The position numbers and the translations under genes are program-made. Below are positions 1-64,000 of a stretch of DNA of 64,000 nucleotides, in pieces. The notes under the pieces were generated by a model that was given only the letters and a program-made list of their open reading frames with translations, did no database searches and was not told the origin of the DNA. Each line of letters opens with the position of its first letter. Within the stretch, counting starts at the first letter, position 1. Source of the DNA: Planctomycetaceae bacterium (GTDB lineage Bacteria; Planctomycetota; Phycisphaerae; Tepidisphaerales; Tepidisphaeraceae); the NCBI GenBank assembly GCA_027487775.1, contig JAIYCY010000025.1:459692-523691 (forward strand), read 5' to 3'.

Positions 1-84
1 TGGTCTCAATTCGCAGCGTGAATCCACTGACTCAATCCACTGCCTTAGTGGGCTGCCTCGCGGCACCGGTTCGATCCCTGTGGA

Positions 85-1779
85 CTACTTGCCCACGATC
101 TCGATCCCCAGCGTCGTTTCGGAGACACGGCCCGCCAATTGATCTTCCACTGCCGCCTTCAGCAGATAGCGACCAGGGGCCAGCGCCGGCGGGAGGATGA
201 TCCGCTTGTTGATGAAAAAGTCCCTGCGACGCCTGCGCGATTTGTCTTCCACAGGTTTGGCTGAGTCCTGCCAGACTTCCAGCCCGCTCTCGGTGAAGAG
301 CCTCAGCTCCAGACTCAGCTTCGTCTCCCATCGACCATCTGCATCAAGTTGCGAAGCGAATCCGTCGACCTCGCAATAGAAGACCATCGGGCGAAGTTGA
401 CCGGCGACGAAAACGCGTTCCAGCGGCTCATAGACGCCGAACGCCATCACGCCCGAACACAGCGCCGCGGCGGAGATCGACAAATCGCCCCGCGCGGAAA
501 TTCGCTCCGCCATCTCGACAAAGGGCCTCGCTTTTTCGGCGGACATCGGATTGCCGGACTTCTCCACCAATCCCCGGTAGCTCGACAATCCTTCCAAGAC
601 CGCCGCCAGCAATTCCCGATCTTCCGGCGAAAGGGCATTCAATTCACTGACCACCGGCACAGGCTGACCTTGAATCAATCTCAACAACTGCAAATCGAGT
701 TGCGATCGCACGTCGCGTGGATCGGACGCCAACCGACGCGTATAGCGGTCCTCCAGCATTAAGAAAGGCTCGACCGCCGGCGTCACGACCGGCGCCGAGA
801 CGACCGTTGTTGACACCGGCACCGCCCCCGACGGACCTGCATTTGACGACCCGGCAATCGCCCCACGCATGGGCTCGCCGACGCGTGCTGCTTCACCGAC
901 GCGTGCTGCTTCACCGGCGCGCCCTTCACCGCCCGCTCGCTCCAATCGCACGCTCGCCGGCTCAGCGACTACGGCCCCTACCATCGACGCGCCCGAGCCC
1001 AACTGATTCGCGCCAGCCTCGCTCGTTACCGTCTGACCCGCGCCGGATTGAACCGCACCGGATTGAACCGCACCGGGTTGGATCGCGTCATTTCGATTTG
1101 CGTCAGTGTTGCTCCAACCCTCAAGACTCGATCCCTCGAGAGTTGCTCTCTGTTGATCAGCCTCTGACGCTCCCGATGCACCGGATGCACCGGATGCAGC
1201 CGCGCCTGCTTGTTTTGCATGGGATGCATTCGCCATCGACGGGGAAGAAGCGTTGATGGATTCCTCTGCTCGCTGCGTCCCGCTTGCGCGACCTTCCGCC
1301 GCCGCGATGAGCGTTTCACGCGCTGAGAGTTCGGCTTCGCGTTGGGTCAATTGCTCGGTACGGGTCTTGATCTGGGCCTCACGCTCCGCGAGCCACTTCT
1401 CCATCATCGCGGCGAACGCCTGCGTCTGCTCGGCCAATCGCTGGGGATCACCGGGCAACTCCGCCGCCGCGACTTCACCTCTCGTTGTGCTTCCTGATGC
1501 TCCGTTCGCTGGTGAATCTCCCCCGAATCGAATTTCATCGACGCTCCGGGCCGCTTGCATTGATCCATCGACGGGACGTGTGCTGTTTGGCTGTTGACTG
1601 TCTGCTGCGCGTCCCGGACGGGGATCCAACTCCACACCCCGCTCCATCCGCGCAGCCGGCGGTGCATTCACCACACCCGCGCCACATCCGCCGAGCACGC
1701 CTGCAAAACCCACGAGGCAACCGACCACGCACGTTCTCAACATCGCAAGTCGCTTCACACGCACATCACCGCGATCCAT
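85..1779 (-). CDS. Lipoprotein with long low-complexity linker, unknown function
   Basis: About 564 residues if translation starts at the ATG at 1779; an in-frame ATG at 1743 is also possible, and more upstream in-frame codons exist but lack a signal. The N-terminus has basic residues, a hydrophobic stretch and a lipobox (VLGGC), so it is probably an outer-membrane or periplasmic lipoprotein. A glutamate/arginine-rich, coiled-coil-like segment follows (EKWLAEREAQIKTRTEQL), then a long Ser/Ala/Gly-rich linker with short internal repeats (GAVQSGAVQSGAG, ARVGEAARVGE). The last ~200 residues are folded-looking: an alpha-helical part, then a beta-rich part ending near GIEIVGK that reads like an immunoglobulin-like module. 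The family is not recognised. No strong ribosome binding site supports one start over the other. Confidence 0.72.
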   Translation of the reverse strand: MDRGDVRVKRLAMLRTCVVGCLVGFAGVLGGCGAGVVNAPPAARMERGVELDPRPGRAADSQQPNSTRPVDGSMQAARSVDEIRFGGDSPANGASGSTTRGEVAAAELPGDPQRLAEQTQAFAAMMEKWLAEREAQIKTRTEQLTQREAELSARETLIAAAEGRASGTQRAEESINASSPSMANASHAKQAGAAASGASGASGASEADQQRATLEGSSLEGWSNTDANRNDAIQPGAVQSGAVQSGAGQTVTSEAGANQLGSGASMVGAVVAEPASVRLERAGGEGRAGEAARVGEAARVGEPMRGAIAGSSNAGPSGAVPVSTTVVSAPVVTPAVEPFLMLEDRYTRRLASDPRDVRSQLDLQLLRLIQGQPVPVVSELNALSPEDRELLAAVLEGLSSYRGLVEKSGNPMSAEKARPFVEMAERISARGDLSISAAALCSGVMAFGVYEPLERVFVAGQLRPMVFYCEVDGFASQLDADGRWETKLSLELRLFTESGLEVWQDSAKPVEDKSRRRRRDFFINKRIILPPALAPGRYLLKAAVEDQLAGRVSETTLGIEIVGK

Positions 1780-2068
1780 GCGAATGGCAGGACGCGCACG
1801 ATCACAGTGTGCAATCATCCGAGTCGAAGTGGATGTAGAGCCCGGCCCACCCCGGATCACCCCGGCAGTCCAACCACGATGAGCTTGATTCAGAGACTTC
1901 ATGCTGTCGGTCATCCTTGACCTTTCTTCGATATGAATTCCTTCCGGAAATTACACGATTCCAGCCCGACCCGCCAGCGATCCCTTGCCCTTCGCCGGTC
2001 AACGGCTCTTCGCCGATCTACGGATCGGTCATTCGACAAGAGTGCTTCGCAACGCTAGCCTCTGTGGT

Positions 2069-2398
2069 ATGACTCGACGGAGCGCGTCAGCCGATTCTTC
2101 GCAAGTCCGATCGCACGGTCGACTTTCCCCTGTGTCCCGCAGATCGCCTGACAGGCGGTCGCGCCTTTGCGCGAGGTTTGCGCGTGGGATAGGCGTGATC
2201 GCGGTGTTGATGCTTGCGAACATTCAGGTCGGCTGCGGCAGCGCCCGACTCGAAACCGGGTATCAACCCAATCCCATCGGCACGACCAACGTGCAGCGTC
2301 GCGCGTTTTATTCCGGCCCGTTCAGCCCGGAAGCACGACAGGCACAAATCGAAGAGATTCAGGAACGCGGCAGTCGTCGTCCCTCGCCGGGCTATTGA
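2069..2398 (+). CDS. Small lipoprotein, unknown function
   Basis: About 109 residues from the ATG at 2069; an earlier in-frame ATG at 1985 gives 137 residues but adds only arginine-rich sequence. A hydrophobic segment (GIGVIAVLMLANIQ) ends in the lipobox-like VGC, so the mature protein is a short lipidated peptide of about 55 residues. It carries the recognisable string 'YQPNPIGTTNVQRRAFYSGPFSPEA', cited here only in part: YQPNPIG, then RRAFYSGPFS. To my recollection small lipoproteins of this kind occur in planctomycetes, but no function is known to me. It is divergent from the larger lipoprotein gene and convergent with the FlgI-like gene, with a hairpin between. Confidence 0.6.
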   Translation: MTRRSASADSSQVRSHGRLSPVSRRSPDRRSRLCARFARGIGVIAVLMLANIQVGCGSARLETGYQPNPIGTTNVQRRAFYSGPFSPEARQAQIEEIQERGSRRPSPGY

Positions 2399-2506
2399 AT
2401 CCAAAGGCAAGCCCTCACCGGCTTGATCGACGGAAGACCTGCAGCGGCAGACTCATCCCAAGCTTTCCCGGTCGGGCGCACATAAGATGATGTGATCTAT
2501 GGCAGA

Positions 2507-2532
2507 CGTTCGGCTGGGCCGAGCGTTATTCT
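2507..2532 (+). terminator. Hairpin between convergent genes
   Basis: CGTTCGGC, loop TGG, GCCGAGCG (one G-T wobble) is followed by TTATTCT. It lies between the small lipoprotein gene and the end of the FlgI-like gene and overlaps the latter's stop codon. It fits a short intrinsic terminator for the plus-strand gene; the T-tract is weak. Confidence 0.45.
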
Positions 2533-4391
2533 CGTGAGCTTGTCACAGGGCGTGGTCCGGTCGGGATCAAGGGTGCATCGCGGATGATCGATTCAAAGCC
2601 GGGTGCTTCTTGCAGAACGAATGCGGGCACTTCGGCCGGGTTACGCGTCATGAGTTGGCGTTGATCGGCGAGGCCCATGAGAATCGCGACGACCTGACCG
2701 TAGGTAAAGGGCAGACTCGGTTCGCCCGGCGGACCGTCACCGCCGAGCCGTGAGGCCAACACGGCGAGGTCGGGTTGGCTGAGCAGGGTGACGCCTTCGG
2801 GGGAGGTAGGTCCACGGAAGAAGATGTTCACCGCGTTTTGCGTCCGAGCGGCTGTCGTGCTTCGCGATCCGGCGGATGCCGTCATGCCGCTGATGCTGAA
2901 GCGACTGCCGAAGGCTGTGAAGATTGCAGCGGGCTTGAGCGAGGTGCGTCGTCCGATGAATGCGATTCGGGGATTGCCAAGGCGCGTTGCATAGATCATC
3001 GGCGGGCCGTCATTTTCGATGACATCGACGAAGAATCGATCACCGATTCTGCGAGTGACGATTGACGGATCCTGCGCCCGCACAAGCGCCCGATACGCGG
3101 CCAGTCGGACGCCCGTGTCCGGCTCGCTCATGACCTGCCTGAGCGACATCCGCACCTCCGGCGCATCAGCCAATCGACCGAGCACCTCTACCGCATCGAC
3201 GCGGAACGTAAAATCACGATCGAGCGCCATTCGTGCTAGAACCTGTTCTGCAGACCGATCACCCAAGAATGCGCCCGCTCTCGTGGCTGCAAACGCAACG
3301 CCCGGCGAGGCGTCCGTGTAAAGCGGCTGAATGATCGGGAGTGCTGCTCGCCCCAGCGCTTCCCACGCATAGCTGATATTCAAGAGCGGCGCTTCGGGCT
3401 TTTTCGCCTCCTCTGCCAATTGCTGCGCTTTCATCGCAGCGAAGCGATCGTCGCGAATGAAGTACGTGTGCAGCGCAACACCCAGAAACCGCTGCCAGTC
3501 ATCTCCATACGATCGTGGTACGCGGATCAGCACAACGCCCTCATCCTGCGCGGCGGCCACTTCCGAATCGGCAAACTGCAGGTCCAGCCGCTTCTCAACA
3601 GCGCGACTCAGTCGCAGTTCCGCAGATCGAATCCGCAGCGCCAGCGGCCTGTCCACATTGACGGATCCCCCGCCCGGGATGATCCCCTGTCGCAGGCTCA
3701 ATCGCTGCTGCGAATCCTCCAGATTCGGATCGAGCGCATAGACCGGATTCACAAAGATCGGCCCGCGTGCCCGCGCTCGCACATCGACCGAGTTGCCCGG
3801 ACTCGAAGGATTCGCGCCACCCAACGACAGATCACACAGATACAACACCCCGCCGCTCAAGCTTGTGGTCTCGTTGTTGTCCAGCGCGCTGACCTGAACG
3901 TCCACACGCTGCTCCTTCCGCGCGCCTGGCGGCAAGACCGCATCCACGCGCACGATCGCCACGCGCGGATCTGCGAGCATTCGGTTCGGGGTCAATCCCT
4001 GATATCCCTCGAGCGTCGCGCTCCCGATGCTTCGTCTGGCCAGTTCGTTCAAAATGTATTCGCGCACGCCGTTCGGGACATTGCGCGCATCGCCTGTTCC
4101 GTCGAGATTCACCACCACGCCGTAGTTGCTGACAATCTGCGGGTCCGTGTTCAGCGAATCGACCTGCTCGAAAATCGATCCCGCCAACCACGCCGGAACA
4201 TCGCGCGGAGGAAGCACGTCATATCTCTGCACCGGTGCCGCAGCCTTCGGTTGTTTACTGCCCCCGCATCCGACCAGCGTCCCAAACATCAAGCCCGCAG
4301 CGCCGATCAGAATCGCCGTCGCGGCGGCGCGTTGAAACGATAAACGCCTGTGAATCGAAAGTTCCGCGCCTGTCGTTTCGTCGCTCTTCAT
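2526..4391 (-). CDS. Lipoprotein with FlgI-like region and HEAT-like repeats
   Basis: 621 residues, ATG start with GGAG about 9 bases upstream. Residues 1-42 form a lipoprotein signal ending in LVGC. Residues ~75-270 resemble flagellar P-ring protein FlgI: YGVVVNLDGTGD matches the family's GYGLVVGLNGTGD, and VDAVLPPGARKEQRVDVQVS matches its 'TAELPPFARPGQRIDVTVS' block, followed by LSGGVLYL, ARGPIFV and GIIPGG. Residues ~340-440 are helical and alanine-rich (AATRAGAFLGD, FRVDAVEVLGRLAD, VRLAAYRALVRAQD), like HEAT repeats. The C-terminus is unassigned. Canonical FlgI is ~370 residues, has a Sec signal rather than a lipobox, and has no HEAT part. So this is either a divergent P-ring protein or an envelope protein derived from one. 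No other flagellar structural gene lies in the window. Confidence 0.75.
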   Translation of the reverse strand: MKSDETTGAELSIHRRLSFQRAAATAILIGAAGLMFGTLVGCGGSKQPKAAAPVQRYDVLPPRDVPAWLAGSIFEQVDSLNTDPQIVSNYGVVVNLDGTGDARNVPNGVREYILNELARRSIGSATLEGYQGLTPNRMLADPRVAIVRVDAVLPPGARKEQRVDVQVSALDNNETTSLSGGVLYLCDLSLGGANPSSPGNSVDVRARARGPIFVNPVYALDPNLEDSQQRLSLRQGIIPGGGSVNVDRPLALRIRSAELRLSRAVEKRLDLQFADSEVAAAQDEGVVLIRVPRSYGDDWQRFLGVALHTYFIRDDRFAAMKAQQLAEEAKKPEAPLLNISYAWEALGRAALPIIQPLYTDASPGVAFAATRAGAFLGDRSAEQVLARMALDRDFTFRVDAVEVLGRLADAPEVRMSLRQVMSEPDTGVRLAAYRALVRAQDPSIVTRRIGDRFFVDVIENDGPPMIYATRLGNPRIAFIGRRTSLKPAAIFTAFGSRFSISGMTASAGSRSTTAARTQNAVNIFFRGPTSPEGVTLLSQPDLAVLASRLGGDGPPGEPSLPFTYGQVVAILMGLADQRQLMTRNPAEVPAFVLQEAPGFESIIRDAPLIPTGPRPVTSSRE

Positions 4392-4502
4392 GTCTCGATC
4401 TCCTCGATGAGAAACTCTTGGTGTTGTTTCGAAGTATTCAAGTGAGCAGAACTCAACAAAGCACTCCGTTGATCAAGCTGCGCGATCACCAGTGATTCCG
4501 CT

Positions 4503-5186
4503 TCATCCCGCACGACCGTCTCCGGATCCTTCAGGCATCAGGCCCTGCCCGTCCGAAGCGCCTCTTCCGCGAGGACGTCCGACCGGCCCGCCGGGTCTGT
4601 TTCGGCCTCGTCCGCTCTCACGCGGAGGTTTCGTCCCCGCCGCCGGTTCCGATTCACCGTTTATCGGTGCGGGTCTCGGTGTCGGTTCGATGAACAATCT
4701 TCCTTGCGTCGGATCGTCAAACCGCTTGGCGTCGATGACCAACTGTGCTTCATGGACCAGGTCTTCGAGGGTCTTGAACTGTTTGTAGACGCTTGCAAAC
4801 CGCACGTATGCGACTTGGTCTAATCGCCGCAACCGCTCGGCCACTTGCTCGCCGATGAAATGCGTTGGCACTTCGCGGTCGTGCTGTTTGCGAGCTTCTT
4901 CCTCGACCTCGTCGCAAATCCGCAGCAACTCGCTCTCGGGCACGGGCCGCTTGAAACACGATCTTTCGAGGCCGTTCAACAGTTTTTGCCGGTCCCAAGG
5001 TGCCCGTCGACCGTCCTTTTTGACGACGATCAGTCTCACCGATTCTTCGATGCGCTCGTAGGTCGTGAACCGTTTCCCACAATTCAGACATTGACGACGC
5101 CGCCGAATCGATCGACCGTTGTCGCACGAGCGCGAGTCGATGACTTTGAGCGATTCTTTCTCTGCCTGACAAAATGGACAGTTCAT
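4503..5186 (-). CDS. nrdR: Transcriptional repressor NrdR
   Basis: 227 residues. Starts MNCPFCQAEKESLKVIDSR, the hallmark NrdR zinc ribbon: CPFC near the N-terminus and CLNC about 28 residues later, with RRRQCLNCGKRFTTYE. The ATP-cone domain follows (VVKKDGRRAPWDRQKLLNGL). NrdR senses dATP/ATP and represses ribonucleotide reductase genes by binding NrdR boxes. The core ends near residue 155. A further ~70 residues rich in Pro, Gly and Arg (GRGRNRPGGPVGRPRGRG) form an unusual tail that may bind nucleic acid non-specifically. The reading frame stays open far upstream, but the zinc-ribbon start at 5186 is decisive. It is divergent from gatB, with 54 bases between. Confidence 0.93.
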   Translation of the reverse strand: MNCPFCQAEKESLKVIDSRSCDNGRSIRRRRQCLNCGKRFTTYERIEESVRLIVVKKDGRRAPWDRQKLLNGLERSCFKRPVPESELLRICDEVEEEARKQHDREVPTHFIGEQVAERLRRLDQVAYVRFASVYKQFKTLEDLVHEAQLVIDAKRFDDPTQGRLFIEPTPRPAPINGESEPAAGTKPPRESGRGRNRPGGPVGRPRGRGASDGQGLMPEGSGDGRAG

Positions 5187-5240
5187 ACCCGCTCTGGATG
5201 CTACCGCCGCTGGGCTTTCGACGCTATTCTTCTCCGCACT

Positions 5241-6734
5241 ATGCCCACCCGCACGTGCGTGTCGTACAAAGTTCTCGTCGGCCTGGAAATCCACGTCCAG
5301 CTCGCCACGCGTTCCAAGATGTTCACTTCCGCCGCCAATGCCAGCGGATCGCTGAAGCCCAACGCCGTCCCTCCGGAGCCTAATTCCGCGGTCGATCCGG
5401 TCATTCTTGGCCTTCCGGGCGTGCTTCCGGTCATCAACAGACGCGCCGTCGAATTCTCCATCATGGTCGGCCTTGCAATGGATTGTCAGATTGCTCGGTT
5501 CACGAAATGGGATCGCAAAAGCTACTACTACCCCGACCTGCCCAAAAACTACCAGATCAGCCAGTACGATCTGCCACTCTGCGGCCCGGGAACTTTCAAC
5601 ATTCCTTCTGATGACGGCACGATGACCCCCGTCCGCATCCGCCGCGCTCACCTCGAAGAAGACGCGGGCAAACTCCTTCACGAAGCCCCCGGCGGGTATC
5701 ACATCGATCACTCGATTGTCGATCTCAATCGCGCCGGAACCCCCCTGCTCGAAATCGTGACCGAACCCGATCTGCATTCCCCCAAACAAGTCGCAACCTT
5801 TGCGCGTGAACTGCAAAAGCTCGTCCAGTTCCTCGGCGTATCCGAAGGTCAGATGCAGCTCGGACACATGCGCTTCGAGCCCAACATCAACGTTCACATC
5901 ACCGACGCCGAAGGCAACGTCCACAAGACAGCCATCACCGAAATCAAAAACCTCAACAGCTTTGACGTGCTCGAGAAGGCGACCGCCTACGAAATCCAAC
6001 GGCAAATCAAGACGTGGCAAGAAACCGGCTCGCTCGGCCGCAAGTCGACGTATGGCTGGGACGACGCGACACAATCGACCTTCCATCAACGCGACAAGGA
6101 AGAAGCCCACGACTATCGCTACTTCCCCGACCCCGATCTCGTCCCGGTCACGGTCGATGACGCATGGCTGACCAGCCTCAAATCGACGATCGGCGAACTC
6201 CCCCAGGCCCGCCGCGATCGATACACCCAATCGCTGGGCCTTTCCGACAAAGATGCCCAGCTCATTCTCGCAGACAAAGGCACCAGCGACCTCTTCGACT
6301 CTGCCGTCCAATCCGGCGTCGACGCCAAGCGTGCGACGAGCCTCCTCGAAGCGCTCCGCGAAGTCGCCTTCGAGAAGCAGTCCGCCCTCGTCGATCTGAA
6401 CCTCACCGGCACGTTCATCGCCGACGTCGCAAAACTCATCGACGCAGGAAAAATCGCAGCGAGCAAGGAGACGACCAAAAAGCTCTTCAGCGCCGCATCA
6501 AACAACGCTCTAGCCGAGCAACTCGCCGAACAACTTGGCCTGATCCAGTCCACCGACACCGGCGCGATCGACGCCGCCATCGACGCCATGATCGCGACAA
6601 ACCCCAAACCCCTCGCCGACTACCGCGCGGGCAAGGCCTCTGCGCTTGGCGCTCTTGTCGGCATGGTCATGAAGCAAGGCAAAGGCCTCAACGCCAAAAT
6701 CGTGCAAGAGCGTCTGAAAGAAAAGCTCGGCTGA
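5241..6734 (+). CDS. gatB: Asp-tRNA(Asn)/Glu-tRNA(Gln) amidotransferase subunit B
   Basis: 497 residues from the ATG at 5241. GatB is the kinase/tRNA-binding subunit of GatCAB, which converts Glu-tRNA(Gln) and/or Asp-tRNA(Asn) to the amide form. Seen here are YKVLVGLEIHVQL at the N-terminus, DRKSYYYPDLPKNYQISQYD, the LNRAGTPLLEIVTEPD block, the MRFEPNINVH block and EIKNLNSF, then a C-terminal GatB/YqeY helical domain ending KIVQERLKEKLG. The length is normal for the family. The frame continues upstream through nrdR on the other strand, but the conserved N-terminus sets the start. gatA and gatC are not in this window. Confidence 0.96.
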   Translation: MPTRTCVSYKVLVGLEIHVQLATRSKMFTSAANASGSLKPNAVPPEPNSAVDPVILGLPGVLPVINRRAVEFSIMVGLAMDCQIARFTKWDRKSYYYPDLPKNYQISQYDLPLCGPGTFNIPSDDGTMTPVRIRRAHLEEDAGKLLHEAPGGYHIDHSIVDLNRAGTPLLEIVTEPDLHSPKQVATFARELQKLVQFLGVSEGQMQLGHMRFEPNINVHITDAEGNVHKTAITEIKNLNSFDVLEKATAYEIQRQIKTWQETGSLGRKSTYGWDDATQSTFHQRDKEEAHDYRYFPDPDLVPVTVDDAWLTSLKSTIGELPQARRDRYTQSLGLSDKDAQLILADKGTSDLFDSAVQSGVDAKRATSLLEALREVAFEKQSALVDLNLTGTFIADVAKLIDAGKIAASKETTKKLFSAASNNALAEQLAEQLGLIQSTDTGAIDAAIDAMIATNPKPLADYRAGKASALGALVGMVMKQGKGLNAKIVQERLKEKLG

Positions 6735-6795
6735 AGACATCGCCCTGCGATTCCCCGACGTCACGAATCCCATAGGCGGCTTGTGAAGCACCGAC

Positions 6796-6924
6796 TCACC
6801 GCCGAGGCGCACGAGGCCCCGCGAAGGACACGCAGAATTCTCAACAGAGATTCCCTTCGCCTTTCTCGGCAACCCCACCGAGACCTCTGTTAGACCTGTG
6901 AGACCTCGTGCGCCTCTGCGGTGA
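6796..6924. repeat. Long inverted repeat with 21-base arms
   Basis: The left arm 6796-6816 (TCACCGCCGAGGCGCACGAG plus one G) pairs with the right arm 6904-6924, differing at one base. Inner bases also pair in part (AACAGAG with CTCTGTT). The arm sequence resembles the 'caccgcagaggcgcagagg' type element that I recall as dispersed in many bacterial genomes. It may be a mobile non-coding repeat or a large structured RNA. Confidence 0.75.
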
Positions 6925-7069
6925 AAGCACATTTCAGAGACAGCAAGCGCCCGTCCCGACCGAATTCCCTTGCCGCGCGCCGCCCCAATTTCATCCTGCC
7001 ACAAAAAATCCGCCCCTATTCCAATAAAATCTTTACTTTTCTCTTGAAAACAGAATCACGCACGTTACA

Positions 7070-7127
7070 GTTCCCGGGTCAGGGAACCGCCGCAAGGCAG
7101 TTTGGGAAATCAGGGAGATATGTCCCA
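7070..7127 (+). promoter_or_regulatory. Pair of hairpins in possible leader region
   Basis: GTTCCC, loop GGGTCA, GGGAAC (7070-7087) is followed by CGCCGCAAGGCAG and a second stem TGGGA/TCCCA (7103-7107 with 7123-7127). An AT-rich patch with TTGAAA lies just upstream. This could be a structured leader or a processed RNA. It does not match a riboswitch class I can name. Confidence 0.3.
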
Positions 7128-7509
7128 CGTCTAAGACACTTCTGAATCGCGAGACGACCGCTCGTCACTATTCACCTAGTTTGAATCGAAGGTCATCCGA
7201 CTGACGTTCCGCGCTTTAGGGGTCACGCAAAATAGCAAAATCTTTTGGGCCCTCGCGTATGCGTTCGCGCCCGGAAGTGTGTTGAAGAATCTGGCGTGGA
7301 CATCACGCCAACACCGCAGAAGGCGCGTGCCGTCTGCGATGGTCGATCCGGGCGTGTGCTCGGCGACCGTCTGGAATGTCGAATCCCACACGGGTGTTTC
7401 GATTTACGCTTTCGCGCACATCCGCCGCTGAGCTGAATTGAATGACCGCACTCTCGTGGGACGGAATCGACTGGAGAGATTCGTCTGTTTTATGTCAGGG
7501 AGAAACCCA

Positions 7510-8598
7510 ATGAAGTCCGTCACCCGCCAAAGCGCGCTTGCGCTCATCGCCGTCGCTGCATCCGCCACCCTCGCCCCCGCCGCGACGTTTACTTTTCCGA
7601 GCTTTGCCCCCTCGCCGACCACGTTTTCCAACACCAACATTCGCACATTCAATCTGACCACCCTCGGCACGGCTCCGACGAGCAGTTGGGTCGCAGCGAC
7701 AATCACCGTCGCTTGGAACGGTGGAAGTGTGAGCGGATCGTCAGCCCAATGGTCAAACGAAGCCCGCGCTGGGCTCAGTAGTGCCGGACGCGGTGGCACG
7801 GTCGCCTCTCCCACCGGCGGAGGAACAAACTACGCGTCGGTCGCGGCTCCCACATCCGGTGCGTTAAGCAGTGCGGCCCCCACGACGTTGACCTGGACGT
7901 ACTCGCTGATCAATCCTTACCCGGGCGGCTCCGCTCCGCTGTTCCTCGACTTCGGTCAAACATTCTTCAGCACCACCACACCGACGTCCAACGCAAATTG
8001 GAACAATGTCAGCGTACAACTATCCGACGTTGCGCTGCCACCTCTGGCTCCGTCGGGTCCAATCACCGACATCGGCGTTCTTGGCAACCCGAGCAGCAAC
8101 TACCTCACCCCCGACTACACGGTGAGCGTCGCGACGACATCCACCAATCGCGTCCACTGGATCAAGTTCACTCTCGCCACGCCGCTGCTCGGATCGCTCG
8201 ATCAGTTCCTCGACATCGACACAGGCGCTTCGCCCGATTCGGTCATCGGCCTTTACCGCGCCTTCTCACCCACATCGGCAGTCTCGCAAGGGAGTGACGA
8301 CGACGACGGTCCGGGTTCAGGCAGTGCACTGAGTTACGGCGATGCTACACCTGCACGCGGACCGATCGGCGATGGTGTTGCCGGAAACGCACGAGACGGC
8401 TCCTCGCTCGGCGCCGGTACGTATTACCTCGGCGTCGGCGGTTGGTCATCGGGATTTAGCTTCGGCTCGAATTACAACGCCACCAACCTCAGTAGCGTCG
8501 GCTCGACCTATACGGTCAACTTCCGCACCAACATCCCCGAGCCCGCCACGCTTTCGCTCCTCGCGGCTGCGGGGCTCATCGCACTGCGTCGCCGCTGA
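7510..8598 (+). CDS. PEP-CTERM sorting domain protein, secreted
   Basis: 362 residues from the ATG at 7510, which has AGGGAG about 9 bases upstream and is followed directly by a signal peptide (ALALIAVAASATLAPAA). The body is Ser/Thr/Gly-rich and beta-strand-like. It includes a part with FLDIDTGASPDSVIGLY and the acidic stretch GSDDDDGPGSGSA, as seen in bacterial pre-peptidase-like domains. The C-terminus is a PEP-CTERM tag: PEPATLSLL, a hydrophobic helix, then ALRRR. Such tags are handled by exosortase (EpsH/XrtA-type) systems, which anchor or release proteins at the outer surface. The ligand or function of the body is unknown. A terminator hairpin follows. Confidence 0.88.
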   Translation: MKSVTRQSALALIAVAASATLAPAATFTFPSFAPSPTTFSNTNIRTFNLTTLGTAPTSSWVAATITVAWNGGSVSGSSAQWSNEARAGLSSAGRGGTVASPTGGGTNYASVAAPTSGALSSAAPTTLTWTYSLINPYPGGSAPLFLDFGQTFFSTTTPTSNANWNNVSVQLSDVALPPLAPSGPITDIGVLGNPSSNYLTPDYTVSVATTSTNRVHWIKFTLATPLLGSLDQFLDIDTGASPDSVIGLYRAFSPTSAVSQGSDDDDGPGSGSALSYGDATPARGPIGDGVAGNARDGSSLGAGTYYLGVGGWSSGFSFGSNYNATNLSSVGSTYTVNFRTNIPEPATLSLLAAAGLIALRRR

Positions 8599-8636
8599 TC
8601 CGGCCTCGATCTTGTTGAGCCACATCAAATGCAAGG

Positions 8637-8672
8637 CAGCCCCGTCATTGAACGGGGCTGTCTTGCTTTCTG
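8637..8672 (+). terminator. Intrinsic terminator of the PEP-CTERM gene
   Basis: CAGCCCCGT, loop CATTGA, ACGGGGCTG is a perfect 9-bp stem followed by TCTTGCTTTC. It lies about 40 bases after the stop codon. Confidence 0.75.
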
Positions 8673-8822
8673 ATTCAACCTCTCGCAACGCCTCGCGCGG
8701 TGATCAGATTCTTCATTTCGACCGCGACGGCATGTCTTTTTAGAACTTCTACGCCAGACATTTCTCGAATGGGTGTCGGTCACACTCACTTGATCGCGGC
8801 GACGTTCAGGGGCTTGAAGCGT

Positions 8823-9695
8823 TTACGCACCAAACGCGGACGCAGCCTGCATCAACTCGCCGATGCGTGGCCTCACTTGATCAAGCACAGTGGTCGTCAC
8901 GCCACTGCCCGACAGCAGAGCCGGATCCACGGATTCCATGTTCCCGGTCAGCCAAAAGCCGACCTTTTCCGCACAACACAATTGATCCGCTGCCGCCACG
9001 ATCGCGACAAGCGTCCGCGATCCATCCGCCAGCAACTGCGGTTCGTGGTGAAAGCCCGCCGCCTGTTGACAGCTCCTCGGGAACTGCCACTTCTGTGCAA
9101 GCGCCAATCCCAACTGCTGATGATCCACGCCGATCACATCCCGCTCGATTTCACAGAACGTCCGCACGCCTTGCTTGGATTCGATGCACACCTGCGTCAA
9201 CTTCTCGGGCCACACCTGCAGCGAGACCAGCAATCCGACATCGTGCACCATCCCAGCAAGGAAAGCCTCATCCGCCAGCGGCAGTTTCAGTTGTCGCGCG
9301 ATCTCGCGGCTTACCACCGCCACACCGATGCAATGCGTCCACAAGTCCTTCGCCGTAAAACCTTCACACAACTTCACCCCACGAAACAACTGTCCCATGC
9401 TCGCCCCCACCGCGATATTTTTCACCGCATTGAGTCCCAGCATCACGATCGCCCGCTCGACACTGCTCACTTGTCCAGGCAATCCGTAAAACGAACTGTT
9501 CACCACCTTCAGCACGCGCGTCACCAGCGCCGGATCGTGGCTGACGATCTTGTTGAGCTGCTGCGCGTTGGAGCGCGGATCCTCCACCGTCCGGATGATC
9601 TGCTGCGTCACCTCGGGCAACGTCGCGATGCTGGAAATCGAATTGATCGCGCTGGCGATGAGTTTCTGTGGATCGGCTGCTGCTGCTGTGGTCAT
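8823..9695 (-). CDS. HDOD domain protein (signal output)
   Basis: 290 residues from the ATG at 9695, with AGGAAG upstream. Matches the HDOD family, relatives of HD phosphohydrolases that lack their catalytic residues and act in signalling, often with chemotaxis, motility or c-di-GMP. Visible hallmarks: LPEVTQQIIRTVEDPRSNAQQL, then SHDPALVTRVLKVVNSSFYG, VSSVERAIVMLGLNAVKNIA, and the HD-like FLAGMVHDVGLLV. It lies 180 bases downstream of the nonulosonate operon on the same strand, so co-transcription is possible but not shown. A motility link is consistent with the flagellin glycosylation genes upstream. Confidence 0.88.
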   Translation of the reverse strand: MTTAAAADPQKLIASAINSISSIATLPEVTQQIIRTVEDPRSNAQQLNKIVSHDPALVTRVLKVVNSSFYGLPGQVSSVERAIVMLGLNAVKNIAVGASMGQLFRGVKLCEGFTAKDLWTHCIGVAVVSREIARQLKLPLADEAFLAGMVHDVGLLVSLQVWPEKLTQVCIESKQGVRTFCEIERDVIGVDHQQLGLALAQKWQFPRSCQQAAGFHHEPQLLADGSRTLVAIVAAADQLCCAEKVGFWLTGNMESVDPALLSGSGVTTTVLDQVRPRIGELMQAASAFGA

Positions 9696-9875
9696 GGCGA
9701 CTCGCTTCCTCGTCTTGCTTACGACCAAGTCTTCACGCACCCCGCGCAAAGGCTCGCCGCGCTGACATCTTCATCGAATCAAATCCCACACGACTTAACT
9801 GAGGCGATGCACCAATTTCTCGCCCCATGTTTCAGTCACCCCGAAGCCATGATTCCCGTACCACCCTCAACCCGC

Positions 9876-11093
9876 TTAATATCGGATCAACTTCCACCGC
9901 AGCCGGTCCAGATTCGCCCGCCGGATCGCATTCACAATCCGTTCCCCCGCTCGCCCCGCGCCCCATGGATTCTTCATCCGATAAACCCCATCCTCACCCG
10001 CTTGCCCTACAGCGCGCATCATCGCCCGAGCGATCGATTCTGCCTTGAATTGAGCGCGCACCACATTTTCACCGCGCAACCTGCCCCGCTGCCGATCACC
10101 CACATCCACCACCGGCACGCCAAAACTTCCCGACTCGATCACGCCCGCACTGCTGTTGCCCACCACCACCCGAGCCTGTCGCATCCGCGATAGAAACGCT
10201 CCGCGCTCCAGATGCCGATGCACAAAGATTCGCATTTCATCGACTCCGATCACACCTCCGTCGATCCATGCCGAGTTCTCCGGATGCCTCCCATTCTCCA
10301 GCGTGTCCCAAACACGAGCGATCCCGGCCGATCCCGGATCAGTGTTCGGCCAGACAATGTCTAGTCGCTTCGGCCCCGAGTCCTTCATGCGCAAGACCGC
10401 TCGCCGAACACCTTCAAGCAATACCCACGCGTGCTGGAACTCCGTCTCTTCGTCCGCCGACTCCGGATGAAGAACCATGAGCACTGCATCGCGACGCTTC
10501 TCCCCGGGATCCGCTTGAGCAGCGCGCCGCGCATCTTCTTCGATCCCGTCCAAGCCGGGCGCGCCCGTGACCACGATCCGCCACTTCTCCTCACCCAGTC
10601 GATGCACGCGTCTCGCCGCGTCTTGGCTCGCAACGAGGTGCAGATGGCTCAGCTTGGTGATCGCATGCCGCAGTGCATCGTCCGACTGTCCCTGCGCGCG
10701 ATCTCCGCCGTGCACATGGGCGACCACGATCCCCGCCACCTGTGCCGCACCCGCGGCCGCGAAAATCTCAGGCCTGTCCCCCACCACCATCACCACGTCA
10801 GGTCTCAGTTTTCCGTACAACTCCGCGAGCTTCTCCATCCACATCCCCGCCCGGCGCGCTTCTTCGATGGCATCACCACTCGCGCTGACCGGTCCCGGCA
10901 ATCGCTCCACCGCAAACTTGTCCGCGTCGATCTCGTCGACCGTCGAGCCGCGCGACGCCACCCAATGCATCCCGATCACCGCCACCGTCAATGCCAAATG
11001 CCTGTCATTGGCGATCAGCCCGAGCGTCCGCCGCATCAGGCCGTACTCCGCCCGAGTCCCCGTCACGAACAACACGCGCCGCCGCTCGCTCAC
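9876..11093 (-). CDS. neuC: UDP-N-acetylglucosamine 2-epimerase, hydrolysing (NeuC-like)
   Basis: 405 residues from a GTG at 11093 that overlaps the neuB stop codon by four bases (GTGA), with GGAGG just upstream; an ORF start further up adds only a basic extension. NeuC-type enzymes turn UDP-GlcNAc (or UDP-diacetamido-bacillosamine in the legionaminic route) into the free mannosamine-type sugar plus UDP. Seen: RVLFVTGTRAEYGLM at the N-terminus, PDVVMVVGDRPEIFAAA, AHVHGGDRAQGQSDDALRHAITKLSHLH, and VVGNSSAGVIESGSFGVPVVDVGDRQRGR near the C-terminus. These are the family's nucleotide- and sugar-binding motifs. It is the last gene of the overlapping operon. Which sugar is used cannot be read from the sequence. 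Confidence 0.9.
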   Translation of the reverse strand: MSERRRVLFVTGTRAEYGLMRRTLGLIANDRHLALTVAVIGMHWVASRGSTVDEIDADKFAVERLPGPVSASGDAIEEARRAGMWMEKLAELYGKLRPDVVMVVGDRPEIFAAAGAAQVAGIVVAHVHGGDRAQGQSDDALRHAITKLSHLHLVASQDAARRVHRLGEEKWRIVVTGAPGLDGIEEDARRAAQADPGEKRRDAVLMVLHPESADEETEFQHAWVLLEGVRRAVLRMKDSGPKRLDIVWPNTDPGSAGIARVWDTLENGRHPENSAWIDGGVIGVDEMRIFVHRHLERGAFLSRMRQARVVVGNSSAGVIESGSFGVPVVDVGDRQRGRLRGENVVRAQFKAESIARAMMRAVGQAGEDGVYRMKNPWGAGRAGERIVNAIRRANLDRLRWKLIRY

Positions 11094-12232
11094 GCTTCCT
11101 CCCCGGCTCCGATGGATGTTCGCGTCCATCCCTCCATCATCTCAGTTCTCAATCGCGCGCCGACTTCCGCATCACAAGCCATGCGCCTGCCCACCACGCG
11201 ATCGACATGCTCCGCCCCGATCCCTTCGCCGGGACGACGCGTCGATAGATCACCCATTTCGATCACATCCCCCGCCCGCTTCGCCCGCACCAGCACCAAG
11301 GACTGCCGACTGAGCCTCCGCACATCCCTTTCGATCTCCAGCACGTCCCGATCATTCGCTCGCCCCGCCCAAGCGAGCGGCCCACGCAACGTCTCGGCGC
11401 GCCGGATCATTCGCACATAGTTGGCAAATTGCCCCTCATCAAAACTCGCCGCATGGTCCGGCCCCGGCGCTAATCGATCCCACGTCAGATGCTTCTCGAT
11501 CACACACGCTCCGCCCATCACCGCCATCGCGCCGGCCAGTTCGTCATCCGTGTGATCGCTATATCCCACCGGACACGCACATAGCCGTGCGATCTCGCTC
11601 ATCCAGGCCAGTCTCGCTTCCCGCGCCGGCGTCGGATAGCTGCTCACACAATGCAGCATCACAGCATCGACTCCCCACTCGCAAAGCCATCGCCCCGTCC
11701 GCGCGATCTCGTCCGCCGTCGCTGCACCTGTCGATATCCACATTGGTTTGCCCAGCGACGCACATCGCAACAGAAGCAATCGATTCACCACATCGGGCGA
11801 CGCAATCTTGATCGCCGCCAATTCCAACCGCTCGATCCGCTCCACGTCCTCCGGAGAAAATGGCGTCGCGACCGCCATCATCCCGCGTGCCCGAATCGCT
11901 TCCACCAATCGCTCCACCTCTGCATCAGCTAGCTCATACCGCAAAAGCATCGCATGCTGGTCGGTCGCACCGATCGCCTCCCGCTGATAGCTCGCCGTCT
12001 CCGCGCCTCGCTCCACCAGACGATCGGCCCGAAACACCTGCAACTTCACCGCATCCGCACCCGCACGATATGCCATCTCCACAAGCTGTAAACCGCGCCC
12101 GACATCCCCGTCATGATTCACGCCAATCTCCGCCACCACGATCACGCGATCATGCGACGAACTCACCTCGCTCACGCCGATCTCTTCTCGCGTCGCGCCA
12201 ATCGGCTCATTCATGCCGCACACCTCACTCAT
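11090..12232 (-). CDS. neuB: Nonulosonic acid synthase (NeuB family)
   Basis: 380 residues; the ATG overlaps the neuA stop (ATGA). NeuB condenses a mannosamine-type sugar with phosphoenolpyruvate to give N-acetylneuraminate, legionaminate or a related nine-carbon acid. The N-terminal TIM barrel shows VVAEIGVNHDGD, ADAVKLQVF, VATPFSPEDVERIERL, AIKIASPD, MWISTGAAT, MLHCVSSYPTP, and VGYSDHTDD followed by ACVIEKHLTWDR. The C-terminal antifreeze-like SAF domain (residues ~310-370) has SLVLVRAKRAGDVI and STRRPGEGI. The length is slightly above normal because of the N-terminal extension. Sialate, legionaminate and pseudaminate synthases cannot be separated by eye; the neighbouring NeuC argues against pseudaminate. 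Confidence 0.92.
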   Translation of the reverse strand: MSEVCGMNEPIGATREEIGVSEVSSSHDRVIVVAEIGVNHDGDVGRGLQLVEMAYRAGADAVKLQVFRADRLVERGAETASYQREAIGATDQHAMLLRYELADAEVERLVEAIRARGMMAVATPFSPEDVERIERLELAAIKIASPDVVNRLLLLRCASLGKPMWISTGAATADEIARTGRWLCEWGVDAVMLHCVSSYPTPAREARLAWMSEIARLCACPVGYSDHTDDELAGAMAVMGGACVIEKHLTWDRLAPGPDHAASFDEGQFANYVRMIRRAETLRGPLAWAGRANDRDVLEIERDVRRLSRQSLVLVRAKRAGDVIEMGDLSTRRPGEGIGAEHVDRVVGRRMACDAEVGARLRTEMMEGWTRTSIGAGEEA

Positions 12233-12951
12233 GCCGCACCCCGCCGCGCTCGCTGCTCACCCAAAATCGCCTCCGCGAGCAGCAAATCACGCAGATGGTC
12301 CACCTCGACCACCTCGCCCATCTCGGTTTTAACCCCGCGACGATCCACCCCGAAAAATGCATGCGGATTCCCCCGATCCGCTCGACCCATCTCCATCGCC
12401 GCACGTCCGCTCACCACCACCCCGCCGTCATGCAGGTAGAGCGGCTCCAAATCCTGCCGCCGATGCACCCCGCCTGTCGATCCCTCCACTCGACCCGCCT
12501 GATCCAAACGGCTCATCCACTGCGGATGCCACTTGCCCACCGGGCAGAATGACCTCACGCTGTCACAAGCCGTCTCCATCCACATTCGCACCGCCCGATC
12601 AATCAGACCGGCGGGCCTCAATGGCACATTGCCATAGATGGTCACCACCGCATCAAACCGATCGCCGCCACGACTTTCCAGTTCATCCATCGCATGCAGC
12701 AGGACATCCTGCACGCTTGCCTCGCCGTGCGCAAGATGCGCGGGTCGGTCCACATGTTCGATCCCCTGACTCCGAGCAAGGCGTCCGCACGTCGGACAAT
12801 CCGTGCTGATCACGCGATGTGTCAACAGCTCCGCCTCACACGCATGCCCGATCGAATGCGCCACCACTGGTCTGCCCGCAAGGTTCAACAAATGCTTGCC
12901 CGGCAGCCCCACACTGCCCGCCCGCGCGAGAATCACTCCAAGAATCTTCAT
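12229..12951 (-). CDS. neuA: CMP-nonulosonate cytidylyltransferase (NeuA-like)
   Basis: 240 residues, ATG with AGGAG about 9 bases upstream. This enzyme class activates the nine-carbon acid with CTP to the CMP-sugar used by transferases. The signature ILARAGSVGLPGKHLLNLAGRPVVAHSI covers the CTP-binding loop, where the family usually has ARxGSKGxPxKN; here Ser-Val replaces Ser-Lys. Also seen are VISTDCPT, VTIYGNVPLRPAGLIDRAV, and SVRSFCPVGKWHPQWM. The Lys-to-Val change in the loop deserves note but may be a family variant. Coupled by ATGA overlap to neuB. Product identity (CMP-Neu5Ac, CMP-Leg or other) is not determined. Confidence 0.87.
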   Translation of the reverse strand: MKILGVILARAGSVGLPGKHLLNLAGRPVVAHSIGHACEAELLTHRVISTDCPTCGRLARSQGIEHVDRPAHLAHGEASVQDVLLHAMDELESRGGDRFDAVVTIYGNVPLRPAGLIDRAVRMWMETACDSVRSFCPVGKWHPQWMSRLDQAGRVEGSTGGVHRRQDLEPLYLHDGGVVVSGRAAMEMGRADRGNPHAFFGVDRRGVKTEMGEVVEVDHLRDLLLAEAILGEQRARRGAA

Positions 12952-12994
12952 CCCAGGCTCCTGCTACTTTTCAATTCCGCTTCACACACGTCAC

Positions 12995-14692
12995 TTAAGG
13001 TCTAAACCACTCTCGGCAATCGCCACACACGCCACTAAAAAGCCCAGCCCGCTGCGCCTCAAGTGTCCCGCGGGTTTTGCCCCACACCTCCGCCAATGTC
13101 CCTTCAGCGAGTCGGGTCACGCCGGCGGCATCGCGCTCGCAGATCGCCCATCGCCCATCCGACAAGAGGGTCATGCGTTCACGCAATCGAACGCACGCCC
13201 GCCGCACCGACGGACTCATATCCACCACGCCCACATCTTCGATCAAACCGCCAAAATCGCTCGGCCCCACGATCGCCGCTGATCCGACCGCCGTCAGCCA
13301 TTGGTCGTACCACGCCTCCATCTCATGCTGATTCACCCGACACTTCACAAACATCGGCACCACCAAAGGCAACTGCGATCCGCCTCGCCCCGCCAGCATC
13401 GCCCTTACCCCGCCCAGCATCTCATTCATGCGATCCGCACCCATCACCTCGGCATATGTCGCCCGACCCACCGCCGGGATGTGAATCGCAATCACATCCA
13501 CGCCACACTGTGAAAGCCTCCGGCCGAGCGCTTCGGTCTTCGCGGCGTCCGGCTCCATCGAAAGCAAATCCGTTTCCACAGCCACGCTCGCGGTGCCTCT
13601 GGTCGCGTGATGGATTGCCTTGATGACACGCTCAAACTCCGGATGCAGAATCGGATCCCCCACGCCCGCCAGCGTCACACGCAAGTCGTCGATCGCATCG
13701 AGTCGTCCCAGTCGCTCGATCAATGTCTCGATCGACAGGTCCGCGCGGCTGATGTTGGGATGCTGATCGACTGCGGGCCTGAAGATCGCGCGGGTTGCCC
13801 GGCGCGTCGTCAGTTCGATCGTCAATGCTCGGGGCGCGTGTGTGCAGCGCGCCACTGCATCCATTCGCCCGATGGCCTGCTCCATCGAGATCAGGGGCAA
13901 ATCCGTTGCCGGGATCGCGGTCTCGATCGCGCGGATCGATCGCGTGCTGTCGGCCAGAAGGTTCTGCGTTGATCGCGTGATCTGTGGCAAAAGTCGCATG
14001 CACGCCGGCGAGCCAATCGGATCGACGCCTGGGCGTTCGGGTCGATAGCTCAGAAGTAGACCGGGATGCGATCGACGCGGCGCGAGTTGCTCGATGAGCG
14101 TTCGCCTGAGCATTGGTGCAGCCCCACCAGGCGGAGCCTGCGTAAAGAGCAGTGGCATCGTCTCACGATCGGCGGCATGCTTGATGAGCCTTGTCAGCAC
14201 ATCCGCATCCAACAGAACCGACGCTGGATCCACCCAGATCAAATCTGACAATTGAAAGCGATCGCACACAGTCAGACCCGCCGGCGCATCAAAGCCGCGA
14301 TCGAAGCCGGACGCACCCATCGGCCCGCCGCGCCATCCGTCGCTCCATCGCCGCGCGATCGTGACCGAATCCATCTGCGGCATCGCCCGGCGTTCTCCGA
14401 CACTCACGACGTCCGCCTCGGTCGCGCTCGCCACCGACTTTGCCCGCTCGACTTGATCATCAAAACAAACGATCACCACACGCTCAATCCCCTCCACGCG
14501 CGCCGCCCGTGCGAGCGTCCAGCTCAGCACCGATCGACCATGCAGCAGCCTTGCGAAGTTTGCAGCGTCTGACTTCTCGTGCAGGAGCGACACCACAACC
14601 CCCACGCGCGCCGCCGTCGGCAACGGTCCCAGCGACGCCAACCGACCCGCAGGCTGGTTTGATGAGTCGCTCATGTGGGATGGATCGTTCAT
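12995..14692 (-). CDS. SpsF-like nucleotidyltransferase fused to cysteine-less radical-SAM/SPASM domain
   Basis: 565 residues, start ATG overlapping the upstream gene's stop (ATGA). Residues ~28-280 resemble a cytidylyltransferase/SpsF-like fold (VGVVVSLLHEK, LLHGRSVLSWTLARA, and VDPASVLLDADVLTRLI). Residues ~287-500 follow the radical-SAM barrel pattern of glycan-locus SPASM proteins: PRALTIELTTRR, then LAGVGDPILHPEFERVIKAI, VAVETDLLS, and VPMFVKCRVN. The iron-sulfur motif expected after ELTT (CxxxCxxC) is absent: residues 298-306 read RATRAIFRP. The C-terminal SPASM-like end keeps cysteines at ~518, 556 and 559 (WAICERD ... GVCGDC). It therefore probably cannot do SAM radical chemistry. Its role in the glycan operon is unknown. 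A short start at 14674 is also possible. Confidence 0.7.
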   Translation of the reverse strand: MNDPSHMSDSSNQPAGRLASLGPLPTAARVGVVVSLLHEKSDAANFARLLHGRSVLSWTLARAARVEGIERVVIVCFDDQVERAKSVASATEADVVSVGERRAMPQMDSVTIARRWSDGWRGGPMGASGFDRGFDAPAGLTVCDRFQLSDLIWVDPASVLLDADVLTRLIKHAADRETMPLLFTQAPPGGAAPMLRRTLIEQLAPRRSHPGLLLSYRPERPGVDPIGSPACMRLLPQITRSTQNLLADSTRSIRAIETAIPATDLPLISMEQAIGRMDAVARCTHAPRALTIELTTRRATRAIFRPAVDQHPNISRADLSIETLIERLGRLDAIDDLRVTLAGVGDPILHPEFERVIKAIHHATRGTASVAVETDLLSMEPDAAKTEALGRRLSQCGVDVIAIHIPAVGRATYAEVMGADRMNEMLGGVRAMLAGRGGSQLPLVVPMFVKCRVNQHEMEAWYDQWLTAVGSAAIVGPSDFGGLIEDVGVVDMSPSVRRACVRLRERMTLLSDGRWAICERDAAGVTRLAEGTLAEVWGKTRGTLEAQRAGLFSGVCGDCREWFRP

Positions 14693-16782
14693 GCCGCACC
14701 TCCCGCATTGTCCGCAGGTCCCTGTGGCTCGCCTCGTTCATCGATCCGAGATGCGTGACTCGCCCCCGTCCGATTCGTGCGATCGGGAAACTCTGCCAGT
14801 CGCGTCATCGCCTCGTCCATCAGCACTGCAAATTGCTCCGCCGCCGACTGAATGGCCCGGACGTTTTCGATATCCCGCAGTGTCTGACGTCGCTGCCGCT
14901 CGATCTCATCAATGTCCGCCGCGCCGATTGCCAGATCCGCGCGGAAGCGATTCATTTCGCTCTCGAGCGTCAATTGCGTGATCAATTCGTAGGTCGCGCC
15001 CAGATCGTTCATCCGCGCCCGCAGCGCATCGAGCTGCGCGATCGTGCGATTGACTTTCGCCTGATCGGCCTGCTGTTCGATGATCGCCTCGAGCAGAGGC
15101 AATGTTTGTCGGCTGATCTCCGCGATCGCCTCTGCCTCGCTGCGACGCGCTTCGATCGACCGCATCGCAGCATCGATCCGCTGCATCGAGAGCCCCGGAT
15201 GACCCGCCGCTGGCGATCGCAACGGCTGTTGACAGAAGCTCGCCAGCGCCTCGGCGAGCGACATCACTTCTGTTCCGGCCTTCCTGGCTCCGCCCTCGGT
15301 GGCATCGATGATCCTCGCCGGGCTCTGAGCGAAATCGCGTTCAAACTGTCTCAGATACGCAAGGAGCCTCTGCTCGGTGTACATGGGCCTGCCATGAATG
15401 TCTGGAATGCGTGAGAGGATGTTCCGATCCCGCGCGATCTGCTCCCATTGCTTCTGCTCAAGTGTACAAAACGGGCCCAACTCAGGCCCCCAGACGTCGT
15501 CGTAACTTGTTCCCGGCGCGTAGGCGAGCCCATCGACAAATCCGAGATCCTGCCCGACAAAAATGATCGGATCGCAGGCCATATGCTCGGCCAGATAGAA
15601 CGCCAGATGCGCCACCGTCGCGCCGCTCCGCAGGGCGGGCCGCCTGACGTTGAGTTCGCGCAGCATCCCTTCTGCCAGCGTCGCGCCAAGCATGGTCACG
15701 GGTCCCGGGTGGGCATCGGGAATCACGGCATTCGCCTTGGCATCGACGATGAGTTCCGTCGAAAGATCACGTGGTAATCGCTCGTAGAATCGACGCGAAA
15801 CATCCGAGTAGTCGAGGCTCGTAACGAAGTCGGGCACCACGCCAATATCCAAGAGCGGCTGCAACGTCGTTTGCACTGCGATGATCACACATCGTCCGAC
15901 AGCCTCGCGAATCAGATGTCGATTCTTCCGCAGGCTCGGCCCTGCGCTCACGATCAGCGCAGGCTGCTGCGCGAAGCGCTTTGCCAATCGGTCGGCGGTC
16001 GGCGTGGTCAGATACCAGGGCAGATTGCGGATCACGTTTTGCGCCGTCTGCCTGCCGTTGATTAAGAGGGTATTCGTAGCCGTGCGTGCGTGCGTGAGCA
16101 CGTCATTGACCATGGAACGGCATTCTGCAAACCACCTCGCATGCGCCCGCACGCTCGGCGGATGCTCCACTTCGATCAGTCCGCCGGTGATTGCAGGGGC
16201 GATCGGCGTGAACAAATTGATCCACTCCGGGCGATCGATATGGGTCAAAAACCGAATTCGCCCGCGCGACAAGGCGTCCGACAACGTACTCGAACCAAGG
16301 GCCGCCAGGATCGTGTCGAGACTCGGCTCGAACACGAACACCGTCACACCTTCTGGCACGCGCTCGGCAAGTCGCTTCACGTGATGACCCACGCCAAGCC
16401 CATACACAAAGACGGCTGTCGCGTCCTGTGGCGCGAAGTTGGCCACCAAACGGTCTGCCTCTTCGAGCGGCTTGTACAACGAGTGCAGCCGGACGCTTCG
16501 GCCCTGTTCGTCGATCACGCTGAGTGTCACGGATCCGTCCCGTGCGGGCTCGGGAGGCGTTCGCAGACCCACCTGATCCAGTCGGCGCTCGATTTTTCGC
16601 GCGAGCGCCGGATCACGCGACCAGAGCCAGGCAAGTCCCTCCACGAGCGGATCGTTCAACAATGCATCGGTCGGTCGCTCTGTTTCTGCGCCCATGAAAG
16701 AGCTCAGCTCAGGCGACTGAACATTCGCCGAGCGATCGGGCATGGGCCCGCGAGGAGGTTGGGTCGATTCGGGTCCGATCAC
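14689..16782 (-). CDS. Maf/DUF115 family protein, probable flagellin nonulosonate transferase
   Basis: Up to 697 residues from a GTG at 16782; in-frame ATGs at 16743 and 16698 are alternatives, and no strong ribosome binding site decides. DUF115 (MptE-like) is the core of motility accessory factor (Maf) proteins, which attach pseudaminic or legionaminic acid to flagellin. Seen: VFVYGLGVGHHVKRLAERVP and VFVFEPSLDTILAAL (residues ~125-160), then the core ALIVSAGPSLRKNRHLI, CVIIAVQTTLQPLLDIGVVPDFV and TSLDYSD. Next come PIIFVGQDLGFVDGLAYA and a helical C-terminus with coiled-coil character. It is the first gene of the operon, overlapping the next gene by four bases. Transferase activity is inferred from family and neighbours. 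Confidence 0.85.
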   Translation of the reverse strand: MIGPESTQPPRGPMPDRSANVQSPELSSFMGAETERPTDALLNDPLVEGLAWLWSRDPALARKIERRLDQVGLRTPPEPARDGSVTLSVIDEQGRSVRLHSLYKPLEEADRLVANFAPQDATAVFVYGLGVGHHVKRLAERVPEGVTVFVFEPSLDTILAALGSSTLSDALSRGRIRFLTHIDRPEWINLFTPIAPAITGGLIEVEHPPSVRAHARWFAECRSMVNDVLTHARTATNTLLINGRQTAQNVIRNLPWYLTTPTADRLAKRFAQQPALIVSAGPSLRKNRHLIREAVGRCVIIAVQTTLQPLLDIGVVPDFVTSLDYSDVSRRFYERLPRDLSTELIVDAKANAVIPDAHPGPVTMLGATLAEGMLRELNVRRPALRSGATVAHLAFYLAEHMACDPIIFVGQDLGFVDGLAYAPGTSYDDVWGPELGPFCTLEQKQWEQIARDRNILSRIPDIHGRPMYTEQRLLAYLRQFERDFAQSPARIIDATEGGARKAGTEVMSLAEALASFCQQPLRSPAAGHPGLSMQRIDAAMRSIEARRSEAEAIAEISRQTLPLLEAIIEQQADQAKVNRTIAQLDALRARMNDLGATYELITQLTLESEMNRFRADLAIGAADIDEIERQRRQTLRDIENVRAIQSAAEQFAVLMDEAMTRLAEFPDRTNRTGASHASRIDERGEPQGPADNAGGAA

Positions 16783-16918
16783 AACAAGAGCAGAAGCCTA
16801 CCTACGGCGGGTAGTGCCAGCTCATCGTCTCTTATCGGACGAATCATCCAAGAATGTTGAATCTGGACTGAAGACTGTCAGACGTCGCACGGCGCTGTTG
16901 GACCGGTGACAGCAATCA

Positions 16919-17527
16919 TCACTTCGCGTTGAACTTATCTTCGGCGACTTTCCAGTTGATGAGGCTGAAGAAGGCGGCGATGTAGTCCGGGCGCTTGTTC
17001 TGGTACTTGAGGTAGTAGGCGTGTTCCCACACGTCGAGGCCGATGATCGGTGTCTTGCCTTCCATCAGCGGGCTGTCCTGATTGGCGGTCGAGTAGATTT
17101 CGAGCTTGCCGGCGTTTTTGACGAGCCATGCCCAGCCCGAGCCGAAGCGTGTTGTGCCCGCGGCTGCGAATTTTTCTTTGAACGTGTCGTAGCTGCCGAA
17201 GGTGCTCTGGATCGCGGTCGCGAGGTTCCCCATCGGCGCGTTAGGCCCACCCGGAGCGATGATTTCCCAGAACAGTTCATGGTTGACCGCGCCCCCGCCG
17301 TTGTTGCGGACTGCCGTCTTGATCTCGTCCGGCACGATTTGCAGATTGTTGGCAATCACTTCCTCCACGCTCTTGGCTGCCAACTCCGGCGCCTTCTCCA
17401 GTGCCTTGTTGTAGTTGTCGACATAGGCTTTGTAGTGTCGACCGTGATGGATCTCCATCGTCAGCTTGTCGATGTGCGGTTCGAGTGCGTCATGGGCATA
17501 CGAAAGCGGCTTGTGCGTGGCGGGCAT
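16919..17527 (-). CDS. sodA: Superoxide dismutase, Mn-type
   Basis: 202 residues from the ATG at 17527, preceded by AGGAGG at good spacing. It converts superoxide to hydrogen peroxide and oxygen. Metal ligands are visible at His27, His83, Asp165 and His169 ([29 protein letters not shown]). The [13 protein letters not shown] stretch and Gln150 in TANQDSPL are the features usually seen in manganese enzymes rather than iron ones; cambialistic use cannot be excluded. No export signal, so cytoplasmic. Same strand as lpxD but separated by 227 bases, so it probably has its own promoter. Confidence 0.95.
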
Positions 17528-17754
17528 GTTAAAATCCTCCTGAAGTGGTGGGCAAAATGATCCAGAAGCAAAATCTACGGATCTAAAACTCAGTTCTAAT
17601 GACTCGACAGACTCCACGTTAGGAACGCAGAGCCTGCCGGTCAATCGCTCCCATCAAAGTTAACAGGAAAGATTCGATGGGAGCATTAATCCCAGCACGA
17701 GCGATGGGGAAGACGTGGGCGACATGGACCGGGGTATCGAGCAACTTGGAACGG

Positions 17755-18777
17755 TCATGATTCAGATTCGAGTTTTTTCTCGATGGATTTGATCCGCGTG
17801 AGTGCCTCGGGCAGTTTTTGCACGCTGGCGATCTGCCGCAGATTCTGGGTTTGACTCACCGCCGGGATGCCGCCCACCCGCGTTCCGGGCTCTACACTCT
17901 CGGTGACCAGGGACATCGCCGAAACCATCACCCCATCGCCCAGCTTGATCTGCTCGACCACGCCCACATTTCCCGCCACGACCACGCCGTTGCCCAGGGT
18001 TGTACTCCCACCAATCCCGGTGCAGCCCACGAGCAGACAATGCGCCCCTGTCACGACATTGTGACCCACTTGTACGAGATTATCGATCTTCGTGCCCGGC
18101 CCCACCACCGTCCTGCTGAACTTCGCGCGATCGATGCAGCTGTTGGCCCCGATCTCCACATCATTCCCGATCTCAACTGTGCCGATGTGAGTCATCTTTA
18201 CATGTCGCTTCCCGTCCCAGCGATACCCAAATCCGTCCGCTCCGATTGCTGTGCCGGCGTGCAGGATCACGCGATCACCCAGCGTACATCGATCGTAAAC
18301 GACGACATTCGGGAACAATTCGCAGGACGCGCCGATGACCACATCGGCGCCCAATCGCACGCCCGGATGCAGCACGGCACCTGCACCGATCACACAACGC
18401 GGGCCCACGCTGACGAATGAGCCGATCCGTGCGTCCGGCGCGACCCGGGCCGTCGGGTGGACGTCGGCTTTAGCACTGATCCCGGGTTCGGGTCGATACA
18501 CTTCTGGCGCGAGACGTTCGAGCACTGTTGCCATTGCAATTTCGGGCTTGGCGACGCGCAAGAGAACACAGCCCACGCCTTGGCATGAAAAATCCATCGG
18601 CACCAGCACGGCCAGCGCTCGCGTGGATTTAAGCTGATCGAGAAACTTGCTAGACGCCAGGAAACTCACATCCCCCGGGCCCGCCCCTTCCAGACCGGCC
18701 GCCCCGCTCACTTCGCGCTCGGCGTTCGCGGGCCGTTCCGCACCCACCCAATCCGCAATGTCTGAAAGTGTTGGCAT
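17755..18777 (-). CDS. lpxD: UDP-3-O-acylglucosamine N-acyltransferase
   Basis: 340 residues. LpxD adds the second acyl chain in lipid A synthesis, using acyl-ACP and UDP-3-O-acyl-glucosamine. The N-terminal uridine-binding domain (LSDIADWVGAE ... GPGDVSFLASSKF) is followed by a left-handed beta-helix of hexapeptide repeats (residues ~100-310). Catalytic His239 lies in VQVGHNV, and ILHAGTAIGADGFGYRWDG is a typical LpxD block. A C-terminal helix ends IKSIEKKLES. The length matches the family. It follows the PH-domain gene by 39 bases in the same direction and likely belongs to that transcription unit. It shows a lipid-A-bearing outer membrane. Confidence 0.95.
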   Translation of the reverse strand: MPTLSDIADWVGAERPANAEREVSGAAGLEGAGPGDVSFLASSKFLDQLKSTRALAVLVPMDFSCQGVGCVLLRVAKPEIAMATVLERLAPEVYRPEPGISAKADVHPTARVAPDARIGSFVSVGPRCVIGAGAVLHPGVRLGADVVIGASCELFPNVVVYDRCTLGDRVILHAGTAIGADGFGYRWDGKRHVKMTHIGTVEIGNDVEIGANSCIDRAKFSRTVVGPGTKIDNLVQVGHNVVTGAHCLLVGCTGIGGSTTLGNGVVVAGNVGVVEQIKLGDGVMVSAMSLVTESVEPGTRVGGIPAVSQTQNLRQIASVQKLPEALTRIKSIEKKLESES

Positions 18778-18816
18778 GTTCTGTGAGACGATAATCGAAA
18801 TCGCCTTGAATCCGAT

Positions 18817-20946
18817 TCATACTTTGAGAATCAGCGGATCCGGCATCTCACCCGCGCGGCGCGAAAGTGCTTCTTGAAGCTCGATCGCGTGATGGGCGTC
18901 GAGATCGGGAATATCCGCGCTCGCGCCAAAGCCCGATCCTGCCGTCACCACTTCCAATCGTGCGAGCCCGATCCGTCTTTGGATCGGATTCGCACTCACC
19001 AGCACCGCCTGCACCTTGTCCCGCGGAATCACTTCGAATCGCCGCAGGAAAATCCCTGATCGTACGTACAGCGCTTCGTCGGTGATCGCATAGCGCAAGG
19101 CTCGCCAGTATAAAATGCCAAAGCCCAGACCTGTGGCGAGCGCCCCGGGCAATCCCCACGCCACCGACCGATCCCACCGCCAGGCGAGCAACCCGATGAA
19201 CACCGTCAACCAGAAACTGTATCGCACGAAGGCCCGGCGAATCGCCCGACGACTCACCGCCCGCCATTCGATCCCCTCCAGGGTGAGCCCGGCCTTCAAT
19301 CGACCGAGCAAAGGCGAGATTTCCTCCTGACGGACGACCGGGGCGACGACCGAACTCGATGCGTCCTGCTGCTCGGCAAACGAGCCGGCGGTCACTGCGT
19401 TCAGTCGCCAGATACCCAGCAGCCGATGCACCGGCGGTGCCGATACACGCAGCACCTGTATCCGGGCCGCGCTGAAGCTGCTTTGCACCTGCGTCAACAA
19501 TCCGTGCTGACGTTGGAGTCGATTGCCGGTCTGCTCAAGGCGAAAATCCCAGAGGCTCAGGAGCGACCATCCGATCGAAACCAGCCAGCCCGCCAGTACG
19601 ATCGCGGCCGTGATCGCAGCGATGCCCCACGCGCCGGTCAGGCCGTTTGCTTCGAGGAAACCGACGAGTTGCCTGACCGCGCTGGCCTCGCTTTCATCTC
19701 CACGAATGAAGAAGAAAACACCAAAAATCAGGCCGATCACCGTACCAATGCGGAGCGTCGTCGCGCCCGACAACAACAATCGACCCGCTGACGCAGTGTA
19801 CAGCGTGCGCGATGCCACCGGCGTCGCACCCACCACCGCCTCAACCGTTGCCCCTACCCTGTCACCCACCTTCTCACCGACGGTCTCGCCGACTGTCCCG
19901 CCGATTGTCGCGCCGATCGTCGCGCCGATTGTCGAACCGTGTGACGGAATCGCCACGCCCGTGCGATGATCGAAATTGCCATCCGCTGGGTGAGCCGTCG
20001 AATCACCACGCACCGTGACATCGTTCGCGTTCGACAGGCCGACCACCACCGCCCCCGCGATCGACGCGGTCGTCAACAACTGCTGGCGCAGCGCTTCAGC
20101 TTCGGCGAGGCTCACCACCGAAAGCTCTGCCTCCGTCCCTGCGCCGCTCGCGGTCTCGATCCGAAGCTCCGCAACCCCCAGCATCCGATGGATCAACCCG
20201 CGCTTGATGTTCACGTTCTGAATCCGCGACAGCGGAATCGTCCGAAGCTGTTTCTCGAGCACGCCTGACGAGATGATGAAATTTTGTGCATCGATCGCAT
20301 ATCGAACGGTCGCGTATTTGATCACAGCACCAATGATGCGAAGCCCGCCCAGCGCGACGATCACCAACTCCGCAATATCCCCTGACCGCCCCATGAGCCG
20401 CAAGACGATGATCAAAGCGATCAACCAACTGACATTCTTGAGCCAGGTGAAGACCTCCACGACAATGGTCAGAATGTGCAGCGGAGTCGGATCGCGGTAG
20501 TAAGCCATCCACGCCGCGGGATGTTGAGCCTCTGGCGGGTGGACGTGAGACGGATAACCCGGCGGATAGGCATATCCGTGGGGATAGGGCCCCTGCGGGT
20601 GAGGCCCCTGTGGGTAAGGCACCTGTGGGTAAGCCTGCGGATAAGGTCCCTGAGCATACTGCGCGGGTGGATAGGGTGCCTGTGGATAGGGTGCCTGTGG
20701 ATAGGATGTCTGTGATTGAGGCGGTTGGGCGTGCTGGGTTTGCGTGCTCGTCGCCTGTACGACTCCCTGCGGCATAGGCGGAGGCGACGCTGGGGAAGAT
20801 GATGGCGCGGCGGAAGATGATGGCGCGGCGGAAGATGATGGCGCGGCAGATGACGCTGGCATCTCATTTGATGCGGGGGCGTCGGGCGATGCCGGCAAAG
20901 GAGGCGGTGCTTGACCGGCGGTCGATTCTCGCGGCTCAGTATCCAT
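18817..20946 (-). CDS. Bacterial-PH (YdbT-like) membrane protein with Pro/Tyr-rich N-terminus
   Basis: 709 residues from the ATG at 20946; a GTG six bases upstream is also possible. The first ~150 residues are low-complexity: SSAAPSSSAAPSS repeats, then (YPQAP)n/GPYPQ repeats. After that come paired membrane segments and at least two, probably three, bPH2-type domains: YAIDAQNFIISSGVLEKQLRTIPLSRIQNVNIKRGL near residue 215, LEQTGNRLQRQHGLLTQ near 480, and YAITDEALYVRSGIFLRRFEVIPRDKVQAV near 620. This is the arrangement of YdbT-type proteins, whose role is poorly known. A segment of TIGATIGG/TVGETVGE-like repeats lies between the first two. The start overlaps the end of the YdbS-like gene, so the two are probably co-translated partners. 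Confidence 0.85.
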   Translation of the reverse strand: MDTEPRESTAGQAPPPLPASPDAPASNEMPASSAAPSSSAAPSSSAAPSSSPASPPPMPQGVVQATSTQTQHAQPPQSQTSYPQAPYPQAPYPPAQYAQGPYPQAYPQVPYPQGPHPQGPYPHGYAYPPGYPSHVHPPEAQHPAAWMAYYRDPTPLHILTIVVEVFTWLKNVSWLIALIIVLRLMGRSGDIAELVIVALGGLRIIGAVIKYATVRYAIDAQNFIISSGVLEKQLRTIPLSRIQNVNIKRGLIHRMLGVAELRIETASGAGTEAELSVVSLAEAEALRQQLLTTASIAGAVVVGLSNANDVTVRGDSTAHPADGNFDHRTGVAIPSHGSTIGATIGATIGGTVGETVGEKVGDRVGATVEAVVGATPVASRTLYTASAGRLLLSGATTLRIGTVIGLIFGVFFFIRGDESEASAVRQLVGFLEANGLTGAWGIAAITAAIVLAGWLVSIGWSLLSLWDFRLEQTGNRLQRQHGLLTQVQSSFSAARIQVLRVSAPPVHRLLGIWRLNAVTAGSFAEQQDASSSVVAPVVRQEEISPLLGRLKAGLTLEGIEWRAVSRRAIRRAFVRYSFWLTVFIGLLAWRWDRSVAWGLPGALATGLGFGILYWRALRYAITDEALYVRSGIFLRRFEVIPRDKVQAVLVSANPIQRRIGLARLEVVTAGSGFGASADIPDLDAHHAIELQEALSRRAGEMPDPLILKV

Positions 20947-21688
20947 GACCACCCTGCCAAGTCTGACCCGGCTGTCCCTGATGTCCTTGCGATCCAGGTT
21001 GTCCTTGCGATCCAGGTTGTCCTTGCGATCCCAGTTGTCCGGCTTGCGGCGGAAACGTCACGTGCGGCATCTGCGGTAGGACTTGTCCCTGCATTGGATT
21101 GATCGACGAGTCGTGATCGACCAGCGCGCTTCGCAATCGCTCGGCCTCCAGTGGATCAAGTCCCGAAATCTCCGCGACCGCGCCCACGCCACCGGCCACA
21201 AACAAACTCACATTCGCAAGTCCCAGCGACCTGTCGATCGGCCCGGATCGGATATCCACGTGCTGAATCCGCGATCGGGGAATGCACCGCCGCGATTTCC
21301 ACCACACGCCATGCTCGATCAGCACGTCCAACGGTCGAATCGCATAACCCCAGCATGCGTACCGACGCATGTTGTAATAGATCATCAAGACGATCCATGC
21401 GATCAGCATCACCCCCGCGGCGACCATCGGCGGAAACGGATAGCTCTCCCATCGCCGCAGCACGAGCAGATCGATCGCGGTCATTCCGCCGAACATGAAG
21501 ACCGTGGTGATGGTCGTATCGATGAGCCATGTGATCCGAACCGACGGATGCAATCTCTGCATCGGCACGGGCGGTTCTGCTTGCGACGCGTTCGACGCAC
21601 TCGAAGCACTTTCGCTCAAGGCGCCGGGCATCGCCGGGTTCGCTTGCGTATCACTTCCGGGATCAAAAGGTGGATCTGTCACAGCCAC
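20936..21688 (-). CDS. Bacterial-PH (YdbS-like) membrane protein
   Basis: About 250 residues from a GTG at 21688, one base after the amidohydrolase stop; a second GTG at 21682 is equally possible. Upstream in-frame codons lie inside the previous gene. Two membrane helices (TTITTVFMFGGMTAIDLLVL and MVAAGVMLIAWIVLMIYY) precede a single bPH2 domain: YAIRPLDVLIEHGVWWKSRRCIPRSRIQHVDIRSGPIDRSLGLANVSLF. The C-terminus has a tandem GSQGQP repeat. YdbS/YdbT pairs are widespread membrane proteins of uncertain role. Coupled to the YdbT-like gene by an 11-base overlap. Confidence 0.82.
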   Translation of the reverse strand: MAVTDPPFDPGSDTQANPAMPGALSESASSASNASQAEPPVPMQRLHPSVRITWLIDTTITTVFMFGGMTAIDLLVLRRWESYPFPPMVAAGVMLIAWIVLMIYYNMRRYACWGYAIRPLDVLIEHGVWWKSRRCIPRSRIQHVDIRSGPIDRSLGLANVSLFVAGGVGAVAEISGLDPLEAERLRSALVDHDSSINPMQGQVLPQMPHVTFPPQAGQLGSQGQPGSQGQPGSQGHQGQPGQTWQGGHGY

Positions 21689-21689
21689 A

Positions 21690-23048
21690 TCATACGCGCT
21701 CGCCCTCGATCCACACCGCCCGTTCCCCTGAAACATCATCCAGAATTGTCTCCCAACCCCGACCCGCGCCGATCCCCACCGCACACACATCCGCACGTTT
21801 GCCCGGCGACAGCGTCCCGACCACCTCGCCCAATCCTAACGCTCTCGCCGGGTTTGAGGTGATTGTTTGCAGCAATCGTCCCGGATCGATCCCCGGAAAC
21901 TTTCGCCGCACGCAACGCGCTTCACTCAAGACATCCAAATCCGGACTGCTCGCGCGGCTGTCCGTGCCCAGCGAAACCGCGATTCCCATTTCCATCATCC
22001 GCTCGATCGGATGCACTGCATGCCCAAAATACTCATGCGTCCGCGGACAATACACCACTGCCGCACCGTGCCGGGCCAGCAGATCCAGATCGTCACCTGT
22101 CGGATAATTCACATGCGCGAGCACCGCACCCATCTCCAACATTCCCACCGAATCCAGCATCCCGATTGAAGTGCCGTCGAACCTCGACACGCCCGCCAGC
22201 GATCGCCCGATCTTCTGATAGAGCGCTGCCATCGCTCCCGACGATTCACGCAAAAAATCTTCCTCTCCTGCATGCTCGGCCGCATGTGTCATCAGCGGTA
22301 CGCGGCCTCCACCTTGCCTTGCAAAATCAACGACCTCTGCAAAGCCCTCAACATCCACCGTATAAGGCGCATGAGGCGAGATGCCCACGTTCAACCTTCG
22401 CATCGCACCAAAGGGCCGCTCGACCACCCATCGCCGCACGCGCTCAAACTGTTCTGTAAACGCCCCGCGCATCTCACCCAACCCCAGTAGCTCAAAGAAA
22501 CTCACGCACCGGATCGGCACATCCGACAACGCCCGCTCGACGCACACATCTGCCTCCGCCAATCGCGGGGCGATATCGCCCACGCATGTCACGCCGTGCT
22601 CGAGCGACTCCTTCGCCCCGCGCCGCATCGCTTCGGTCATGCGATCGGCATAGTCGGCTTCCGTCGGCTTGAGGCGTTTCCCGATCGAAAGCAGCCACGC
22701 GCCAAAATCGTTTCGCAGTCCGTTCGCTTCCGGATCGCTGGTCGACAAATCCGACAGGCACAAATGGGTATGCGCGTTGATCAGCCCCGGCAGCAGGACC
22801 GCATCGCCCGCATCTTCACGTATCGCGCCCGCAAGGTGCCTTTCGAGCCGATCCAACCGATCCACCGCCCGTATGGTGGGCCCATCGAACAGCACGCCCC
22901 CGCGCTCGATCGCCGGCGCATCCACCGGGCAGACCCATGCTGCCGTCAGAAGCTTCAGGCCGCTCCGTGCGTGGCTTCCCGTCTCGTCCCGCGCCGCGTG
23001 CCGCGTCGGTTCTTCCGGGCGCGCGTATGCGTCCGTGATGTCGCTCAC
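21690..23048 (-). CDS. Amidohydrolase family deaminase/hydrolase (TRZ/ATZ-like)
   Basis: 452 residues from a GTG at 23048 that overlaps the upstream stop (GTGA) and has GGAGG close upstream. Metal-dependent hydrolases of this class deaminate purine- or pterin-like rings or dechlorinate triazines. Seen: the first metal motif LPGLINAHTHLCLSD, ISPHAPYTV, MTHAAEH, then LAHVNYP, VVYCPRTHEYFG and the aspartate in VSLGTDSRASS. Substrate is not readable. Aminodeoxyfutalosine deaminase of the futalosine menaquinone pathway is one plausible option, as are guanine or S-adenosylhomocysteine deaminases. It lies in a five-gene minus-strand unit with PH-domain proteins and LpxD. Confidence 0.85.
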   Translation of the reverse strand: MSDITDAYARPEEPTRHAARDETGSHARSGLKLLTAAWVCPVDAPAIERGGVLFDGPTIRAVDRLDRLERHLAGAIREDAGDAVLLPGLINAHTHLCLSDLSTSDPEANGLRNDFGAWLLSIGKRLKPTEADYADRMTEAMRRGAKESLEHGVTCVGDIAPRLAEADVCVERALSDVPIRCVSFFELLGLGEMRGAFTEQFERVRRWVVERPFGAMRRLNVGISPHAPYTVDVEGFAEVVDFARQGGGRVPLMTHAAEHAGEEDFLRESSGAMAALYQKIGRSLAGVSRFDGTSIGMLDSVGMLEMGAVLAHVNYPTGDDLDLLARHGAAVVYCPRTHEYFGHAVHPIERMMEMGIAVSLGTDSRASSPDLDVLSEARCVRRKFPGIDPGRLLQTITSNPARALGLGEVVGTLSPGKRADVCAVGIGAGRGWETILDDVSGERAVWIEGERV

Positions 23049-23614
23049 CGGGATCCTCCCAGCCGCGCACGGATCTGTTCGATGTTCATCCCATCGACGC
23101 TCAAGGGCTCAACCCGCGCCAGCAGCACGCCGTCCGATCGCTTCTCGTAATCGAATCGCCAACTGCTTCGCTGTGGAAACTGCATCTCCGACAGCACGGT
23201 AATCTCCACGCTGATGAGCGATCCACTCTGCTGTGATAGCAGGCTCAGGATCGTGACGGACTTAAACTGATATCGACTCCAGTTCGACTCGACCATTTTC
23301 CGAATCGGCTCGGCGCCGCGCAGCGCGAGCGGACCTGCGCCGATGGTCGTCTGTGCGTCAAATTTTGCTTGAAATGCGTCCCAATTCTCTTCCCCCGCCA
23401 GTCGCACGATGTCGCGTGTTCGTTTGACCGAAGCCTCCAGCGGCGTGTCGATCATGAACGACACCACGCCCCACGCCAGCACGCCCGCAAGAAGCCCGAA
23501 CCCTGCCCAGCGAATCTTCGCGTCCGTTCGATTGTTGCCAAACACCCACACCCCGATCGCCACCACCGGTCCGACGATCCACACCCACCAAGGCGGACTC
23601 AGCAGGAATTCCAT
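23045..23614 (-). CDS. Small membrane protein with NTF2-like extracytoplasmic part
   Basis: 189 residues from the ATG at 23614, with GGAGG 6 bases upstream. Two N-terminal hydrophobic helices (WVWIVGPVVAIGVWVFG and WAGFGLLAGVLAWGVVSFMI) are followed by about 125 soluble residues: RDIVRLAGEENWDAFQAKFDAQTT then VTILSLLSQQSGSLISVEITVLSE and SWRFDYEKRSDGVLLARVEPL. The helix-plus-sheet pattern suggests an NTF2/SnoaL-like fold, but this is a guess from residue pattern. First gene of the unit with the amidohydrolase, overlapping it by four bases. Function unknown. Confidence 0.75.
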   Translation of the reverse strand: MEFLLSPPWWVWIVGPVVAIGVWVFGNNRTDAKIRWAGFGLLAGVLAWGVVSFMIDTPLEASVKRTRDIVRLAGEENWDAFQAKFDAQTTIGAGPLALRGAEPIRKMVESNWSRYQFKSVTILSLLSQQSGSLISVEITVLSEMQFPQRSSWRFDYEKRSDGVLLARVEPLSVDGMNIEQIRARLGGSR

Positions 23615-23705
23615 GTTGCCTCCCGGGCAGAGTAAAACCAACTTCCTTCATGATAGTCCCAAACCCGCTATCGCCTCATCCGTGCCATCGGATAAAGTCC
23701 GTTGC

Positions 23706-24467
23706 ATGATCATCGAAGACCAGGGCAAGCAACCCCAAAGCGACACCGCGCCGAAGCCCGGCTGGCCCTACTGGCTGCCGATGCTCGTGTTTCTCGCCTT
23801 CGTGCAGCTTGGCGCGTCGTTCAAGCAATACTTCCCTCACGCCTACACCGCCCGCACGTTGATCGTCGCCGGCCTATTGATCTGGCTGCGTAAGCGCTGG
23901 GATCGCATCCGCTGGACCCACCTTGGACTCGGCACACTCGTCGGGATCGTCGGAACCGTGCAATGGGTTGGCATGGAATGCATCCTTGTCTGGATCTTCG
24001 GACAGGGCGGCTTCAACCTCGGCCCCGTCCAGCTCGTCAGCGACATCAGCGACTACCGCAACTATCCCGACCTCATCGCCGATCCATTCTGGTTTTGGGC
24101 CTTCATGGCCGTCCGGTTTCTTGGCCCGGTGCTGGTCGTTCCATTGATGGAAGAGGTCTTTTGGCGCGATTGGCTATGGCGGAGCCTCGCCTCGCCCAAC
24201 AACTATCGACTCGTTCCCATCGGCGAGCCCGATCGCATGTCGGTGCTTGTCGGCGCGCTGCTCTTCGCGGCCGTGCACGTCCAGTTCCTCACCGGGTTCG
24301 TCTGGGCACTGCTGATTTCCTGGCTGCTCATCCGCACACGCAGCATCGGCGCGTGCATCGTCGCGCACGCGGTCACCAATTTCCTGCTCGGCGGATGGGT
24401 GCTTGCGACATGGCAGTTCCCCGGGGCGTGGGTTCCCTTCGGCATTCCGCACTGGTTCTTCTGGTGA
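23706..24467 (+). CDS. CPBP family intramembrane metalloprotease, exosortase-associated type
   Basis: 253 residues from the ATG at 23706; upstream in-frame sequence lies over the divergent gene. Seven or eight hydrophobic segments. The CPBP (CAAX protease / bacteriocin-processing) motifs are complete: EE at 149-150 followed by R154 (MEEVFWRDWLWR), His191 (FAAVHVQF) and His221/Asn225 (HAVTN). The sequence resembles the 'CAAX prenyl protease-related' group linked to exosortase and PEP-CTERM sorting (TIGR03008 as I recall it). That fits three PEP-CTERM substrates in the window, but no exosortase gene is seen here. It is divergent from the small membrane protein and 45 bases upstream of the MauE/DoxX-like gene. 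Confidence 0.85.
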   Translation: MIIEDQGKQPQSDTAPKPGWPYWLPMLVFLAFVQLGASFKQYFPHAYTARTLIVAGLLIWLRKRWDRIRWTHLGLGTLVGIVGTVQWVGMECILVWIFGQGGFNLGPVQLVSDISDYRNYPDLIADPFWFWAFMAVRFLGPVLVVPLMEEVFWRDWLWRSLASPNNYRLVPIGEPDRMSVLVGALLFAAVHVQFLTGFVWALLISWLLIRTRSIGACIVAHAVTNFLLGGWVLATWQFPGAWVPFGIPHWFFW

Positions 24468-24512
24468 TCTCGGTTCTTCTGTTGATCGTTCAACACATGA
24501 CACCCATCGATC

Positions 24513-25049
24513 ATGTCTCTCCCACACCAGACTTTGCATGAGACAACCGCGCGGGGGAAGGGCTTCTTTCGCGCGCTTCTTCTTGGATCGGCGATCCCGC
24601 TGGGCCTATGGCTGCTGTTCAGCGGGGCGACCAAGCTGTTCAATCCCGCCAGCTTCCTCCGGGCCGTGCTCGATTACGGTCTGCTGCCCGACGCGCTCGC
24701 CTGGCTGACCGCGATGCTGCTGCCGTTCATCGAGATCGTCTGCGGGCTTTGCCTCATCACCGGCCGAGCGCGACCCAGCGCCGCATTCATCACCGGCCTT
24801 CTCGGCCTTGTCTTCGTCATCGCTCAGATTCAAGCCCAAGTCCGCGGACTCGACATCGCCTGCGGCTGCTTCGAACTGCTCGGCCGCGAATCCATCGGCC
24901 CGCGCTCCATCGCCCGGGCGGCGATCCTATCGATCTGGGCTTTCACGGTGCTCCTCGCCACCCGATCCGACCCACGTCGCACACCCCACACGCCATCTCC
25001 CACGCACCTCGCCGCGACCGCAGTCCCAACCCCGGCCCAGCAGGGATGA
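24513..25049 (+). CDS. MauE/DoxX-like redox-associated membrane protein
   Basis: 178 residues, four hydrophobic helices: LLLGSAIPLGLWLLFSGATKLFNP, LTAMLLPFIEIVCGLCLITG, AAFITGLLGLVFVIAQIQAQ and ARAAILSIWAFTVLLA. FSGATKLFNPASF and LPFIEIVCGLCL are typical of the MauE/DoxX group. The RGLDIACGCFELLG segment carries two cysteines in CGC, a possible redox site like that of MauE proteins paired with thioredoxin-like partners. The last ~25 residues are Pro/Thr-rich. Probably co-transcribed with the CPBP protease 45 bases upstream. Partner and substrate unknown. Confidence 0.78.
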   Translation: MSLPHQTLHETTARGKGFFRALLLGSAIPLGLWLLFSGATKLFNPASFLRAVLDYGLLPDALAWLTAMLLPFIEIVCGLCLITGRARPSAAFITGLLGLVFVIAQIQAQVRGLDIACGCFELLGRESIGPRSIARAAILSIWAFTVLLATRSDPRRTPHTPSPTHLAATAVPTPAQQG

Positions 25050-25195
25050 CGATTTTGCAAGGGTTGGTCCGCGTTCCTGCTACAGCGCACCGGGGCCGAG
25101 GATAGCCTGTGTCGTTCATCCCGCTCGGTTCATTTGGAACCGACCGAATCCCGTCGGATTCAAGTCGTGGGTCTGTTCCGACCGATAAATGTGCG

Positions 25196-26446
25196 ATGGG
25201 TTGGCCTTTCCGGGCGAAATCTCTTTCGTTGCGTGCGAAGCAGCTTCGCGAGAGCGCGCGGGATACGCAGCGATTGAATGCGCGGCTCGAACCCGACCTG
25301 CAGGAACTGACCGAGCTCCTCGGCCGGGAACCGGTCAATCTCGATACGCCCGAACTCCAGAGGTTCCTCGCCGGTCGACGCGTCATGGTGACCGGCGCGG
25401 GCGGCAGCATCGGCAGCGAACTTTGCCGACAGGCGGCCCGCTACACGCCCGAGCGACTGATCCTCGTCGAGCGATCGGAGGCGGCGCTTTTTGACATCGA
25501 TCGACAGCTCCGCGAGCGCTGGATCGGATTGGATCTGTATCCGACGATCTGCGACATCACCGATGTCGCGCGGCTGCAACATGTCTTTGAGGCCCACAGG
25601 CCAGACGTCGTCTTCCACGCCGCCGCCCATAAGCACGTGCCGATGATGGAGCTCAATCCCGGGGAGGCGATCAAGAACAATATTCTCGGCACGAGGATTC
25701 TGGTGGATGTCTGTCTGCAGCATCGTGTGGACAGTTTGGTGTTGATCAGCACAGACAAGGCCGTTCATCCGACGAGCGTGATGGGCGCGACCAAGCGGCT
25801 GGCGGAGATGATCGTACAGACAGTTCCGGCTGACGCGGGTCGATATCTGGCGGTTCGGTTCGGGAACGTGATCGGATCGAGCGGTAGCGTCGTGCCGATT
25901 TTTCGTCAACAGATTGCGAGCGGTGGGCCTGTGACGGTGACGCATCCGGAGATGCGTCGGTATTTCATGACCATTCCGGAGGCGACGCAACTGGTGATGC
26001 AAGCCGGCGCGATCGGCGGAGGGGGTGAGGTGTTCCTGCTGGACATGGGCGAGCCGGTGCGGATTCTGGAGTTGGCCGAGACGATGATCCGCCGCGCCGG
26101 TCTGACCGTCGGTCGCGACATCGACATCCGAATCACCGGCCCACGTCCGGGCGAAAAACTGTTCGAAGAATTGACCAGCGCCGAACAACACACGCGCCCG
26201 ACGAGTCATCCCAAGATCAGCGTCTGGGATCTTCCCCCGACCACGCCGATCCAGGTGCAGGCGGCGATCGACACACTCACCGCCGTCATCAACGCACCCG
26301 CCCCGCACGCCATCGCCGCCCTCAGACAAACGCTCCCCGAATACCATCCCGAATCCGCCCAATCGACCGGCCCCGACCATCACGCTTCACGACACGCAAG
26401 CGCCACCACTCCCAAGCGCCCATCCCCCGCTCTCGAAGCCGCGTGA
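25196..26446 (+). CDS. Soluble FlaA1/CapD-type nucleotide-sugar 4,6-dehydratase
   Basis: 416 residues from the ATG at 25196; a GTG at 25109 would add 29 residues that look non-conserved. Extended SDR of the polysaccharide-biosynthesis CapD group: VMVTGAGGSIGSELCRQ (NAD(P) loop), VFHAAAHKHVPMMELNPGEAIKNN, STDKAVHPTSVMGATKRLAE (Met in place of the usual catalytic Tyr, as normal for this family), VRFGNVIGSSGSVVPIF, and GPRPGEKLFEEL. It lacks the four membrane helices of WbpM/PglF. The likely substrate is UDP-GlcNAc. It could start a bacillosamine/legionaminic-type pathway feeding the NeuABC operon, but it lies 8 kb away, so this is inference. The C-terminal ~40 residues are low-complexity. Confidence 0.87.
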   Translation: MGWPFRAKSLSLRAKQLRESARDTQRLNARLEPDLQELTELLGREPVNLDTPELQRFLAGRRVMVTGAGGSIGSELCRQAARYTPERLILVERSEAALFDIDRQLRERWIGLDLYPTICDITDVARLQHVFEAHRPDVVFHAAAHKHVPMMELNPGEAIKNNILGTRILVDVCLQHRVDSLVLISTDKAVHPTSVMGATKRLAEMIVQTVPADAGRYLAVRFGNVIGSSGSVVPIFRQQIASGGPVTVTHPEMRRYFMTIPEATQLVMQAGAIGGGGEVFLLDMGEPVRILELAETMIRRAGLTVGRDIDIRITGPRPGEKLFEELTSAEQHTRPTSHPKISVWDLPPTTPIQVQAAIDTLTAVINAPAPHAIAALRQTLPEYHPESAQSTGPDHHASRHASATTPKRPSPALEAA

Positions 26447-26462
26447 ATTTGCTATTGATCAC

Positions 26463-27737
26463 TCACCGCGACAGCGTCATCGCATAATCTTTGAACAGCT
26501 TAAGTCGCGTGAGCACGAGGATGAGGATCGGATAGACCAGCGCGAAGATACCGTTCAACAGCGCGCTGAAGATCGCCATCCAGGTCGAAAAGCCTCCCGG
26601 CAGCGGATTGAAGTTCACGGTGGTGGTGGTGGTGGTGGTTCCACCCGGTCCAACAACACTCCCGCCCACTGCGCCCGGTCCGCCGGGCACTTGTGCGAAC
26701 ATCGACCCCATCATTTGCGCCATCATCCACGGTTCGAGCATCATCACCACGAGCAGGACCCACACGATCTTCCACCAAGCCCATCGTCGATGAATCGACA
26801 GCCCGGCGCGCCGATCACGCAACATCTGGATCCCAGCCCACATCAACACGCCGGCCAGCAACAATCCGATCACCTGCGCCATCGCCTGAACTGCGATCAT
26901 CCCCCAACTCAGAGCCCATCCCGCAAAGGGCGTGATCATGGCAGGCGCAGCCGCGTTCGGATCTGCGGGCAGCGGTGCCCCCATCGGCAGATCCTCAAAC
27001 CGATCCACCTGCACGGCATTCGCGTTTTGTCCTGCGTCTTGTGCTGTGCGTGAGTTGGATGCATCGGGGTTTGATGCAATCGTCGGTGGATCGATCGTAC
27101 CCGAAAGCAACCGCCCGCCCCGCGTGTAGATCGACCATTCGGTCTGGTCAAACTCGATGCGCGCGTCCTTGAGTTCGATGTAGCTGGATCCGTCCGGAGT
27201 CTGACCTTGCCCGACGATGCGATTTCGCACATCCGCAGTCGTCGTCATCGCGGCATAATCGGGAAACATCGCCGCCCCGTGTGCTCGAAGGGCCTTGAGC
27301 AGGGTTTGTACATCCGGCCGAGCAGCGTCCTGGGAGATCAGTTCGACCCAGATTCGAGTCGCATCCAGATCGGGCAGTCGATCGGCTTCACGGGAGGTCG
27401 GGCTCAGCGTCGCGCCATCCTGCGATTGAGTTGCCGGCGCGAGGGTGGTCGTCGGTCCGGCCGGGATTTGGATGCCCGACATCATCCGCATCACGATCGG
27501 CTGACCCACGCCGATAAGCGCCTGCAAACCCATCCACACCGCGAGCACGATCGAGACGATCCCCATCGCCGTCCACAAGCCCGGCCGCTGAGAACGCTTC
27601 GTCGCATAAGCCAGCGCGACTGCGCCGCCCGCAGCAGTGTGCTGCGCGTGCGGCTCACCGCGCTCATCCACAGGCTCGGCGACGGGTGGATCGACCGGCA
27701 TGTTCGAAGGCTCTCGCGGGGGAACGTTCGGCATCAT
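26463..27737 (-). CDS. Membrane protein of unknown function
   Basis: 424 residues; ATG at 27737 (a second ATG follows at once). After a proline-rich cytosolic N-terminus there is one helix (AMGIVSIVLAVWMGLQALIGVG), then an extracytoplasmic part of about 190 residues containing RIWVELISQDAARPDVQTLLKALRAHGAAMFPDY. Three further hydrophobic segments follow: WGMIAVQAMAQVIGLLLAGVLMW, WWKIVWVLLVVMMLEPWMMAQMM and MAIFSALLNGIFALVYPILILVLTRL. A run of seven threonines (GGTTTTTTTV) lies in the last loop. The family is not recognised. Convergent with the dehydratase gene, 16 bases apart. Confidence 0.75.
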   Translation of the reverse strand: MMPNVPPREPSNMPVDPPVAEPVDERGEPHAQHTAAGGAVALAYATKRSQRPGLWTAMGIVSIVLAVWMGLQALIGVGQPIVMRMMSGIQIPAGPTTTLAPATQSQDGATLSPTSREADRLPDLDATRIWVELISQDAARPDVQTLLKALRAHGAAMFPDYAAMTTTADVRNRIVGQGQTPDGSSYIELKDARIEFDQTEWSIYTRGGRLLSGTIDPPTIASNPDASNSRTAQDAGQNANAVQVDRFEDLPMGAPLPADPNAAAPAMITPFAGWALSWGMIAVQAMAQVIGLLLAGVLMWAGIQMLRDRRAGLSIHRRWAWWKIVWVLLVVMMLEPWMMAQMMGSMFAQVPGGPGAVGGSVVGPGGTTTTTTTVNFNPLPGGFSTWMAIFSALLNGIFALVYPILILVLTRLKLFKDYAMTLSR

Positions 27738-27848
27738 GACAAACCATCATACCGATTCGATACCCAAACCAATGCCCGTTAACATGCAAGCGTTCGTCGA
27801 ATCGATCAAACGGTCATTGACCCCAAGTCCTTATCAGGAGATCCCGTC

Positions 27849-28871
27849 ATGCAATACGTCAACCTCGGCCGCACCGGATGCCGCGTCTCGCGTCTCTGTC
27901 TCGGCACCATGAACTTCGGCCCGCACACATCAGAGACCGACAGCTTTGCCTTGATGGATCAGGCATTGGAACTGGGCATCAATTTCTTCGATACCGCCGA
28001 CGTCTACGGTTGGAAGAAGGGCGAAGGCATCACCGAACAGATCATCGGTCGCTGGCTCGCCCAGGGCGGCGGACGTCGTGAGAAGATCATCCTCGCGACG
28101 AAAGTCTACAACGACATGGAACTCATCCCCGGCGATGTCACGATGCGCGGACGCGGACTCTCCGCCGTCAAGATTCGGCGCGGTTGCGAGGGTTCGCTCA
28201 AGCGTCTGAAGACCGACTACATCGATCTTTATCAGATGCATCACATCCATCGCGATTCTCATCCTGATGAGATCTGGCAAGCCTTCGATGTGCTGATCAA
28301 GCAAGGCAAGGCTGTTTATGTCGGCAGCAGCAACTTCGCCGGCTGGCACATCGCGCAATACAACGAGGCCGCGCGTCGGAACCTTTGCGTCGGTCTGGTC
28401 AGCGAACAATCCAAATATTCACTCGCAAGTCGGACGATCGAACTGGAAGTCCTGCCCGCCTGTCGCGCCTACGGCATGGCGGTCATCCCATGGAGCCCGC
28501 TGGAAGGCGGCTTCCTCGGCGGCGTGCTTCAAAAGGCCGCCGAAGGTCGCCGTGCCAACGAAGGGCTCCAAAAGCGCATCGACAAAGAGCGACCCCGACT
28601 CGAAGCCTGGGAATCTTTCTGCAAAGAATTCGGGCACCACCCCGCCGACGTCGCCCTCGCGTGGATGCTCCACAACCCCGCCATCACAAGCCCCATCATC
28701 GGCCCGCGCACCAGCGATCAACTGGCAACTTCCCTGCGCGCTCTCGACATCAAACTCACTGAACCCGACCTGCAGGCCCTCGACCGCATCTGGCCCGGCC
28801 CCAAAGGCCCCACCGATCAGGGTCTCGCCGACTTTAACGCCCAGGCCGCACCCGAAGCCTACGCGTGGTAA
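27849..28871 (+). CDS. Aldo/keto reductase
   Basis: 340 residues, ATG with AGGAG 8 bases upstream. NADPH-dependent reductase of the AKR superfamily, related to the voltage-gated potassium channel beta / YghZ groups. The tetrad is readable: Asp48 and Tyr53 in FFDTADVYG, Lys85 in ILATKVYND, and His131 in DLYQMHHIH. The cofactor region TSPIIGPRTSDQLATSLRAL is near the C-terminus. The YVGSSNFAGWHI and GLVSEQSKYSLASR blocks are typical. The substrate is not predictable. It stands alone between a minus-strand gene and the promoter of the tRNA-binding protein. Confidence 0.92.
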   Translation: MQYVNLGRTGCRVSRLCLGTMNFGPHTSETDSFALMDQALELGINFFDTADVYGWKKGEGITEQIIGRWLAQGGGRREKIILATKVYNDMELIPGDVTMRGRGLSAVKIRRGCEGSLKRLKTDYIDLYQMHHIHRDSHPDEIWQAFDVLIKQGKAVYVGSSNFAGWHIAQYNEAARRNLCVGLVSEQSKYSLASRTIELEVLPACRAYGMAVIPWSPLEGGFLGGVLQKAAEGRRANEGLQKRIDKERPRLEAWESFCKEFGHHPADVALAWMLHNPAITSPIIGPRTSDQLATSLRALDIKLTEPDLQALDRIWPGPKGPTDQGLADFNAQAAPEAYAW

Positions 28872-28955
28872 GCGCAACAATTCCCTTGAACGCTCGAAGC
28901 TCAAAGAAGACCGTTTCGCACCGAATCCACCCAAACAAAACCCGATTTTTTTTCC

Positions 28956-28984
28956 TTGACACCCAGCATCCATCTGTCTAACCT
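28956..28984 (+). promoter_or_regulatory. Probable sigma-70 promoter
   Basis: A perfect -35 TTGACA (28956-28961), a 17-base spacer and a weak -10 TAACCT (28979-28984). It precedes the tRNA-binding protein gene at 29062. The leader contains a hairpin CAGGCC, loop GGTGAAT, GGCCTG (29021-29039). Confidence 0.5.
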
Positions 28985-29061
28985 CTAACCAAACAGAACA
29001 TGAACAGACCATCCCGGCGGCAGGCCGGTGAATGGCCTGTCATCGTTCGGGAGTTTTGCCC

Positions 29062-29595
29062 ATGAGTTCGCCTGAGACGACGCCCAACCCGACCCATCCC
29101 GCCGCGACGAATCAAGTCGCGAATGGTCCAGTCGCGACTGGCCCCAGCACCCCCGTTTTGCCCGCAACGCACGCACCTTCATCATCGGCTGTATCATCGG
29201 GTGTATCAGGGGCTGTATCAGGGGCTGCGTCAGTATCGCCCGCGCCCGCCGGCACCGATCTTCCTGAAATCGTCTACGACGACTTCGCCAAGATCCAGCT
29301 CATCGTCGCCACCGTCGTCGAAGCCGCCGCCCATCCCAACGCCGACAAACTCCTCGTCCTCCAGATCGACATCGGCAACGGCCAGCGCCGTCAAATCTGC
29401 GCCGGCATCAAGGCGTGGTATGACCCGGCAAGCCTCGTCGGCAAACAAATCGTCGTCGTCAAAAATCTCGCCCCACGCCCGCTGCGCGGACAAGTCAGCC
29501 ACGGCATGCTCCTCGCCGCCACCGACCCCGCCACCGGCAATGTCGTCGTCCTTTCACCCAGCACACCCGTCGCCCCCGGAAGCTCCATCAAATAG
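29062..29595 (+). CDS. tRNA-binding domain protein (MetRS beta / CsaA-like)
   Basis: 177 residues from the ATG at 29062. About 60 residues of Ser/Ala/Thr/Val-rich low complexity (AVSSGVSGAVSGAASVS, encoded by a near-repeated trinucleotide pattern) precede an OB-fold tRNA-binding domain: IVYDDFAKIQLIVATVVEAAAHPNADKLLVLQIDIG, then RQICAGIKAWYDP, IVVVKNLAPRPLRGQVSHGMLLAA. These match the EMAPII-like C-terminal domain of methionyl-tRNA synthetase and free-standing Trbp111/CsaA. Here it is free-standing with a disordered N-terminal extension. It may serve as a MetRS beta subunit in trans or as an independent tRNA chaperone. The MetRS catalytic gene is not in the window. Confidence 0.87.
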   Translation: MSSPETTPNPTHPAATNQVANGPVATGPSTPVLPATHAPSSSAVSSGVSGAVSGAASVSPAPAGTDLPEIVYDDFAKIQLIVATVVEAAAHPNADKLLVLQIDIGNGQRRQICAGIKAWYDPASLVGKQIVVVKNLAPRPLRGQVSHGMLLAATDPATGNVVVLSPSTPVAPGSSIK

Positions 29596-29609
29596 TCCAA
29601 TCCCCAACC

Positions 29610-29641
29610 AACTTCTTACCATCCCAACTTCTTACCATCCC
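29610..29641. repeat. Two tandem copies of a 16-bp sequence
   Basis: AACTTCTTACCATCCC occurs twice in direct tandem, just after the stop codon of the tRNA-binding protein. No function is evident. Confidence 0.8.
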
Positions 29642-29802
29642 AACTCCACACCACCCCATGAATCTTTCCCCACAGTAAGGTCTGCCCCACCACAGAAAGG
29701 GACCAGCACCACCCCACAGGCTCCGAAACGCTCACCATCATCTTCCACGTCTTCCTCCGTGTCTTCCTTTGTGCCCTCCGCGCCTCAGCGGCCCCCCGGA
29801 CC

Positions 29803-31848
29803 ATGCTTCAGGAATTGCACATCTCCAACCTCGCGGTGATCGCCGAAGCAAAGGTCGATTTGCGTGGCGGGCTGAACTGCTTCACCGGTGCCACGGGCGC
29901 GGGCAAGAGTCTGGTCATCGGCGCGATCGAGCTACTCCTCGGTCTTCGCAGCGGGGCCGACATGCTCCGTGCCGGCGCGGATGAGGCTCGCATCACCGGC
30001 CGCTTTCATCTCGGCGTTGAGGCACCGCCCGATGTTTCGAACCAGGCCAAAGCGTGCCCGCTCGACGCGCGTCTTGTCGATATCGCAAGGCTCACCGATC
30101 TGCCACTTGAAGACGACGGCGGGGAAATCATCCTCACACGCCGGCTTCACGCTTCCGGACGCAGCTCCGCCACGCTCAACGGCCATCCGATCACGCTCGG
30201 CATGTTGAAACTCATCGGCGAAAAGCTCGTCGACATTCACGGCCAGCACGACGCACAATTCCTTCTCAAGCCGTCGAACCAACTCGACGTTCTCGACCGG
30301 TTTGCCTCCGCAGCTTCGCTGCGTCAGGCCTACCACAACGTCTGGCTCGAACTCGCAGAAGCGCGGCAGCGACTCGAACAACTCACGGTCGGCGAGAAGC
30401 TGCGCAGCCAGCAACTGGATCTGCTGCGGTTTCAGGCCGACGAGATCGATCGGACGGAGCCCGACCCCGCGGAGTTTCGCGAACTCGAATGCCGCGCTTC
30501 ACTCCTGGCGAACCTCGACCGGGTCCGCCGCGAGTCCATGGCCGCCTTCGCGGCTCTTTACGACGCCGACAATTCGATCCTTGATCGCCTCAAGCATACC
30601 GCCGCGATCCTCGCTGACCTTGCCACGCTCGATCCGAGCCTCACACCGATCGTCGAGCAGATGCGGAGCGGATTGATCCAACTTGAAGAGGCCTCATTCG
30701 ACCTGGGTCGTTACACGCGGCGTCTCGATCTCGACCCCGCCGAGCTGGCCGAAGTTCAGGAACGGCTCAACACGCTGAACCGCCTTCTCCGCAAGTACGG
30801 CCCGTCTATTGACGATGTCGTCGCCTTTCGAAAGCAAATCGGTTTGGAAATCCAGCAACTCGAACACTCCGCCACCGACGCCTCCGAACTCACCCGCCGA
30901 ATCATTCCGCTGGAAAGGTCGCTCATGGATCTCGGCCGACAACTCCATGAAGCACGTGCCCGGGCGGCGCAGGTTCTATCGCCCCGCGTCGACGCGCAAC
31001 TCGCCGATCTCGGCATGGAGCGAGCCCGCTTCAGTGTTCAGATCACCTCGACCGATGAGCCCGGTCCGTCGGGCATCGATTGCGTTGAGTTCTTGATCCA
31101 GACCAATCCCGGCCTGCCCGCGGCCCCACTTCGAAAAATCGCCTCCGGCGGTGAGACCGGACGCGTTATGCTCGCCATTAAATCCGTGCTCTCCCATTCG
31201 CAGCAAGGAAGAACCCCGCGCGAGTCACCTTCGGTTCTCCCGGCGTCAAGCGTACTGGTGTTCGACGAGATCGACGCCAACATCGGCGGACGCCTCGGCG
31301 CGATCATCGGCCGCAAGCTCCGTGATCTGTCGCGCGGACAACAGGTCCTCTGCATCACGCATCTGCCTCAGATCGCCGCCTTTGCCGACCACCATCTCAC
31401 CGTTCGTAAGCATCAGGTCGGTCAATCCACCACCACCACCGTCCGAACCATCGACGCGGACGACCGCATCGAAGAACTCGCCGAAATGATCGGCGGTTCT
31501 CGCATCACAGACACCACGCGAGCCCAGGCCCGCGAACTCCTCCACGAGGGCGTCTCCACCGCTTTGCCTGCTTCGACCGAGCACCGCAAGTGCGGGCCCA
31601 AATCGATCAGCCCCGCCGCGCACGAGCCTCGCGTCGTCACATCGATTGAGAGAATCGAGCCCACGCCGCGCCACCCCGCCGCCCCTATCGCCTCCGGGAC
31701 GCCTATCGCCTCGGGGTCTGCACTCGCCTCCGCGTTATCCGGCGCCAAGTCGGATCGACCGTTGAATTCTGCCTCGCTGCGGACGCCCAAAGGCAGATCC
31801 CCAGCCCCCCAAAGCCCGCCAGTCCGGAAAAGGAGGAGCCGCGCCTGA
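29803..31848 (+). CDS. recN: DNA repair protein RecN
   Basis: 681 residues. SMC-like ATPase acting in double-strand break repair. Seen: LQELHISNLAVIAEAKVDL and Walker A GATGAGKSL at the N-terminus, DIHGQHDAQFLLKPSNQLDVLD, a central coiled-coil with LLRFQADEIDRTEPDPAE, then the C-terminal half: KIASGGETGRVMLAIKSVL (signature), VLVFDEIDANIGGRLGAIIGRKL (Walker B) and QVLCITHLPQIAAFADHH. Normal RecN ends near the REL segment, about residue 585. Here roughly 95 more Pro/Ser/Ala-rich residues follow, ending in VRKRRSRA, an unusual basic tail. The gene starts 12 bases after a dispersed-repeat-like stretch. Confidence 0.94.
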   Translation: MLQELHISNLAVIAEAKVDLRGGLNCFTGATGAGKSLVIGAIELLLGLRSGADMLRAGADEARITGRFHLGVEAPPDVSNQAKACPLDARLVDIARLTDLPLEDDGGEIILTRRLHASGRSSATLNGHPITLGMLKLIGEKLVDIHGQHDAQFLLKPSNQLDVLDRFASAASLRQAYHNVWLELAEARQRLEQLTVGEKLRSQQLDLLRFQADEIDRTEPDPAEFRELECRASLLANLDRVRRESMAAFAALYDADNSILDRLKHTAAILADLATLDPSLTPIVEQMRSGLIQLEEASFDLGRYTRRLDLDPAELAEVQERLNTLNRLLRKYGPSIDDVVAFRKQIGLEIQQLEHSATDASELTRRIIPLERSLMDLGRQLHEARARAAQVLSPRVDAQLADLGMERARFSVQITSTDEPGPSGIDCVEFLIQTNPGLPAAPLRKIASGGETGRVMLAIKSVLSHSQQGRTPRESPSVLPASSVLVFDEIDANIGGRLGAIIGRKLRDLSRGQQVLCITHLPQIAAFADHHLTVRKHQVGQSTTTTVRTIDADDRIEELAEMIGGSRITDTTRAQARELLHEGVSTALPASTEHRKCGPKSISPAAHEPRVVTSIERIEPTPRHPAAPIASGTPIASGSALASALSGAKSDRPLNSASLRTPKGRSPAPQSPPVRKRRSRA

Positions 31849-32397
31849 TGCGATCGCGGTCACGATTCTTTTTTGTTGGGAAGCGTTGTTTCCTGTGGCG
31901 GCATGCGGTGCCGAAGCGATTTACGCGTGCATTTGACGGTGGGATGACGTGCGGTGTGCCCGTTTCGATATCGGGTAGGTCGCATGAATCGAGGAGTGTC
32001 CGGCGCCGGCCGCGACAGAAGGGTAATCTGGCGAATTGTTCGAATCAGATTTGCACTTGCATTCAATCCACTTGCGTCCTAGTATCGAATGCATCGAGAG
32101 AGCTGCAAAGCATCTCGAATACGACACCTCGATCCGGCGACCCGACCAGAACTTTGCCTTTCGTTTGAAGGGTGGATGCCTAGGTTGTTTGAGAGCTTGA
32201 AGTGATTGCTTTTTTGCGGTTGAAGGATGACGAGCGAAGGATGACGAGCATTGATTGTTGTGCTTTGCTCCGGAAGTGTCGGGGTTGATAACACGTCATG
32301 ACACGGGGCCGAAATCGCAGCATTTTTGCGAATGTCGCATGGGTTGTGCGACACCATCGTCCGTGTCGGGGGATTTTAATTGAGGGATGATTCAGAA
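31849..32397. other. Non-coding stretch between recN and a PilZ-like gene
   Basis: No supportable gene. It holds a weak promoter-like pair, TTGCAT (32057-32062) and TAGTAT (32080-32085) with 17-base spacing, and a 14-bp tandem duplication (GAAGGATGACGAGC) near 32223-32250. GC content looks lower than in the flanking genes. Confidence 0.4.
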
Positions 32398-32826
32398 ATG
32401 AATCCGCTATTTGAACCTGTGGCCCGTCCCACGTCTTTGGATGAACGACGAAAGACACGCCGACGCGTGGCGGGCGAAGCGTTTGTATTTATCACTGACG
32501 GTCCTGGCGCGGGGCTTCGGCATGAAGTGATTTGTCGAGACACGCCCGGCGGGCAGACGAACTTTCTGATCCGCACTGAACTTGCGGTCGGTCAGGTTGT
32601 TCAGATCGAGCCCGCCGAGCCCGGCCCGCGCAGGGCGGCGGAGGTGGTTCGCTGTCGGGCGCTTTCGACCGGTCGTTTCGAAGTGACCGCCGAGTATAAA
32701 AAGTCGCAGGATGCCCCGCGTCCGAGCGAGTCACAGCGGCGCCACGAGCGTCGTCTTGCCCGCCTGCAGGCCGTCCGCAACAACAGCGTCACGCTCGTGA
32801 CGCAGCAACGTCAAATCAAGCTCTGA
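32398..32826 (+). CDS. PilZ-like domain protein
   Basis: 142 residues from the ATG at 32398, preceded by GAGGGA. The pattern DERRKTRRRVAGEAFVF, then SxxG-like RDTPGGQTNFLIRTELAVGQVVQIE and RRAAEVVRCRALSTGRFEVTAEY fits a degenerate PilZ fold: an arginine-rich N-terminal strand followed by a six-stranded barrel. In c-di-GMP receptors RxxxR and D/NxSxxG motifs bind the ligand; RRRVAGE partly fits but the second motif is not canonical, so ligand binding is doubtful. A basic C-terminal helix follows. Cytoplasmic. No clear operon partner. Confidence 0.6.
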   Translation: MNPLFEPVARPTSLDERRKTRRRVAGEAFVFITDGPGAGLRHEVICRDTPGGQTNFLIRTELAVGQVVQIEPAEPGPRRAAEVVRCRALSTGRFEVTAEYKKSQDAPRPSESQRRHERRLARLQAVRNNSVTLVTQQRQIKL

Positions 32827-33079
32827 TCTGACGATCGCCACCCACCGCGCTGGTTGACAGGTTCCGTCACGGACTGCGAAGAGCGCCGGTGGCTTCGGTT
32901 CTATCAGGTCGTTCTCCCGCGACAATCGATGCAACGAAAGTCGTCAGGCGGCGTCTTTCAGATAAGGGCGACGCCATCTTCAGATTCACGCTTGGAATCG
33001 TCTGGATATGTTGCATCTGGGCTGGCGTGGCGTTGAGGAGTTTCTATGATCGGTTTTATAGGAGCAGACGTCGCAAGAC

Positions 33080-35182
33080 GTGCACCGTGCTGATCGTCCC
33101 GTGAACGCTTTAACCCCTTCATCTCATTCGCCGATCCGACGACGCATTCCGTGTCGCGTCGGGTCATGTCAGTCGAGCCGCATTCTTGAGGCGCTCGAAT
33201 CGCGTCGGCATCTAAGCACGACGCCATGGGGTTCGCTGCACTCGCTCATTCAGCACGACCGGCTCACGCAATCGATGCCGACGCTTTCCGGCGCCGGGCG
33301 CGTGGTGGCGGTCATTGATACGGGCGTCGATTACTCACACCCTGCGATTGGAGAGGGTTTTGGTCCGGGCTTCACGGTTGTGGGCGGTTGGGACTTTGTT
33401 GACAACGACCCCGACCCGCGCGACACCAGCCCCAACGGTCACGGCACCGCCGTTACGGGTGTGATCGCCGCCGAGCAGTTTATCTCTGGCCCGTTTCTTT
33501 ATTCTGGCATAGCTCCGGGCGTTCAGGTTGTGGCGTTGCGGATTGCGGAGGATGTCGAGAGCGTCCCCCTCTCGCGTCTGGAGGCGGCGCTCAAGTGGGT
33601 CGTCGACCACTCGAGCGAGTTCAACTTTGATGCGGTCAACATCAGCTTCGGGTTCGGTCGATTCACCGAGCCTTACATCGACGAAGTCATCGGCGATGAG
33701 CTGAATCAGCTTTCCGATTTGAACATCGTGGTGGTCGCCTCGTCGGGCAACGACAGCACGGCGGAGGGACCGGGTATTGATTACCCCGGCGCGCACCCGC
33801 ACGTCATCAGCGTCGGCGCGGTTGATTCGGGAGATGTCATCACCGAGTTTTCTCAGCGTGCAGCGATCATGGAGATTCTCGCGCCGGGCTCAGATGTCGT
33901 CACGCTCGGCATAGGCGGGACCTTTGCCCGCGTCACCGGCACGAGTTTCGCCGCCCCGATGGTGACCGGGACGGTCGCGCTATTGAAACAGATTGATCCG
34001 ACGCTCACGCCAGCATCGATCCGTTCAATCCTCCGTGCCAGCGCCTCAATCAACCTTGACGGTGATTCTGAGTTCGGCATGACGACGGGCATTCGATATC
34101 CGCGTCTCGACGTCTTCCGTGCCGCGAGCCTCGCCAATCTGCGTTTGCCTGCCGCACCAGAAGTCGCCCCGCCGATCGGTCGACGTGGGGATGCCAATGC
34201 CATCGAAGCCGATCGCTATGGCACATCGCACTTTCTCTACTTTGATGTGTCCAGCCGATCGATGCGTTACGCGACGCGCGCGCACAGCGGCGCATGGAGT
34301 TCGACGAGCTTCATCAACAACTCCATCCCCGACCAGGGGCAGTTCCTCAGCCTCGAACTCGACGCGTTCGGCAGGCCGCATGTCGCGTACTTCGACGGAC
34401 ACCAGGGCGATCTGGTATATGCCCTTCATGACGGCGAAGCCTGGCGGATCACCCCCGTCGACACGCGCGGAAGCGTCGGTCTGTATCCCTCGATTTCGCT
34501 CGACGCGCTCGATCAACCCAGTATCGCCTACTACCGGCGCACCAGCGGCGATTTGCGACTTGCCGAGCTGAATAGCGGCAGCAGCCTGGGCAATGTCGAC
34601 GGCTCAGGCGTTTGGTCGATCCGCGACATCGATCGCAACGACGACGTCGGTCGCTGGAGCAGCATGGCCCGCTCCGGCGATGGTCGTCTCGGCATCGTCT
34701 ACGAAAACACTTCCACCGGTGTCGTAAAGTTCGCACAGCAGGACGGCCTGCGGCAATGGAGCAATTCCGTCATCGATGCCACCACGCGCGGCGTAGCTTT
34801 TACGAGTGTCGTATTTGATCCCAACGGCGATCCACACATCGCCTATTACGATGCCAACCCCGCCGACCTCAGATATTCCACCAAGCGATTCAACGTTTGG
34901 CAGAACGCCACGCTCGCGACGCGCGGAGCGACCGGTCTTTACACGAACGTGCTGATCGATTCGCAAGGGCAAGCCGAAATCTTCTACTACGACCGCCGCA
35001 CAGATTCGACGCGCCGCGCCACGTACAACGGCGCGATTTGGAGCAACGTCGAAGTCGCCACCGGACGCGGCCGCTACCTGACCGCCGCACGGCTTACACC
35101 CGCGTTCGGTCAAAGCCCCGTCGGCGTCACGCTCGTCAGCTTCAGATCCTCCAACACACGACTCGTTTTCGATCTGGTGTAA
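33080..35182 (+). CDS. Secreted subtilisin-like serine protease with repeat C-terminus
   Basis: About 700 residues from a GTG at 33080; a GTG at 33101 is an alternative, and the AGGAG at 33059 is rather far. The N-terminus carries the LEPR-XLL-type motif ILEALESRRHLS (residues 35-46), found in large exported planctomycete proteins. The peptidase S8 domain has Asp80 (VAVIDTGVDYSHP), His121 (NGHGTAVTG), the oxyanion Asn224 (SSGND) and Ser289 (GTSFAAPMVTG), so it should be active. From residue ~375 to the end, six or so repeats such as LDAFGRPHVAYFDGHQGDLVYA, FDPNGDPHIAYYDANPADLRYS and IDSQGQAEIFYYDRRTDSTRRA suggest a beta-propeller or BNR-like fold. Tandem 22-bp repeats begin over the stop codon. 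Confidence 0.88.
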   Translation: MHRADRPVNALTPSSHSPIRRRIPCRVGSCQSSRILEALESRRHLSTTPWGSLHSLIQHDRLTQSMPTLSGAGRVVAVIDTGVDYSHPAIGEGFGPGFTVVGGWDFVDNDPDPRDTSPNGHGTAVTGVIAAEQFISGPFLYSGIAPGVQVVALRIAEDVESVPLSRLEAALKWVVDHSSEFNFDAVNISFGFGRFTEPYIDEVIGDELNQLSDLNIVVVASSGNDSTAEGPGIDYPGAHPHVISVGAVDSGDVITEFSQRAAIMEILAPGSDVVTLGIGGTFARVTGTSFAAPMVTGTVALLKQIDPTLTPASIRSILRASASINLDGDSEFGMTTGIRYPRLDVFRAASLANLRLPAAPEVAPPIGRRGDANAIEADRYGTSHFLYFDVSSRSMRYATRAHSGAWSSTSFINNSIPDQGQFLSLELDAFGRPHVAYFDGHQGDLVYALHDGEAWRITPVDTRGSVGLYPSISLDALDQPSIAYYRRTSGDLRLAELNSGSSLGNVDGSGVWSIRDIDRNDDVGRWSSMARSGDGRLGIVYENTSTGVVKFAQQDGLRQWSNSVIDATTRGVAFTSVVFDPNGDPHIAYYDANPADLRYSTKRFNVWQNATLATRGATGLYTNVLIDSQGQAEIFYYDRRTDSTRRATYNGAIWSNVEVATGRGRYLTAARLTPAFGQSPVGVTLVSFRSSNTRLVFDLV

Positions 35183-35260
35183 GCCCCAAGTCAATCCGGT
35201 GTAAACACCGAGTCGATCCGGTGTAGACACCGAGTCGATCTTGCGTAAACAACAAGTCGC
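35173..35260. repeat. Four tandem 22-bp repeats over the protease stop codon
   Basis: Four degenerate 22-bp units run 35173-35194, 35195-35216, 35217-35238 and 35239-35260. The second and third differ at one base and contain GGTGT-AA-ACACC, a short palindrome. The first unit includes the end of the subtilase gene. Confidence 0.8.
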
Positions 35261-35339
35261 TTCGCAATTGATCGAGCTTAGTCACAGCAGGTCACACCCG
35301 ATCGCAGCGGATCACACGTCGTCCTGCAACAACCGAAAT

Positions 35340-35945
35340 CTACACGCCCACCACGCGTTCGATGTCGACCCGCCACGGATGTTCGGGTGCGACGATCGTC
35401 ATCGTCTCCAGGACATGCCTCAGCTGCTCGGGTTTTAACTGTCCGAGCGCCACCCGCAGATCGAGCAAATCCTTTGGACGGCCCGCACGCACTCGATCGA
35501 TCAACACCAGGTGCGGCGCAAGCACCGGCACGTTGTACCCCGCCCGCACGATCCACCTCGCCAGACTCTCGCGAACGCGCGTGTCACGACGATCGATCCA
35601 GTCGATCCCGTCCGACTCATGCAGTTCGATGTCGAACGTGATCCCGTCACGCCGCTCAAATCGCAACAGATCCACGGGTCTCATCAGCATCTGACGATCG
35701 CGCAGCAGCGCCCATCGTCCGCCGAGATTGAACGCGAGCTTTCCCGGGGCCTTTCCCGCGCAGAGATAGTCGCGCAGTTCGCCCTGATGATCGCGCAGCA
35801 CCGCCACCCGGGCCGCCCCATGTCCACGCGTCAATCGCCCGAGCCATAGATCGATCGCCCAGCCTCCCACCACACACCAGGGCCTCGCAAAGGCGTTCAT
35901 TGCGGTTGCGACACGCAGCGGAACTTGGAAGTCTGCAAAATCCAT
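35340..35945 (-). CDS. Nucleotidyltransferase-fold protein lacking catalytic aspartates
   Basis: 201 residues, ATG at 35945. The N-terminus matches the aminoglycoside/lincosamide nucleotidyltransferase group: PWCVVGGWAIDLWLGRLTRGH. Active members continue with H-D-D-x-D, in which two acidic residues hold magnesium. Here the sequence is GHGAARVAVL, with Ala44 and Arg46 in those places. Later family features remain (LRFERRDGITFDIELHES, LVLIDRVRAGRPKDLLDLRVAL). It is therefore probably a non-catalytic relative or has a shifted active site. The frame is intact, so it is not a recent pseudogene. A perfect 19-bp palindrome lies 24 bases upstream of the start. Confidence 0.72.
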   Translation of the reverse strand: MDFADFQVPLRVATAMNAFARPWCVVGGWAIDLWLGRLTRGHGAARVAVLRDHQGELRDYLCAGKAPGKLAFNLGGRWALLRDRQMLMRPVDLLRFERRDGITFDIELHESDGIDWIDRRDTRVRESLARWIVRAGYNVPVLAPHLVLIDRVRAGRPKDLLDLRVALGQLKPEQLRHVLETMTIVAPEHPWRVDIERVVGV

Positions 35946-35968
35946 CGCCGGTCATCCATTCGTTTCAT

Positions 35969-35987
35969 TCATCGATTCAATCGATGA
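35969..35987. promoter_or_regulatory. Perfect 19-bp palindrome, possible operator
   Basis: TCATCGATT-C-AATCGATGA has 9-bp arms around one central base. It lies between the divergent nucleotidyltransferase-like gene and the bactofilin gene, where a dimeric repressor could act. Confidence 0.4.
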
Positions 35988-36280
35988 CGATTTCCAACTA
36001 TACTCCCGGGCAGCAAGCATGAAGCGGCGTATCATGCTCCATTTATCGACCGATTCATCGGACAGCTTGGACGCGAACGGGCGAATGCGGCGCGAATTCG
36101 TGGAAAATGCCTGCGGAAGAATCGAGCCGCACCCGGTATTTTCATCAGGTTATCCACAATTTCATTCACAGTCGAAGTGGATGGATTTCGATCCTCTCCG
36201 GCGATTGAAGCCTGACCCTGATGCCGCTATCGTCCCGCCCGAACCGTCACACCCGACGGACAACCCAGGAGGCTACGAAA

Positions 36281-36694
36281 ATGGCAGACCCCACAGGTGA
36301 GTTCACGACAGTCATCGGTCCAGATGCAAAATTTGAGGGCAAGCTCTCGTTTGAAAAGGGACTTCGCTTGCAAGGCCAACTCAACGGCGAAATCTCGACC
36401 GCTGGCAAGCTGCAGGTGACCAAGGAAGCCCAGATGGACGCGAACGTCGATGCCAGCGCCATCATCATCGAAGGCAAGGTGAAGGGTAACCTTTCAGCGA
36501 CCGATCGCATCGAACTGAAGAGCTCGGCTCGCTACGAGGGCAATCTCACGGCTTCGAAGCTCGTGGTCGAAGAAGGCGCTGTGTTTGTCGGACAGGTCAG
36601 CGTCGGACCCGACGCACCCAAGGGCAAGCCCAGCGCAGGCATCGCCCGACCCAACCCGGCCGCCCAACCGGGTCAAGGCGCTCCGCGGACCTGA
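36281..36694 (+). CDS. Bactofilin
   Basis: 137 residues from the ATG at 36281, preceded by AGGAGG. Bactofilins polymerise into non-polar filaments and scaffold envelope enzymes. The core runs from residue ~9 to ~110 as a right-handed beta-helix: TTVIGPDAKFEGKLSFEKGLRLQGQLNGEISTAGKLQV is the typical opening, then MDANVDASAIIIEGKVKGNL, DRIELKSSARYEGNLTASKLVVEEGAVFVG. The tail is Pro/Gly/Ala-rich. The next genes are a zinc-ribbon bactofilin and a LysM membrane protein, which suggests a common cell-shape or wall-scaffold role. Confidence 0.93.
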   Translation: MADPTGEFTTVIGPDAKFEGKLSFEKGLRLQGQLNGEISTAGKLQVTKEAQMDANVDASAIIIEGKVKGNLSATDRIELKSSARYEGNLTASKLVVEEGAVFVGQVSVGPDAPKGKPSAGIARPNPAAQPGQGAPRT

Positions 36695-37069
36695 TGACCG
36701 GCATGGGATGCTGATCGAACGTTCTTCGATCCTGACAACGATCTTCGATCCGGATGTTGACACGGATGTCACGCCCCTCGCCCGACCGGGCAAGTGGCTA
36801 TCATCTTTGCACGGATGCTTGCTCCGCTCGGGCGGCACGGAGGTCATGGACGAACCGCAAAGGACTCGACTCCGTGTCGTCCGACGCGAGCCCTGTAAGC
36901 TCGTGAATTCGCAGGTCGATCGTGCCACCGATCCTGCCGTGTCAGGTGATCTTGGCGGATGACGCCTGCGCGTACGCCTGAATCGCTTAGACGACGATTG
37001 ATTTCGTGTAGGCGTTGCCGTTTTGGTGTTGATCTTGAGGCCCGTTGGTCGAAGGATGTTGAGGCAGCG
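36695..37069. other. Gap between the two bactofilin genes
   Basis: 375 bases. Open frames here are short and lack a ribosome binding site or recognisable protein pattern. No clear terminator or promoter seen. Confidence 0.4.
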
Positions 37070-37504
37070 ATGTCGAACCTCAACGAAGCACAATATCGAC
37101 CCGAGGATCGTCAGACGATCGTCTGTCTGTACTGTGGTCGCGCGCAGGACGTATCGCGGCGTGCGATGACGCTGACGTGCAAGTTTTGCAGCAAGAGCCT
37201 GAAGCTCGAAGACATCACCATCAAGAATTACGAAGCCAGACGACACATCGACACGTGCGGCATTGTGGTCGTTGAGAAGAAGGGGCAGGTCAACGCGGAC
37301 CGGATTCTCTGCGGCGGACTCGTTGCGCGTGGCCGCATCCGTGGAACCATCATGAGCCGCGGTCCGGTGTTGGTCGGTCCGGAAGCCGAAGTTCGAGGCG
37401 ACGTTTCAGCGCCGATCCTCGCGGTCGGCGCGGGGGCTGTCCTGCACGGTTTTTATCGCATCGGCGTTGACCCCGACGCCGATCGCGCCGTCGCCCCCGA
37501 TTGA
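37070..37504 (+). CDS. Zinc-ribbon bactofilin-like protein
   Basis: 144 residues from the ATG at 37070; the frame is open further upstream but without conserved sequence. Residues 19-40 form a four-cysteine ribbon: Cys19, Cys22, Cys37 and Cys40 (CLYCGRAQDV ... LTCKFC). This is followed by a short bactofilin-like beta-helix: KLEDITIKNYEARRHIDTCGIVVVEKKGQVNADRILCGGLVARGRIRGTI then GPVLVGPEAEVRGDVSAPILAVGAGAVLHG. The ribbon could tether the filament to nucleic acid or another protein. It lies in line with a plain bactofilin gene and the LysM gene on the same strand. Confidence 0.8.
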   Translation: MSNLNEAQYRPEDRQTIVCLYCGRAQDVSRRAMTLTCKFCSKSLKLEDITIKNYEARRHIDTCGIVVVEKKGQVNADRILCGGLVARGRIRGTIMSRGPVLVGPEAEVRGDVSAPILAVGAGAVLHGFYRIGVDPDADRAVAPD

Positions 37505-37570
37505 GCCTGCCGGTCGACGACAGACGAGCAACGAGCACATCACGTTTCGTCAACGCAGGCAAGCGCGCCC

Positions 37571-37609
37571 GACAGGCGCGTCAGACAGGCGCGTCAGACA
37601 ACTGCATCA
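37571..37609. repeat. Three tandem 13-bp repeats
   Basis: GACAGGCGCGTCA occurs twice in exact tandem (37571-37596), followed by a degenerate third copy GACAACTGCATCA. It lies in the gap after the zinc-ribbon bactofilin gene. Confidence 0.75.
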
Positions 37610-37750
37610 GATCGATGCATTGAATGAAAGAAAAATCGTCGGACGGCGTCGATCGCACGCAGATGCTTTGCAAAATGCGTCCGAGAACTGCATACTAGAA
37701 AAACTTAAAATCGACGGAGTCGATCGCCATATCTCGTGGAAGGGATGCCC

Positions 37751-38773
37751 ATGTTGATGCTACGAAAAGATGTCAAGCTCGGTCTGGTCCTCGGCGGAGT
37801 CGTTCTGGGTGTTGCGGGTGTTTACCTGCTGCTCAGCGCGGTCGGCGGATCGAAGCGTGAAGGCGTTGAGATTGCCACGATCGCGCCGGACGATACGTCG
37901 GCGTCAACATCGGCAAGCCTGAACACGGTGGCCCCATCACCAGCGACCGTCCGCACCGGATCCTCCTCCCCCGCTGCGTCGGGTCCAATCGCAAGCGCGG
38001 CGGGCCATGCAGCGCCTTCGAGTGTTTCAATTCCGACGTCGGTCAGCATGACCTCCGGCGCATCATCGAGCATCGGATCAAGCATCGGCGGGCAACAGGA
38101 TGATCCCTGGGCGGCTGCGTTTGAGACCGGTCGCGTCAGCACGACCATGACCGTGACTGAGAACCCGCTCAATCGACCCACCGACCCCGCCGTTCGTCAA
38201 CAAGCCCTCGACAGCGTTGCAGGTCGATCCCCAACAGCCTCCGGCCCCGCTTCATCGTCGGCTTCTTCCACATCTGCATCTTCAGCGGGTGCCTCTTCAG
38301 CGGGTGCCTCTTCAGCGGGATCCATGCCTTCGTCGGCCTCGGGCCCGTCCTCCGGTTCCGCCTCGGGAACAGCGGCCGGCACGTACACCATTCAGGTCGG
38401 CGACACCTTCAGCTCGATCGCTCTCGATCACTACGGCGAGTCCCGTCATTATCTGCTCATCCAGCAAGCCAATCCCGGAATCGACCCTCAACGGCTTAAG
38501 CCGGGCATGACCATCAAGCTCCCATCCCTGCCCACGCGATCCAACGATGCCACCCGTGACGACACGGCGGGCACGCCCGCACCGCTCGACGAAGCCCGTC
38601 AGTATCGCGTTCAGATCGGTGACAGCCTCCATGCCATTTCCACGCGTCTTTACGGCGATATCTCACGCTGGCAAAAGATCTACGAGCTCAACCGCTCCCA
38701 AATCGGCGATAACCCGGCTCGACTCAAAGTCGGCATGATTCTCGTCCTCCCGGAACCGCCCACCGTTCGTTAA
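37751..38773 (+). CDS. Membrane-anchored protein with two LysM domains
   Basis: 340 residues from the ATG at 37751; ATGs at 37745 and 37757 are close alternatives around a GGAAGGG ribosome binding site. An N-terminal membrane anchor (KLGLVLGGVVLGVAGVYLLLSAVGG) is followed by ~185 residues rich in Ser, Ala and Gly with the repeat SAGASSAGASSAG. Two LysM peptidoglycan-binding domains come last: residues ~212-258 (YTIQVGDTFSSIALDHYGES ... LKPGMTIKLP) and ~284-331 (YRVQIGDSLHAISTRLYGD ... LKVGMILVLP). It probably links the inner membrane to the wall. Its position after two bactofilin-type genes supports a structural role. Confidence 0.88.
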   Translation: MLMLRKDVKLGLVLGGVVLGVAGVYLLLSAVGGSKREGVEIATIAPDDTSASTSASLNTVAPSPATVRTGSSSPAASGPIASAAGHAAPSSVSIPTSVSMTSGASSSIGSSIGGQQDDPWAAAFETGRVSTTMTVTENPLNRPTDPAVRQQALDSVAGRSPTASGPASSSASSTSASSAGASSAGASSAGSMPSSASGPSSGSASGTAAGTYTIQVGDTFSSIALDHYGESRHYLLIQQANPGIDPQRLKPGMTIKLPSLPTRSNDATRDDTAGTPAPLDEARQYRVQIGDSLHAISTRLYGDISRWQKIYELNRSQIGDNPARLKVGMILVLPEPPTVR

Positions 38774-39289
38774 TCACCTCGCCGTTCCACAATACACTTC
38801 GAGACGTCGCTTCCCGGTATCGCGTTGAAACATCGTCTGGGTTGCAACATACAACTCGAATCTCAAGCGAGCCATTTGCGTCAGCAGATGGCTCGTCCAC
38901 TTTGCATTCAATCCAATGCTCGACACACGACGCTGCAGTATCAAACGCACCAAGCCGATCTCGCACAAACTTCTGTCAGGACCGATGTCGATGCTGTACG
39001 GCAATACTCCGCCCAGACTCTGTCTGGTATCGAGTTTGAACTCGACCGGCGTGCCATACTCATGCACACCGCCGATTTTTTGCCCAAGAAATACGCACCC
39101 ATCTGAGGCAGCTTGTTAAGGATCAAAATCATTTCAGCAGACTCTTTGCTCACTTGATGAGCGGGCCGCTGTCGAATCTGTCGGGAATACGCGGAATTTT
39201 CGTTGTTGTTGGCATCCACATTTGATCTGCATACCTCCTGAGCGAATCCACAACCGATGGTGGCACGACGTTCGCAGTGGGGTGTATCG
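38774..39289. other. Gap without a supportable gene
   Basis: 516 bases, lower in GC than the flanks. An open frame of 97 codons on the minus strand (38774-39067, GTG start) lacks a ribosome binding site and any family pattern and is not called. Nothing else is evident. Confidence 0.4.
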
Positions 39290-39604
39290 ATGAACGTTGA
39301 CGCAGATATATCCCGATCCCGTTCGATGCGAATGGCCTCGTCCGGCAATCGTTCGGAGACCGACTTGGTCGAAATCGCTCCGAGCGCTTTGTGGACTTGG
39401 GCCCGCGTGATTGCGGTGATTGCGGTGGTTGCGGCGTCTTTCTTAATCGTGTGGCGTGGTAACGTTCATGTTCAACCCAATGCCAGCCCGAGCCTCCTCA
39501 TCCCCCTCCTCACCGCCACATCCGCGATCGTCTTCGTTCTGACCGCCCTGACGTGGGCGGTCCAAAAATCGACTCCACAAGCCGCCGACTATGGACGGAC
39601 GTAA
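39290..39604 (+). CDS. Small two-helix membrane protein
   Basis: 104 residues from the ATG at 39290. Two hydrophobic helices (ARVIAVIAVVAASFLIVWRG and LLIPLLTATSAIVFVLTALTWAV) flank a short loop with HVQPNASPS. The N-terminal 35 residues are Ser/Arg-rich. No recognised family. A strong terminator about 210 bases downstream (39817-39858) suggests a transcribed unit. Kept as a gene because of the coherent topology, with moderate certainty. Confidence 0.5.
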   Translation: MNVDADISRSRSMRMASSGNRSETDLVEIAPSALWTWARVIAVIAVVAASFLIVWRGNVHVQPNASPSLLIPLLTATSAIVFVLTALTWAVQKSTPQAADYGRT

Positions 39605-39816
39605 ACCAAACGGACGTAGACCGGGCGGACGTAAACCCGCACACCAATTGGACCACTCACGGACATCTGAAGGCACGACTGAACGAACTTCCGAACGCAC
39701 ACTGCAGGGCCCACAAGAACTTCAGCATTCACGATTCGTTCAAACACCATGAATTGATTCAAACTTCCCGGTCGCATCAGCCGCGTATTCGGGACACACC
39801 CTCCTCCTCCTCCGCG

Positions 39817-39858
39817 ACCGACCGGCCTGCTCCGCATCAGGCCGGTCGGTTCTTTTGT
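39817..39858 (+). terminator. Strong intrinsic terminator
   Basis: A 13-bp perfect stem, ACCGACCGGCCTG (39817-39829) with CAGGCCGGTCGGT (39838-39850), has an 8-base loop and is followed by TCTTTTGTT. It ends the unit containing the small membrane protein and insulates the lipoprotein gene at 39919. Confidence 0.88.
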
Positions 39859-39918
39859 TGCGTCTTGAATGCCCATGACCCTTGCCTTCCACCACCTTCT
39901 CAAGGGAGACTCGGAAGA

Positions 39919-40593
39919 ATGCCACCCAAGCGATCCATCGCTCATACCTTTTTTCTCGTAGGCATTTGTCTGCTCGGTCTGACCCTTTCCGGATGCGCGG
40001 CGGTCGGCGCACTGGCAGGCAAACTCCTGCCCGAGCCGCCGATCCCTGCGCGTTTCATTCTCCCGTCCGTTCCGACCCTCGTCTTCGTCGAGAACTCAAG
40101 TCAACCCGGCAACGCCTCCATCGATGCCGATCCCCTCGCACGTCACATCCACAACGATTTGACTCGCTTCGAAGTCGTGCCGGTGATTCCTCTCGACAAA
40201 CTTCAAACCCTCCGCGATCTCGAATCCACACGATTCAGGAATCGATCCATCACCGAAGTCGCCTCTCAGCTCGGCGCGGCTCAAGTGCTCTACGTCGACG
40301 TGCAGGGCGTCGCTGTCGGCAGTGTGCCCGGCAGCGACGTCGTCAAGGCGATCGGCTCGGCGCGGGTCCGTGTGATTGATGTCGCCACCGCTCAGGTCAT
40401 CTTCCCGCGTGAATCGACAGACGGCCTGCCGATCAGCTTCGAAACGCGTCCCCGTCGAATCGCCAGCGGCTCCGCCAACCCCACGGTTGCAGCCGCGCGT
40501 GCCGAGGTGCTTGCCGAGCTTGGCAAACGCATCGCCCAACTTTTCCGCGACTATCAGATCGATGAAAATGATGCGTCACTCGACGCCTATTGA
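39919..40593 (+). CDS. Lipoprotein of unknown function
   Basis: 224 residues from the ATG at 39919, with AGGGAG upstream; the open frame extends 5' across the terminator and is not coding there. Signal with lipobox LTLSGC (residues ~22-27). The mature part has VPTLVFVENSSQPGNASIDADPLARHIHNDLTRFEVVPVIPLDKLQTLRD, then VASQLGAAQVLYVDVQGVAVGS and ARVRVIDVATAQVIFP. The pattern resembles envelope lipoproteins with an alpha/beta domain similar to TolB N-terminal or CsgG-type folds, but I do not assign a family. It is followed 63 bases later by radA. Confidence 0.75.
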   Translation: MPPKRSIAHTFFLVGICLLGLTLSGCAAVGALAGKLLPEPPIPARFILPSVPTLVFVENSSQPGNASIDADPLARHIHNDLTRFEVVPVIPLDKLQTLRDLESTRFRNRSITEVASQLGAAQVLYVDVQGVAVGSVPGSDVVKAIGSARVRVIDVATAQVIFPRESTDGLPISFETRPRRIASGSANPTVAAARAEVLAELGKRIAQLFRDYQIDENDASLDAY

Positions 40594-40656
40594 CGCGCCT
40601 TCTTATTCGATCCGCCCGTCATCTTCCGTCCCTCAACCGTCGGCCCACCCAAGCAA

Positions 40657-42165
40657 ATGAGTAAAAAGGCCCGCCAACATTTCCTCTGCAATCAGTGCGG
40701 CGCCGATCATCCGAAGTGGTTTGGCAAATGCCCCGATTGCGGTGCTTGGGACAGCCTCGAAGCCTTCACCCCACCCACCGCCGATCCGCGCAAGCCGGAC
40801 TTGCCCAACGCCGATCCATCCGAAGCCCGGGCGCAGGCCCGCACGCTTGATGACATCGAATCACACGACGTCCCCAAGCACGCCACCGGCATCGCGGAGT
40901 TCGATCGCGTTCTGGGCGGAGGCGTCGTTCCCGGCGCTGCCATCCTTGTCGGCGGCGAGCCCGGCATTGGCAAGTCCACCCTTTTGTTGCAGATGGCAGG
41001 CGTTCTCGCGGGCGACGGGCCCGCTGCATCGCTCGAGGCGCGATCCCACGCCGATATCGTCCCGCCCATCTCGCCAAAGACATCCAAACGTGAATCCCAA
41101 AAGACGCTTTACATCACCAGCGAGGAGAGCGCTTCGCAGACCAAGCTCCGCGCCAAACGCCTCGGGCTTGGCTCGTCGCATTTGCTGGTGCTCGCCGAGA
41201 CCAATCTGGAGCGCATCGTTCATCAGATCAACACGTCGAATGCGCGTGTCGTCGTGATCGACTCGATCCAGATGATCTACAAACCGACGCTCCCCGCCGC
41301 GCCGGGATCGGTGACCCAGCTTCGCGAATGCTGCACGGAGTTGGTCTACCTCGCCAAAGCCACCGGCGTGGCGATTTTTTTTGTGGGTCACGTCACCAAG
41401 GCCGGATCTTTGGCAGGTCCCAAGCTCATTGAACACGTCGTCGACACAGTCGTCTACTTCGAAGGCGATCGCTTTCACGCGCATCGGATTGTTCGTTGCG
41501 TCAAGAATCGTTTCGGATCCACACACGAAGTCGGACTCTTCGAAATGACCGGGGGAGGCTTGCACGAGGTGCGTGACCCCGGCAATCTTTTTGCTCGACC
41601 CTACGGAAGCGAGGGCCCGCCGAGCGGTAGCGTGCTCGCCGCCGCTTCGACGGGCAGCCGCACCATGGTCGTCGAAGTGCAGGCATTGACCGCCCCGAGC
41701 GTCGTCGGCGCGGCCCGTCGTAAAGTGACCGGCGTCTCCAGCGATCGCGTCGCCATGATCATCGCAGTCCTCGAAAAACGATGCCGGCTTCGGCTCGCGG
41801 ATCAGGACGTCTTCGTCAATGTCGTGGGTGGCCTGAAACTGACCGAGCCGGGCATGGACTTGCCTGTCGCACTCGCGATCGCTAGCGCCTACGCGGACAC
41901 GCCACTCCCGCCCGGCACGATGGCGATCGGTGAACTTGGGCTCGGTGGGGAGATTCGACCTGTGAGCCAGCTCGATGCCCGGCTTAAAGAGGCTTCGCGC
42001 CTGGGCGTCGGGCATGCCGTCATCCCCGTCACCGGCGGCGCGATGCCCAAGCTCGGCGGGATGGCCCTGCACACGGTTCGCCGCCTCCATCAGGCTCTGG
42101 CCGACCTCAAACTCGAACGTCGCCGCCGCGATGAGCGAACCAGGGAACCCGAGGATTCGAACTAG
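40657..42165 (+). CDS. radA: DNA repair protein RadA
   Basis: 502 residues. RadA (Sms) is a RecA-related helicase that promotes branch migration during recombination. Seen: the N-terminal zinc finger CNQCGADHPKWFGKCPDCGAWDSL, Walker A GGEPGIGKSTLLLQMAG, a Walker B-like VVIDSIQMIY, the RadA-specific VKNRFGSTHEVGLFEM, and the C-terminal Lon-like domain DVFVNVVGGLKLTEPGMDLPVALAIASA. An insert of ~30 residues between the Walker A helix and KTLYITSEES (SLEARSHADIVPPISPKTSKRE) is longer than usual. Possibly co-transcribed with the lipoprotein upstream. Confidence 0.95.
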   Translation: MSKKARQHFLCNQCGADHPKWFGKCPDCGAWDSLEAFTPPTADPRKPDLPNADPSEARAQARTLDDIESHDVPKHATGIAEFDRVLGGGVVPGAAILVGGEPGIGKSTLLLQMAGVLAGDGPAASLEARSHADIVPPISPKTSKRESQKTLYITSEESASQTKLRAKRLGLGSSHLLVLAETNLERIVHQINTSNARVVVIDSIQMIYKPTLPAAPGSVTQLRECCTELVYLAKATGVAIFFVGHVTKAGSLAGPKLIEHVVDTVVYFEGDRFHAHRIVRCVKNRFGSTHEVGLFEMTGGGLHEVRDPGNLFARPYGSEGPPSGSVLAAASTGSRTMVVEVQALTAPSVVGAARRKVTGVSSDRVAMIIAVLEKRCRLRLADQDVFVNVVGGLKLTEPGMDLPVALAIASAYADTPLPPGTMAIGELGLGGEIRPVSQLDARLKEASRLGVGHAVIPVTGGAMPKLGGMALHTVRRLHQALADLKLERRRRDERTREPEDSN

Positions 42166-42234
42166 GCTCGACTTACGCCCGGTGATGACACACGCCTTGC
42201 CGAGTTCGATCGGATCACTAGCATCATCGGGCCT

Positions 42235-43860
42235 ATGACTTACCGCGTTCTGATTGCCGATCCCGTCGCCGCCGAGGGAATCGAACTGCTCAAGGTCCGC
42301 GGGATCGAGTGCGTCGAATCCTTCGGCCTGAAGCAGGACCAACTGATCGCTCAGGTGGGCGACTTCGACGCGATCGTGTGTCGCTCGGGGATCAAGGTCA
42401 CTGCGCCGGTGCTGAAGAATCCTGGGAAGCTCAAGGCGATCGCCCGCGCGGGCGTCGGCGTGGACAACATCGATCTTGAGGCCGCGACGCAGGCGGGCGT
42501 CCTGGTTTTGAATACCGCCGAGGCTTCGACACTTTCCACCGCCGAGCACGCGTTGGCGTTGATGTACGCGGTCGCCCGCAAGATTCCCGCCGCCGACGCG
42601 CATGTCCGGTCGGGGCAATGGAAGCGCGGTCAGTTTCAAGGCACGCAGCTTGCCGGCAAAACGCTGGGCGTGGTCGGACTCGGTCGCATCGGTCGAACCG
42701 TTGCCACCCGCGCGCTGGCCATGGAGATGCACGTCGTCGGGTACGACCCGTTTTTCCCGAGCGAAACCGCCCTCGACGGCCGGGTCCGGATCATCCGCGA
42801 CTTCGACGAGTTCCTCGCGAAGCTCGACGTCATCACGTTCCATGTTCCCGGCGGAGGCGACACCAAGCACTTGCTCAATCGCGATCGACTCTTCAACAAG
42901 TGCAAACCGAATCTGATCGTCATCAACGACGCGCGTGGCGAGGTGCTCGATGAGATCGCGCTGGCCGACGCGCTGCGTGAGAAGAAAATCGCGGCTGCGG
43001 GGATTGACGTCTACGCGACCGAACCTCCAGTCGCGGATCATCCGCTTTTTTCGCTTCCGAATGTTGTTCTCACACCGCATCTCGGAGCGAGCACCGACGA
43101 GGCTCAGCAGGCGGTCGCGGTCGCGGCGTGTGAGGCGATCGCGCTCTACCTGAGCACGGGCGAGATTCGCGGCGCGGTCAATGTCGCGGGCTTGAAGCTC
43201 GATCTGCCCGAAGACGAGGCCTGCTTCGCGCGGCTTGCCTCGCGTATCGGGATGCTGCTTTCGGGTTATCATGGTCAACACGGATTCAAGACCGTGACTG
43301 TGCGTGCAAGCGGATCGCGAGCGACCAAGCTCCTGCCCACGTTGCTGAAGCTCGCCGCTGTCGAGTTGCTGAGGCCGCGTATGGAAACGCCGGTGAATCT
43401 CATCAACGTCGAAACCATCGCGAGGCAGCGTGGCATCGAGCTGATTGCCGTTCCCGAAACCGATCCGCCCTCGGGTCTTGTCGGCGACATCATCGGGGTG
43501 CGCGTGGCCGATGAGAAGGGTGAAAGCCATCGCATTCTCGGCACGTGCTACGCGGATCGACTGCCGCGTGTCTTGCGGTTTGATGGTTACGCGATGGACA
43601 TGATCCCCGAAGGCCCGATGGTGCTGATCGAAAATCAGGATCAGCCGGGCGTGATCGGGACGGTTGGCACGATGTTCGGCGACGCGAAGGTGAACATCGC
43701 CGACATGGTCATCAGCCGCGAGCTCAAGCCCGACGGCTCGGCGCACGCGCTGATGGTCCTGAAGACCGATTCCGACGCCGGCGAATCGCTGCTCAATCGT
43801 CTTCGTGCCCGCCCGGGCATCCTCCGCGCGACCAGCCTGCGTCTGCCTCCGCGTCAATGA
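42235..43860 (+). CDS. serA: D-3-phosphoglycerate dehydrogenase
   Basis: 541 residues, the long SerA form. First step of serine synthesis: 3-phosphoglycerate to 3-phosphohydroxypyruvate with NAD. Domains: substrate/NAD-binding part (residues ~1-310) with VGVDNIDLEAAT, LGVVGLGRIGRTVATRA, NDARGEVLDE and LTPHLGASTDEAQQAVA; intervening ASB domain (~315-455); C-terminal ACT domain (MVLIENQDQPGVIGTVGTMFGDAKVNIADMVISRE), the probable site of serine feedback. Starts 69 bases after radA on the same strand. Confidence 0.96.
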   Translation: MTYRVLIADPVAAEGIELLKVRGIECVESFGLKQDQLIAQVGDFDAIVCRSGIKVTAPVLKNPGKLKAIARAGVGVDNIDLEAATQAGVLVLNTAEASTLSTAEHALALMYAVARKIPAADAHVRSGQWKRGQFQGTQLAGKTLGVVGLGRIGRTVATRALAMEMHVVGYDPFFPSETALDGRVRIIRDFDEFLAKLDVITFHVPGGGDTKHLLNRDRLFNKCKPNLIVINDARGEVLDEIALADALREKKIAAAGIDVYATEPPVADHPLFSLPNVVLTPHLGASTDEAQQAVAVAACEAIALYLSTGEIRGAVNVAGLKLDLPEDEACFARLASRIGMLLSGYHGQHGFKTVTVRASGSRATKLLPTLLKLAAVELLRPRMETPVNLINVETIARQRGIELIAVPETDPPSGLVGDIIGVRVADEKGESHRILGTCYADRLPRVLRFDGYAMDMIPEGPMVLIENQDQPGVIGTVGTMFGDAKVNIADMVISRELKPDGSAHALMVLKTDSDAGESLLNRLRARPGILRATSLRLPPRQ

Positions 43861-44152
43861 TCGTGTCATATGCTGGCCTCCTCTATACCCACTCGCGCGC
43901 TGCGCGTTTGCGTCCGCAGGTGCGCAGCGCAAAATCGGAAAATGTCCATACCGCACCGTTTTCACGCGAAATATGACCAGAAAACGAGGCACTCAATCGA
44001 CCCATCGACTGTCCGATGCACTTCAAACATGCGGTTTTCTCACGCTCGCGCGCACATTCAGGCGCGCTCGGAAACGCTTTCTGCATGCACGGCGATCCAT
44101 AGCGCAGTCCGACGCGATATGATCCTGACGATTGGCATGACCTTTACACAGG

Positions 44153-44902
44153 ATGACGAACTTGGCATGGGACGGCATTCTCATTCTCGATAAGCCCCTG
44201 GGCCCGAGCAGCGCGGGCGTGCTCAATCGCGTGAAGCGGCTTTTGCCTCGCGGGACCAAGATCGGACACGCTGGCACGCTCGATCCGCTGGCCAGTGGTG
44301 TGCTGGTCGCGTTGGTCGGTCGGGCAACGAAGTCCTGTGAATCGATCATGGGCTTGCCCAAGCAATATCTGGCCGGCGTTCGCTTCGGTTACACGTCCGC
44401 CACGGACGACGCCGAGGGCCCGCTCGAATGTCGCCTCGACCCCGAGGGCGTATTGCCCGCGACCCTCGACTTTGACCGCGCGATGCGTGACGCACTCTTG
44501 CCGATGCGCGGAACGGTCGAGCAGTTCCCACCGCGCATCAGCGCGCTCAAGGTCGGCGGACGTCGGATGAGCGACCGGACGCGCGCGGGCGAGGTTGTCG
44601 AGCTCAAGCCGAGGCTGGTTCGCATTGACGCGATCGACATCATCGAATCACGATGGCCTGATCTGACCCTTCGCATCGACTGCGGTCGGGGTTTTTACGT
44701 GCGTTCGCTGGCTCGCGATCTGGGCGAGCGGCTTGGAACGGGTGCGTACCTCGCGTCATTGTGTCGCACCGCCGTCGGTCCCTTTCGCGTTGAAAATGCT
44801 GAAAACCCGGACGGTCTGACGTCTGAACGCCTGCAGGCGGCTTTATTGAACCCCGCGACACTCCTCGCGGGCACTTCGATCGACCGACCAAATCCTGTAT
44901 GA
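44153..44902 (+). CDS. truB: tRNA pseudouridine-55 synthase
   Basis: 249 residues. Makes pseudouridine 55 in the T-loop of tRNAs. Catalytic Asp is in IGHAGTLDPLASGVLVALVGRATK; the N-terminus WDGILILDKPLGPSSAGVLNRVKRLLP and QYLAGVRFGYTSATDDAEG are family hallmarks, and RIDCGRGFYVRSLARDLGERLGTGAYLASLCRTAVGPF covers the C-terminal catalytic half. It is the short form without a C-terminal PUA domain. The motif usually written SALKxxGxxxYxxAR reads SALKVGGRRMSDRTR here, with Tyr replaced. Ends 62 bases before sdhC. Confidence 0.93.
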   Translation: MTNLAWDGILILDKPLGPSSAGVLNRVKRLLPRGTKIGHAGTLDPLASGVLVALVGRATKSCESIMGLPKQYLAGVRFGYTSATDDAEGPLECRLDPEGVLPATLDFDRAMRDALLPMRGTVEQFPPRISALKVGGRRMSDRTRAGEVVELKPRLVRIDAIDIIESRWPDLTLRIDCGRGFYVRSLARDLGERLGTGAYLASLCRTAVGPFRVENAENPDGLTSERLQAALLNPATLLAGTSIDRPNPV

Positions 44903-44903
44903 T
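44875..44903 (+). promoter_or_regulatory. Possible promoter for sdhC
   Basis: TATGAT (44898-44903) is a good -10; the -35 at 17-base spacing, TTCGAT, is poor. It overlaps the end of truB and lies 61 bases before the sdhC start. Confidence 0.3.
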
Positions 44904-44964
44904 CTTCGCGACGGTCACACATGAGCGTGACGCTACGTCGCTGAAATTTCGGAGTCACTGATCC

Positions 44965-45771
44965 ATGTCATCCACCACACTCGTCCCCTCGACAGGCAAC
45001 GGTCTCTTCTCACGATATCACTTCATGCTGCGGCGACTGCATTCGCTCACGGGCATCCTGTTTGGTTCGTATCTGATCGTCCACCTCACCATCAATGCGA
45101 CGCTCGTCGAGGGCCAGCACATCGTCAACGGCGTGGACCAGGGCAGCTTTCAAGCCCAGGTCGACAAGATCCACGGCCTGCCCTTTCTCAAGGCCATCGA
45201 ATGGCTCTTCATCTTCCTGCCGATCATTTTCCACACGCTCTATGGCATCTACATCACGATCAGCGGACAGTGGAATGTGGGTCGTTACGGTTACACACGG
45301 AATTGGCTTTACCTGTTCCAGCGGATCACGGCTGTGATCATCATGTTCTTTTTGCTCTTTCACGTGTTGACGTTCAAGGGCGTGTTCGGTGAAGTGATGC
45401 AAGGCGCGTTGAGCTTCAATGCCGACTACGCATTCAAATCCACCGTCGAGCACCTGAATGCGGCCTGGTGGATCTGGGCGGTCATTTATCCGATCGGCGT
45501 GCTCGCGAGTGCGTTCCACCTTGCCAACGGCTTTTATGCGTCGGGGATCACATGGGGTCTGACGATCAGCCGAACCAGCCAAAGCCGTTGGGCGGGCGTT
45601 TGCGGTCTGATCTTCCTCGGCAGCTTTGGTGCGGGGATGGCGGCGCTGGTTGCGGGGATTTTGAATGCCAACATCCTGAAAGATGACAGCGTGTCGCCGG
45701 CGTCACACGCGGCCTCCCCCGAAGTGCCCGCCGTGGTGGAAACCGTCAGTCCGCCCGCCCGGGCCGAATGA
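44965..45771 (+). CDS. sdhC: Succinate dehydrogenase cytochrome b subunit, five-helix type
   Basis: 268 residues. Membrane anchor of a class-B (Bacillus/Wolinella-like) succinate:quinone oxidoreductase with five helices and two hemes. Histidines at the expected helix positions: HSLTGILFGSYLIVHL, FHTLYGIYI, FQRITAVIIMFFLLFHVL and AFHLANGFYASGITWG. The last helix is GVCGLIFLGSFGAGMAALVAGIL, followed by a Pro/Ala/Val-rich cytosolic tail of ~35 residues. The flavoprotein gene follows after 122 bases, as in other C-A-B operons. Confidence 0.93.
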   Translation: MSSTTLVPSTGNGLFSRYHFMLRRLHSLTGILFGSYLIVHLTINATLVEGQHIVNGVDQGSFQAQVDKIHGLPFLKAIEWLFIFLPIIFHTLYGIYITISGQWNVGRYGYTRNWLYLFQRITAVIIMFFLLFHVLTFKGVFGEVMQGALSFNADYAFKSTVEHLNAAWWIWAVIYPIGVLASAFHLANGFYASGITWGLTISRTSQSRWAGVCGLIFLGSFGAGMAALVAGILNANILKDDSVSPASHAASPEVPAVVETVSPPARAE

Positions 45772-45893
45772 TCATCGCGTCGCCAGCGGTCTTGAGTCTG
45801 TCGCTTCGGTCCAACCGTTCACGTCTGACATAATCCCTGAAAGCTGGTCGATTTCATCCTTCGACCGACCCATTGCGAAAGTAGAATTGCATC

Positions 45894-47777
45894 ATGGCCA
45901 AAGAACAAAAACGCGTCATCGTCGTCGGCGGAGGTCTGGCAGGACTGAGCGCCGCAGTGAAACTTGCTGAGGAAGGCGTGAGCGTCGATCTATTCAGCAT
46001 GGTTCCTGTGAAGCGTTCTCACAGTGTTTGTGCGCAGGGCGGGATCAACGCCTGCAACGACATTGCCCGCCAGCAGGGTTACAGCGAATGGCTGCACTTT
46101 AAGGAAACCGCGCTCGGCGGGGACTTCCTCGCCGATCAGCCCCCCTGCCTTGAGATGGCCAACTGGGCACCCAAGGTCATCGATCTGCTCGACCGCATGG
46201 GCGTTCCGTTTAATCGCACGAGTGAAGGCCAGCGTGCGCTTCGCCTGTTCGGGGGATCGCTTTTTAAGCGAACTTTCTATGCTGGTGCGACGACGGGCCA
46301 GCAGCTTCTTTACGCCCTCGACGAGCAAACGCGCCGCTGGGAAGCCGAAGGCAAGATCAAGAAGTACGAGTTCTGGGAGTTTCTCTGGCCGGTTCTGCAC
46401 GAAGGATCATGCGTGGGGATCGTCGCACAGGACATGCGTACGATGGAGATCAAGGCGTTTCGAGGCGACGCGGTTGTTCTCGCGACCGGTGGCAACGGAC
46501 TGGTTTTCGGCAAGAGCACGATGTCAGTCATCTGCACCGGCGGGGCGATCGCTCGTGCGTATCAGGCCGGTGCGTATCTCGGCAATCCCGAGATGGTGCA
46601 GGTTCACCCCACCGCCATTCCCGGCGAAGACAAGTGCCGGCTCATCTCCGAATCCGCTCGCGGTGAGGGCGGACGCGTCTGGGTTCCGCGCACGCAAGGC
46701 GACAAGCGACCTCCGAACGACATCCCCGAATCCGAGCGTTGGTACTTCCTCGAAGAAAAGTATCCCAAGTACGGCAACCTCGTCCCGCGCGACATCGCCA
46801 CGCGTGAAATCTTCCAGGTCTGCCTCGACGGCTACGGCGTCGGTGGCGGGAACATGGTCTATCTCGACCTCGGCGACATCACGCGTCAGATCGGTCGTGA
46901 AGCCGTGCTGAAGAAGCTGGAAGGCATTCTGGAGATCTACGAAAAATTCGTCGGCACGGATCCGCTCGACGAGCCGATGAAGATCTTCCCCGCCATCCAC
47001 TACAGCATGGGCGGGCTCTGGTGCACCTACACCAAGGACGAAAAGACCGGCGGACTCAAATACGCCGCGCCGAACAACTTCATGACCAACATTCCAGGCC
47101 TCTACACGATGGGCGAAGCCAGCTTCGCGTATCACGGAGCAAACCGTCTCGGCGCCAACTCACTTTTGAGCTGCATTTTCGACGGGTTGTTCGGCGGCCC
47201 TGGAATCAAGAGCTACATCAACGACGAGAAGTCCGTCTCCGCAGCGAGCACGCCACAGTCCGCCTACGACGCGATCGTCAAGCAGGAACAGTCCCGCTGT
47301 GACGCGCTGATCAACTCGAAGGGGACAGAAAACCCGTACCAACTCTGGCAGGAGATGGGCAAGCTGATGACCGAAAACGCGACCGTCGTTCGCTACAACG
47401 ATCGCCTGCAAAAGACGCTCGAAGCCTGCGAAGACTGGAAGCGTCGCTACAAGAACGTGCGCCTTTCTGACACCGGCATGTGGACCAACCAGAACCTCAG
47501 CTTCACCCGCGCGCTGGGCGATATGATCCGCTATGCCGAGGCGATCATCCGCGGGGCAATGTTGCGTGACGAGAGTCGCGGGATGCACTATAAGCCCGAC
47601 TTCCCCGAGCGAGACGACGCCAACTTCCTCAAGACCACGCTTGCAAAATTCGATGGCGTTTCCGATCGGGCGGTCATCGAGTACGTCCCCGTCGATATCA
47701 GCCTGCTCGCCCCTGAAGCCCGCAACTACGGCAAGAAGGATTCTTCGCCGACCAAGAAAGAGCCGGTCAAGGTCTGA
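45894..47777 (+). CDS. sdhA: Succinate dehydrogenase flavoprotein subunit
   Basis: 627 residues. Oxidises succinate to fumarate with covalently bound FAD. FAD-binding motif VIVVGGGLAGLSAAVKLAEEG, His43 in RSHSVCAQGGINA for the covalent flavin link, HYSMGGLWCTY in the active site, and GANRLGANSLLSCIFDG. The C-terminal helical domain has RYAEAIIRGAMLRDESRGMHYKPDFPERDD. The class-B form is indicated by length and by pairing with a five-helix SdhC. A terminator follows within about 50 bases and no iron-sulfur subunit gene (sdhB) is adjacent. Confidence 0.95.
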   Translation: MAKEQKRVIVVGGGLAGLSAAVKLAEEGVSVDLFSMVPVKRSHSVCAQGGINACNDIARQQGYSEWLHFKETALGGDFLADQPPCLEMANWAPKVIDLLDRMGVPFNRTSEGQRALRLFGGSLFKRTFYAGATTGQQLLYALDEQTRRWEAEGKIKKYEFWEFLWPVLHEGSCVGIVAQDMRTMEIKAFRGDAVVLATGGNGLVFGKSTMSVICTGGAIARAYQAGAYLGNPEMVQVHPTAIPGEDKCRLISESARGEGGRVWVPRTQGDKRPPNDIPESERWYFLEEKYPKYGNLVPRDIATREIFQVCLDGYGVGGGNMVYLDLGDITRQIGREAVLKKLEGILEIYEKFVGTDPLDEPMKIFPAIHYSMGGLWCTYTKDEKTGGLKYAAPNNFMTNIPGLYTMGEASFAYHGANRLGANSLLSCIFDGLFGGPGIKSYINDEKSVSAASTPQSAYDAIVKQEQSRCDALINSKGTENPYQLWQEMGKLMTENATVVRYNDRLQKTLEACEDWKRRYKNVRLSDTGMWTNQNLSFTRALGDMIRYAEAIIRGAMLRDESRGMHYKPDFPERDDANFLKTTLAKFDGVSDRAVIEYVPVDISLLAPEARNYGKKDSSPTKKEPVKV

Positions 47778-47823
47778 TGCACCGAGATTCGGATTTCTGA
47801 GCACCCCGTCAAACTTTCTCCAA

Positions 47824-47855
47824 AGCGACGTCCCGACGGACGTCGCTTCTTTGAT
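47824..47855 (+). terminator. Intrinsic terminator after sdhA
   Basis: AGCGACGTCC, loop CGAC, GGACGTCGCT is a perfect 10-bp stem followed by TCTTTGATT, 46 bases after the sdhA stop codon. Confidence 0.85.
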
Positions 47856-48225
47856 TGCCCTTTCGATCTGCACCCTCTTTGCGCCCTCGTAGACTCGGCA
47901 AAACAGGCAATTTGGACGATCTGTTTCGGCAATGTGCCAACGCCCCAGCGTTCTCAAGCCTGTCTACCTGCAATTCAGTAGCAGAATTATCGCGCTTCAC
48001 GTGCGGACATCGGGTAAGATCGATTATCCTCGGCAGTTATCCGGTTCACCGGTCTCGGCGAATCGAATGTTCTCGTCGATGCTCGACCAAGCCGCTCAAA
48101 CGAGCGTCTCTGACGAGTTGCTCTTTAAAGTTCGTTTGAGTTCGCTTCATCGTCCGTCTTTCAAACTGCAAGATTGTCGACTCGGCACGACATCGATCAT
48201 GCCCATCCCCGGAGGGAAAATGCAC
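47856..48225. other. Leader region of a PEP-CTERM gene
   Basis: About 370 bases with no gene. Inverted repeat CTCAAACGA (48095-48103) and TCGTTTGAG (48132-48140) with a 28-base loop lies 85 bases before the start codon; it may form in the leader mRNA. Confidence 0.35.
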
Positions 48226-49719
48226 ATGAAGTTCGCCTCACCTCGTCGCTCCGTCTTCGCCCGTCGTCTCGGGCTCATCGCAGCTTCCGCGTGCGTTGTT
48301 TCGCTGGCTTCCGTTGCGCACGCACAGGTCAACGGATCATGGAACCTCACCGGCGGAGGTAGCTATGGAACCGCCTCCAACTGGTCCGGCAATGCAGTGC
48401 CCGGCAACGGCGGAACCGCTACCTTCGGCCCCATCATCGGCGCATCCTCCGTCGTCACCCTCAACGTCAACACCACCCTCGGCGGACTCACCTTTCAGGG
48501 CACCAACGCCTACACACTCGCCCCCAGTGGCGGCAATTCGATCACACTGAACGGTCTGCGTCGAGTGGATGTCATCAGCGGCACCCATACGATCAACGCG
48601 CCGATTTCCGGAACCGTGGGCCTGAACAAAGTAGGCACCGGCACGCTCGTGCTCGGCGGATCGTCCACCTACACCGGTAACACTGCCGTCAACGCGGGCG
48701 TCCTTCGCGTCACCGGCGCCACAGCACTCGGACCGGCGGGCACCAACAACGCCCTCGGCGCAGCCTTCGGCGGAATCCTCGAGATCGCGCCGGCGTCTGG
48801 AGACATCAACCTCGGCGTCCGCAGCCTCGGCCTTGCCACCACCGACGCTCAGGCACCCAACGGCGCACTCCGCAGCGTCTCTGGCAACAACGCACTCGGC
48901 GGAGACATCTTCCTTCTCCAACGTTCAAGCATCGGCGTCGATGCGGGTTCACTCACACTCACCGGCGATTTCATAGATAACGGCGTCGCGGGCAGCAACG
49001 GCATCGTTAAGGTCGGCGCAGGCGACCTCATCGTCGATCGCTTCGGCGGTCAACCCGTCGTCGGCGGGTCTGGACAACTCGCCCTTTCCAGCCTCAACAT
49101 CACCGCCGGTCGCGCCCGCGTCATCGCGAGCGGCTCGAACGCGTCCGTCAGTCGCCTGGGTTCACTCACCATCGCCAGTGGCGCGGTACTTGATCTTGCC
49201 AACAACAAGCTCGTCATCGACTACGCCGCCGCCTCGCCGATCCAGACCGTTCGCGATCATCTCCGCACCGGCCGCATCGCAGACCAGACCTCGGCCCAGC
49301 CTCTCAGCTACGGCTACGCCGAATCCACCGAACTCACCCTCACGCCCGCCAATGAATTCTTCGGCCAAACCGTCGACGCCACCAGCCTTCTGGTTCGTCC
49401 GGTCCTTCAGGGTGACGCCAATCTCGACGGCACGGTCGCGTTCTCCGATCTGCTCGCACTGGCCCGCAATTACAACAACAACTCAGGCACAGCCGTCTGG
49501 ACGCTTGGCGATTTCGACTACGATGGCAACGTCGCATTCACGGATCTACTGGCACTCGCCCGCAACTACAACAGCAGCCTCAGCCCCGCAGGCGACGTCC
49601 TGCCCGGAGACAACTCCACCTTCGCCGCCGACTGGGCGATGGCCGTCTCCATGGTCCCCGAACCCGCAACTCTGAGCCTTCTTGCGGTCACTGGACTCAT
49701 CCTCACCCGTCGTCGCTAA
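48226..49719 (+). CDS. Autotransporter-repeat, dockerin-like PEP-CTERM surface protein
   Basis: 497 residues from the ATG at 48226, which sits 9 bases after GGAGGG; an ATG at 48220 is too close to it. Signal peptide (RLGLIAASACVVSLASVAHAQ). Residues ~35-200 have beta-helix repeats of the autotransporter-associated type: GSWNLTGGGSYGTASNWSGN, LNKVGTGTLVLGGSSTYTGNTAVNAGVLRV. Residues ~396-448 form a dockerin-like pair of calcium loops: GDANLDGTVAFSDLLALARNYN and DFDYDGNVAFTDLLALARNYN. The end is a PEP-CTERM tag: PEPATLSLL, a hydrophobic helix and TRRR. It is therefore exported, calcium-binding and probably anchored or released by exosortase. Partner cohesins are not seen here. Confidence 0.9.
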   Translation: MKFASPRRSVFARRLGLIAASACVVSLASVAHAQVNGSWNLTGGGSYGTASNWSGNAVPGNGGTATFGPIIGASSVVTLNVNTTLGGLTFQGTNAYTLAPSGGNSITLNGLRRVDVISGTHTINAPISGTVGLNKVGTGTLVLGGSSTYTGNTAVNAGVLRVTGATALGPAGTNNALGAAFGGILEIAPASGDINLGVRSLGLATTDAQAPNGALRSVSGNNALGGDIFLLQRSSIGVDAGSLTLTGDFIDNGVAGSNGIVKVGAGDLIVDRFGGQPVVGGSGQLALSSLNITAGRARVIASGSNASVSRLGSLTIASGAVLDLANNKLVIDYAAASPIQTVRDHLRTGRIADQTSAQPLSYGYAESTELTLTPANEFFGQTVDATSLLVRPVLQGDANLDGTVAFSDLLALARNYNNNSGTAVWTLGDFDYDGNVAFTDLLALARNYNSSLSPAGDVLPGDNSTFAADWAMAVSMVPEPATLSLLAVTGLILTRRR

Positions 49720-50136
49720 AGCCACCGCGGCCACGACTCTGTCCGACCGCAGTATCCGATCGAATGCTCCACCCTGCCATCCGCATGACGACCGATCCGC
49801 ACAATTGACGGATCGTCACATCATGTCGTGGCACCGCGTCGCCTTCCGATCCGCGCCTGCGATCCGGCAACAACCATGGTCCGTGGAGATCAAGACCTCA
49901 AGGCGAGCCAACCACGTCCTTAAGAACGCTGTTTATCGAAGATGAAACGGAGACACCCCGCGCATCGGTCAGACCGACTGCGGGGGTGAATCATCAGAAA
50001 CTCAAGAGAACACCGTGCTCGTGGCCGACTGCTTCTTTTGTTGCGGCAGCCTGAAGTTGCGTTCGGACTGTACATCCGATCCAACGGCAACCGACAACAC
50101 CCAGAGATGATCGCCACGAAGCGATCGACCGACGGA
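49720..50136. other. Gap between convergent PEP-CTERM genes
   Basis: 417 bases without a gene. It contains a strong hairpin at 49954-49988; otherwise nothing was recognised. Confidence 0.45.
49954..49988 (-). terminator. Strong hairpin, possible bidirectional terminator
   Basis: Outer stem CACCCC-GC with GC-GGGGGTG encloses a perfect inner stem TCGGTC-A-GACCGA. Read on the minus strand it is followed by GTCTCCGTTTCATCTTCG, moderately T-rich, and lies about 150 bases after the minus-strand gene's stop. Confidence 0.5.
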
Positions 50137-50907
50137 TCATCTGTTTCGCCGACGAACCGCCATCACACCGCACGCGATGAAGATCGACAGACTGGTCGGC
50201 TCGGGCACGATGAGTTCCAGAAACGGCATATCGGTTTCAAAGACCCAGACATGAGGCGTGGTGTTACCAAACGAGTCGAGGGTACCGCCCGTGATGAACG
50301 ACAAATCCGCGCCCGGACCGAAGTAGGAACTCAGCGATGAGACCGGAACGAATTCGCCCACCTGATCGCCGTAGACCGTGCCGCTATTGCCCACGATGTT
50401 TTCGTTCGACAAAAGCGGATACGACGAGAGCGGATCAAAGCCTGACATGGATAGCAATCCTGGAACGCTAGGTGCCCGATCGATCCCATAGATCGTCGTG
50501 ACACGAATCACACCGGTCTGAGTGTTGTCGTCCGGGTAACTGATGATCGCGCCCGCGGCCACATAGCGATTGGCAAGGTCAATGCCTCCACCGCTACTTC
50601 CACCGCCGTAACCGATGTAGTCGTTGAAGGTGTTGATGACAAAGCCGAATCCGAGGTTAAGCGGGGGATTTGGAGGAATGAATGGATGAATCTGAGCTGG
50701 CGCTCCCCAAGACGGCGCTTGATAAGTTGAACCCCACGTGGTGACCCAGGTGCTCTGCGTGACGATCGTTCCGCCGCCACCGGGAATCGTGAACAGGTCC
50801 GCCTTGAGGTCAAGTGCCGCATTCGACACGCGAGGCGCGGCCCCCGCGATCGCTGTCCAACCGCCACAAACAACCGCGCCGATGGCCAATAGTCCCGAAA
50901 ATCGCAT
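50137..50907 (-). CDS. PEP-CTERM sorting domain protein
   Basis: 256 residues, ATG at 50907. Signal peptide MRFSGLLAIGAVVCGGWTAIAGA. The body is glycine- and aromatic-rich: WGSTYQAPSWGAPAQIHPFIPP, FVINTFNDYIGYGGGSSGGG, VIRVTTIYGID. PEP-CTERM tag at the end: VPEPTSLSIFIACGVMAVRRR followed by NR. Unknown function; presumably exported and processed by the same exosortase pathway as the other two tagged proteins. A purine-rich stretch (AAAGAGTGAAG) upstream may be the ribosome binding site. Confidence 0.87.
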   Translation of the reverse strand: MRFSGLLAIGAVVCGGWTAIAGAAPRVSNAALDLKADLFTIPGGGGTIVTQSTWVTTWGSTYQAPSWGAPAQIHPFIPPNPPLNLGFGFVINTFNDYIGYGGGSSGGGIDLANRYVAAGAIISYPDDNTQTGVIRVTTIYGIDRAPSVPGLLSMSGFDPLSSYPLLSNENIVGNSGTVYGDQVGEFVPVSSLSSYFGPGADLSFITGGTLDSFGNTTPHVWVFETDMPFLELIVPEPTSLSIFIACGVMAVRRRNR

Positions 50908-51626
50908 GACTTCACTCTTTCTTGCAGAGGCTCAATCCGTGACGGGATGGCGTTGCAAGTTGACCTCCGTCCACTCGGAGCAGAGGCGCAATCCACCCGC
51001 CGCAGGAACTCACCTGCGTTCATAAATCCTGTGATAACAACCAACTCGAAGGCCCGGGCGGAAATGAATCCCGGAAACCGACTGCCTCACCAACACCCCT
51101 GCCCCCAAGCCGTCCAATCCGGCCCGATCAGGTCAGGCATTGGCCTAGCCAACCAACCCTTGACCGGATCTTTACACAAGCTTCACAGACCGATAACAAA
51201 ATGTCAATCACATATTCGTTCAGATTTTACAGAATTGTGAAAAACACAGATTTTCGGCAAAATCGAATGCATTTCGATCCGCTCGCCTCGATCGCGATGT
51301 CGCCTGCAAGCCAAAAACATTGTGCCGCACTTTGTCGCCGACTGTGTCGCCGACTGTGTCGAAAGACGAAGGCCTGCCCATCCGCCCGTACCCAACGCGC
51401 ACGCCGCGACTTACATCACGCCTGACGTTCGCTGCCAGCCCGATGGCCAAAGCCTCCATCTTCAAGCACGAGTGTTCAAACCCACACGCACAAGTGAACC
51501 CGCACTCGCTGAGCACGCGTGAGGGCAGAGCACTCCATCCCCGCGGGCGCGACACGCAGGCCGGGCGGGATGGTAGATCAACCGTTGTCCTCGCATGAAA
51601 TCAGGGGCGATCGAGCGATCATCCTG
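50908..51626. other. Long non-coding stretch with AT-rich core
   Basis: 719 bases with no supportable gene. An AT-rich segment (about 51160-51270) could hold promoters. Near 51345-51362 the unit GTCGCCGACTGT occurs twice in tandem; a related pattern is found inside the YdbT-like gene near 19880. Confidence 0.45.
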
Positions 51627-52331
51627 TTACTTCACGCGTTCATAGGTGATCCGAACCGCAAGGTACTCTTTGTTCGGGTCGCCGCCCATGATTGCTTCGG
51701 ACATGTGGATCTCGAAGACGTCCTTGTCGGGGCCTTCGAGTTTCACGACGCCGCGATACTTCATGGTGCCCATCGGGCCGGACATCGTGCCCTCTGTCTC
51801 TTGGAGATTCGGGTCGTTGCCCTTGACGCCTTTGGCCAACGTCAGTCCGGTGCCCATGTTGTCGAGCCAGATGCTAAAGTGTTCCTTGGTCGAGTTGTCG
51901 AAGCCGACCAGGGCGAGTCCCTGCATGGGCATACCGCCCATATCGCCCTCGAATTCTTCCATGAGATAGCGGCCGTCCATGATCGGTTTACGTGTGACTT
52001 TGGCTTGGCTCTTCAAACCGCCCATGTTGAAGTCTTCGACGGTGGCCTTCCAAGCGCCCGCGCGTTCCATGAGGGCCTTGTGCTCGGGCCCGGGCGTGGC
52101 GAAATCCATCCAGGCTTTCATCATCGCGGCTTGCTGCTCCGGCGACGGCGCGGGCGGTCCCGCCGGACTTTCTGCAGCCGGTGCGGGCGTGGACGCAGCC
52201 GGCGCAGTGGCCGGTGGTTGCGTTGCTGCTGGTGTCTGTGCCGGTTCGGCGTTTGCCCACAGGGTCGCCATCCCGGCAGCCACTGCCCCACACACACCCA
52301 GCACCACCGCGCGCGACTTGCTCGATTTCAT
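51627..52331 (-). CDS. DUF1579 family secreted protein
   Basis: 234 residues. Signal peptide (SRAVVLGVCGAVAAGMATLWANA), then a Pro/Ala/Thr-rich linker, then a beta-barrel-like DUF1579 domain: GPEHKALMERAGAWKATVEDF, SQAKVTRKPIMDGRYLMEEFEGDMGGMPMQGLALVGFDN, HFSIWLDNMGTGLTLAKG, and KYRGVVKLEGPDKDVFEIHM. The G-x-W-x-A-x-V start and the 'DGRYLxxxxxGxxxGxPFxGxxxxGYD' type block are diagnostic. The role is unknown; the lipocalin-like fold might carry a small ligand. Periplasmic or exported. Confidence 0.85.
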   Translation of the reverse strand: MKSSKSRAVVLGVCGAVAAGMATLWANAEPAQTPAATQPPATAPAASTPAPAAESPAGPPAPSPEQQAAMMKAWMDFATPGPEHKALMERAGAWKATVEDFNMGGLKSQAKVTRKPIMDGRYLMEEFEGDMGGMPMQGLALVGFDNSTKEHFSIWLDNMGTGLTLAKGVKGNDPNLQETEGTMSGPMGTMKYRGVVKLEGPDKDVFEIHMSEAIMGGDPNKEYLAVRITYERVK

Positions 52332-52540
52332 TCTGACGCTCCTGAAAGGGTTAAAAAATCATCGTCTCGTCCGCCATTCCCGGTGGCAAGAAATTTCGCC
52401 TTCCGTGCCATGTTCCGCCTGCAAATGCCTCAAAAGCCATTGTTTCGCTCGCGTCTTCATGCCCATTTCATGACTTCTATTCTCAAGGGCAATAGGGAAA
52501 TCCGACGCTTATGGCTATACTCACTGTTCTTTCGATCCCC

Positions 52541-54334
52541 ATGCAAATCCGCAACTTCTCCATCATCGCCCACATCGACCACGGCAAGAGCACGCTCTCG
52601 GATCGCCTTCTCATGGCTGCCGGCGCGATCACCGAACGCGAGTTCCACAATCAGATGCTCGACGACATGGATCTCGAGCGCGAGCGAGGCATCACCATCA
52701 AGGCGTCGGCGGTCAGTGTCTTTACCGAACACAAGGGCGAGAAGTTCATGCTTAACTTCATCGACACGCCCGGCCACGTCGATTTCCATTACGAGGTGCA
52801 GCGTGCACTTCAGGCCTGCGAAGGCGCGATCCTGGTCGTCGATGCGACCCAGGGCGTACAGGCGCAGACCGTTGCCAACGCCTATGCAGCAGTCGAGGCG
52901 GGACTGGAGATCATTCCCTGCATCAACAAGATCGATTTGCCCAGCGCAAGGCCGATCGAAGTCGCTGAAGAAATCGAACAAGTTCTGGGCATCCCCGCCG
53001 AAGACGCCATCAACGTCTCGGCCAAGAGCGGCGTGGGCATTCCCAACCTGCTCGCTGCGATTTGTGATCGTCTGCCCGGCCCGCGTGGCAAGCGTGAAGA
53101 CCCCACCCGCGCGCTGATCTTTGATAGTATCTACGACGATTATCGAGGCGTGCTCGCGTATGTCCGTTGCATCGATGGATCGCTCAAGAAGGGCGATCGT
53201 TTCACGTTCATGGGCAACGGCAAGGGCTATCAGATCACCGACTTGGGTAAACTCTGCCCGCGGCCCAAACAAGTGGAAGTCATCGGGCACGGCGAGGTGG
53301 GATTCCTTGTCGCTTCGATCAAAGACCTGCATGACGTGCGCGTGGGTGACACCATCACCCTCACCGACCGGCCGGCTGCCGAACCCTTGCCGGGCTATAA
53401 GCCGATCCAGCAGATGGTCTACTGCGATTTTTATCCGTCCGGCAAGACGCAATATCAGGATTTGCGTGACGCGATGGACAAGCTGAGCCTCAACGACGCC
53501 AGCTTCAGCTTCGAGCCGGAGAACTCCGACGCCCTCGGCTTCGGCTTCCGCTGCGGATTCTTGGGCCTGCTGCATATGGAGATCATTCAGGAGCGTCTTG
53601 AGCGAGAATTCAGCATCGAGATCATCCAGACTGCCCCGACTGTCACTTACGAGATTCTTAAGACTGACGACACCGTCTTGCTCATCGATTCGCCGAGCGA
53701 GCTTCCCGATCTCACGATTGTGAAGGAGGTGCGTGAGCCGTTCATCAAGATGTCGTTGATTATTCCGCAGGATTGCGTGGGCGCGTTGATGAAGCTCTGT
53801 GAGGATCGCCGGGGCACTTATAGGAAGACCGAGTATCTCGGCAACAGCAATCGCGTGATCCTCGAATACGAGATTCCGCTCGCCGAGGTGATCTACGATT
53901 TTTACGACCGTCTCAAGAGTGCGACCAAGGGCTACGGCACGATGGATTACGAATTCATCGGCTTCCGCGAGGGCCGGCTGGTCAAGGTCGATATCCTTGT
54001 GAACGGCGATCGCGTCGATGCGCTCAGTCTGATCGTGCATCGCGACAATGCGGAAGCGCGGAGTCGCAAGTTGCTTGTTCGATTGAAGGAAGAAATCGAT
54101 CGGCACCTTTTCGAGATTCCGTTACAGGCAGCGATCGGCGGCAAGGTGATCGCGCGTGAAACGATCAAGAGCGTCGGCAAGAACGTCACCGCCAAGTGCT
54201 ACGGCGGCGACTTCACGCGAAAGCGGAAGCTGCTCGAGAAGCAAAAAGAGGGCAAGAAGCGCATGAAGCGCATGGGCAGCGTCGACATCCCGCAGGAAGC
54301 CTTCATGGCCGTCCTCGAATCCAGCGAAGACTGA
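52541..54334 (+). CDS. lepA: Translation elongation factor 4 (LepA)
   Basis: 597 residues from the ATG at 52541, where the family N-terminus begins ([22 protein letters not shown]); an ATG at 52511 would add ten residues and has AGGGA 14 bases upstream. Ribosome-dependent GTPase. G1 [10 protein letters not shown]2 [11 protein letters not shown]3 DTPGHVDF, G4 NKIDLPSA, then EF-G-like domains and the LepA-specific C-terminal domain with [28 protein letters not shown]. Length is normal. Stands alone between a minus-strand secreted protein and a convergent oxidoreductase. Confidence 0.96.
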
Positions 54335-54424
54335 TCAGACACGAGATCCTCGCATCTCAGCATTAGCTCTCGCATCGCAGGCGAATCTATAGACGCGTAG
54401 GCGAATGCTTGGCATCGCGATCAC

Positions 54425-55468
54425 TCACCACGCCCCGCCAACCTCCAGAACCACCTTTCCCATCGGCCCGCGCGCGAGGCGTGCGAAGGCTTCGGGCAAC
54501 TTCTCAAACGACCAGGTGCTGTCCACCAATGGACTCGCACCAGTTGTATCCATCAGCCGCAACACCTCCGCCCAAGCCCGCCTAGCCTCGTCGCGCGTGT
54601 ACGTTCCCACCGCCACGCCGCCGATCCTGATCCGCCTGAAGAACAGACTCGCCGTGTTGAATTGCGGCACGACGCCCGCCAATCGACCCACGCAACTCAC
54701 GCGCCCGTTCATCCCCAAGCTCGCAATCACGTCACCAAACCCTGACCCGCCGACATTATCAATCGCCAAATCCACCTTCCCCACCTCCGGCCGCTTCCAC
54801 CACTCCGGGTGCGTCGGATCGATCACCTCATCCGCGCCGAATTGTTTCAACGCCTGTCGTTTGTTTTCATCACGCGAAATCGCAATCACACGATGCCCCA
54901 TCGCCCGGGCAAGCTGCACACTCGCCACGCCCACCCCGCCGGATGCGCCCGTGATCAACGTCGTACATCGCTTGGGCAGATCACTCCACTGACAAATCGC
55001 CTGATGCGCGGTCAGATAAACGAGCGTCGCACCGGCTGCCTGTTCAAGGCTCCAGTCGCGCGGTACATCGATCAAACTCTCCGCCTTCACCGCCACATAC
55101 TCCGCAAACGTCCCCCACTCGCTCACACCCGTCTCGCCACGCACGATAGCGCGCACGCTCCCGATCGGATGCCCCTGTGCACGTGCACCGACCGCCACCA
55201 CCTGACCCACGCCGTCGCGACCCAGCACATGCGGCAGTTTCGGCTTCGCCGGATACGCACCTTCCGCCACGTATCGATCTGCAGGATTAAGAGCGGCAAA
55301 TCGGATGCGCAGCAACACCTCACCCTCGCCTGGGATCGGCACGGTTGCATCATCGACCAGCCGCAGCGCCTCCAGGGATGAAATCGAATCGAGCAGCCAC
55401 GCCCGCATGCGTTCGGGAATCGCGTCAACTTTTTCAAGATTCCTCGAGGCAGCATTCGCATCGCTCAT
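54425..55468 (-). CDS. MDR-family quinone oxidoreductase / zinc-free alcohol dehydrogenase
   Basis: 347 residues from the ATG at 55468. Medium-chain dehydrogenase: N-terminal GroES-like domain (VLLRIRFAALNPADRYVAEGAYPAKPKLPHVLGRDGVGQVVAVG) and a Rossmann NADPH domain (TTLITGASGGVGVASVQLARAMGHRVIAISRDENK). The zinc-binding Cys/His cluster of alcohol dehydrogenases is absent, so it fits the quinone-oxidoreductase/enoyl-reductase side. Substrate unknown. Divergent from polA with 46 bases between the two start codons. Confidence 0.9.
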   Translation of the reverse strand: MSDANAASRNLEKVDAIPERMRAWLLDSISSLEALRLVDDATVPIPGEGEVLLRIRFAALNPADRYVAEGAYPAKPKLPHVLGRDGVGQVVAVGARAQGHPIGSVRAIVRGETGVSEWGTFAEYVAVKAESLIDVPRDWSLEQAAGATLVYLTAHQAICQWSDLPKRCTTLITGASGGVGVASVQLARAMGHRVIAISRDENKRQALKQFGADEVIDPTHPEWWKRPEVGKVDLAIDNVGGSGFGDVIASLGMNGRVSCVGRLAGVVPQFNTASLFFRRIRIGGVAVGTYTRDEARRAWAEVLRLMDTTGASPLVDSTWSFEKLPEAFARLARGPMGKVVLEVGGAW

Positions 55469-55514
55469 GGTCTTTGTGATGTTACGAAGCCCCGCCTCGA
55501 ATACCATCGGGCGT

Positions 55515-58376
55515 ATGTCGCGACCGAGCTTCTATCTCATCGACGGGCACGCCCACATCTTTCGCAGCTACTTCGCACCGTTCCGCGCACTCACCAGCCC
55601 CGACGGCAGGCCTGTCAAAGCACCTTTCGTCTTCGCGCAAATGCTCATCAACATTGCCGAGACGCGCAAGCCCGACTACTACGCCTGCGTTCTCGATCAC
55701 GGCGACGAATCCACGTTCCGGCGCAAGCTCTATCCGGAGTACAAAGCCCACCGCACCCCGCCGCCCGACGATTTTTTCCCCCAGCAGCAAATCATTTTTG
55801 AGCTGCTGCGTGACTCAGGCCTGCCCATCTTCGAAGCTCCGGGATTCGAGGCCGACGACATTCTCGCGACCTTCGTCCACGCACTGCGCGACCGCTTCGA
55901 CATCTACCTCGTCAGCCGCGACAAAGACCTTCGCCAACTGCTCGGGCCCGGCGTTTACATGCTTGATGTCCAGAACAACGACGTCATCGACGAAGCGAAG
56001 ATGCGCGCCAAGCTCGGTTACGGCCCCGAGCAGTCCGTCGAGATCCAAACCCTCATCGGCGACGCAACGGACAACGTTCCCGGCATCCCCGGCGTCGGCG
56101 AAAAGACCGCCGCCGAGCTTCTCTCGCGCTTCGGCACGATCGACAACGTCTACAACCATCTGGATCAACTGAAATCCAAAAAGAAGCTCGTCGAAAATCT
56201 AGTCGCACATCGCGGGCTGCTTGATCTCTCGCGCACGCTCGTGACGCTCCGCACAGACGTTCCCATCGATACCGATCCCGATCGTTGCCGATTTCAGGGC
56301 TTTGATCTCGACGCACTGCGCCCGCGGTTGCGTTCGCTGGGCTTCACCTCGCTCGACGCACGTCTCGGCCACGCCGATGCGCATCTCGGGCAGGCCGATG
56401 CTTCTAGCGCACGATCGACGTCCAAATCTGGCATGTCACATGACGAGCCCGACTCGCTCTTCTCACAGCACACAGCATCGATCGCTGCGCCTCCGACACG
56501 ACCTCAATCCAAGAGCGTCGCGAAAGCGACGGAGACCAGCACATCGCCCATCGCCGAGCCGATCACCAGCCGCGGGCTTCCGTATGAAATCGTCGACTCG
56601 ATCGAAGCCCTCGATCGACTGATCGAAGACCTCCGCCTCGCGAAGCGCTTCGCCTTCGATACCGAGACGACCGGGCTGCGTCCGACACAGGCCGACCTCG
56701 TCGGACTCAGCTTCGCCTGGCGCGAGGGGCACGGCGTGTATGTGCCGGTGCGCGGGCCGATGGGTTCACGCACGCTCGACGAATCACTCGTGATCGAAAG
56801 GCTCAGGCCGATCCTCGAAGACCCTTCGATCGAAAAGATCGGCCACAACATTAAGTTTGATCTGCTGGTCATGCGTCGCGTCGGCGTGCGTCTTGGCGGG
56901 GTCAGTGGAGATACGATGCTGCTCGCGTTTTTGCTTGACGCGTCGATGAGCGGCTACGGCATCGATGCGCTTGCGCTTCGGCACCTCAACTTCAAGAAGG
57001 TCCCCACAAGCGACCTCATCGGAACCGGCAAGAAGCAGACGTCGATGGACATGGTCGACATCGCCAGTGTCGGTCACTACGCCGCCGAGGATGTCGATGT
57101 CTGCCTTCGCCTTGATCAATTGCTGCGCCCGCGTTTGGAGGCGTTGCCCGAGCTGCACGCCCTGTATCGCGATCTCGAATTGCCTGTCATGCTCAGCCTT
57201 GTCGAGATGGAATGGAACGGGATTCGCGTCGATCCCGGCGTGCTGCGCGAACAGTCGGGCGTCTTGGCCCATCGCATCGAGAAGCTTCACGACGAACTCA
57301 TGCAGGCGGCCGGCACGCAATTCAATCCCGACTCGCCCAAACAACTCGCTGACGTACTCTTTAATCGTCTGCAACTCAGTCCGCTGAAAAAGACCAAGAC
57401 CGGCTACAGCACGGACGTTGAGGTCCTCGAAAAACTCGCCGACGAGCATCCTGTTCCGAAGTTGATTCTCGCCTATCGCTCGCTGGTCAAACTCAAGAAC
57501 ACCTATCTCGACACGCTGGCCACCGAGATCAATCCCAGGACGGGTCGGATTCATAGCAGCTTTAACATCACCGGCGCTGCGACGGGCCGACTGAGCAGTT
57601 CTGATCCGAACCTGCAGAACATTCCGATCCGCACCGACGAGGGCCGTCGCATTCGCCTTGCGTTCATCGCCGACCCTGGCAACACGCTTCTCGCGGCCGA
57701 CTATTCGCAGATCGAGCTGCGCGTGCTCGCGCATCTCTCGGGTGAGGCTGCACTCAAACGCGCGTTCGAAAACGACGAAGACATTCACTCCGCCGTCGCG
57801 AGCGAGGTCTTCGGCGTCCCGCTGTCGGATGTATCGCGCGATCAGCGTGCCCGCGCCAAGGTCATCAACTTCGGCATCATCTACGGCATCACCGCCGTCG
57901 GACTGGCACGCCGCATCGAAGGCGTCAGCGTCCCCGAAGCCCAGCGTTTCATTGACGACTACAATCGACGTTTCCCCGGCGTCACACGATTCATGCGGGA
58001 ATGCGTCGAGTTCGCCCGGCAACACGGCTACGTCCAGACCATTCTCGGCAGGCGTCGCCCGCTGCCCGACATTCACGCGGGCGTCATCAGCATCCGCAAC
58101 ATGAACGAACGCATGGCCATCAACAGCGTCGTCCAAGGCTCCGCCGCCGATCTGATCAAACGCGCGATGATCAACCTTCAATCGCGCATCACGAGCGAGC
58201 AACTCCCCGCGCGAATGTTGCTACAGGTTCACGACGAACTCGTCCTCGAAGCGCCGATCTCTGCCGTCGATTCACTCAGCGTCGTGATCCGCGCGGAGAT
58301 GGAAGGGGCGATGAAACTCGACATCCCACTCAAAGTGGAGATCGGCATCGGCTCCAACTGGGCCGAGACCAAGTGA
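55515..58376 (+). CDS. polA: DNA polymerase I
   Basis: 953 residues from the ATG at 55515, where the conserved N-terminus begins (FYLIDGHAHIFRSYFAPF). Three activities look intact. The 5' nuclease (residues ~1-300) shows VLDHGDESTFRRKLYPEYKAHR, FEADDILATF and LIGDATDNVPGIPGVGEKTA. The proofreading exonuclease has FDTETTG (381-387), GHNIKFDL and YAAEDVDVC. The polymerase has motif A LAADYSQIELRVLAHLSG with Asp729, motif B RARAKVINFGIIYGIT, and motif C VHDE (905-908). A linker of ~65 residues between nuclease and exonuclease is low-complexity (AHLGQADASSARSTSKSG). The ORF is open upstream, but over the divergent oxidoreductase gene. Confidence 0.97.
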   Translation: MSRPSFYLIDGHAHIFRSYFAPFRALTSPDGRPVKAPFVFAQMLINIAETRKPDYYACVLDHGDESTFRRKLYPEYKAHRTPPPDDFFPQQQIIFELLRDSGLPIFEAPGFEADDILATFVHALRDRFDIYLVSRDKDLRQLLGPGVYMLDVQNNDVIDEAKMRAKLGYGPEQSVEIQTLIGDATDNVPGIPGVGEKTAAELLSRFGTIDNVYNHLDQLKSKKKLVENLVAHRGLLDLSRTLVTLRTDVPIDTDPDRCRFQGFDLDALRPRLRSLGFTSLDARLGHADAHLGQADASSARSTSKSGMSHDEPDSLFSQHTASIAAPPTRPQSKSVAKATETSTSPIAEPITSRGLPYEIVDSIEALDRLIEDLRLAKRFAFDTETTGLRPTQADLVGLSFAWREGHGVYVPVRGPMGSRTLDESLVIERLRPILEDPSIEKIGHNIKFDLLVMRRVGVRLGGVSGDTMLLAFLLDASMSGYGIDALALRHLNFKKVPTSDLIGTGKKQTSMDMVDIASVGHYAAEDVDVCLRLDQLLRPRLEALPELHALYRDLELPVMLSLVEMEWNGIRVDPGVLREQSGVLAHRIEKLHDELMQAAGTQFNPDSPKQLADVLFNRLQLSPLKKTKTGYSTDVEVLEKLADEHPVPKLILAYRSLVKLKNTYLDTLATEINPRTGRIHSSFNITGAATGRLSSSDPNLQNIPIRTDEGRRIRLAFIADPGNTLLAADYSQIELRVLAHLSGEAALKRAFENDEDIHSAVASEVFGVPLSDVSRDQRARAKVINFGIIYGITAVGLARRIEGVSVPEAQRFIDDYNRRFPGVTRFMRECVEFARQHGYVQTILGRRRPLPDIHAGVISIRNMNERMAINSVVQGSAADLIKRAMINLQSRITSEQLPARMLLQVHDELVLEAPISAVDSLSVVIRAEMEGAMKLDIPLKVEIGIGSNWAETK

Positions 58377-58448
58377 TTCCAGCTCGACACGCCCCATCTG
58401 CCTCGATCATTCGCCCGGCTGAGATCGATGAACCATCGCACAGGCGAT

Positions 58449-58526
58449 TTGACCTTCTCAGGTCGCGTTGACCCTCGTCAGGTCGTGTTGACCTGGTCAG
58501 GTGGTGTTGACCTCGTCAGGTCGTCG
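58449..58526. repeat. Four tandem 19/20-bp palindromic repeats
   Basis: Units at 58449-58467, 58468-58487, 58488-58506 and 58507-58526, each beginning TTGACC and most carrying GACCT-NNNN-AGGTC. The tract lies 73 bases after polA and runs into the end of the convergent DUF1508 gene, whose stop is at 58516. Confidence 0.82.
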
Positions 58527-58911
58527 GGTTCGCGGTCGGCGTGGGTGTGGCAGTCGGTGCGGGAGCGGGGGCGGGTGCTGGTGCTGCTGGCGCGGGGGCT
58601 GCCTTCTTGACTGCTGCCTTCTTCGCGGTCGGCTTCTTCTTCGCTGGTGCGGCTTTCTTAGCCGGCGCGGATTTCACCGCCGGCTTTTTGGCGGCGAGCT
58701 TCTTGGCTGGCGCTTTGGCAGCGGTCTTTGTGGGCTCGGTCATGTCGACGACTTTCGCGCCGGCTGCACCTTTTTGGATGCTTTCGATCGTCTTCATCGC
58801 TTTGGGCTTGGCCTTGTAGCTCTCGCTGGTCGCGATGATTTCGCCGTTGTTGGCAACGAGGTTGAATCGGAAATGGCCTTTGGCATCTTTCTTCACGACG
58901 AACTTCGGCAT
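58516..58911 (-). CDS. DUF1508 protein with lysine/alanine-rich histone-H1-like tail
   Basis: 131 residues from the ATG at 58911, with GGGAG upstream. Residues 1-55 are a DUF1508/YegP domain: KFVVKKDAKGHFRFNLVANNGEIIATSESYKAK then AMKTIESIQKGA. Residues ~60-105 have repeated Ala-Lys motifs (AAKAPAKKLAAKKPAVK, KKAAPAKKKPTAKKAAVKK) resembling bacterial histone-H1-like proteins, and the last ~25 residues are Pro/Ala/Thr. DUF1508 proteins are small and of uncertain role. The tail suggests DNA or RNA binding. The C-terminal codons overlap the tandem repeat tract. Confidence 0.85.
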   Translation of the reverse strand: MPKFVVKKDAKGHFRFNLVANNGEIIATSESYKAKPKAMKTIESIQKGAAGAKVVDMTEPTKTAAKAPAKKLAAKKPAVKSAPAKKAAPAKKKPTAKKAAVKKAAPAPAAPAPAPAPAPTATPTPTANPTT

Positions 58912-59034
58912 ACACAAACTCCCTTGGAGCTAGAAACCGCCGCGTGATCCGCTCAGCCGTTCTGAATCAGACTCGTCGGCGGAGTTCATGATGACGAGTC
59001 GATTTCGCGTTGGCCAACAATCGTTGGCTTTCCA

Positions 59035-59439
59035 TCAGGCTGCCCGCGCGTCGGTGTCGTTCCGCGCGGCTGTAGTCGAGTTGGTTGGGAGCTTGTCCAT
59101 GTCCGATGCTGCGCGTGGATGTGGATCGAGGTCCTGCATCTCTGTAATCACGTCACAGTCGAGGAGCCTCGCCAGCCGCGCGTGGGTTTCCATGAGCATC
59201 AGAACCGCCTCGAGGCACTGCCGGGTGGCCGCGTGCATGTCGGCGGGGTTTGGTGGATTCATGCCTGCAAGGTTGAGTCGGTCGACGAGTTTTGCGATGC
59301 GTGGCCGGCTGGTTTCGGCATAGAACGCGAGCAGTCTGAGTTCCTTCACGATCGGCTCGGGCATCGACGCCTCCACCCATCTCGGCACCACATATGTTTC
59401 GCGCCACGACGCCATGCCGATGGATTCAGTTTGCGACAT
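59035..59439 (-). CDS. Hypothetical helical protein
   Basis: 134 residues from the ATG at 59439, with AGAGGTG upstream. Mostly alpha-helical by composition: PEPIVKELRLLAFYAETSRPRIAKLVDRLNLAG, then AATRQCLEAVLMLMETHARLARLLDCDVITEM. No signal or membrane segment. The family is not recognised. On the same strand as the DUF1508 gene and 123 bases upstream of it; co-transcription is possible. Confidence 0.6.
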   Translation of the reverse strand: MSQTESIGMASWRETYVVPRWVEASMPEPIVKELRLLAFYAETSRPRIAKLVDRLNLAGMNPPNPADMHAATRQCLEAVLMLMETHARLARLLDCDVITEMQDLDPHPRAASDMDKLPTNSTTAARNDTDARAA

Positions 59440-59640
59440 CGAACACCTCTTTAAGCGCACTCAACCGCACCAGCCTGCCGTTCAATTCAGTGATGGGCGT
59501 GCGATGCTTCATGGGTTTCATCGGGCATTCTCAACAGCCTCCTTGATAAAATAATGCACCGCACAATGGAGCGTTTTGTCCCATGGATTAGCTTTACCTA
59601 AACGGGCATCCTATTCTGACCGCTCAACGGAGCAGTTTGA

Positions 59641-60564
59641 ATGTTGAGTGTAAAGCGGGTCGCAGTGACGGGTTCGTCGGGGCGTATCGGGGCGGCGGTG
59701 GTTGCCAATCTGATGGAGCGGGGAATTGAGGTCGTTTGCATTGATCGTCGTGCGCCGCAGAGTCGCAATCGATTCGCGGATTATTCTGGGGCGTCTCGCA
59801 AGGGGCAGTTCGTGTATCTTGATTGTGCCGAGCGATATCAGCTTCAGCCCGTGCTCGAATCCTGCGACGCGGTCGCCCACCTCGGCGAGATCCCCAACAT
59901 CCACGCCGGCGAATCGCATCAGGACGTTTTCTCGCGCAATACGCGCATCGGCTCGACTGTCCTGCAAACCTGTGCCGACCTCGGTATTCAACGCGTTGTC
60001 TACGCCAGCACCTGTCAGGTCTACGGGCTGTGGGGCGATCCGATCCCGATTGCGCCTTTCGGTCCGACGCATCTCCCGATGACCGAAGCCCAGCCCGTTC
60101 GGCCGCTCAACGGTTATTCGCTCTCCAAGGTCGCCAACGAATCCTTTGCCCGGCTCATGACGGATCTCCATGGCATAAGCATCGCCTGCCTGCGGATGCC
60201 CATGGTGATCACTTCGGAGTTGAGAAAGCATTGGTTCAGTCGCAAGCGTTTCGATTCGGCTGAGAGTCTGCGCTATCACGACGGACTCTGGAGCTACCTC
60301 GATGTTCGCGACGCCGCCGACGCGTTCGCGTGCGCCCTGCTGAGGTCTCGCGAATCGCAGCCCAAACCTGACATGGAGATTTACCACCTCACCGCAGACG
60401 ACGTGGTCGGGACGATTTCGCTGCAGGAGCGTTTCACCTGGCCCGACTTCGCCTACCTTCCGCCGCTGCCTGAGGATCATCCCCCGCTCGGCTCGCTCGT
60501 CGATTGCAGCAAGGCCAAGACCGAGCTCAATTGGCAACCCAGGCATCGCTGGACGGATGATTGA
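59641..60564 (+). CDS. NAD-dependent epimerase/dehydratase (extended SDR)
   Basis: 307 residues. Rossmann motif RVAVTGSSGRIGAAVVANL, DAVAHLGEIPNIH, RVVYASTCQVYG, and the catalytic YSLSK (Tyr and Lys). It resembles UDP-glucose 4-epimerase-like enzymes, but the substrate-binding half is divergent and the later RRRGD-type region is missing, so the substrate is not assigned. Stands alone; convergent with the SOUL gene, 27 bases apart. Confidence 0.87.
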   Translation: MLSVKRVAVTGSSGRIGAAVVANLMERGIEVVCIDRRAPQSRNRFADYSGASRKGQFVYLDCAERYQLQPVLESCDAVAHLGEIPNIHAGESHQDVFSRNTRIGSTVLQTCADLGIQRVVYASTCQVYGLWGDPIPIAPFGPTHLPMTEAQPVRPLNGYSLSKVANESFARLMTDLHGISIACLRMPMVITSELRKHWFSRKRFDSAESLRYHDGLWSYLDVRDAADAFACALLRSRESQPKPDMEIYHLTADDVVGTISLQERFTWPDFAYLPPLPEDHPPLGSLVDCSKAKTELNWQPRHRWTDD

Positions 60565-60591
60565 TCGGTTGCGCGTCCGCCGGGGCTTGTG

Positions 60592-61518
60592 TTATTGCCC
60601 CGCCTCGACGCGTTGGACGCGGACCTGCACTTCGTAGAACTTTCGTCCCGACTGCACGCCCGGGCCGTTGTATCCAAGGATGCGCGTTGCTCCTGCGCGA
60701 CCGTCGGCGCGTCGGTAGGTTGTTGCGTTGGCCTCGAGCCATGCGTTGATCTTCGCTTCGCCCTGCTCGACGACATCCTGTCGGATTTCGCCTCGCGCGC
60801 CAAAGACGACAGCTTGATAGCCCGACACATCTTCGACGCGGACCTTTCCCTGCACGCCCGGCGCGCCTTGCTCGAGATGTTCGTACAAGAAAGCCATCGA
60901 CTGCATCGATCCGCGTCCGCGTTCAGCGCCGTCGACGTCGTCTCCATCCATGACTTCCATTTCCACCGGCGCCGTCATCTTCACCTGGTTTTGCTGAATG
61001 TGCGCAAAGAGCATCCAGAAGAACGCCCCCTCCGCCACGCCGTCTTCTCGATCCACGATCGCGAGTCGGTAGGTCGGATACTGCTTCAGCTCCACCTCAC
61101 CCACCGGTGTGAACGGCGGCCAGCCCGGGGGTGTCTCGGCTTCCATCAAGGGCCTGAAAGCCAGTCTCCGCTGCGCCTCAGCAGTCACCGCCGCCCAGTC
61201 CACCGAGTCATCGGAATCCGCAAGTCGCACCAACTCCCTGAGCGCGCCGAGCGGACTGTCGCCGAGCGTCTCGCGCGCGGCCTGCCGGATCATCTCACGG
61301 CTCGCGGTTGCTGCGGCGTCTGTGGGCGTGATCTTTTTGACAAACGCGTCCAGCCGCGCCGTCGCATCGTCGAGCTTGTCCGCCAGATACTTCATCGGAG
61401 CCTCTTCCCGCGTAGCCTGCGTTTCGGTCGCAGTATCTTTGGGCTTGGTCGCATCTTCTGCCTGCGCCCAAACGCCCATCCCCAACACCACAGACGCCAA
61501 CGACAAAGCTCGAATCAC
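60592..61518 (-). CDS. SOUL heme-binding family protein, exported
   Basis: 308 residues from a GTG at 61518, preceded by GGAGG. Signal peptide (MIRALSLASVVLGMGVWAQAE), then ~110 helical residues (KYLADKLDDATARLDAFVKKI) and a SOUL domain: EVELKQYPTYRLAIVD, FFWMLFAHIQQNQVKMTAPVEMEV, SMAFLYEHLEQG, RVEDVSGYQAVVFGARGEI. The MTAPV motif is typical of the family, which in other organisms binds heme or tetrapyrroles; heme binding here is not shown. Periplasmic or lipid-associated location is expected from the signal. Confidence 0.87.
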   Translation of the reverse strand: MIRALSLASVVLGMGVWAQAEDATKPKDTATETQATREEAPMKYLADKLDDATARLDAFVKKITPTDAAATASREMIRQAARETLGDSPLGALRELVRLADSDDSVDWAAVTAEAQRRLAFRPLMEAETPPGWPPFTPVGEVELKQYPTYRLAIVDREDGVAEGAFFWMLFAHIQQNQVKMTAPVEMEVMDGDDVDGAERGRGSMQSMAFLYEHLEQGAPGVQGKVRVEDVSGYQAVVFGARGEIRQDVVEQGEAKINAWLEANATTYRRADGRAGATRILGYNGPGVQSGRKFYEVQVRVQRVEAGQ

Positions 61519-61575
61519 AATGCCTCCGGAAGAGTTGCTGTGATTCTAGGCGCGTGGTGGAGCGCTCGATGGATT

Positions 61576-63183
61576 TCATTTTCGTTCGCGTCTTGGGGGC
61601 GGCGTGTAATCGCGCCAATCTCCCTCTGGCACGACGATCCTCACTTCGCCGAGGTAGTGTTCCCCGACGCGTCCGCGGACCTTCTCCGCGACCACGATTC
61701 TTTTGCGGATCAAGCGTGAGAGAAGCGGGTCTCTTTCGTCGTACAGGCCTGCCGGCAGCACGTACAATCGTGCGTCGTTTCGCTCGAGCGCCAGCGGATG
61801 ATCCAGCACGTCCACGCCCGCCAAAAGCTGCCTTTCACCGATCACGCGTCGACCCGACAGATACGCCAGGATGTTCCGCCTCGGCGCGACGATCGTCTCC
61901 GTTTCGTTCGTCGTCTCGCGGATCAGTTTCGCCACTTCGATGAGTTCCGGGATCGAACCCTCGCGATACTTTTCATAGAACGCCTCCGCGCGCGTCTGAT
62001 CCGTCCAGAGCGCCATGTCCGCACGACGTTGCTCGATCACAAACGACCCGATCCGACCCACGTTCAACAACACCGGCAACAACACCACCACCGCCAGGAC
62101 ATAACCCTGCCAACGCGGGCCGGTCTTGAGCGTGATTTTCACGCCCAGCAGCACCCAGCCGAGCCACAGCATCGGCATCACCATCAGGTAGTACCGCGGT
62201 TCGCTCGATCCGAGCAGCGTGACGGGATAGAGCAACAGCACGGGCAGTCCCCACATTGCGGATCGCCGCGTGAGCATCACCGCGCCCGCGAGCAACATCA
62301 CCGCCGACACCGGCAGCATCGCCTGCATGAAGAACGCATGATTCAGGTCTCGCCCGAGGATCACGCCCCAGTCCAGATTCGATCGTTCTTCGAATCTCAT
62401 TCTGATGGAATCGCGCAGGTCGCGTAGATACACCCCGTCATAGAACGTGTAGCGCTGGCTCATCGTGTCCAGCACCGCAAAAAGTCCCGCCGTCACGATC
62501 AAGAGCAACAGTCCGATCCCGTAGACGCGTCTGCGTTTTCCGCTTCGAGCCGGATGGAGCAGGCCCATCACGCAGATCAATCCCCAGGCGCCCGCCATCA
62601 CCCAAAATGTCGGCCTCATCGAAGCCGCGACGATCAGTCCCAGGCCCAGCATCAATAGCGCCCGCCAGCGCGGGCCTCTGTCCTGTCGCAACCACTCCCA
62701 CCCGAGCAGGGCCGCCACCACGCCGAATAAAAACGGCAGGTCCGTCATCACCTCATGCCCCTGCTTCACAAACCAGCCATTCAATCCCACCCCAAGCACG
62801 ACGAGCATCGCCACCCATTGCGGATAGCGAAGCTTCACCAGCGACTCGATCATCCGCAGCGTCACGCCCGCGAGCATCACCATCAACAGCAACACGGGAA
62901 CGACGGTCTGCCCAAACACCCGCTCCAGCCCCGCCAGCACCAGCGGCAATCCGGGGTAGGCGTGCGTGTCCAGATCCCCGGCAAACTTAAAGCCCTCCCC
63001 CGCCGCGATCGAATGCCCGATCCCCCGGTACAACGCACTATCCAGTCCGATCCGCCACACGCCGTTAAAACTGATCAGCAGAACAGCAAAGAGGACCGCA
63101 TAAACCACACGCCGATATCGCACCAGCCCTTCGCACCAGCCGAGCCGCAGCCTCTCCGTATCTCGATCCGACGCGTCCAACAT
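61576..63183 (-). CDS. Polytopic membrane protein, probable glycosyltransferase (GT39/ArnT-like)
   Basis: 535 residues with about 10-12 membrane helices in the first 390, then a soluble C-terminal domain of ~145 residues. The first loop has GLDSALYRGIGHSIAAGEGFKFAGDLDTHAYPGLP, with the acidic residue and Y-x-G-x-P pattern of lipid-linked sugar transferases such as ArnT/PMT. Later: KQGHEVMTDLPFLFGVVAALLG and SSEPRYYLMVMPMLWLGW. The family assignment is by pattern only. Divergent from the repeat array and the ABC ATPase gene beyond it; it is also the nearest gene to the SOUL protein. Confidence 0.75.
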   Translation of the reverse strand: MLDASDRDTERLRLGWCEGLVRYRRVVYAVLFAVLLISFNGVWRIGLDSALYRGIGHSIAAGEGFKFAGDLDTHAYPGLPLVLAGLERVFGQTVVPVLLLMVMLAGVTLRMIESLVKLRYPQWVAMLVVLGVGLNGWFVKQGHEVMTDLPFLFGVVAALLGWEWLRQDRGPRWRALLMLGLGLIVAASMRPTFWVMAGAWGLICVMGLLHPARSGKRRRVYGIGLLLLIVTAGLFAVLDTMSQRYTFYDGVYLRDLRDSIRMRFEERSNLDWGVILGRDLNHAFFMQAMLPVSAVMLLAGAVMLTRRSAMWGLPVLLLYPVTLLGSSEPRYYLMVMPMLWLGWVLLGVKITLKTGPRWQGYVLAVVVLLPVLLNVGRIGSFVIEQRRADMALWTDQTRAEAFYEKYREGSIPELIEVAKLIRETTNETETIVAPRRNILAYLSGRRVIGERQLLAGVDVLDHPLALERNDARLYVLPAGLYDERDPLLSRLIRKRIVVAEKVRGRVGEHYLGEVRIVVPEGDWRDYTPPPRRERK

Positions 63184-63703
63184 CGTCCGCCATTCTTAGC
63201 GCGATCGGCGCGCTTATCAATCCGTCGGCCCGATCCGCGTCCATCCGCCCTGCCCCTCCCCCCTCTCCGCCGACGCCCCCCGCCCGCCCGACGCCTCATC
63301 CCTCCACCCAAGCCCCACGCACGACAAGGAACACCCAACGCGTTCCTCATCCGGCAAGCTTCAGTACAAGGAACACGCAACGTGTTCCTCATCCGGAAAC
63401 CTCCAGTACAAGGAACACGCAGCGCGTTCCTCATCCGGAAACCTTCAGTACAAGGAACACGCAGCGCGTTCCTCATCCGGTAACCTTCAGAACAAGGAAC
63501 ACGCAAAGCGTTCCTCATCCGGTAACCTTCAGGACAAGGAACATACAGCGTGTTCCTCATCCGCAAGCCGCCACGAGCACGCGCCAACGGCCCGCAGCGA
63601 GTCGGGACGGGGCCACTGCTTGCGTCGGGGCTTCCTCTGCTGGATCGACTGTTCCGCCCGATCGCGTAGAGGCTTCGCCTCTGACTTTCTGCTACGCTAT
63701 TGC
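63184..63703. other. Repeat-bearing intergenic region
   Basis: 520 bases between divergent genes, dominated by the six-copy 42-bp array (63325-63566). The rest is GC-rich with no gene. Confidence 0.6.
63325..63566. repeat. Six tandem 42-bp repeats with internal palindromes
   Basis: Units begin at 63325, 63367, 63409, 63451, 63493 and 63535, exactly 42 bases apart. Each contains a stem such as GGAACACG-CAA-CGTGTTCC (perfect in the second unit) and the spacer CTCATCCGG. Because 42 is a multiple of three, both strands stay open across it (a minus-strand frame repeats MRNALRVPC), but coding is unlikely. Confidence 0.92.
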
Positions 63704-64000
63704 ATGGTGGAACCCATTCTCGACATCCATGACCTGAGTTTTGCCCGCCGCGGGAGGTCGATTCTCAACGCCGTTCAGCTTCGCGTGCCTGCGGGCAGTG
63801 TGCTGGGGATCATCGGGCCCAACGGCGGTGGGAAGACCACGCTGTTGAAGTTGATTCTCGGGATCGAGCATCCGACGCAGGGTCAGATCCGCATCGCCGG
63901 ACTCAATCCGCGACGGGCCGTCCTTTCGGGACGACTGGTCGGATATCTGCCACAGTCCCCGCAGTTGAGTCTGAACCTTCCGATCACGACGCGTGACCTC
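63704..64000 (+). CDS. ABC transporter ATP-binding protein, metal-type, 5' part
   Basis: 99 codons from the ATG at 63704 to the end of the window, still open. Reads MVEPILDIHDLSFARRG, then VPAGSVLGIIGPNGGGKTTLL (Walker A), ILGIEHPTQGQIRIAG, and the Q-loop VGYLPQSPQLSLNLP. This resembles ATPases of zinc/manganese/iron ABC importers (ZnuC-like). The signature motif and Walker B lie beyond the window, so the substrate group is only a guess. No permease gene is visible. Confidence 0.85.
   Translation, partial: MVEPILDIHDLSFARRGRSILNAVQLRVPAGSVLGIIGPNGGGKTTLLKLILGIEHPTQGQIRIAGLNPRRAVLSGRLVGYLPQSPQLSLNLPITTRDL

Follow-up and report, generated by a model that had tools for sequence, protein, structure and literature searches.

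The closest described relatives are the spiro-SPASM proteins (NCBIfam TIGR04321), an uncharacterised spirochaete family with a two-domain architecture, four invariant C-terminal cysteine residues and co-occurrence with Maf proteins in Spirochaetota. A search of the available literature returned no paper on spiro-SPASM, none on radical SAM together with nonulosonic acid and none on SpsF in Treponema. Three further systems bear on this architecture. BtrN (PDB 4m7t) is a radical-SAM/twitch dehydrogenase that has a core cluster and oxidises an amino-cyclitol; its single auxiliary [4Fe-4S] cluster, bound by four cysteine residues, persists in the core variant C16A/C20A/C23A (PMC9012708). SpsF, NeuA and PseF are CMP-nonulosonate synthases (CTP_transf_3), and SpsF from B. 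subtilis, a putative cytidylyltransferase, is required for the transfer of legionaminic acid to the spore surface (PMC7439481). The Maf flagellin nonulosonate transferases form a separate protein family; a Clostridium Maf glycosylates flagellin in E. coli cells accumulating CMP-Neu5Ac, and the available part of that report describes no spiro-SPASM partner (PMC11339370).

We analysed a gene coding for a 565-residue protein in the window, that is, the whole stretch of 64,000 nucleotides under study. The protein shares with spiro-SPASM both the two-domain architecture and the four C-terminal cysteine residues. Unlike BtrN, it has no core cluster motif and carries an extra N-terminal domain, and unlike SpsF, NeuA and PseF it lacks the ARxxSTRLPGK motif and the second acidic metal position. 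Maf appears as its partner by adjacency, fusion and co-occurrence. We put at roughly 0.55 the probability that the protein consists of two retired enzyme domains and serves Maf, the flagellin nonulosonic-acid transferase, as a partner that does no radical chemistry.

Results and discussion

The gene and its operon

The open reading frame was confirmed: it starts with ATG and runs from 14692 to 12995 on the minus strand, and several stops interrupt the plus-strand translation of 12995..14692. The gene is the second of five in an apparent operon, all on the minus strand, in the order Maf-type glycosyltransferase, 565-residue protein, neuA/pseF-like, neuB-like and neuC. Its start overlaps the stop of the upstream Maf-like gene in the tetranucleotide ATGA, a gap of 43 bp separates its own stop from the neuA-like gene, and its GC content by codon position (0.67/0.52/0.70) is like that of the operon neighbours. 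The original prediction had described a glycan (nonulosonate) operon, an overlap with the upstream neighbour and a codon use similar to that of the neighbours, all of which these data bear out. Elsewhere in the window, the open reading frame 7438-8598 on the plus strand ends with PEPATLSLLAAAGLIALRRR, a PEP-CTERM-like sorting tail.

Table 1 Position of the 565-residue protein gene, its predicted features and its operon neighbours in the window.
Feature	Position	Strand	Basis
Whole gene, 565 aa	12995..14692	-	ORF; TIGR04321 match; family alignments; purifying selection in homologue pairs
Predicted SpsF/NeuA-fold N-terminal domain without ARxxSTRLPGK, residues 28-280	13853..14611	-	hhalign; PDB 6oew; motif comparison
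RxWxxxWRGG, residues 114-123	14324..14353	-	Near-invariant in Planctomycetota; gap against SpsF and spirochaete members
Barrel of radical-SAM type, residues 287-470 (approx.)	13283..13834	-	PF04055, BtrN and spiro-SPASM profiles; domain end approximate
Core CxxxCxxC site, residues 298-305, now R298-A302-R305	13778..13801	-	Gap-free alignment; census
G345-D346-P347, putative equivalent of SAM-binding GGE(P)	13652..13660	-	Conservation in Planctomycetota
Twitch/SPASM-like domain, residues 500-559 (C500, C518, C556, C559)	13016..13195	-	Alignments; BtrN match
Maf-type flagellin glycosyltransferase, upstream	14689..16782	-	MptE-like PF01973; Maf N-terminal PF20157
neuA/pseF-like CMP-nonulosonate synthase	12229..12951	-	Profile matches
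neuB-like nonulosonate synthase	11090..12232	-	Profile matches
neuC, UDP-GlcNAc 2-epimerase	9876..11129	-	TIGR03568, above cut-off

Domain architecture and family

With the 565-residue protein alone, the Pfam search gave no match above cut-off, PF04055 (Radical_SAM) reaching 14.7 bits for a cut-off of 29.5 bits, and the PDB search gave no match. The AlphaFold2 model built from the lone sequence was too poor for use (pLDDT 42, pTM 0.32). In a family alignment of 40 members, PF04055 was matched by 36 of them and SPASM (PF13186) by 35. The family profile found BtrN as best structure match in the PDB (E=5.8e-16), covering both the core barrel and the auxiliary domain, and PqqE was also matched. 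Residues 287-565 are thereby assigned to a radical-SAM barrel followed by a twitch/SPASM domain, with BtrN as the nearest solved structure. Profile comparison with the SpsF/NeuA alignment by hhalign gave E=2.8e-9 over 226 columns (residues 26-280), the cytidylyltransferase 6oew was matched in the PDB by the family profile (E=5e-6), and the N-terminal half, along its whole length, is predicted to have the fold of the CMP-nonulosonate synthases. Both the radical-SAM/SPASM-like C-terminal half and the SpsF-like domain fused to it, as first proposed, are retained, the assignments for the two halves resting on sequence profiles.

Among the NCBIfam profiles, TIGR04321 matched residues 245-563 with E=2.7e-38 and 131.9 bits (cut-off 250), and none of 392 Planctomycetota genomes had a TIGR04321 match above the 250-bit cut-off. 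Compared by hhalign, the Planctomycetota and spiro-SPASM profiles aligned at full length (100%, E=4.6e-57, 483 columns). A 16S pattern reached two spirochaete genomes, whose bona fide TIGR04321 proteins scored 504 and 461 bits, and 130 of the 149 Spirochaetota genomes sampled had a protein above cut-off. We place the 565-residue protein in the known but uncharacterised spiro-SPASM family, as a sub-cut-off and cluster-less branch of it. The architecture that NCBI names spiro-SPASM would have arisen when a domain with the cytidylyltransferase fold was joined to a radical-SAM/twitch enzyme resembling BtrN. In the tree, the Planctomycetota and Spirochaetota proteins formed two clades apart from the canonical radical-SAM/SPASM proteins (98/94, 100/99, 99/96), the Planctomycetota members being a clade of their own (98/94). 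These members differ from the spirochaete ones by the RxWxxxWRGG insertion, a candidate contact surface, and by lying beside Maf or fused to it.

The homologue survey took in 100 related genomes besides the one that the window comes from, and of these 101 a match to the protein was found in 52, the source genome included, which shows that the gene is not a chance open reading frame. The search of viral contigs with the protein gave no match, and tblastn against plasmids gave only partial matches, none of them over more than 48% of the query, in the radical-SAM/SPASM part.

Loss of the core cysteine residues

We took the CxxxCxxC motif, or a variant of it ligating the core [4Fe-4S] cluster, as the mark of an active radical-SAM enzyme. 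Aligned with intact radical-SAM/SPASM proteins, the segment E-x-x-x-x-C-x-x-x-C-x-x-C-P corresponds without any gap to E293-L-T-T-R-R298-A-T-R-A302-I-F-R305-P306, so that the three core cysteine residues are replaced in exact register by R298, A302 and R305 (RxxxAxxR). The absence of the core motif, as originally claimed, is confirmed by this alignment, but the two-residue deletion that had been thought probable is not, since the replacement in exact register leaves no room for it. By homology, the protein belongs to the radical-SAM sequence superfamily; by the cysteine test, it falls outside the radical-SAM enzymes. Without the core cluster, SAM would not be cleaved to the 5'-deoxyadenosyl radical.

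This state is not the peculiarity of one gene that it had been taken for. The core triad was intact in none of the 62 Planctomycetota rows, and a search of these relatives for CxxxCxxC, proposed with the original prediction, found it in none. The replacing residues were heterogeneous (R/P/S, D/A/R, W/K/R and others). Core cysteine residues moved but intact nearby were also sought, and none was seen in the Planctomycetota rows. In contrast, a minority of the spirochaete proteins retain CxxxCxxC: among 60 rows the triad was complete in 16, partial in 6 and absent in 38. Core loss is common to all the Planctomycetota homologues examined and to most of the spirochaete ones. Parsimony gave at least 7 changes of core state on the careful tree and 8 on a larger, quick tree, most of which would be losses because regain of the triad is unlikely; proteins with lost and intact cores lie side by side (L201 and L218 against L198; L192 and L214 against L195). 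Two spirochaete cores are odd, L148 with a CX11CX2C-like spacing and L220 with a DxxxCxxC remnant, and might be intermediates of core loss.

The predicted SAM-binding elements are largely kept, with G345 in 98% and D/E346 in 97% of the Planctomycetota proteins and P347 and T374 also mostly kept. Together with the spirochaete relatives having an intact CxxxCxxC, these GDP/GEP and T374 elements could suggest an enzyme still working by radical-SAM chemistry, with a core cluster that has different ligands or comes from a partner. However, a substitute triad at the core site was seen in none of the Planctomycetota members, the replacing residues vary from one protein to another and the loop is wholly missing in some fused copies, and we regard such an enzyme as highly improbable.

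Auxiliary cysteine residues and the N-terminal domain

The four cysteine residues binding the auxiliary cluster in BtrN all have counterparts in the 565-residue protein: C500, C518, C556 and C559. Cysteine residues had been noted at the C-terminus before, and they are indeed present, but their count was understated, as C500 completes a four-cysteine site. All four are kept in 48/62 Planctomycetota and 58/60 spirochaete rows, and the core triad and the four auxiliary cysteine residues were both found in 13/13 rows of canonical radical-SAM/SPASM proteins. Of the 14 Planctomycetota rows lacking the full set, some are truncated by a contig end or a stop; others, among them L048, L051, L054 and L056-L058, run to their own stop codon and have genuinely lost some or all of these residues. 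In the Maf-fused proteins L056-L058 the core loop is missing too. The BtrN variant C16A/C20A/C23A is a laboratory analogue of the natural state of the 565-residue protein, core-less with the auxiliary site kept. The auxiliary [4Fe-4S], or another metal bound by the four cysteine residues, would be mainly structural.

In the N-terminal domain, the family members of neither phylum have the CTP motif ARxxSTRLPGK that is conserved among the SpsF/NeuA neighbours. The SpsF region RLTIDxxxDY becomes RlxaDsxR, with DxxxD read as D..R and arginine at the second acidic position; loss of the CTP chemistry is likely rather than certain, because the alignment is gappy there. Neither domain of the protein seems to have kept its catalytic motifs.

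The protein might nevertheless be a pathway enzyme acting without radicals, which modifies or transfers the CMP-nonulosonate before Maf or together with it, either through the nucleotidyltransferase/GT-A-like fold of its N-terminal half or with the auxiliary cluster serving as Lewis acid. The nucleotidyltransferase fold is complete, D248 and an SpsF-like xxxLxDP loop are found in many members, the auxiliary cysteine residues are widely kept and the operon is shared with neuABC. Against this, ARxxSTRLPGK is gone, the second SpsF acidic position is an arginine, a normal neuA lies next door and the auxiliary cysteine residues are also lost in some Maf-fused members; we consider a non-radical enzyme unlikely.

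Linkage with Maf and flagellin

Scored over the 101 genomes, the gene and Maf (PF01973) occurred together in 49, the gene alone in 3, Maf alone in 1 and neither in 48 (Fisher p=6e-24, the relatedness of the genomes being ignored), that is, 49 of the 50 genomes bearing Maf also carry the gene. The one Maf-only genome (G066) has in fact a Maf fusion of 1205 aa. Two of the gene-only genomes (G022 and G025) have a completeness of about 60-65%, and in both the gene lies at the end of a contig. In the third (G020, 86% complete), neither flagellin nor Maf was detected and the copy (L113/L030) has an internal TGA, likely by decay after the loss of flagella. Among 60 loci with flanks, Maf lies directly upstream in 45 and is fused in 5 (together 50/60), and neuA is downstream in 30. 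Maf fusions were found in six genomes (G028, G037, G054, G066, G098 and G270) from at least three taxonomic families, the fusions L054, L056, L057, L058, L131 and L224 each reading through as a single frame of about 1120-1470 codons. The adjacency and fusion in Planctomycetota suggest that the protein is probably a helper of Maf rather than a radical enzyme, and the loss of the auxiliary cysteine residues in some fused copies is as expected if Fe-S chemistry is not needed.

Flagellin was detected in 51 of the 52 genomes bearing the gene. This, and the fusion to the Maf C-terminus, whose domain is said in the available part of the same report to resemble flagellin export chaperones weakly (PMC11339370), would fit a chaperone-like protein recognising flagellin for Maf instead of handling the sugar donor. 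Yet the two domains have folds of the sugar-nucleotide type and the linkage with neuA, downstream in half of the loci, is also common, which makes such a role distinctly unlikely.

The reading that we favour as the best supported is the one guessed at first, that of a binding or scaffold protein linked with nonulosonate transfer, on the basis of adjacency, fusion and co-occurrence with Maf. The protein would most likely bind Maf, its substrates or both, these substrates being the CMP-nonulosonate made by NeuABC or flagellin, and would hold or position them. On the same scaffold, spirochaete proteins with an intact CxxxCxxC may still perform the ancestral radical step, an oxidation like that of BtrN or some other tailoring of the sugar. 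Extended to both phyla, the proposal becomes that of a dedicated Maf accessory subunit, which combines the fold of a retired CMP-nonulosonate synthase with a radical-SAM/twitch enzyme whose core cluster was repeatedly lost and whose auxiliary one was kept; this we advance tentatively, at slightly less than even odds.

Several points weigh against a partner of Maf. The widely conserved auxiliary cysteine residues may have a redox or catalytic role, and through the remaining parts of the SAM motif the protein may bind and use SAM or another nucleotide. In the spirochaete loci examined, the gene was not found beside Maf. As the Clostridium Maf works without a partner described in the available part of that report, Maf in general seems not to need one; a partner would belong to particular lineages and perhaps serve the specificity for donor or acceptor.

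Selection

Six close pairs of cluster-less homologues gave dN/dS of 0.07-0.22, broadly alike in both halves of the protein, with dS near saturation in one of the six; the single pair with intact cores gave 0.22. These values come from homologue pairs, the window gene itself having no close enough relative. That the gene is selected and not decaying, as first suggested, is in line with this constraint. Loss of catalytic residues in both domains, and the G020 copy with its internal stop in a genome where flagellin and Maf were not found, could be taken as signs of a one-time radical-SAM enzyme in decay; but the frame is open in dozens of genomes, dN/dS is low, the codons are like those of the neighbours and retention is tied to Maf, so that decay is hardly credible. 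A pseudogene was rejected on the conservation, the dN/dS of the homologue pairs and the Maf linkage.

Significance and spirochaete loci

Automatic annotation would label many proteins of this family radical-SAM/SPASM enzymes, and the cysteine residues of the core cluster are found in no Planctomycetota copy examined and in less than half of the spirochaete ones. Its members form a natural series, from core intact, through core lost with the auxiliary site kept, to both lost in some Maf-fused forms, in which the purpose of an auxiliary cluster without radical chemistry can be studied. A partnership with Maf would also bring a previously unassigned protein into the flagellin glycosylation of Planctomycetota and Spirochaetota. 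If it is true, binding subunits for protein glycosylation have been made from an Fe-S radical enzyme on several occasions, in two phyla.

MptE-like/Maf genes were present in 145 of the 149 Spirochaetota genomes, and the remaining four also have no spiro-SPASM. At several spirochaete loci with an intact core, the neighbour is an SpsF-type cytidylyltransferase gene. A SurA/PpiC-type peptidyl-prolyl isomerase gene stands on one side in L195, L196 and L208, with the SpsF-type cytidylyltransferase on the opposite side in L196 and L208. At locus L123 (G127, 5316-10422), Maf-like genes lie on both flanks of the gene, with scores of 480 and 472 bits.
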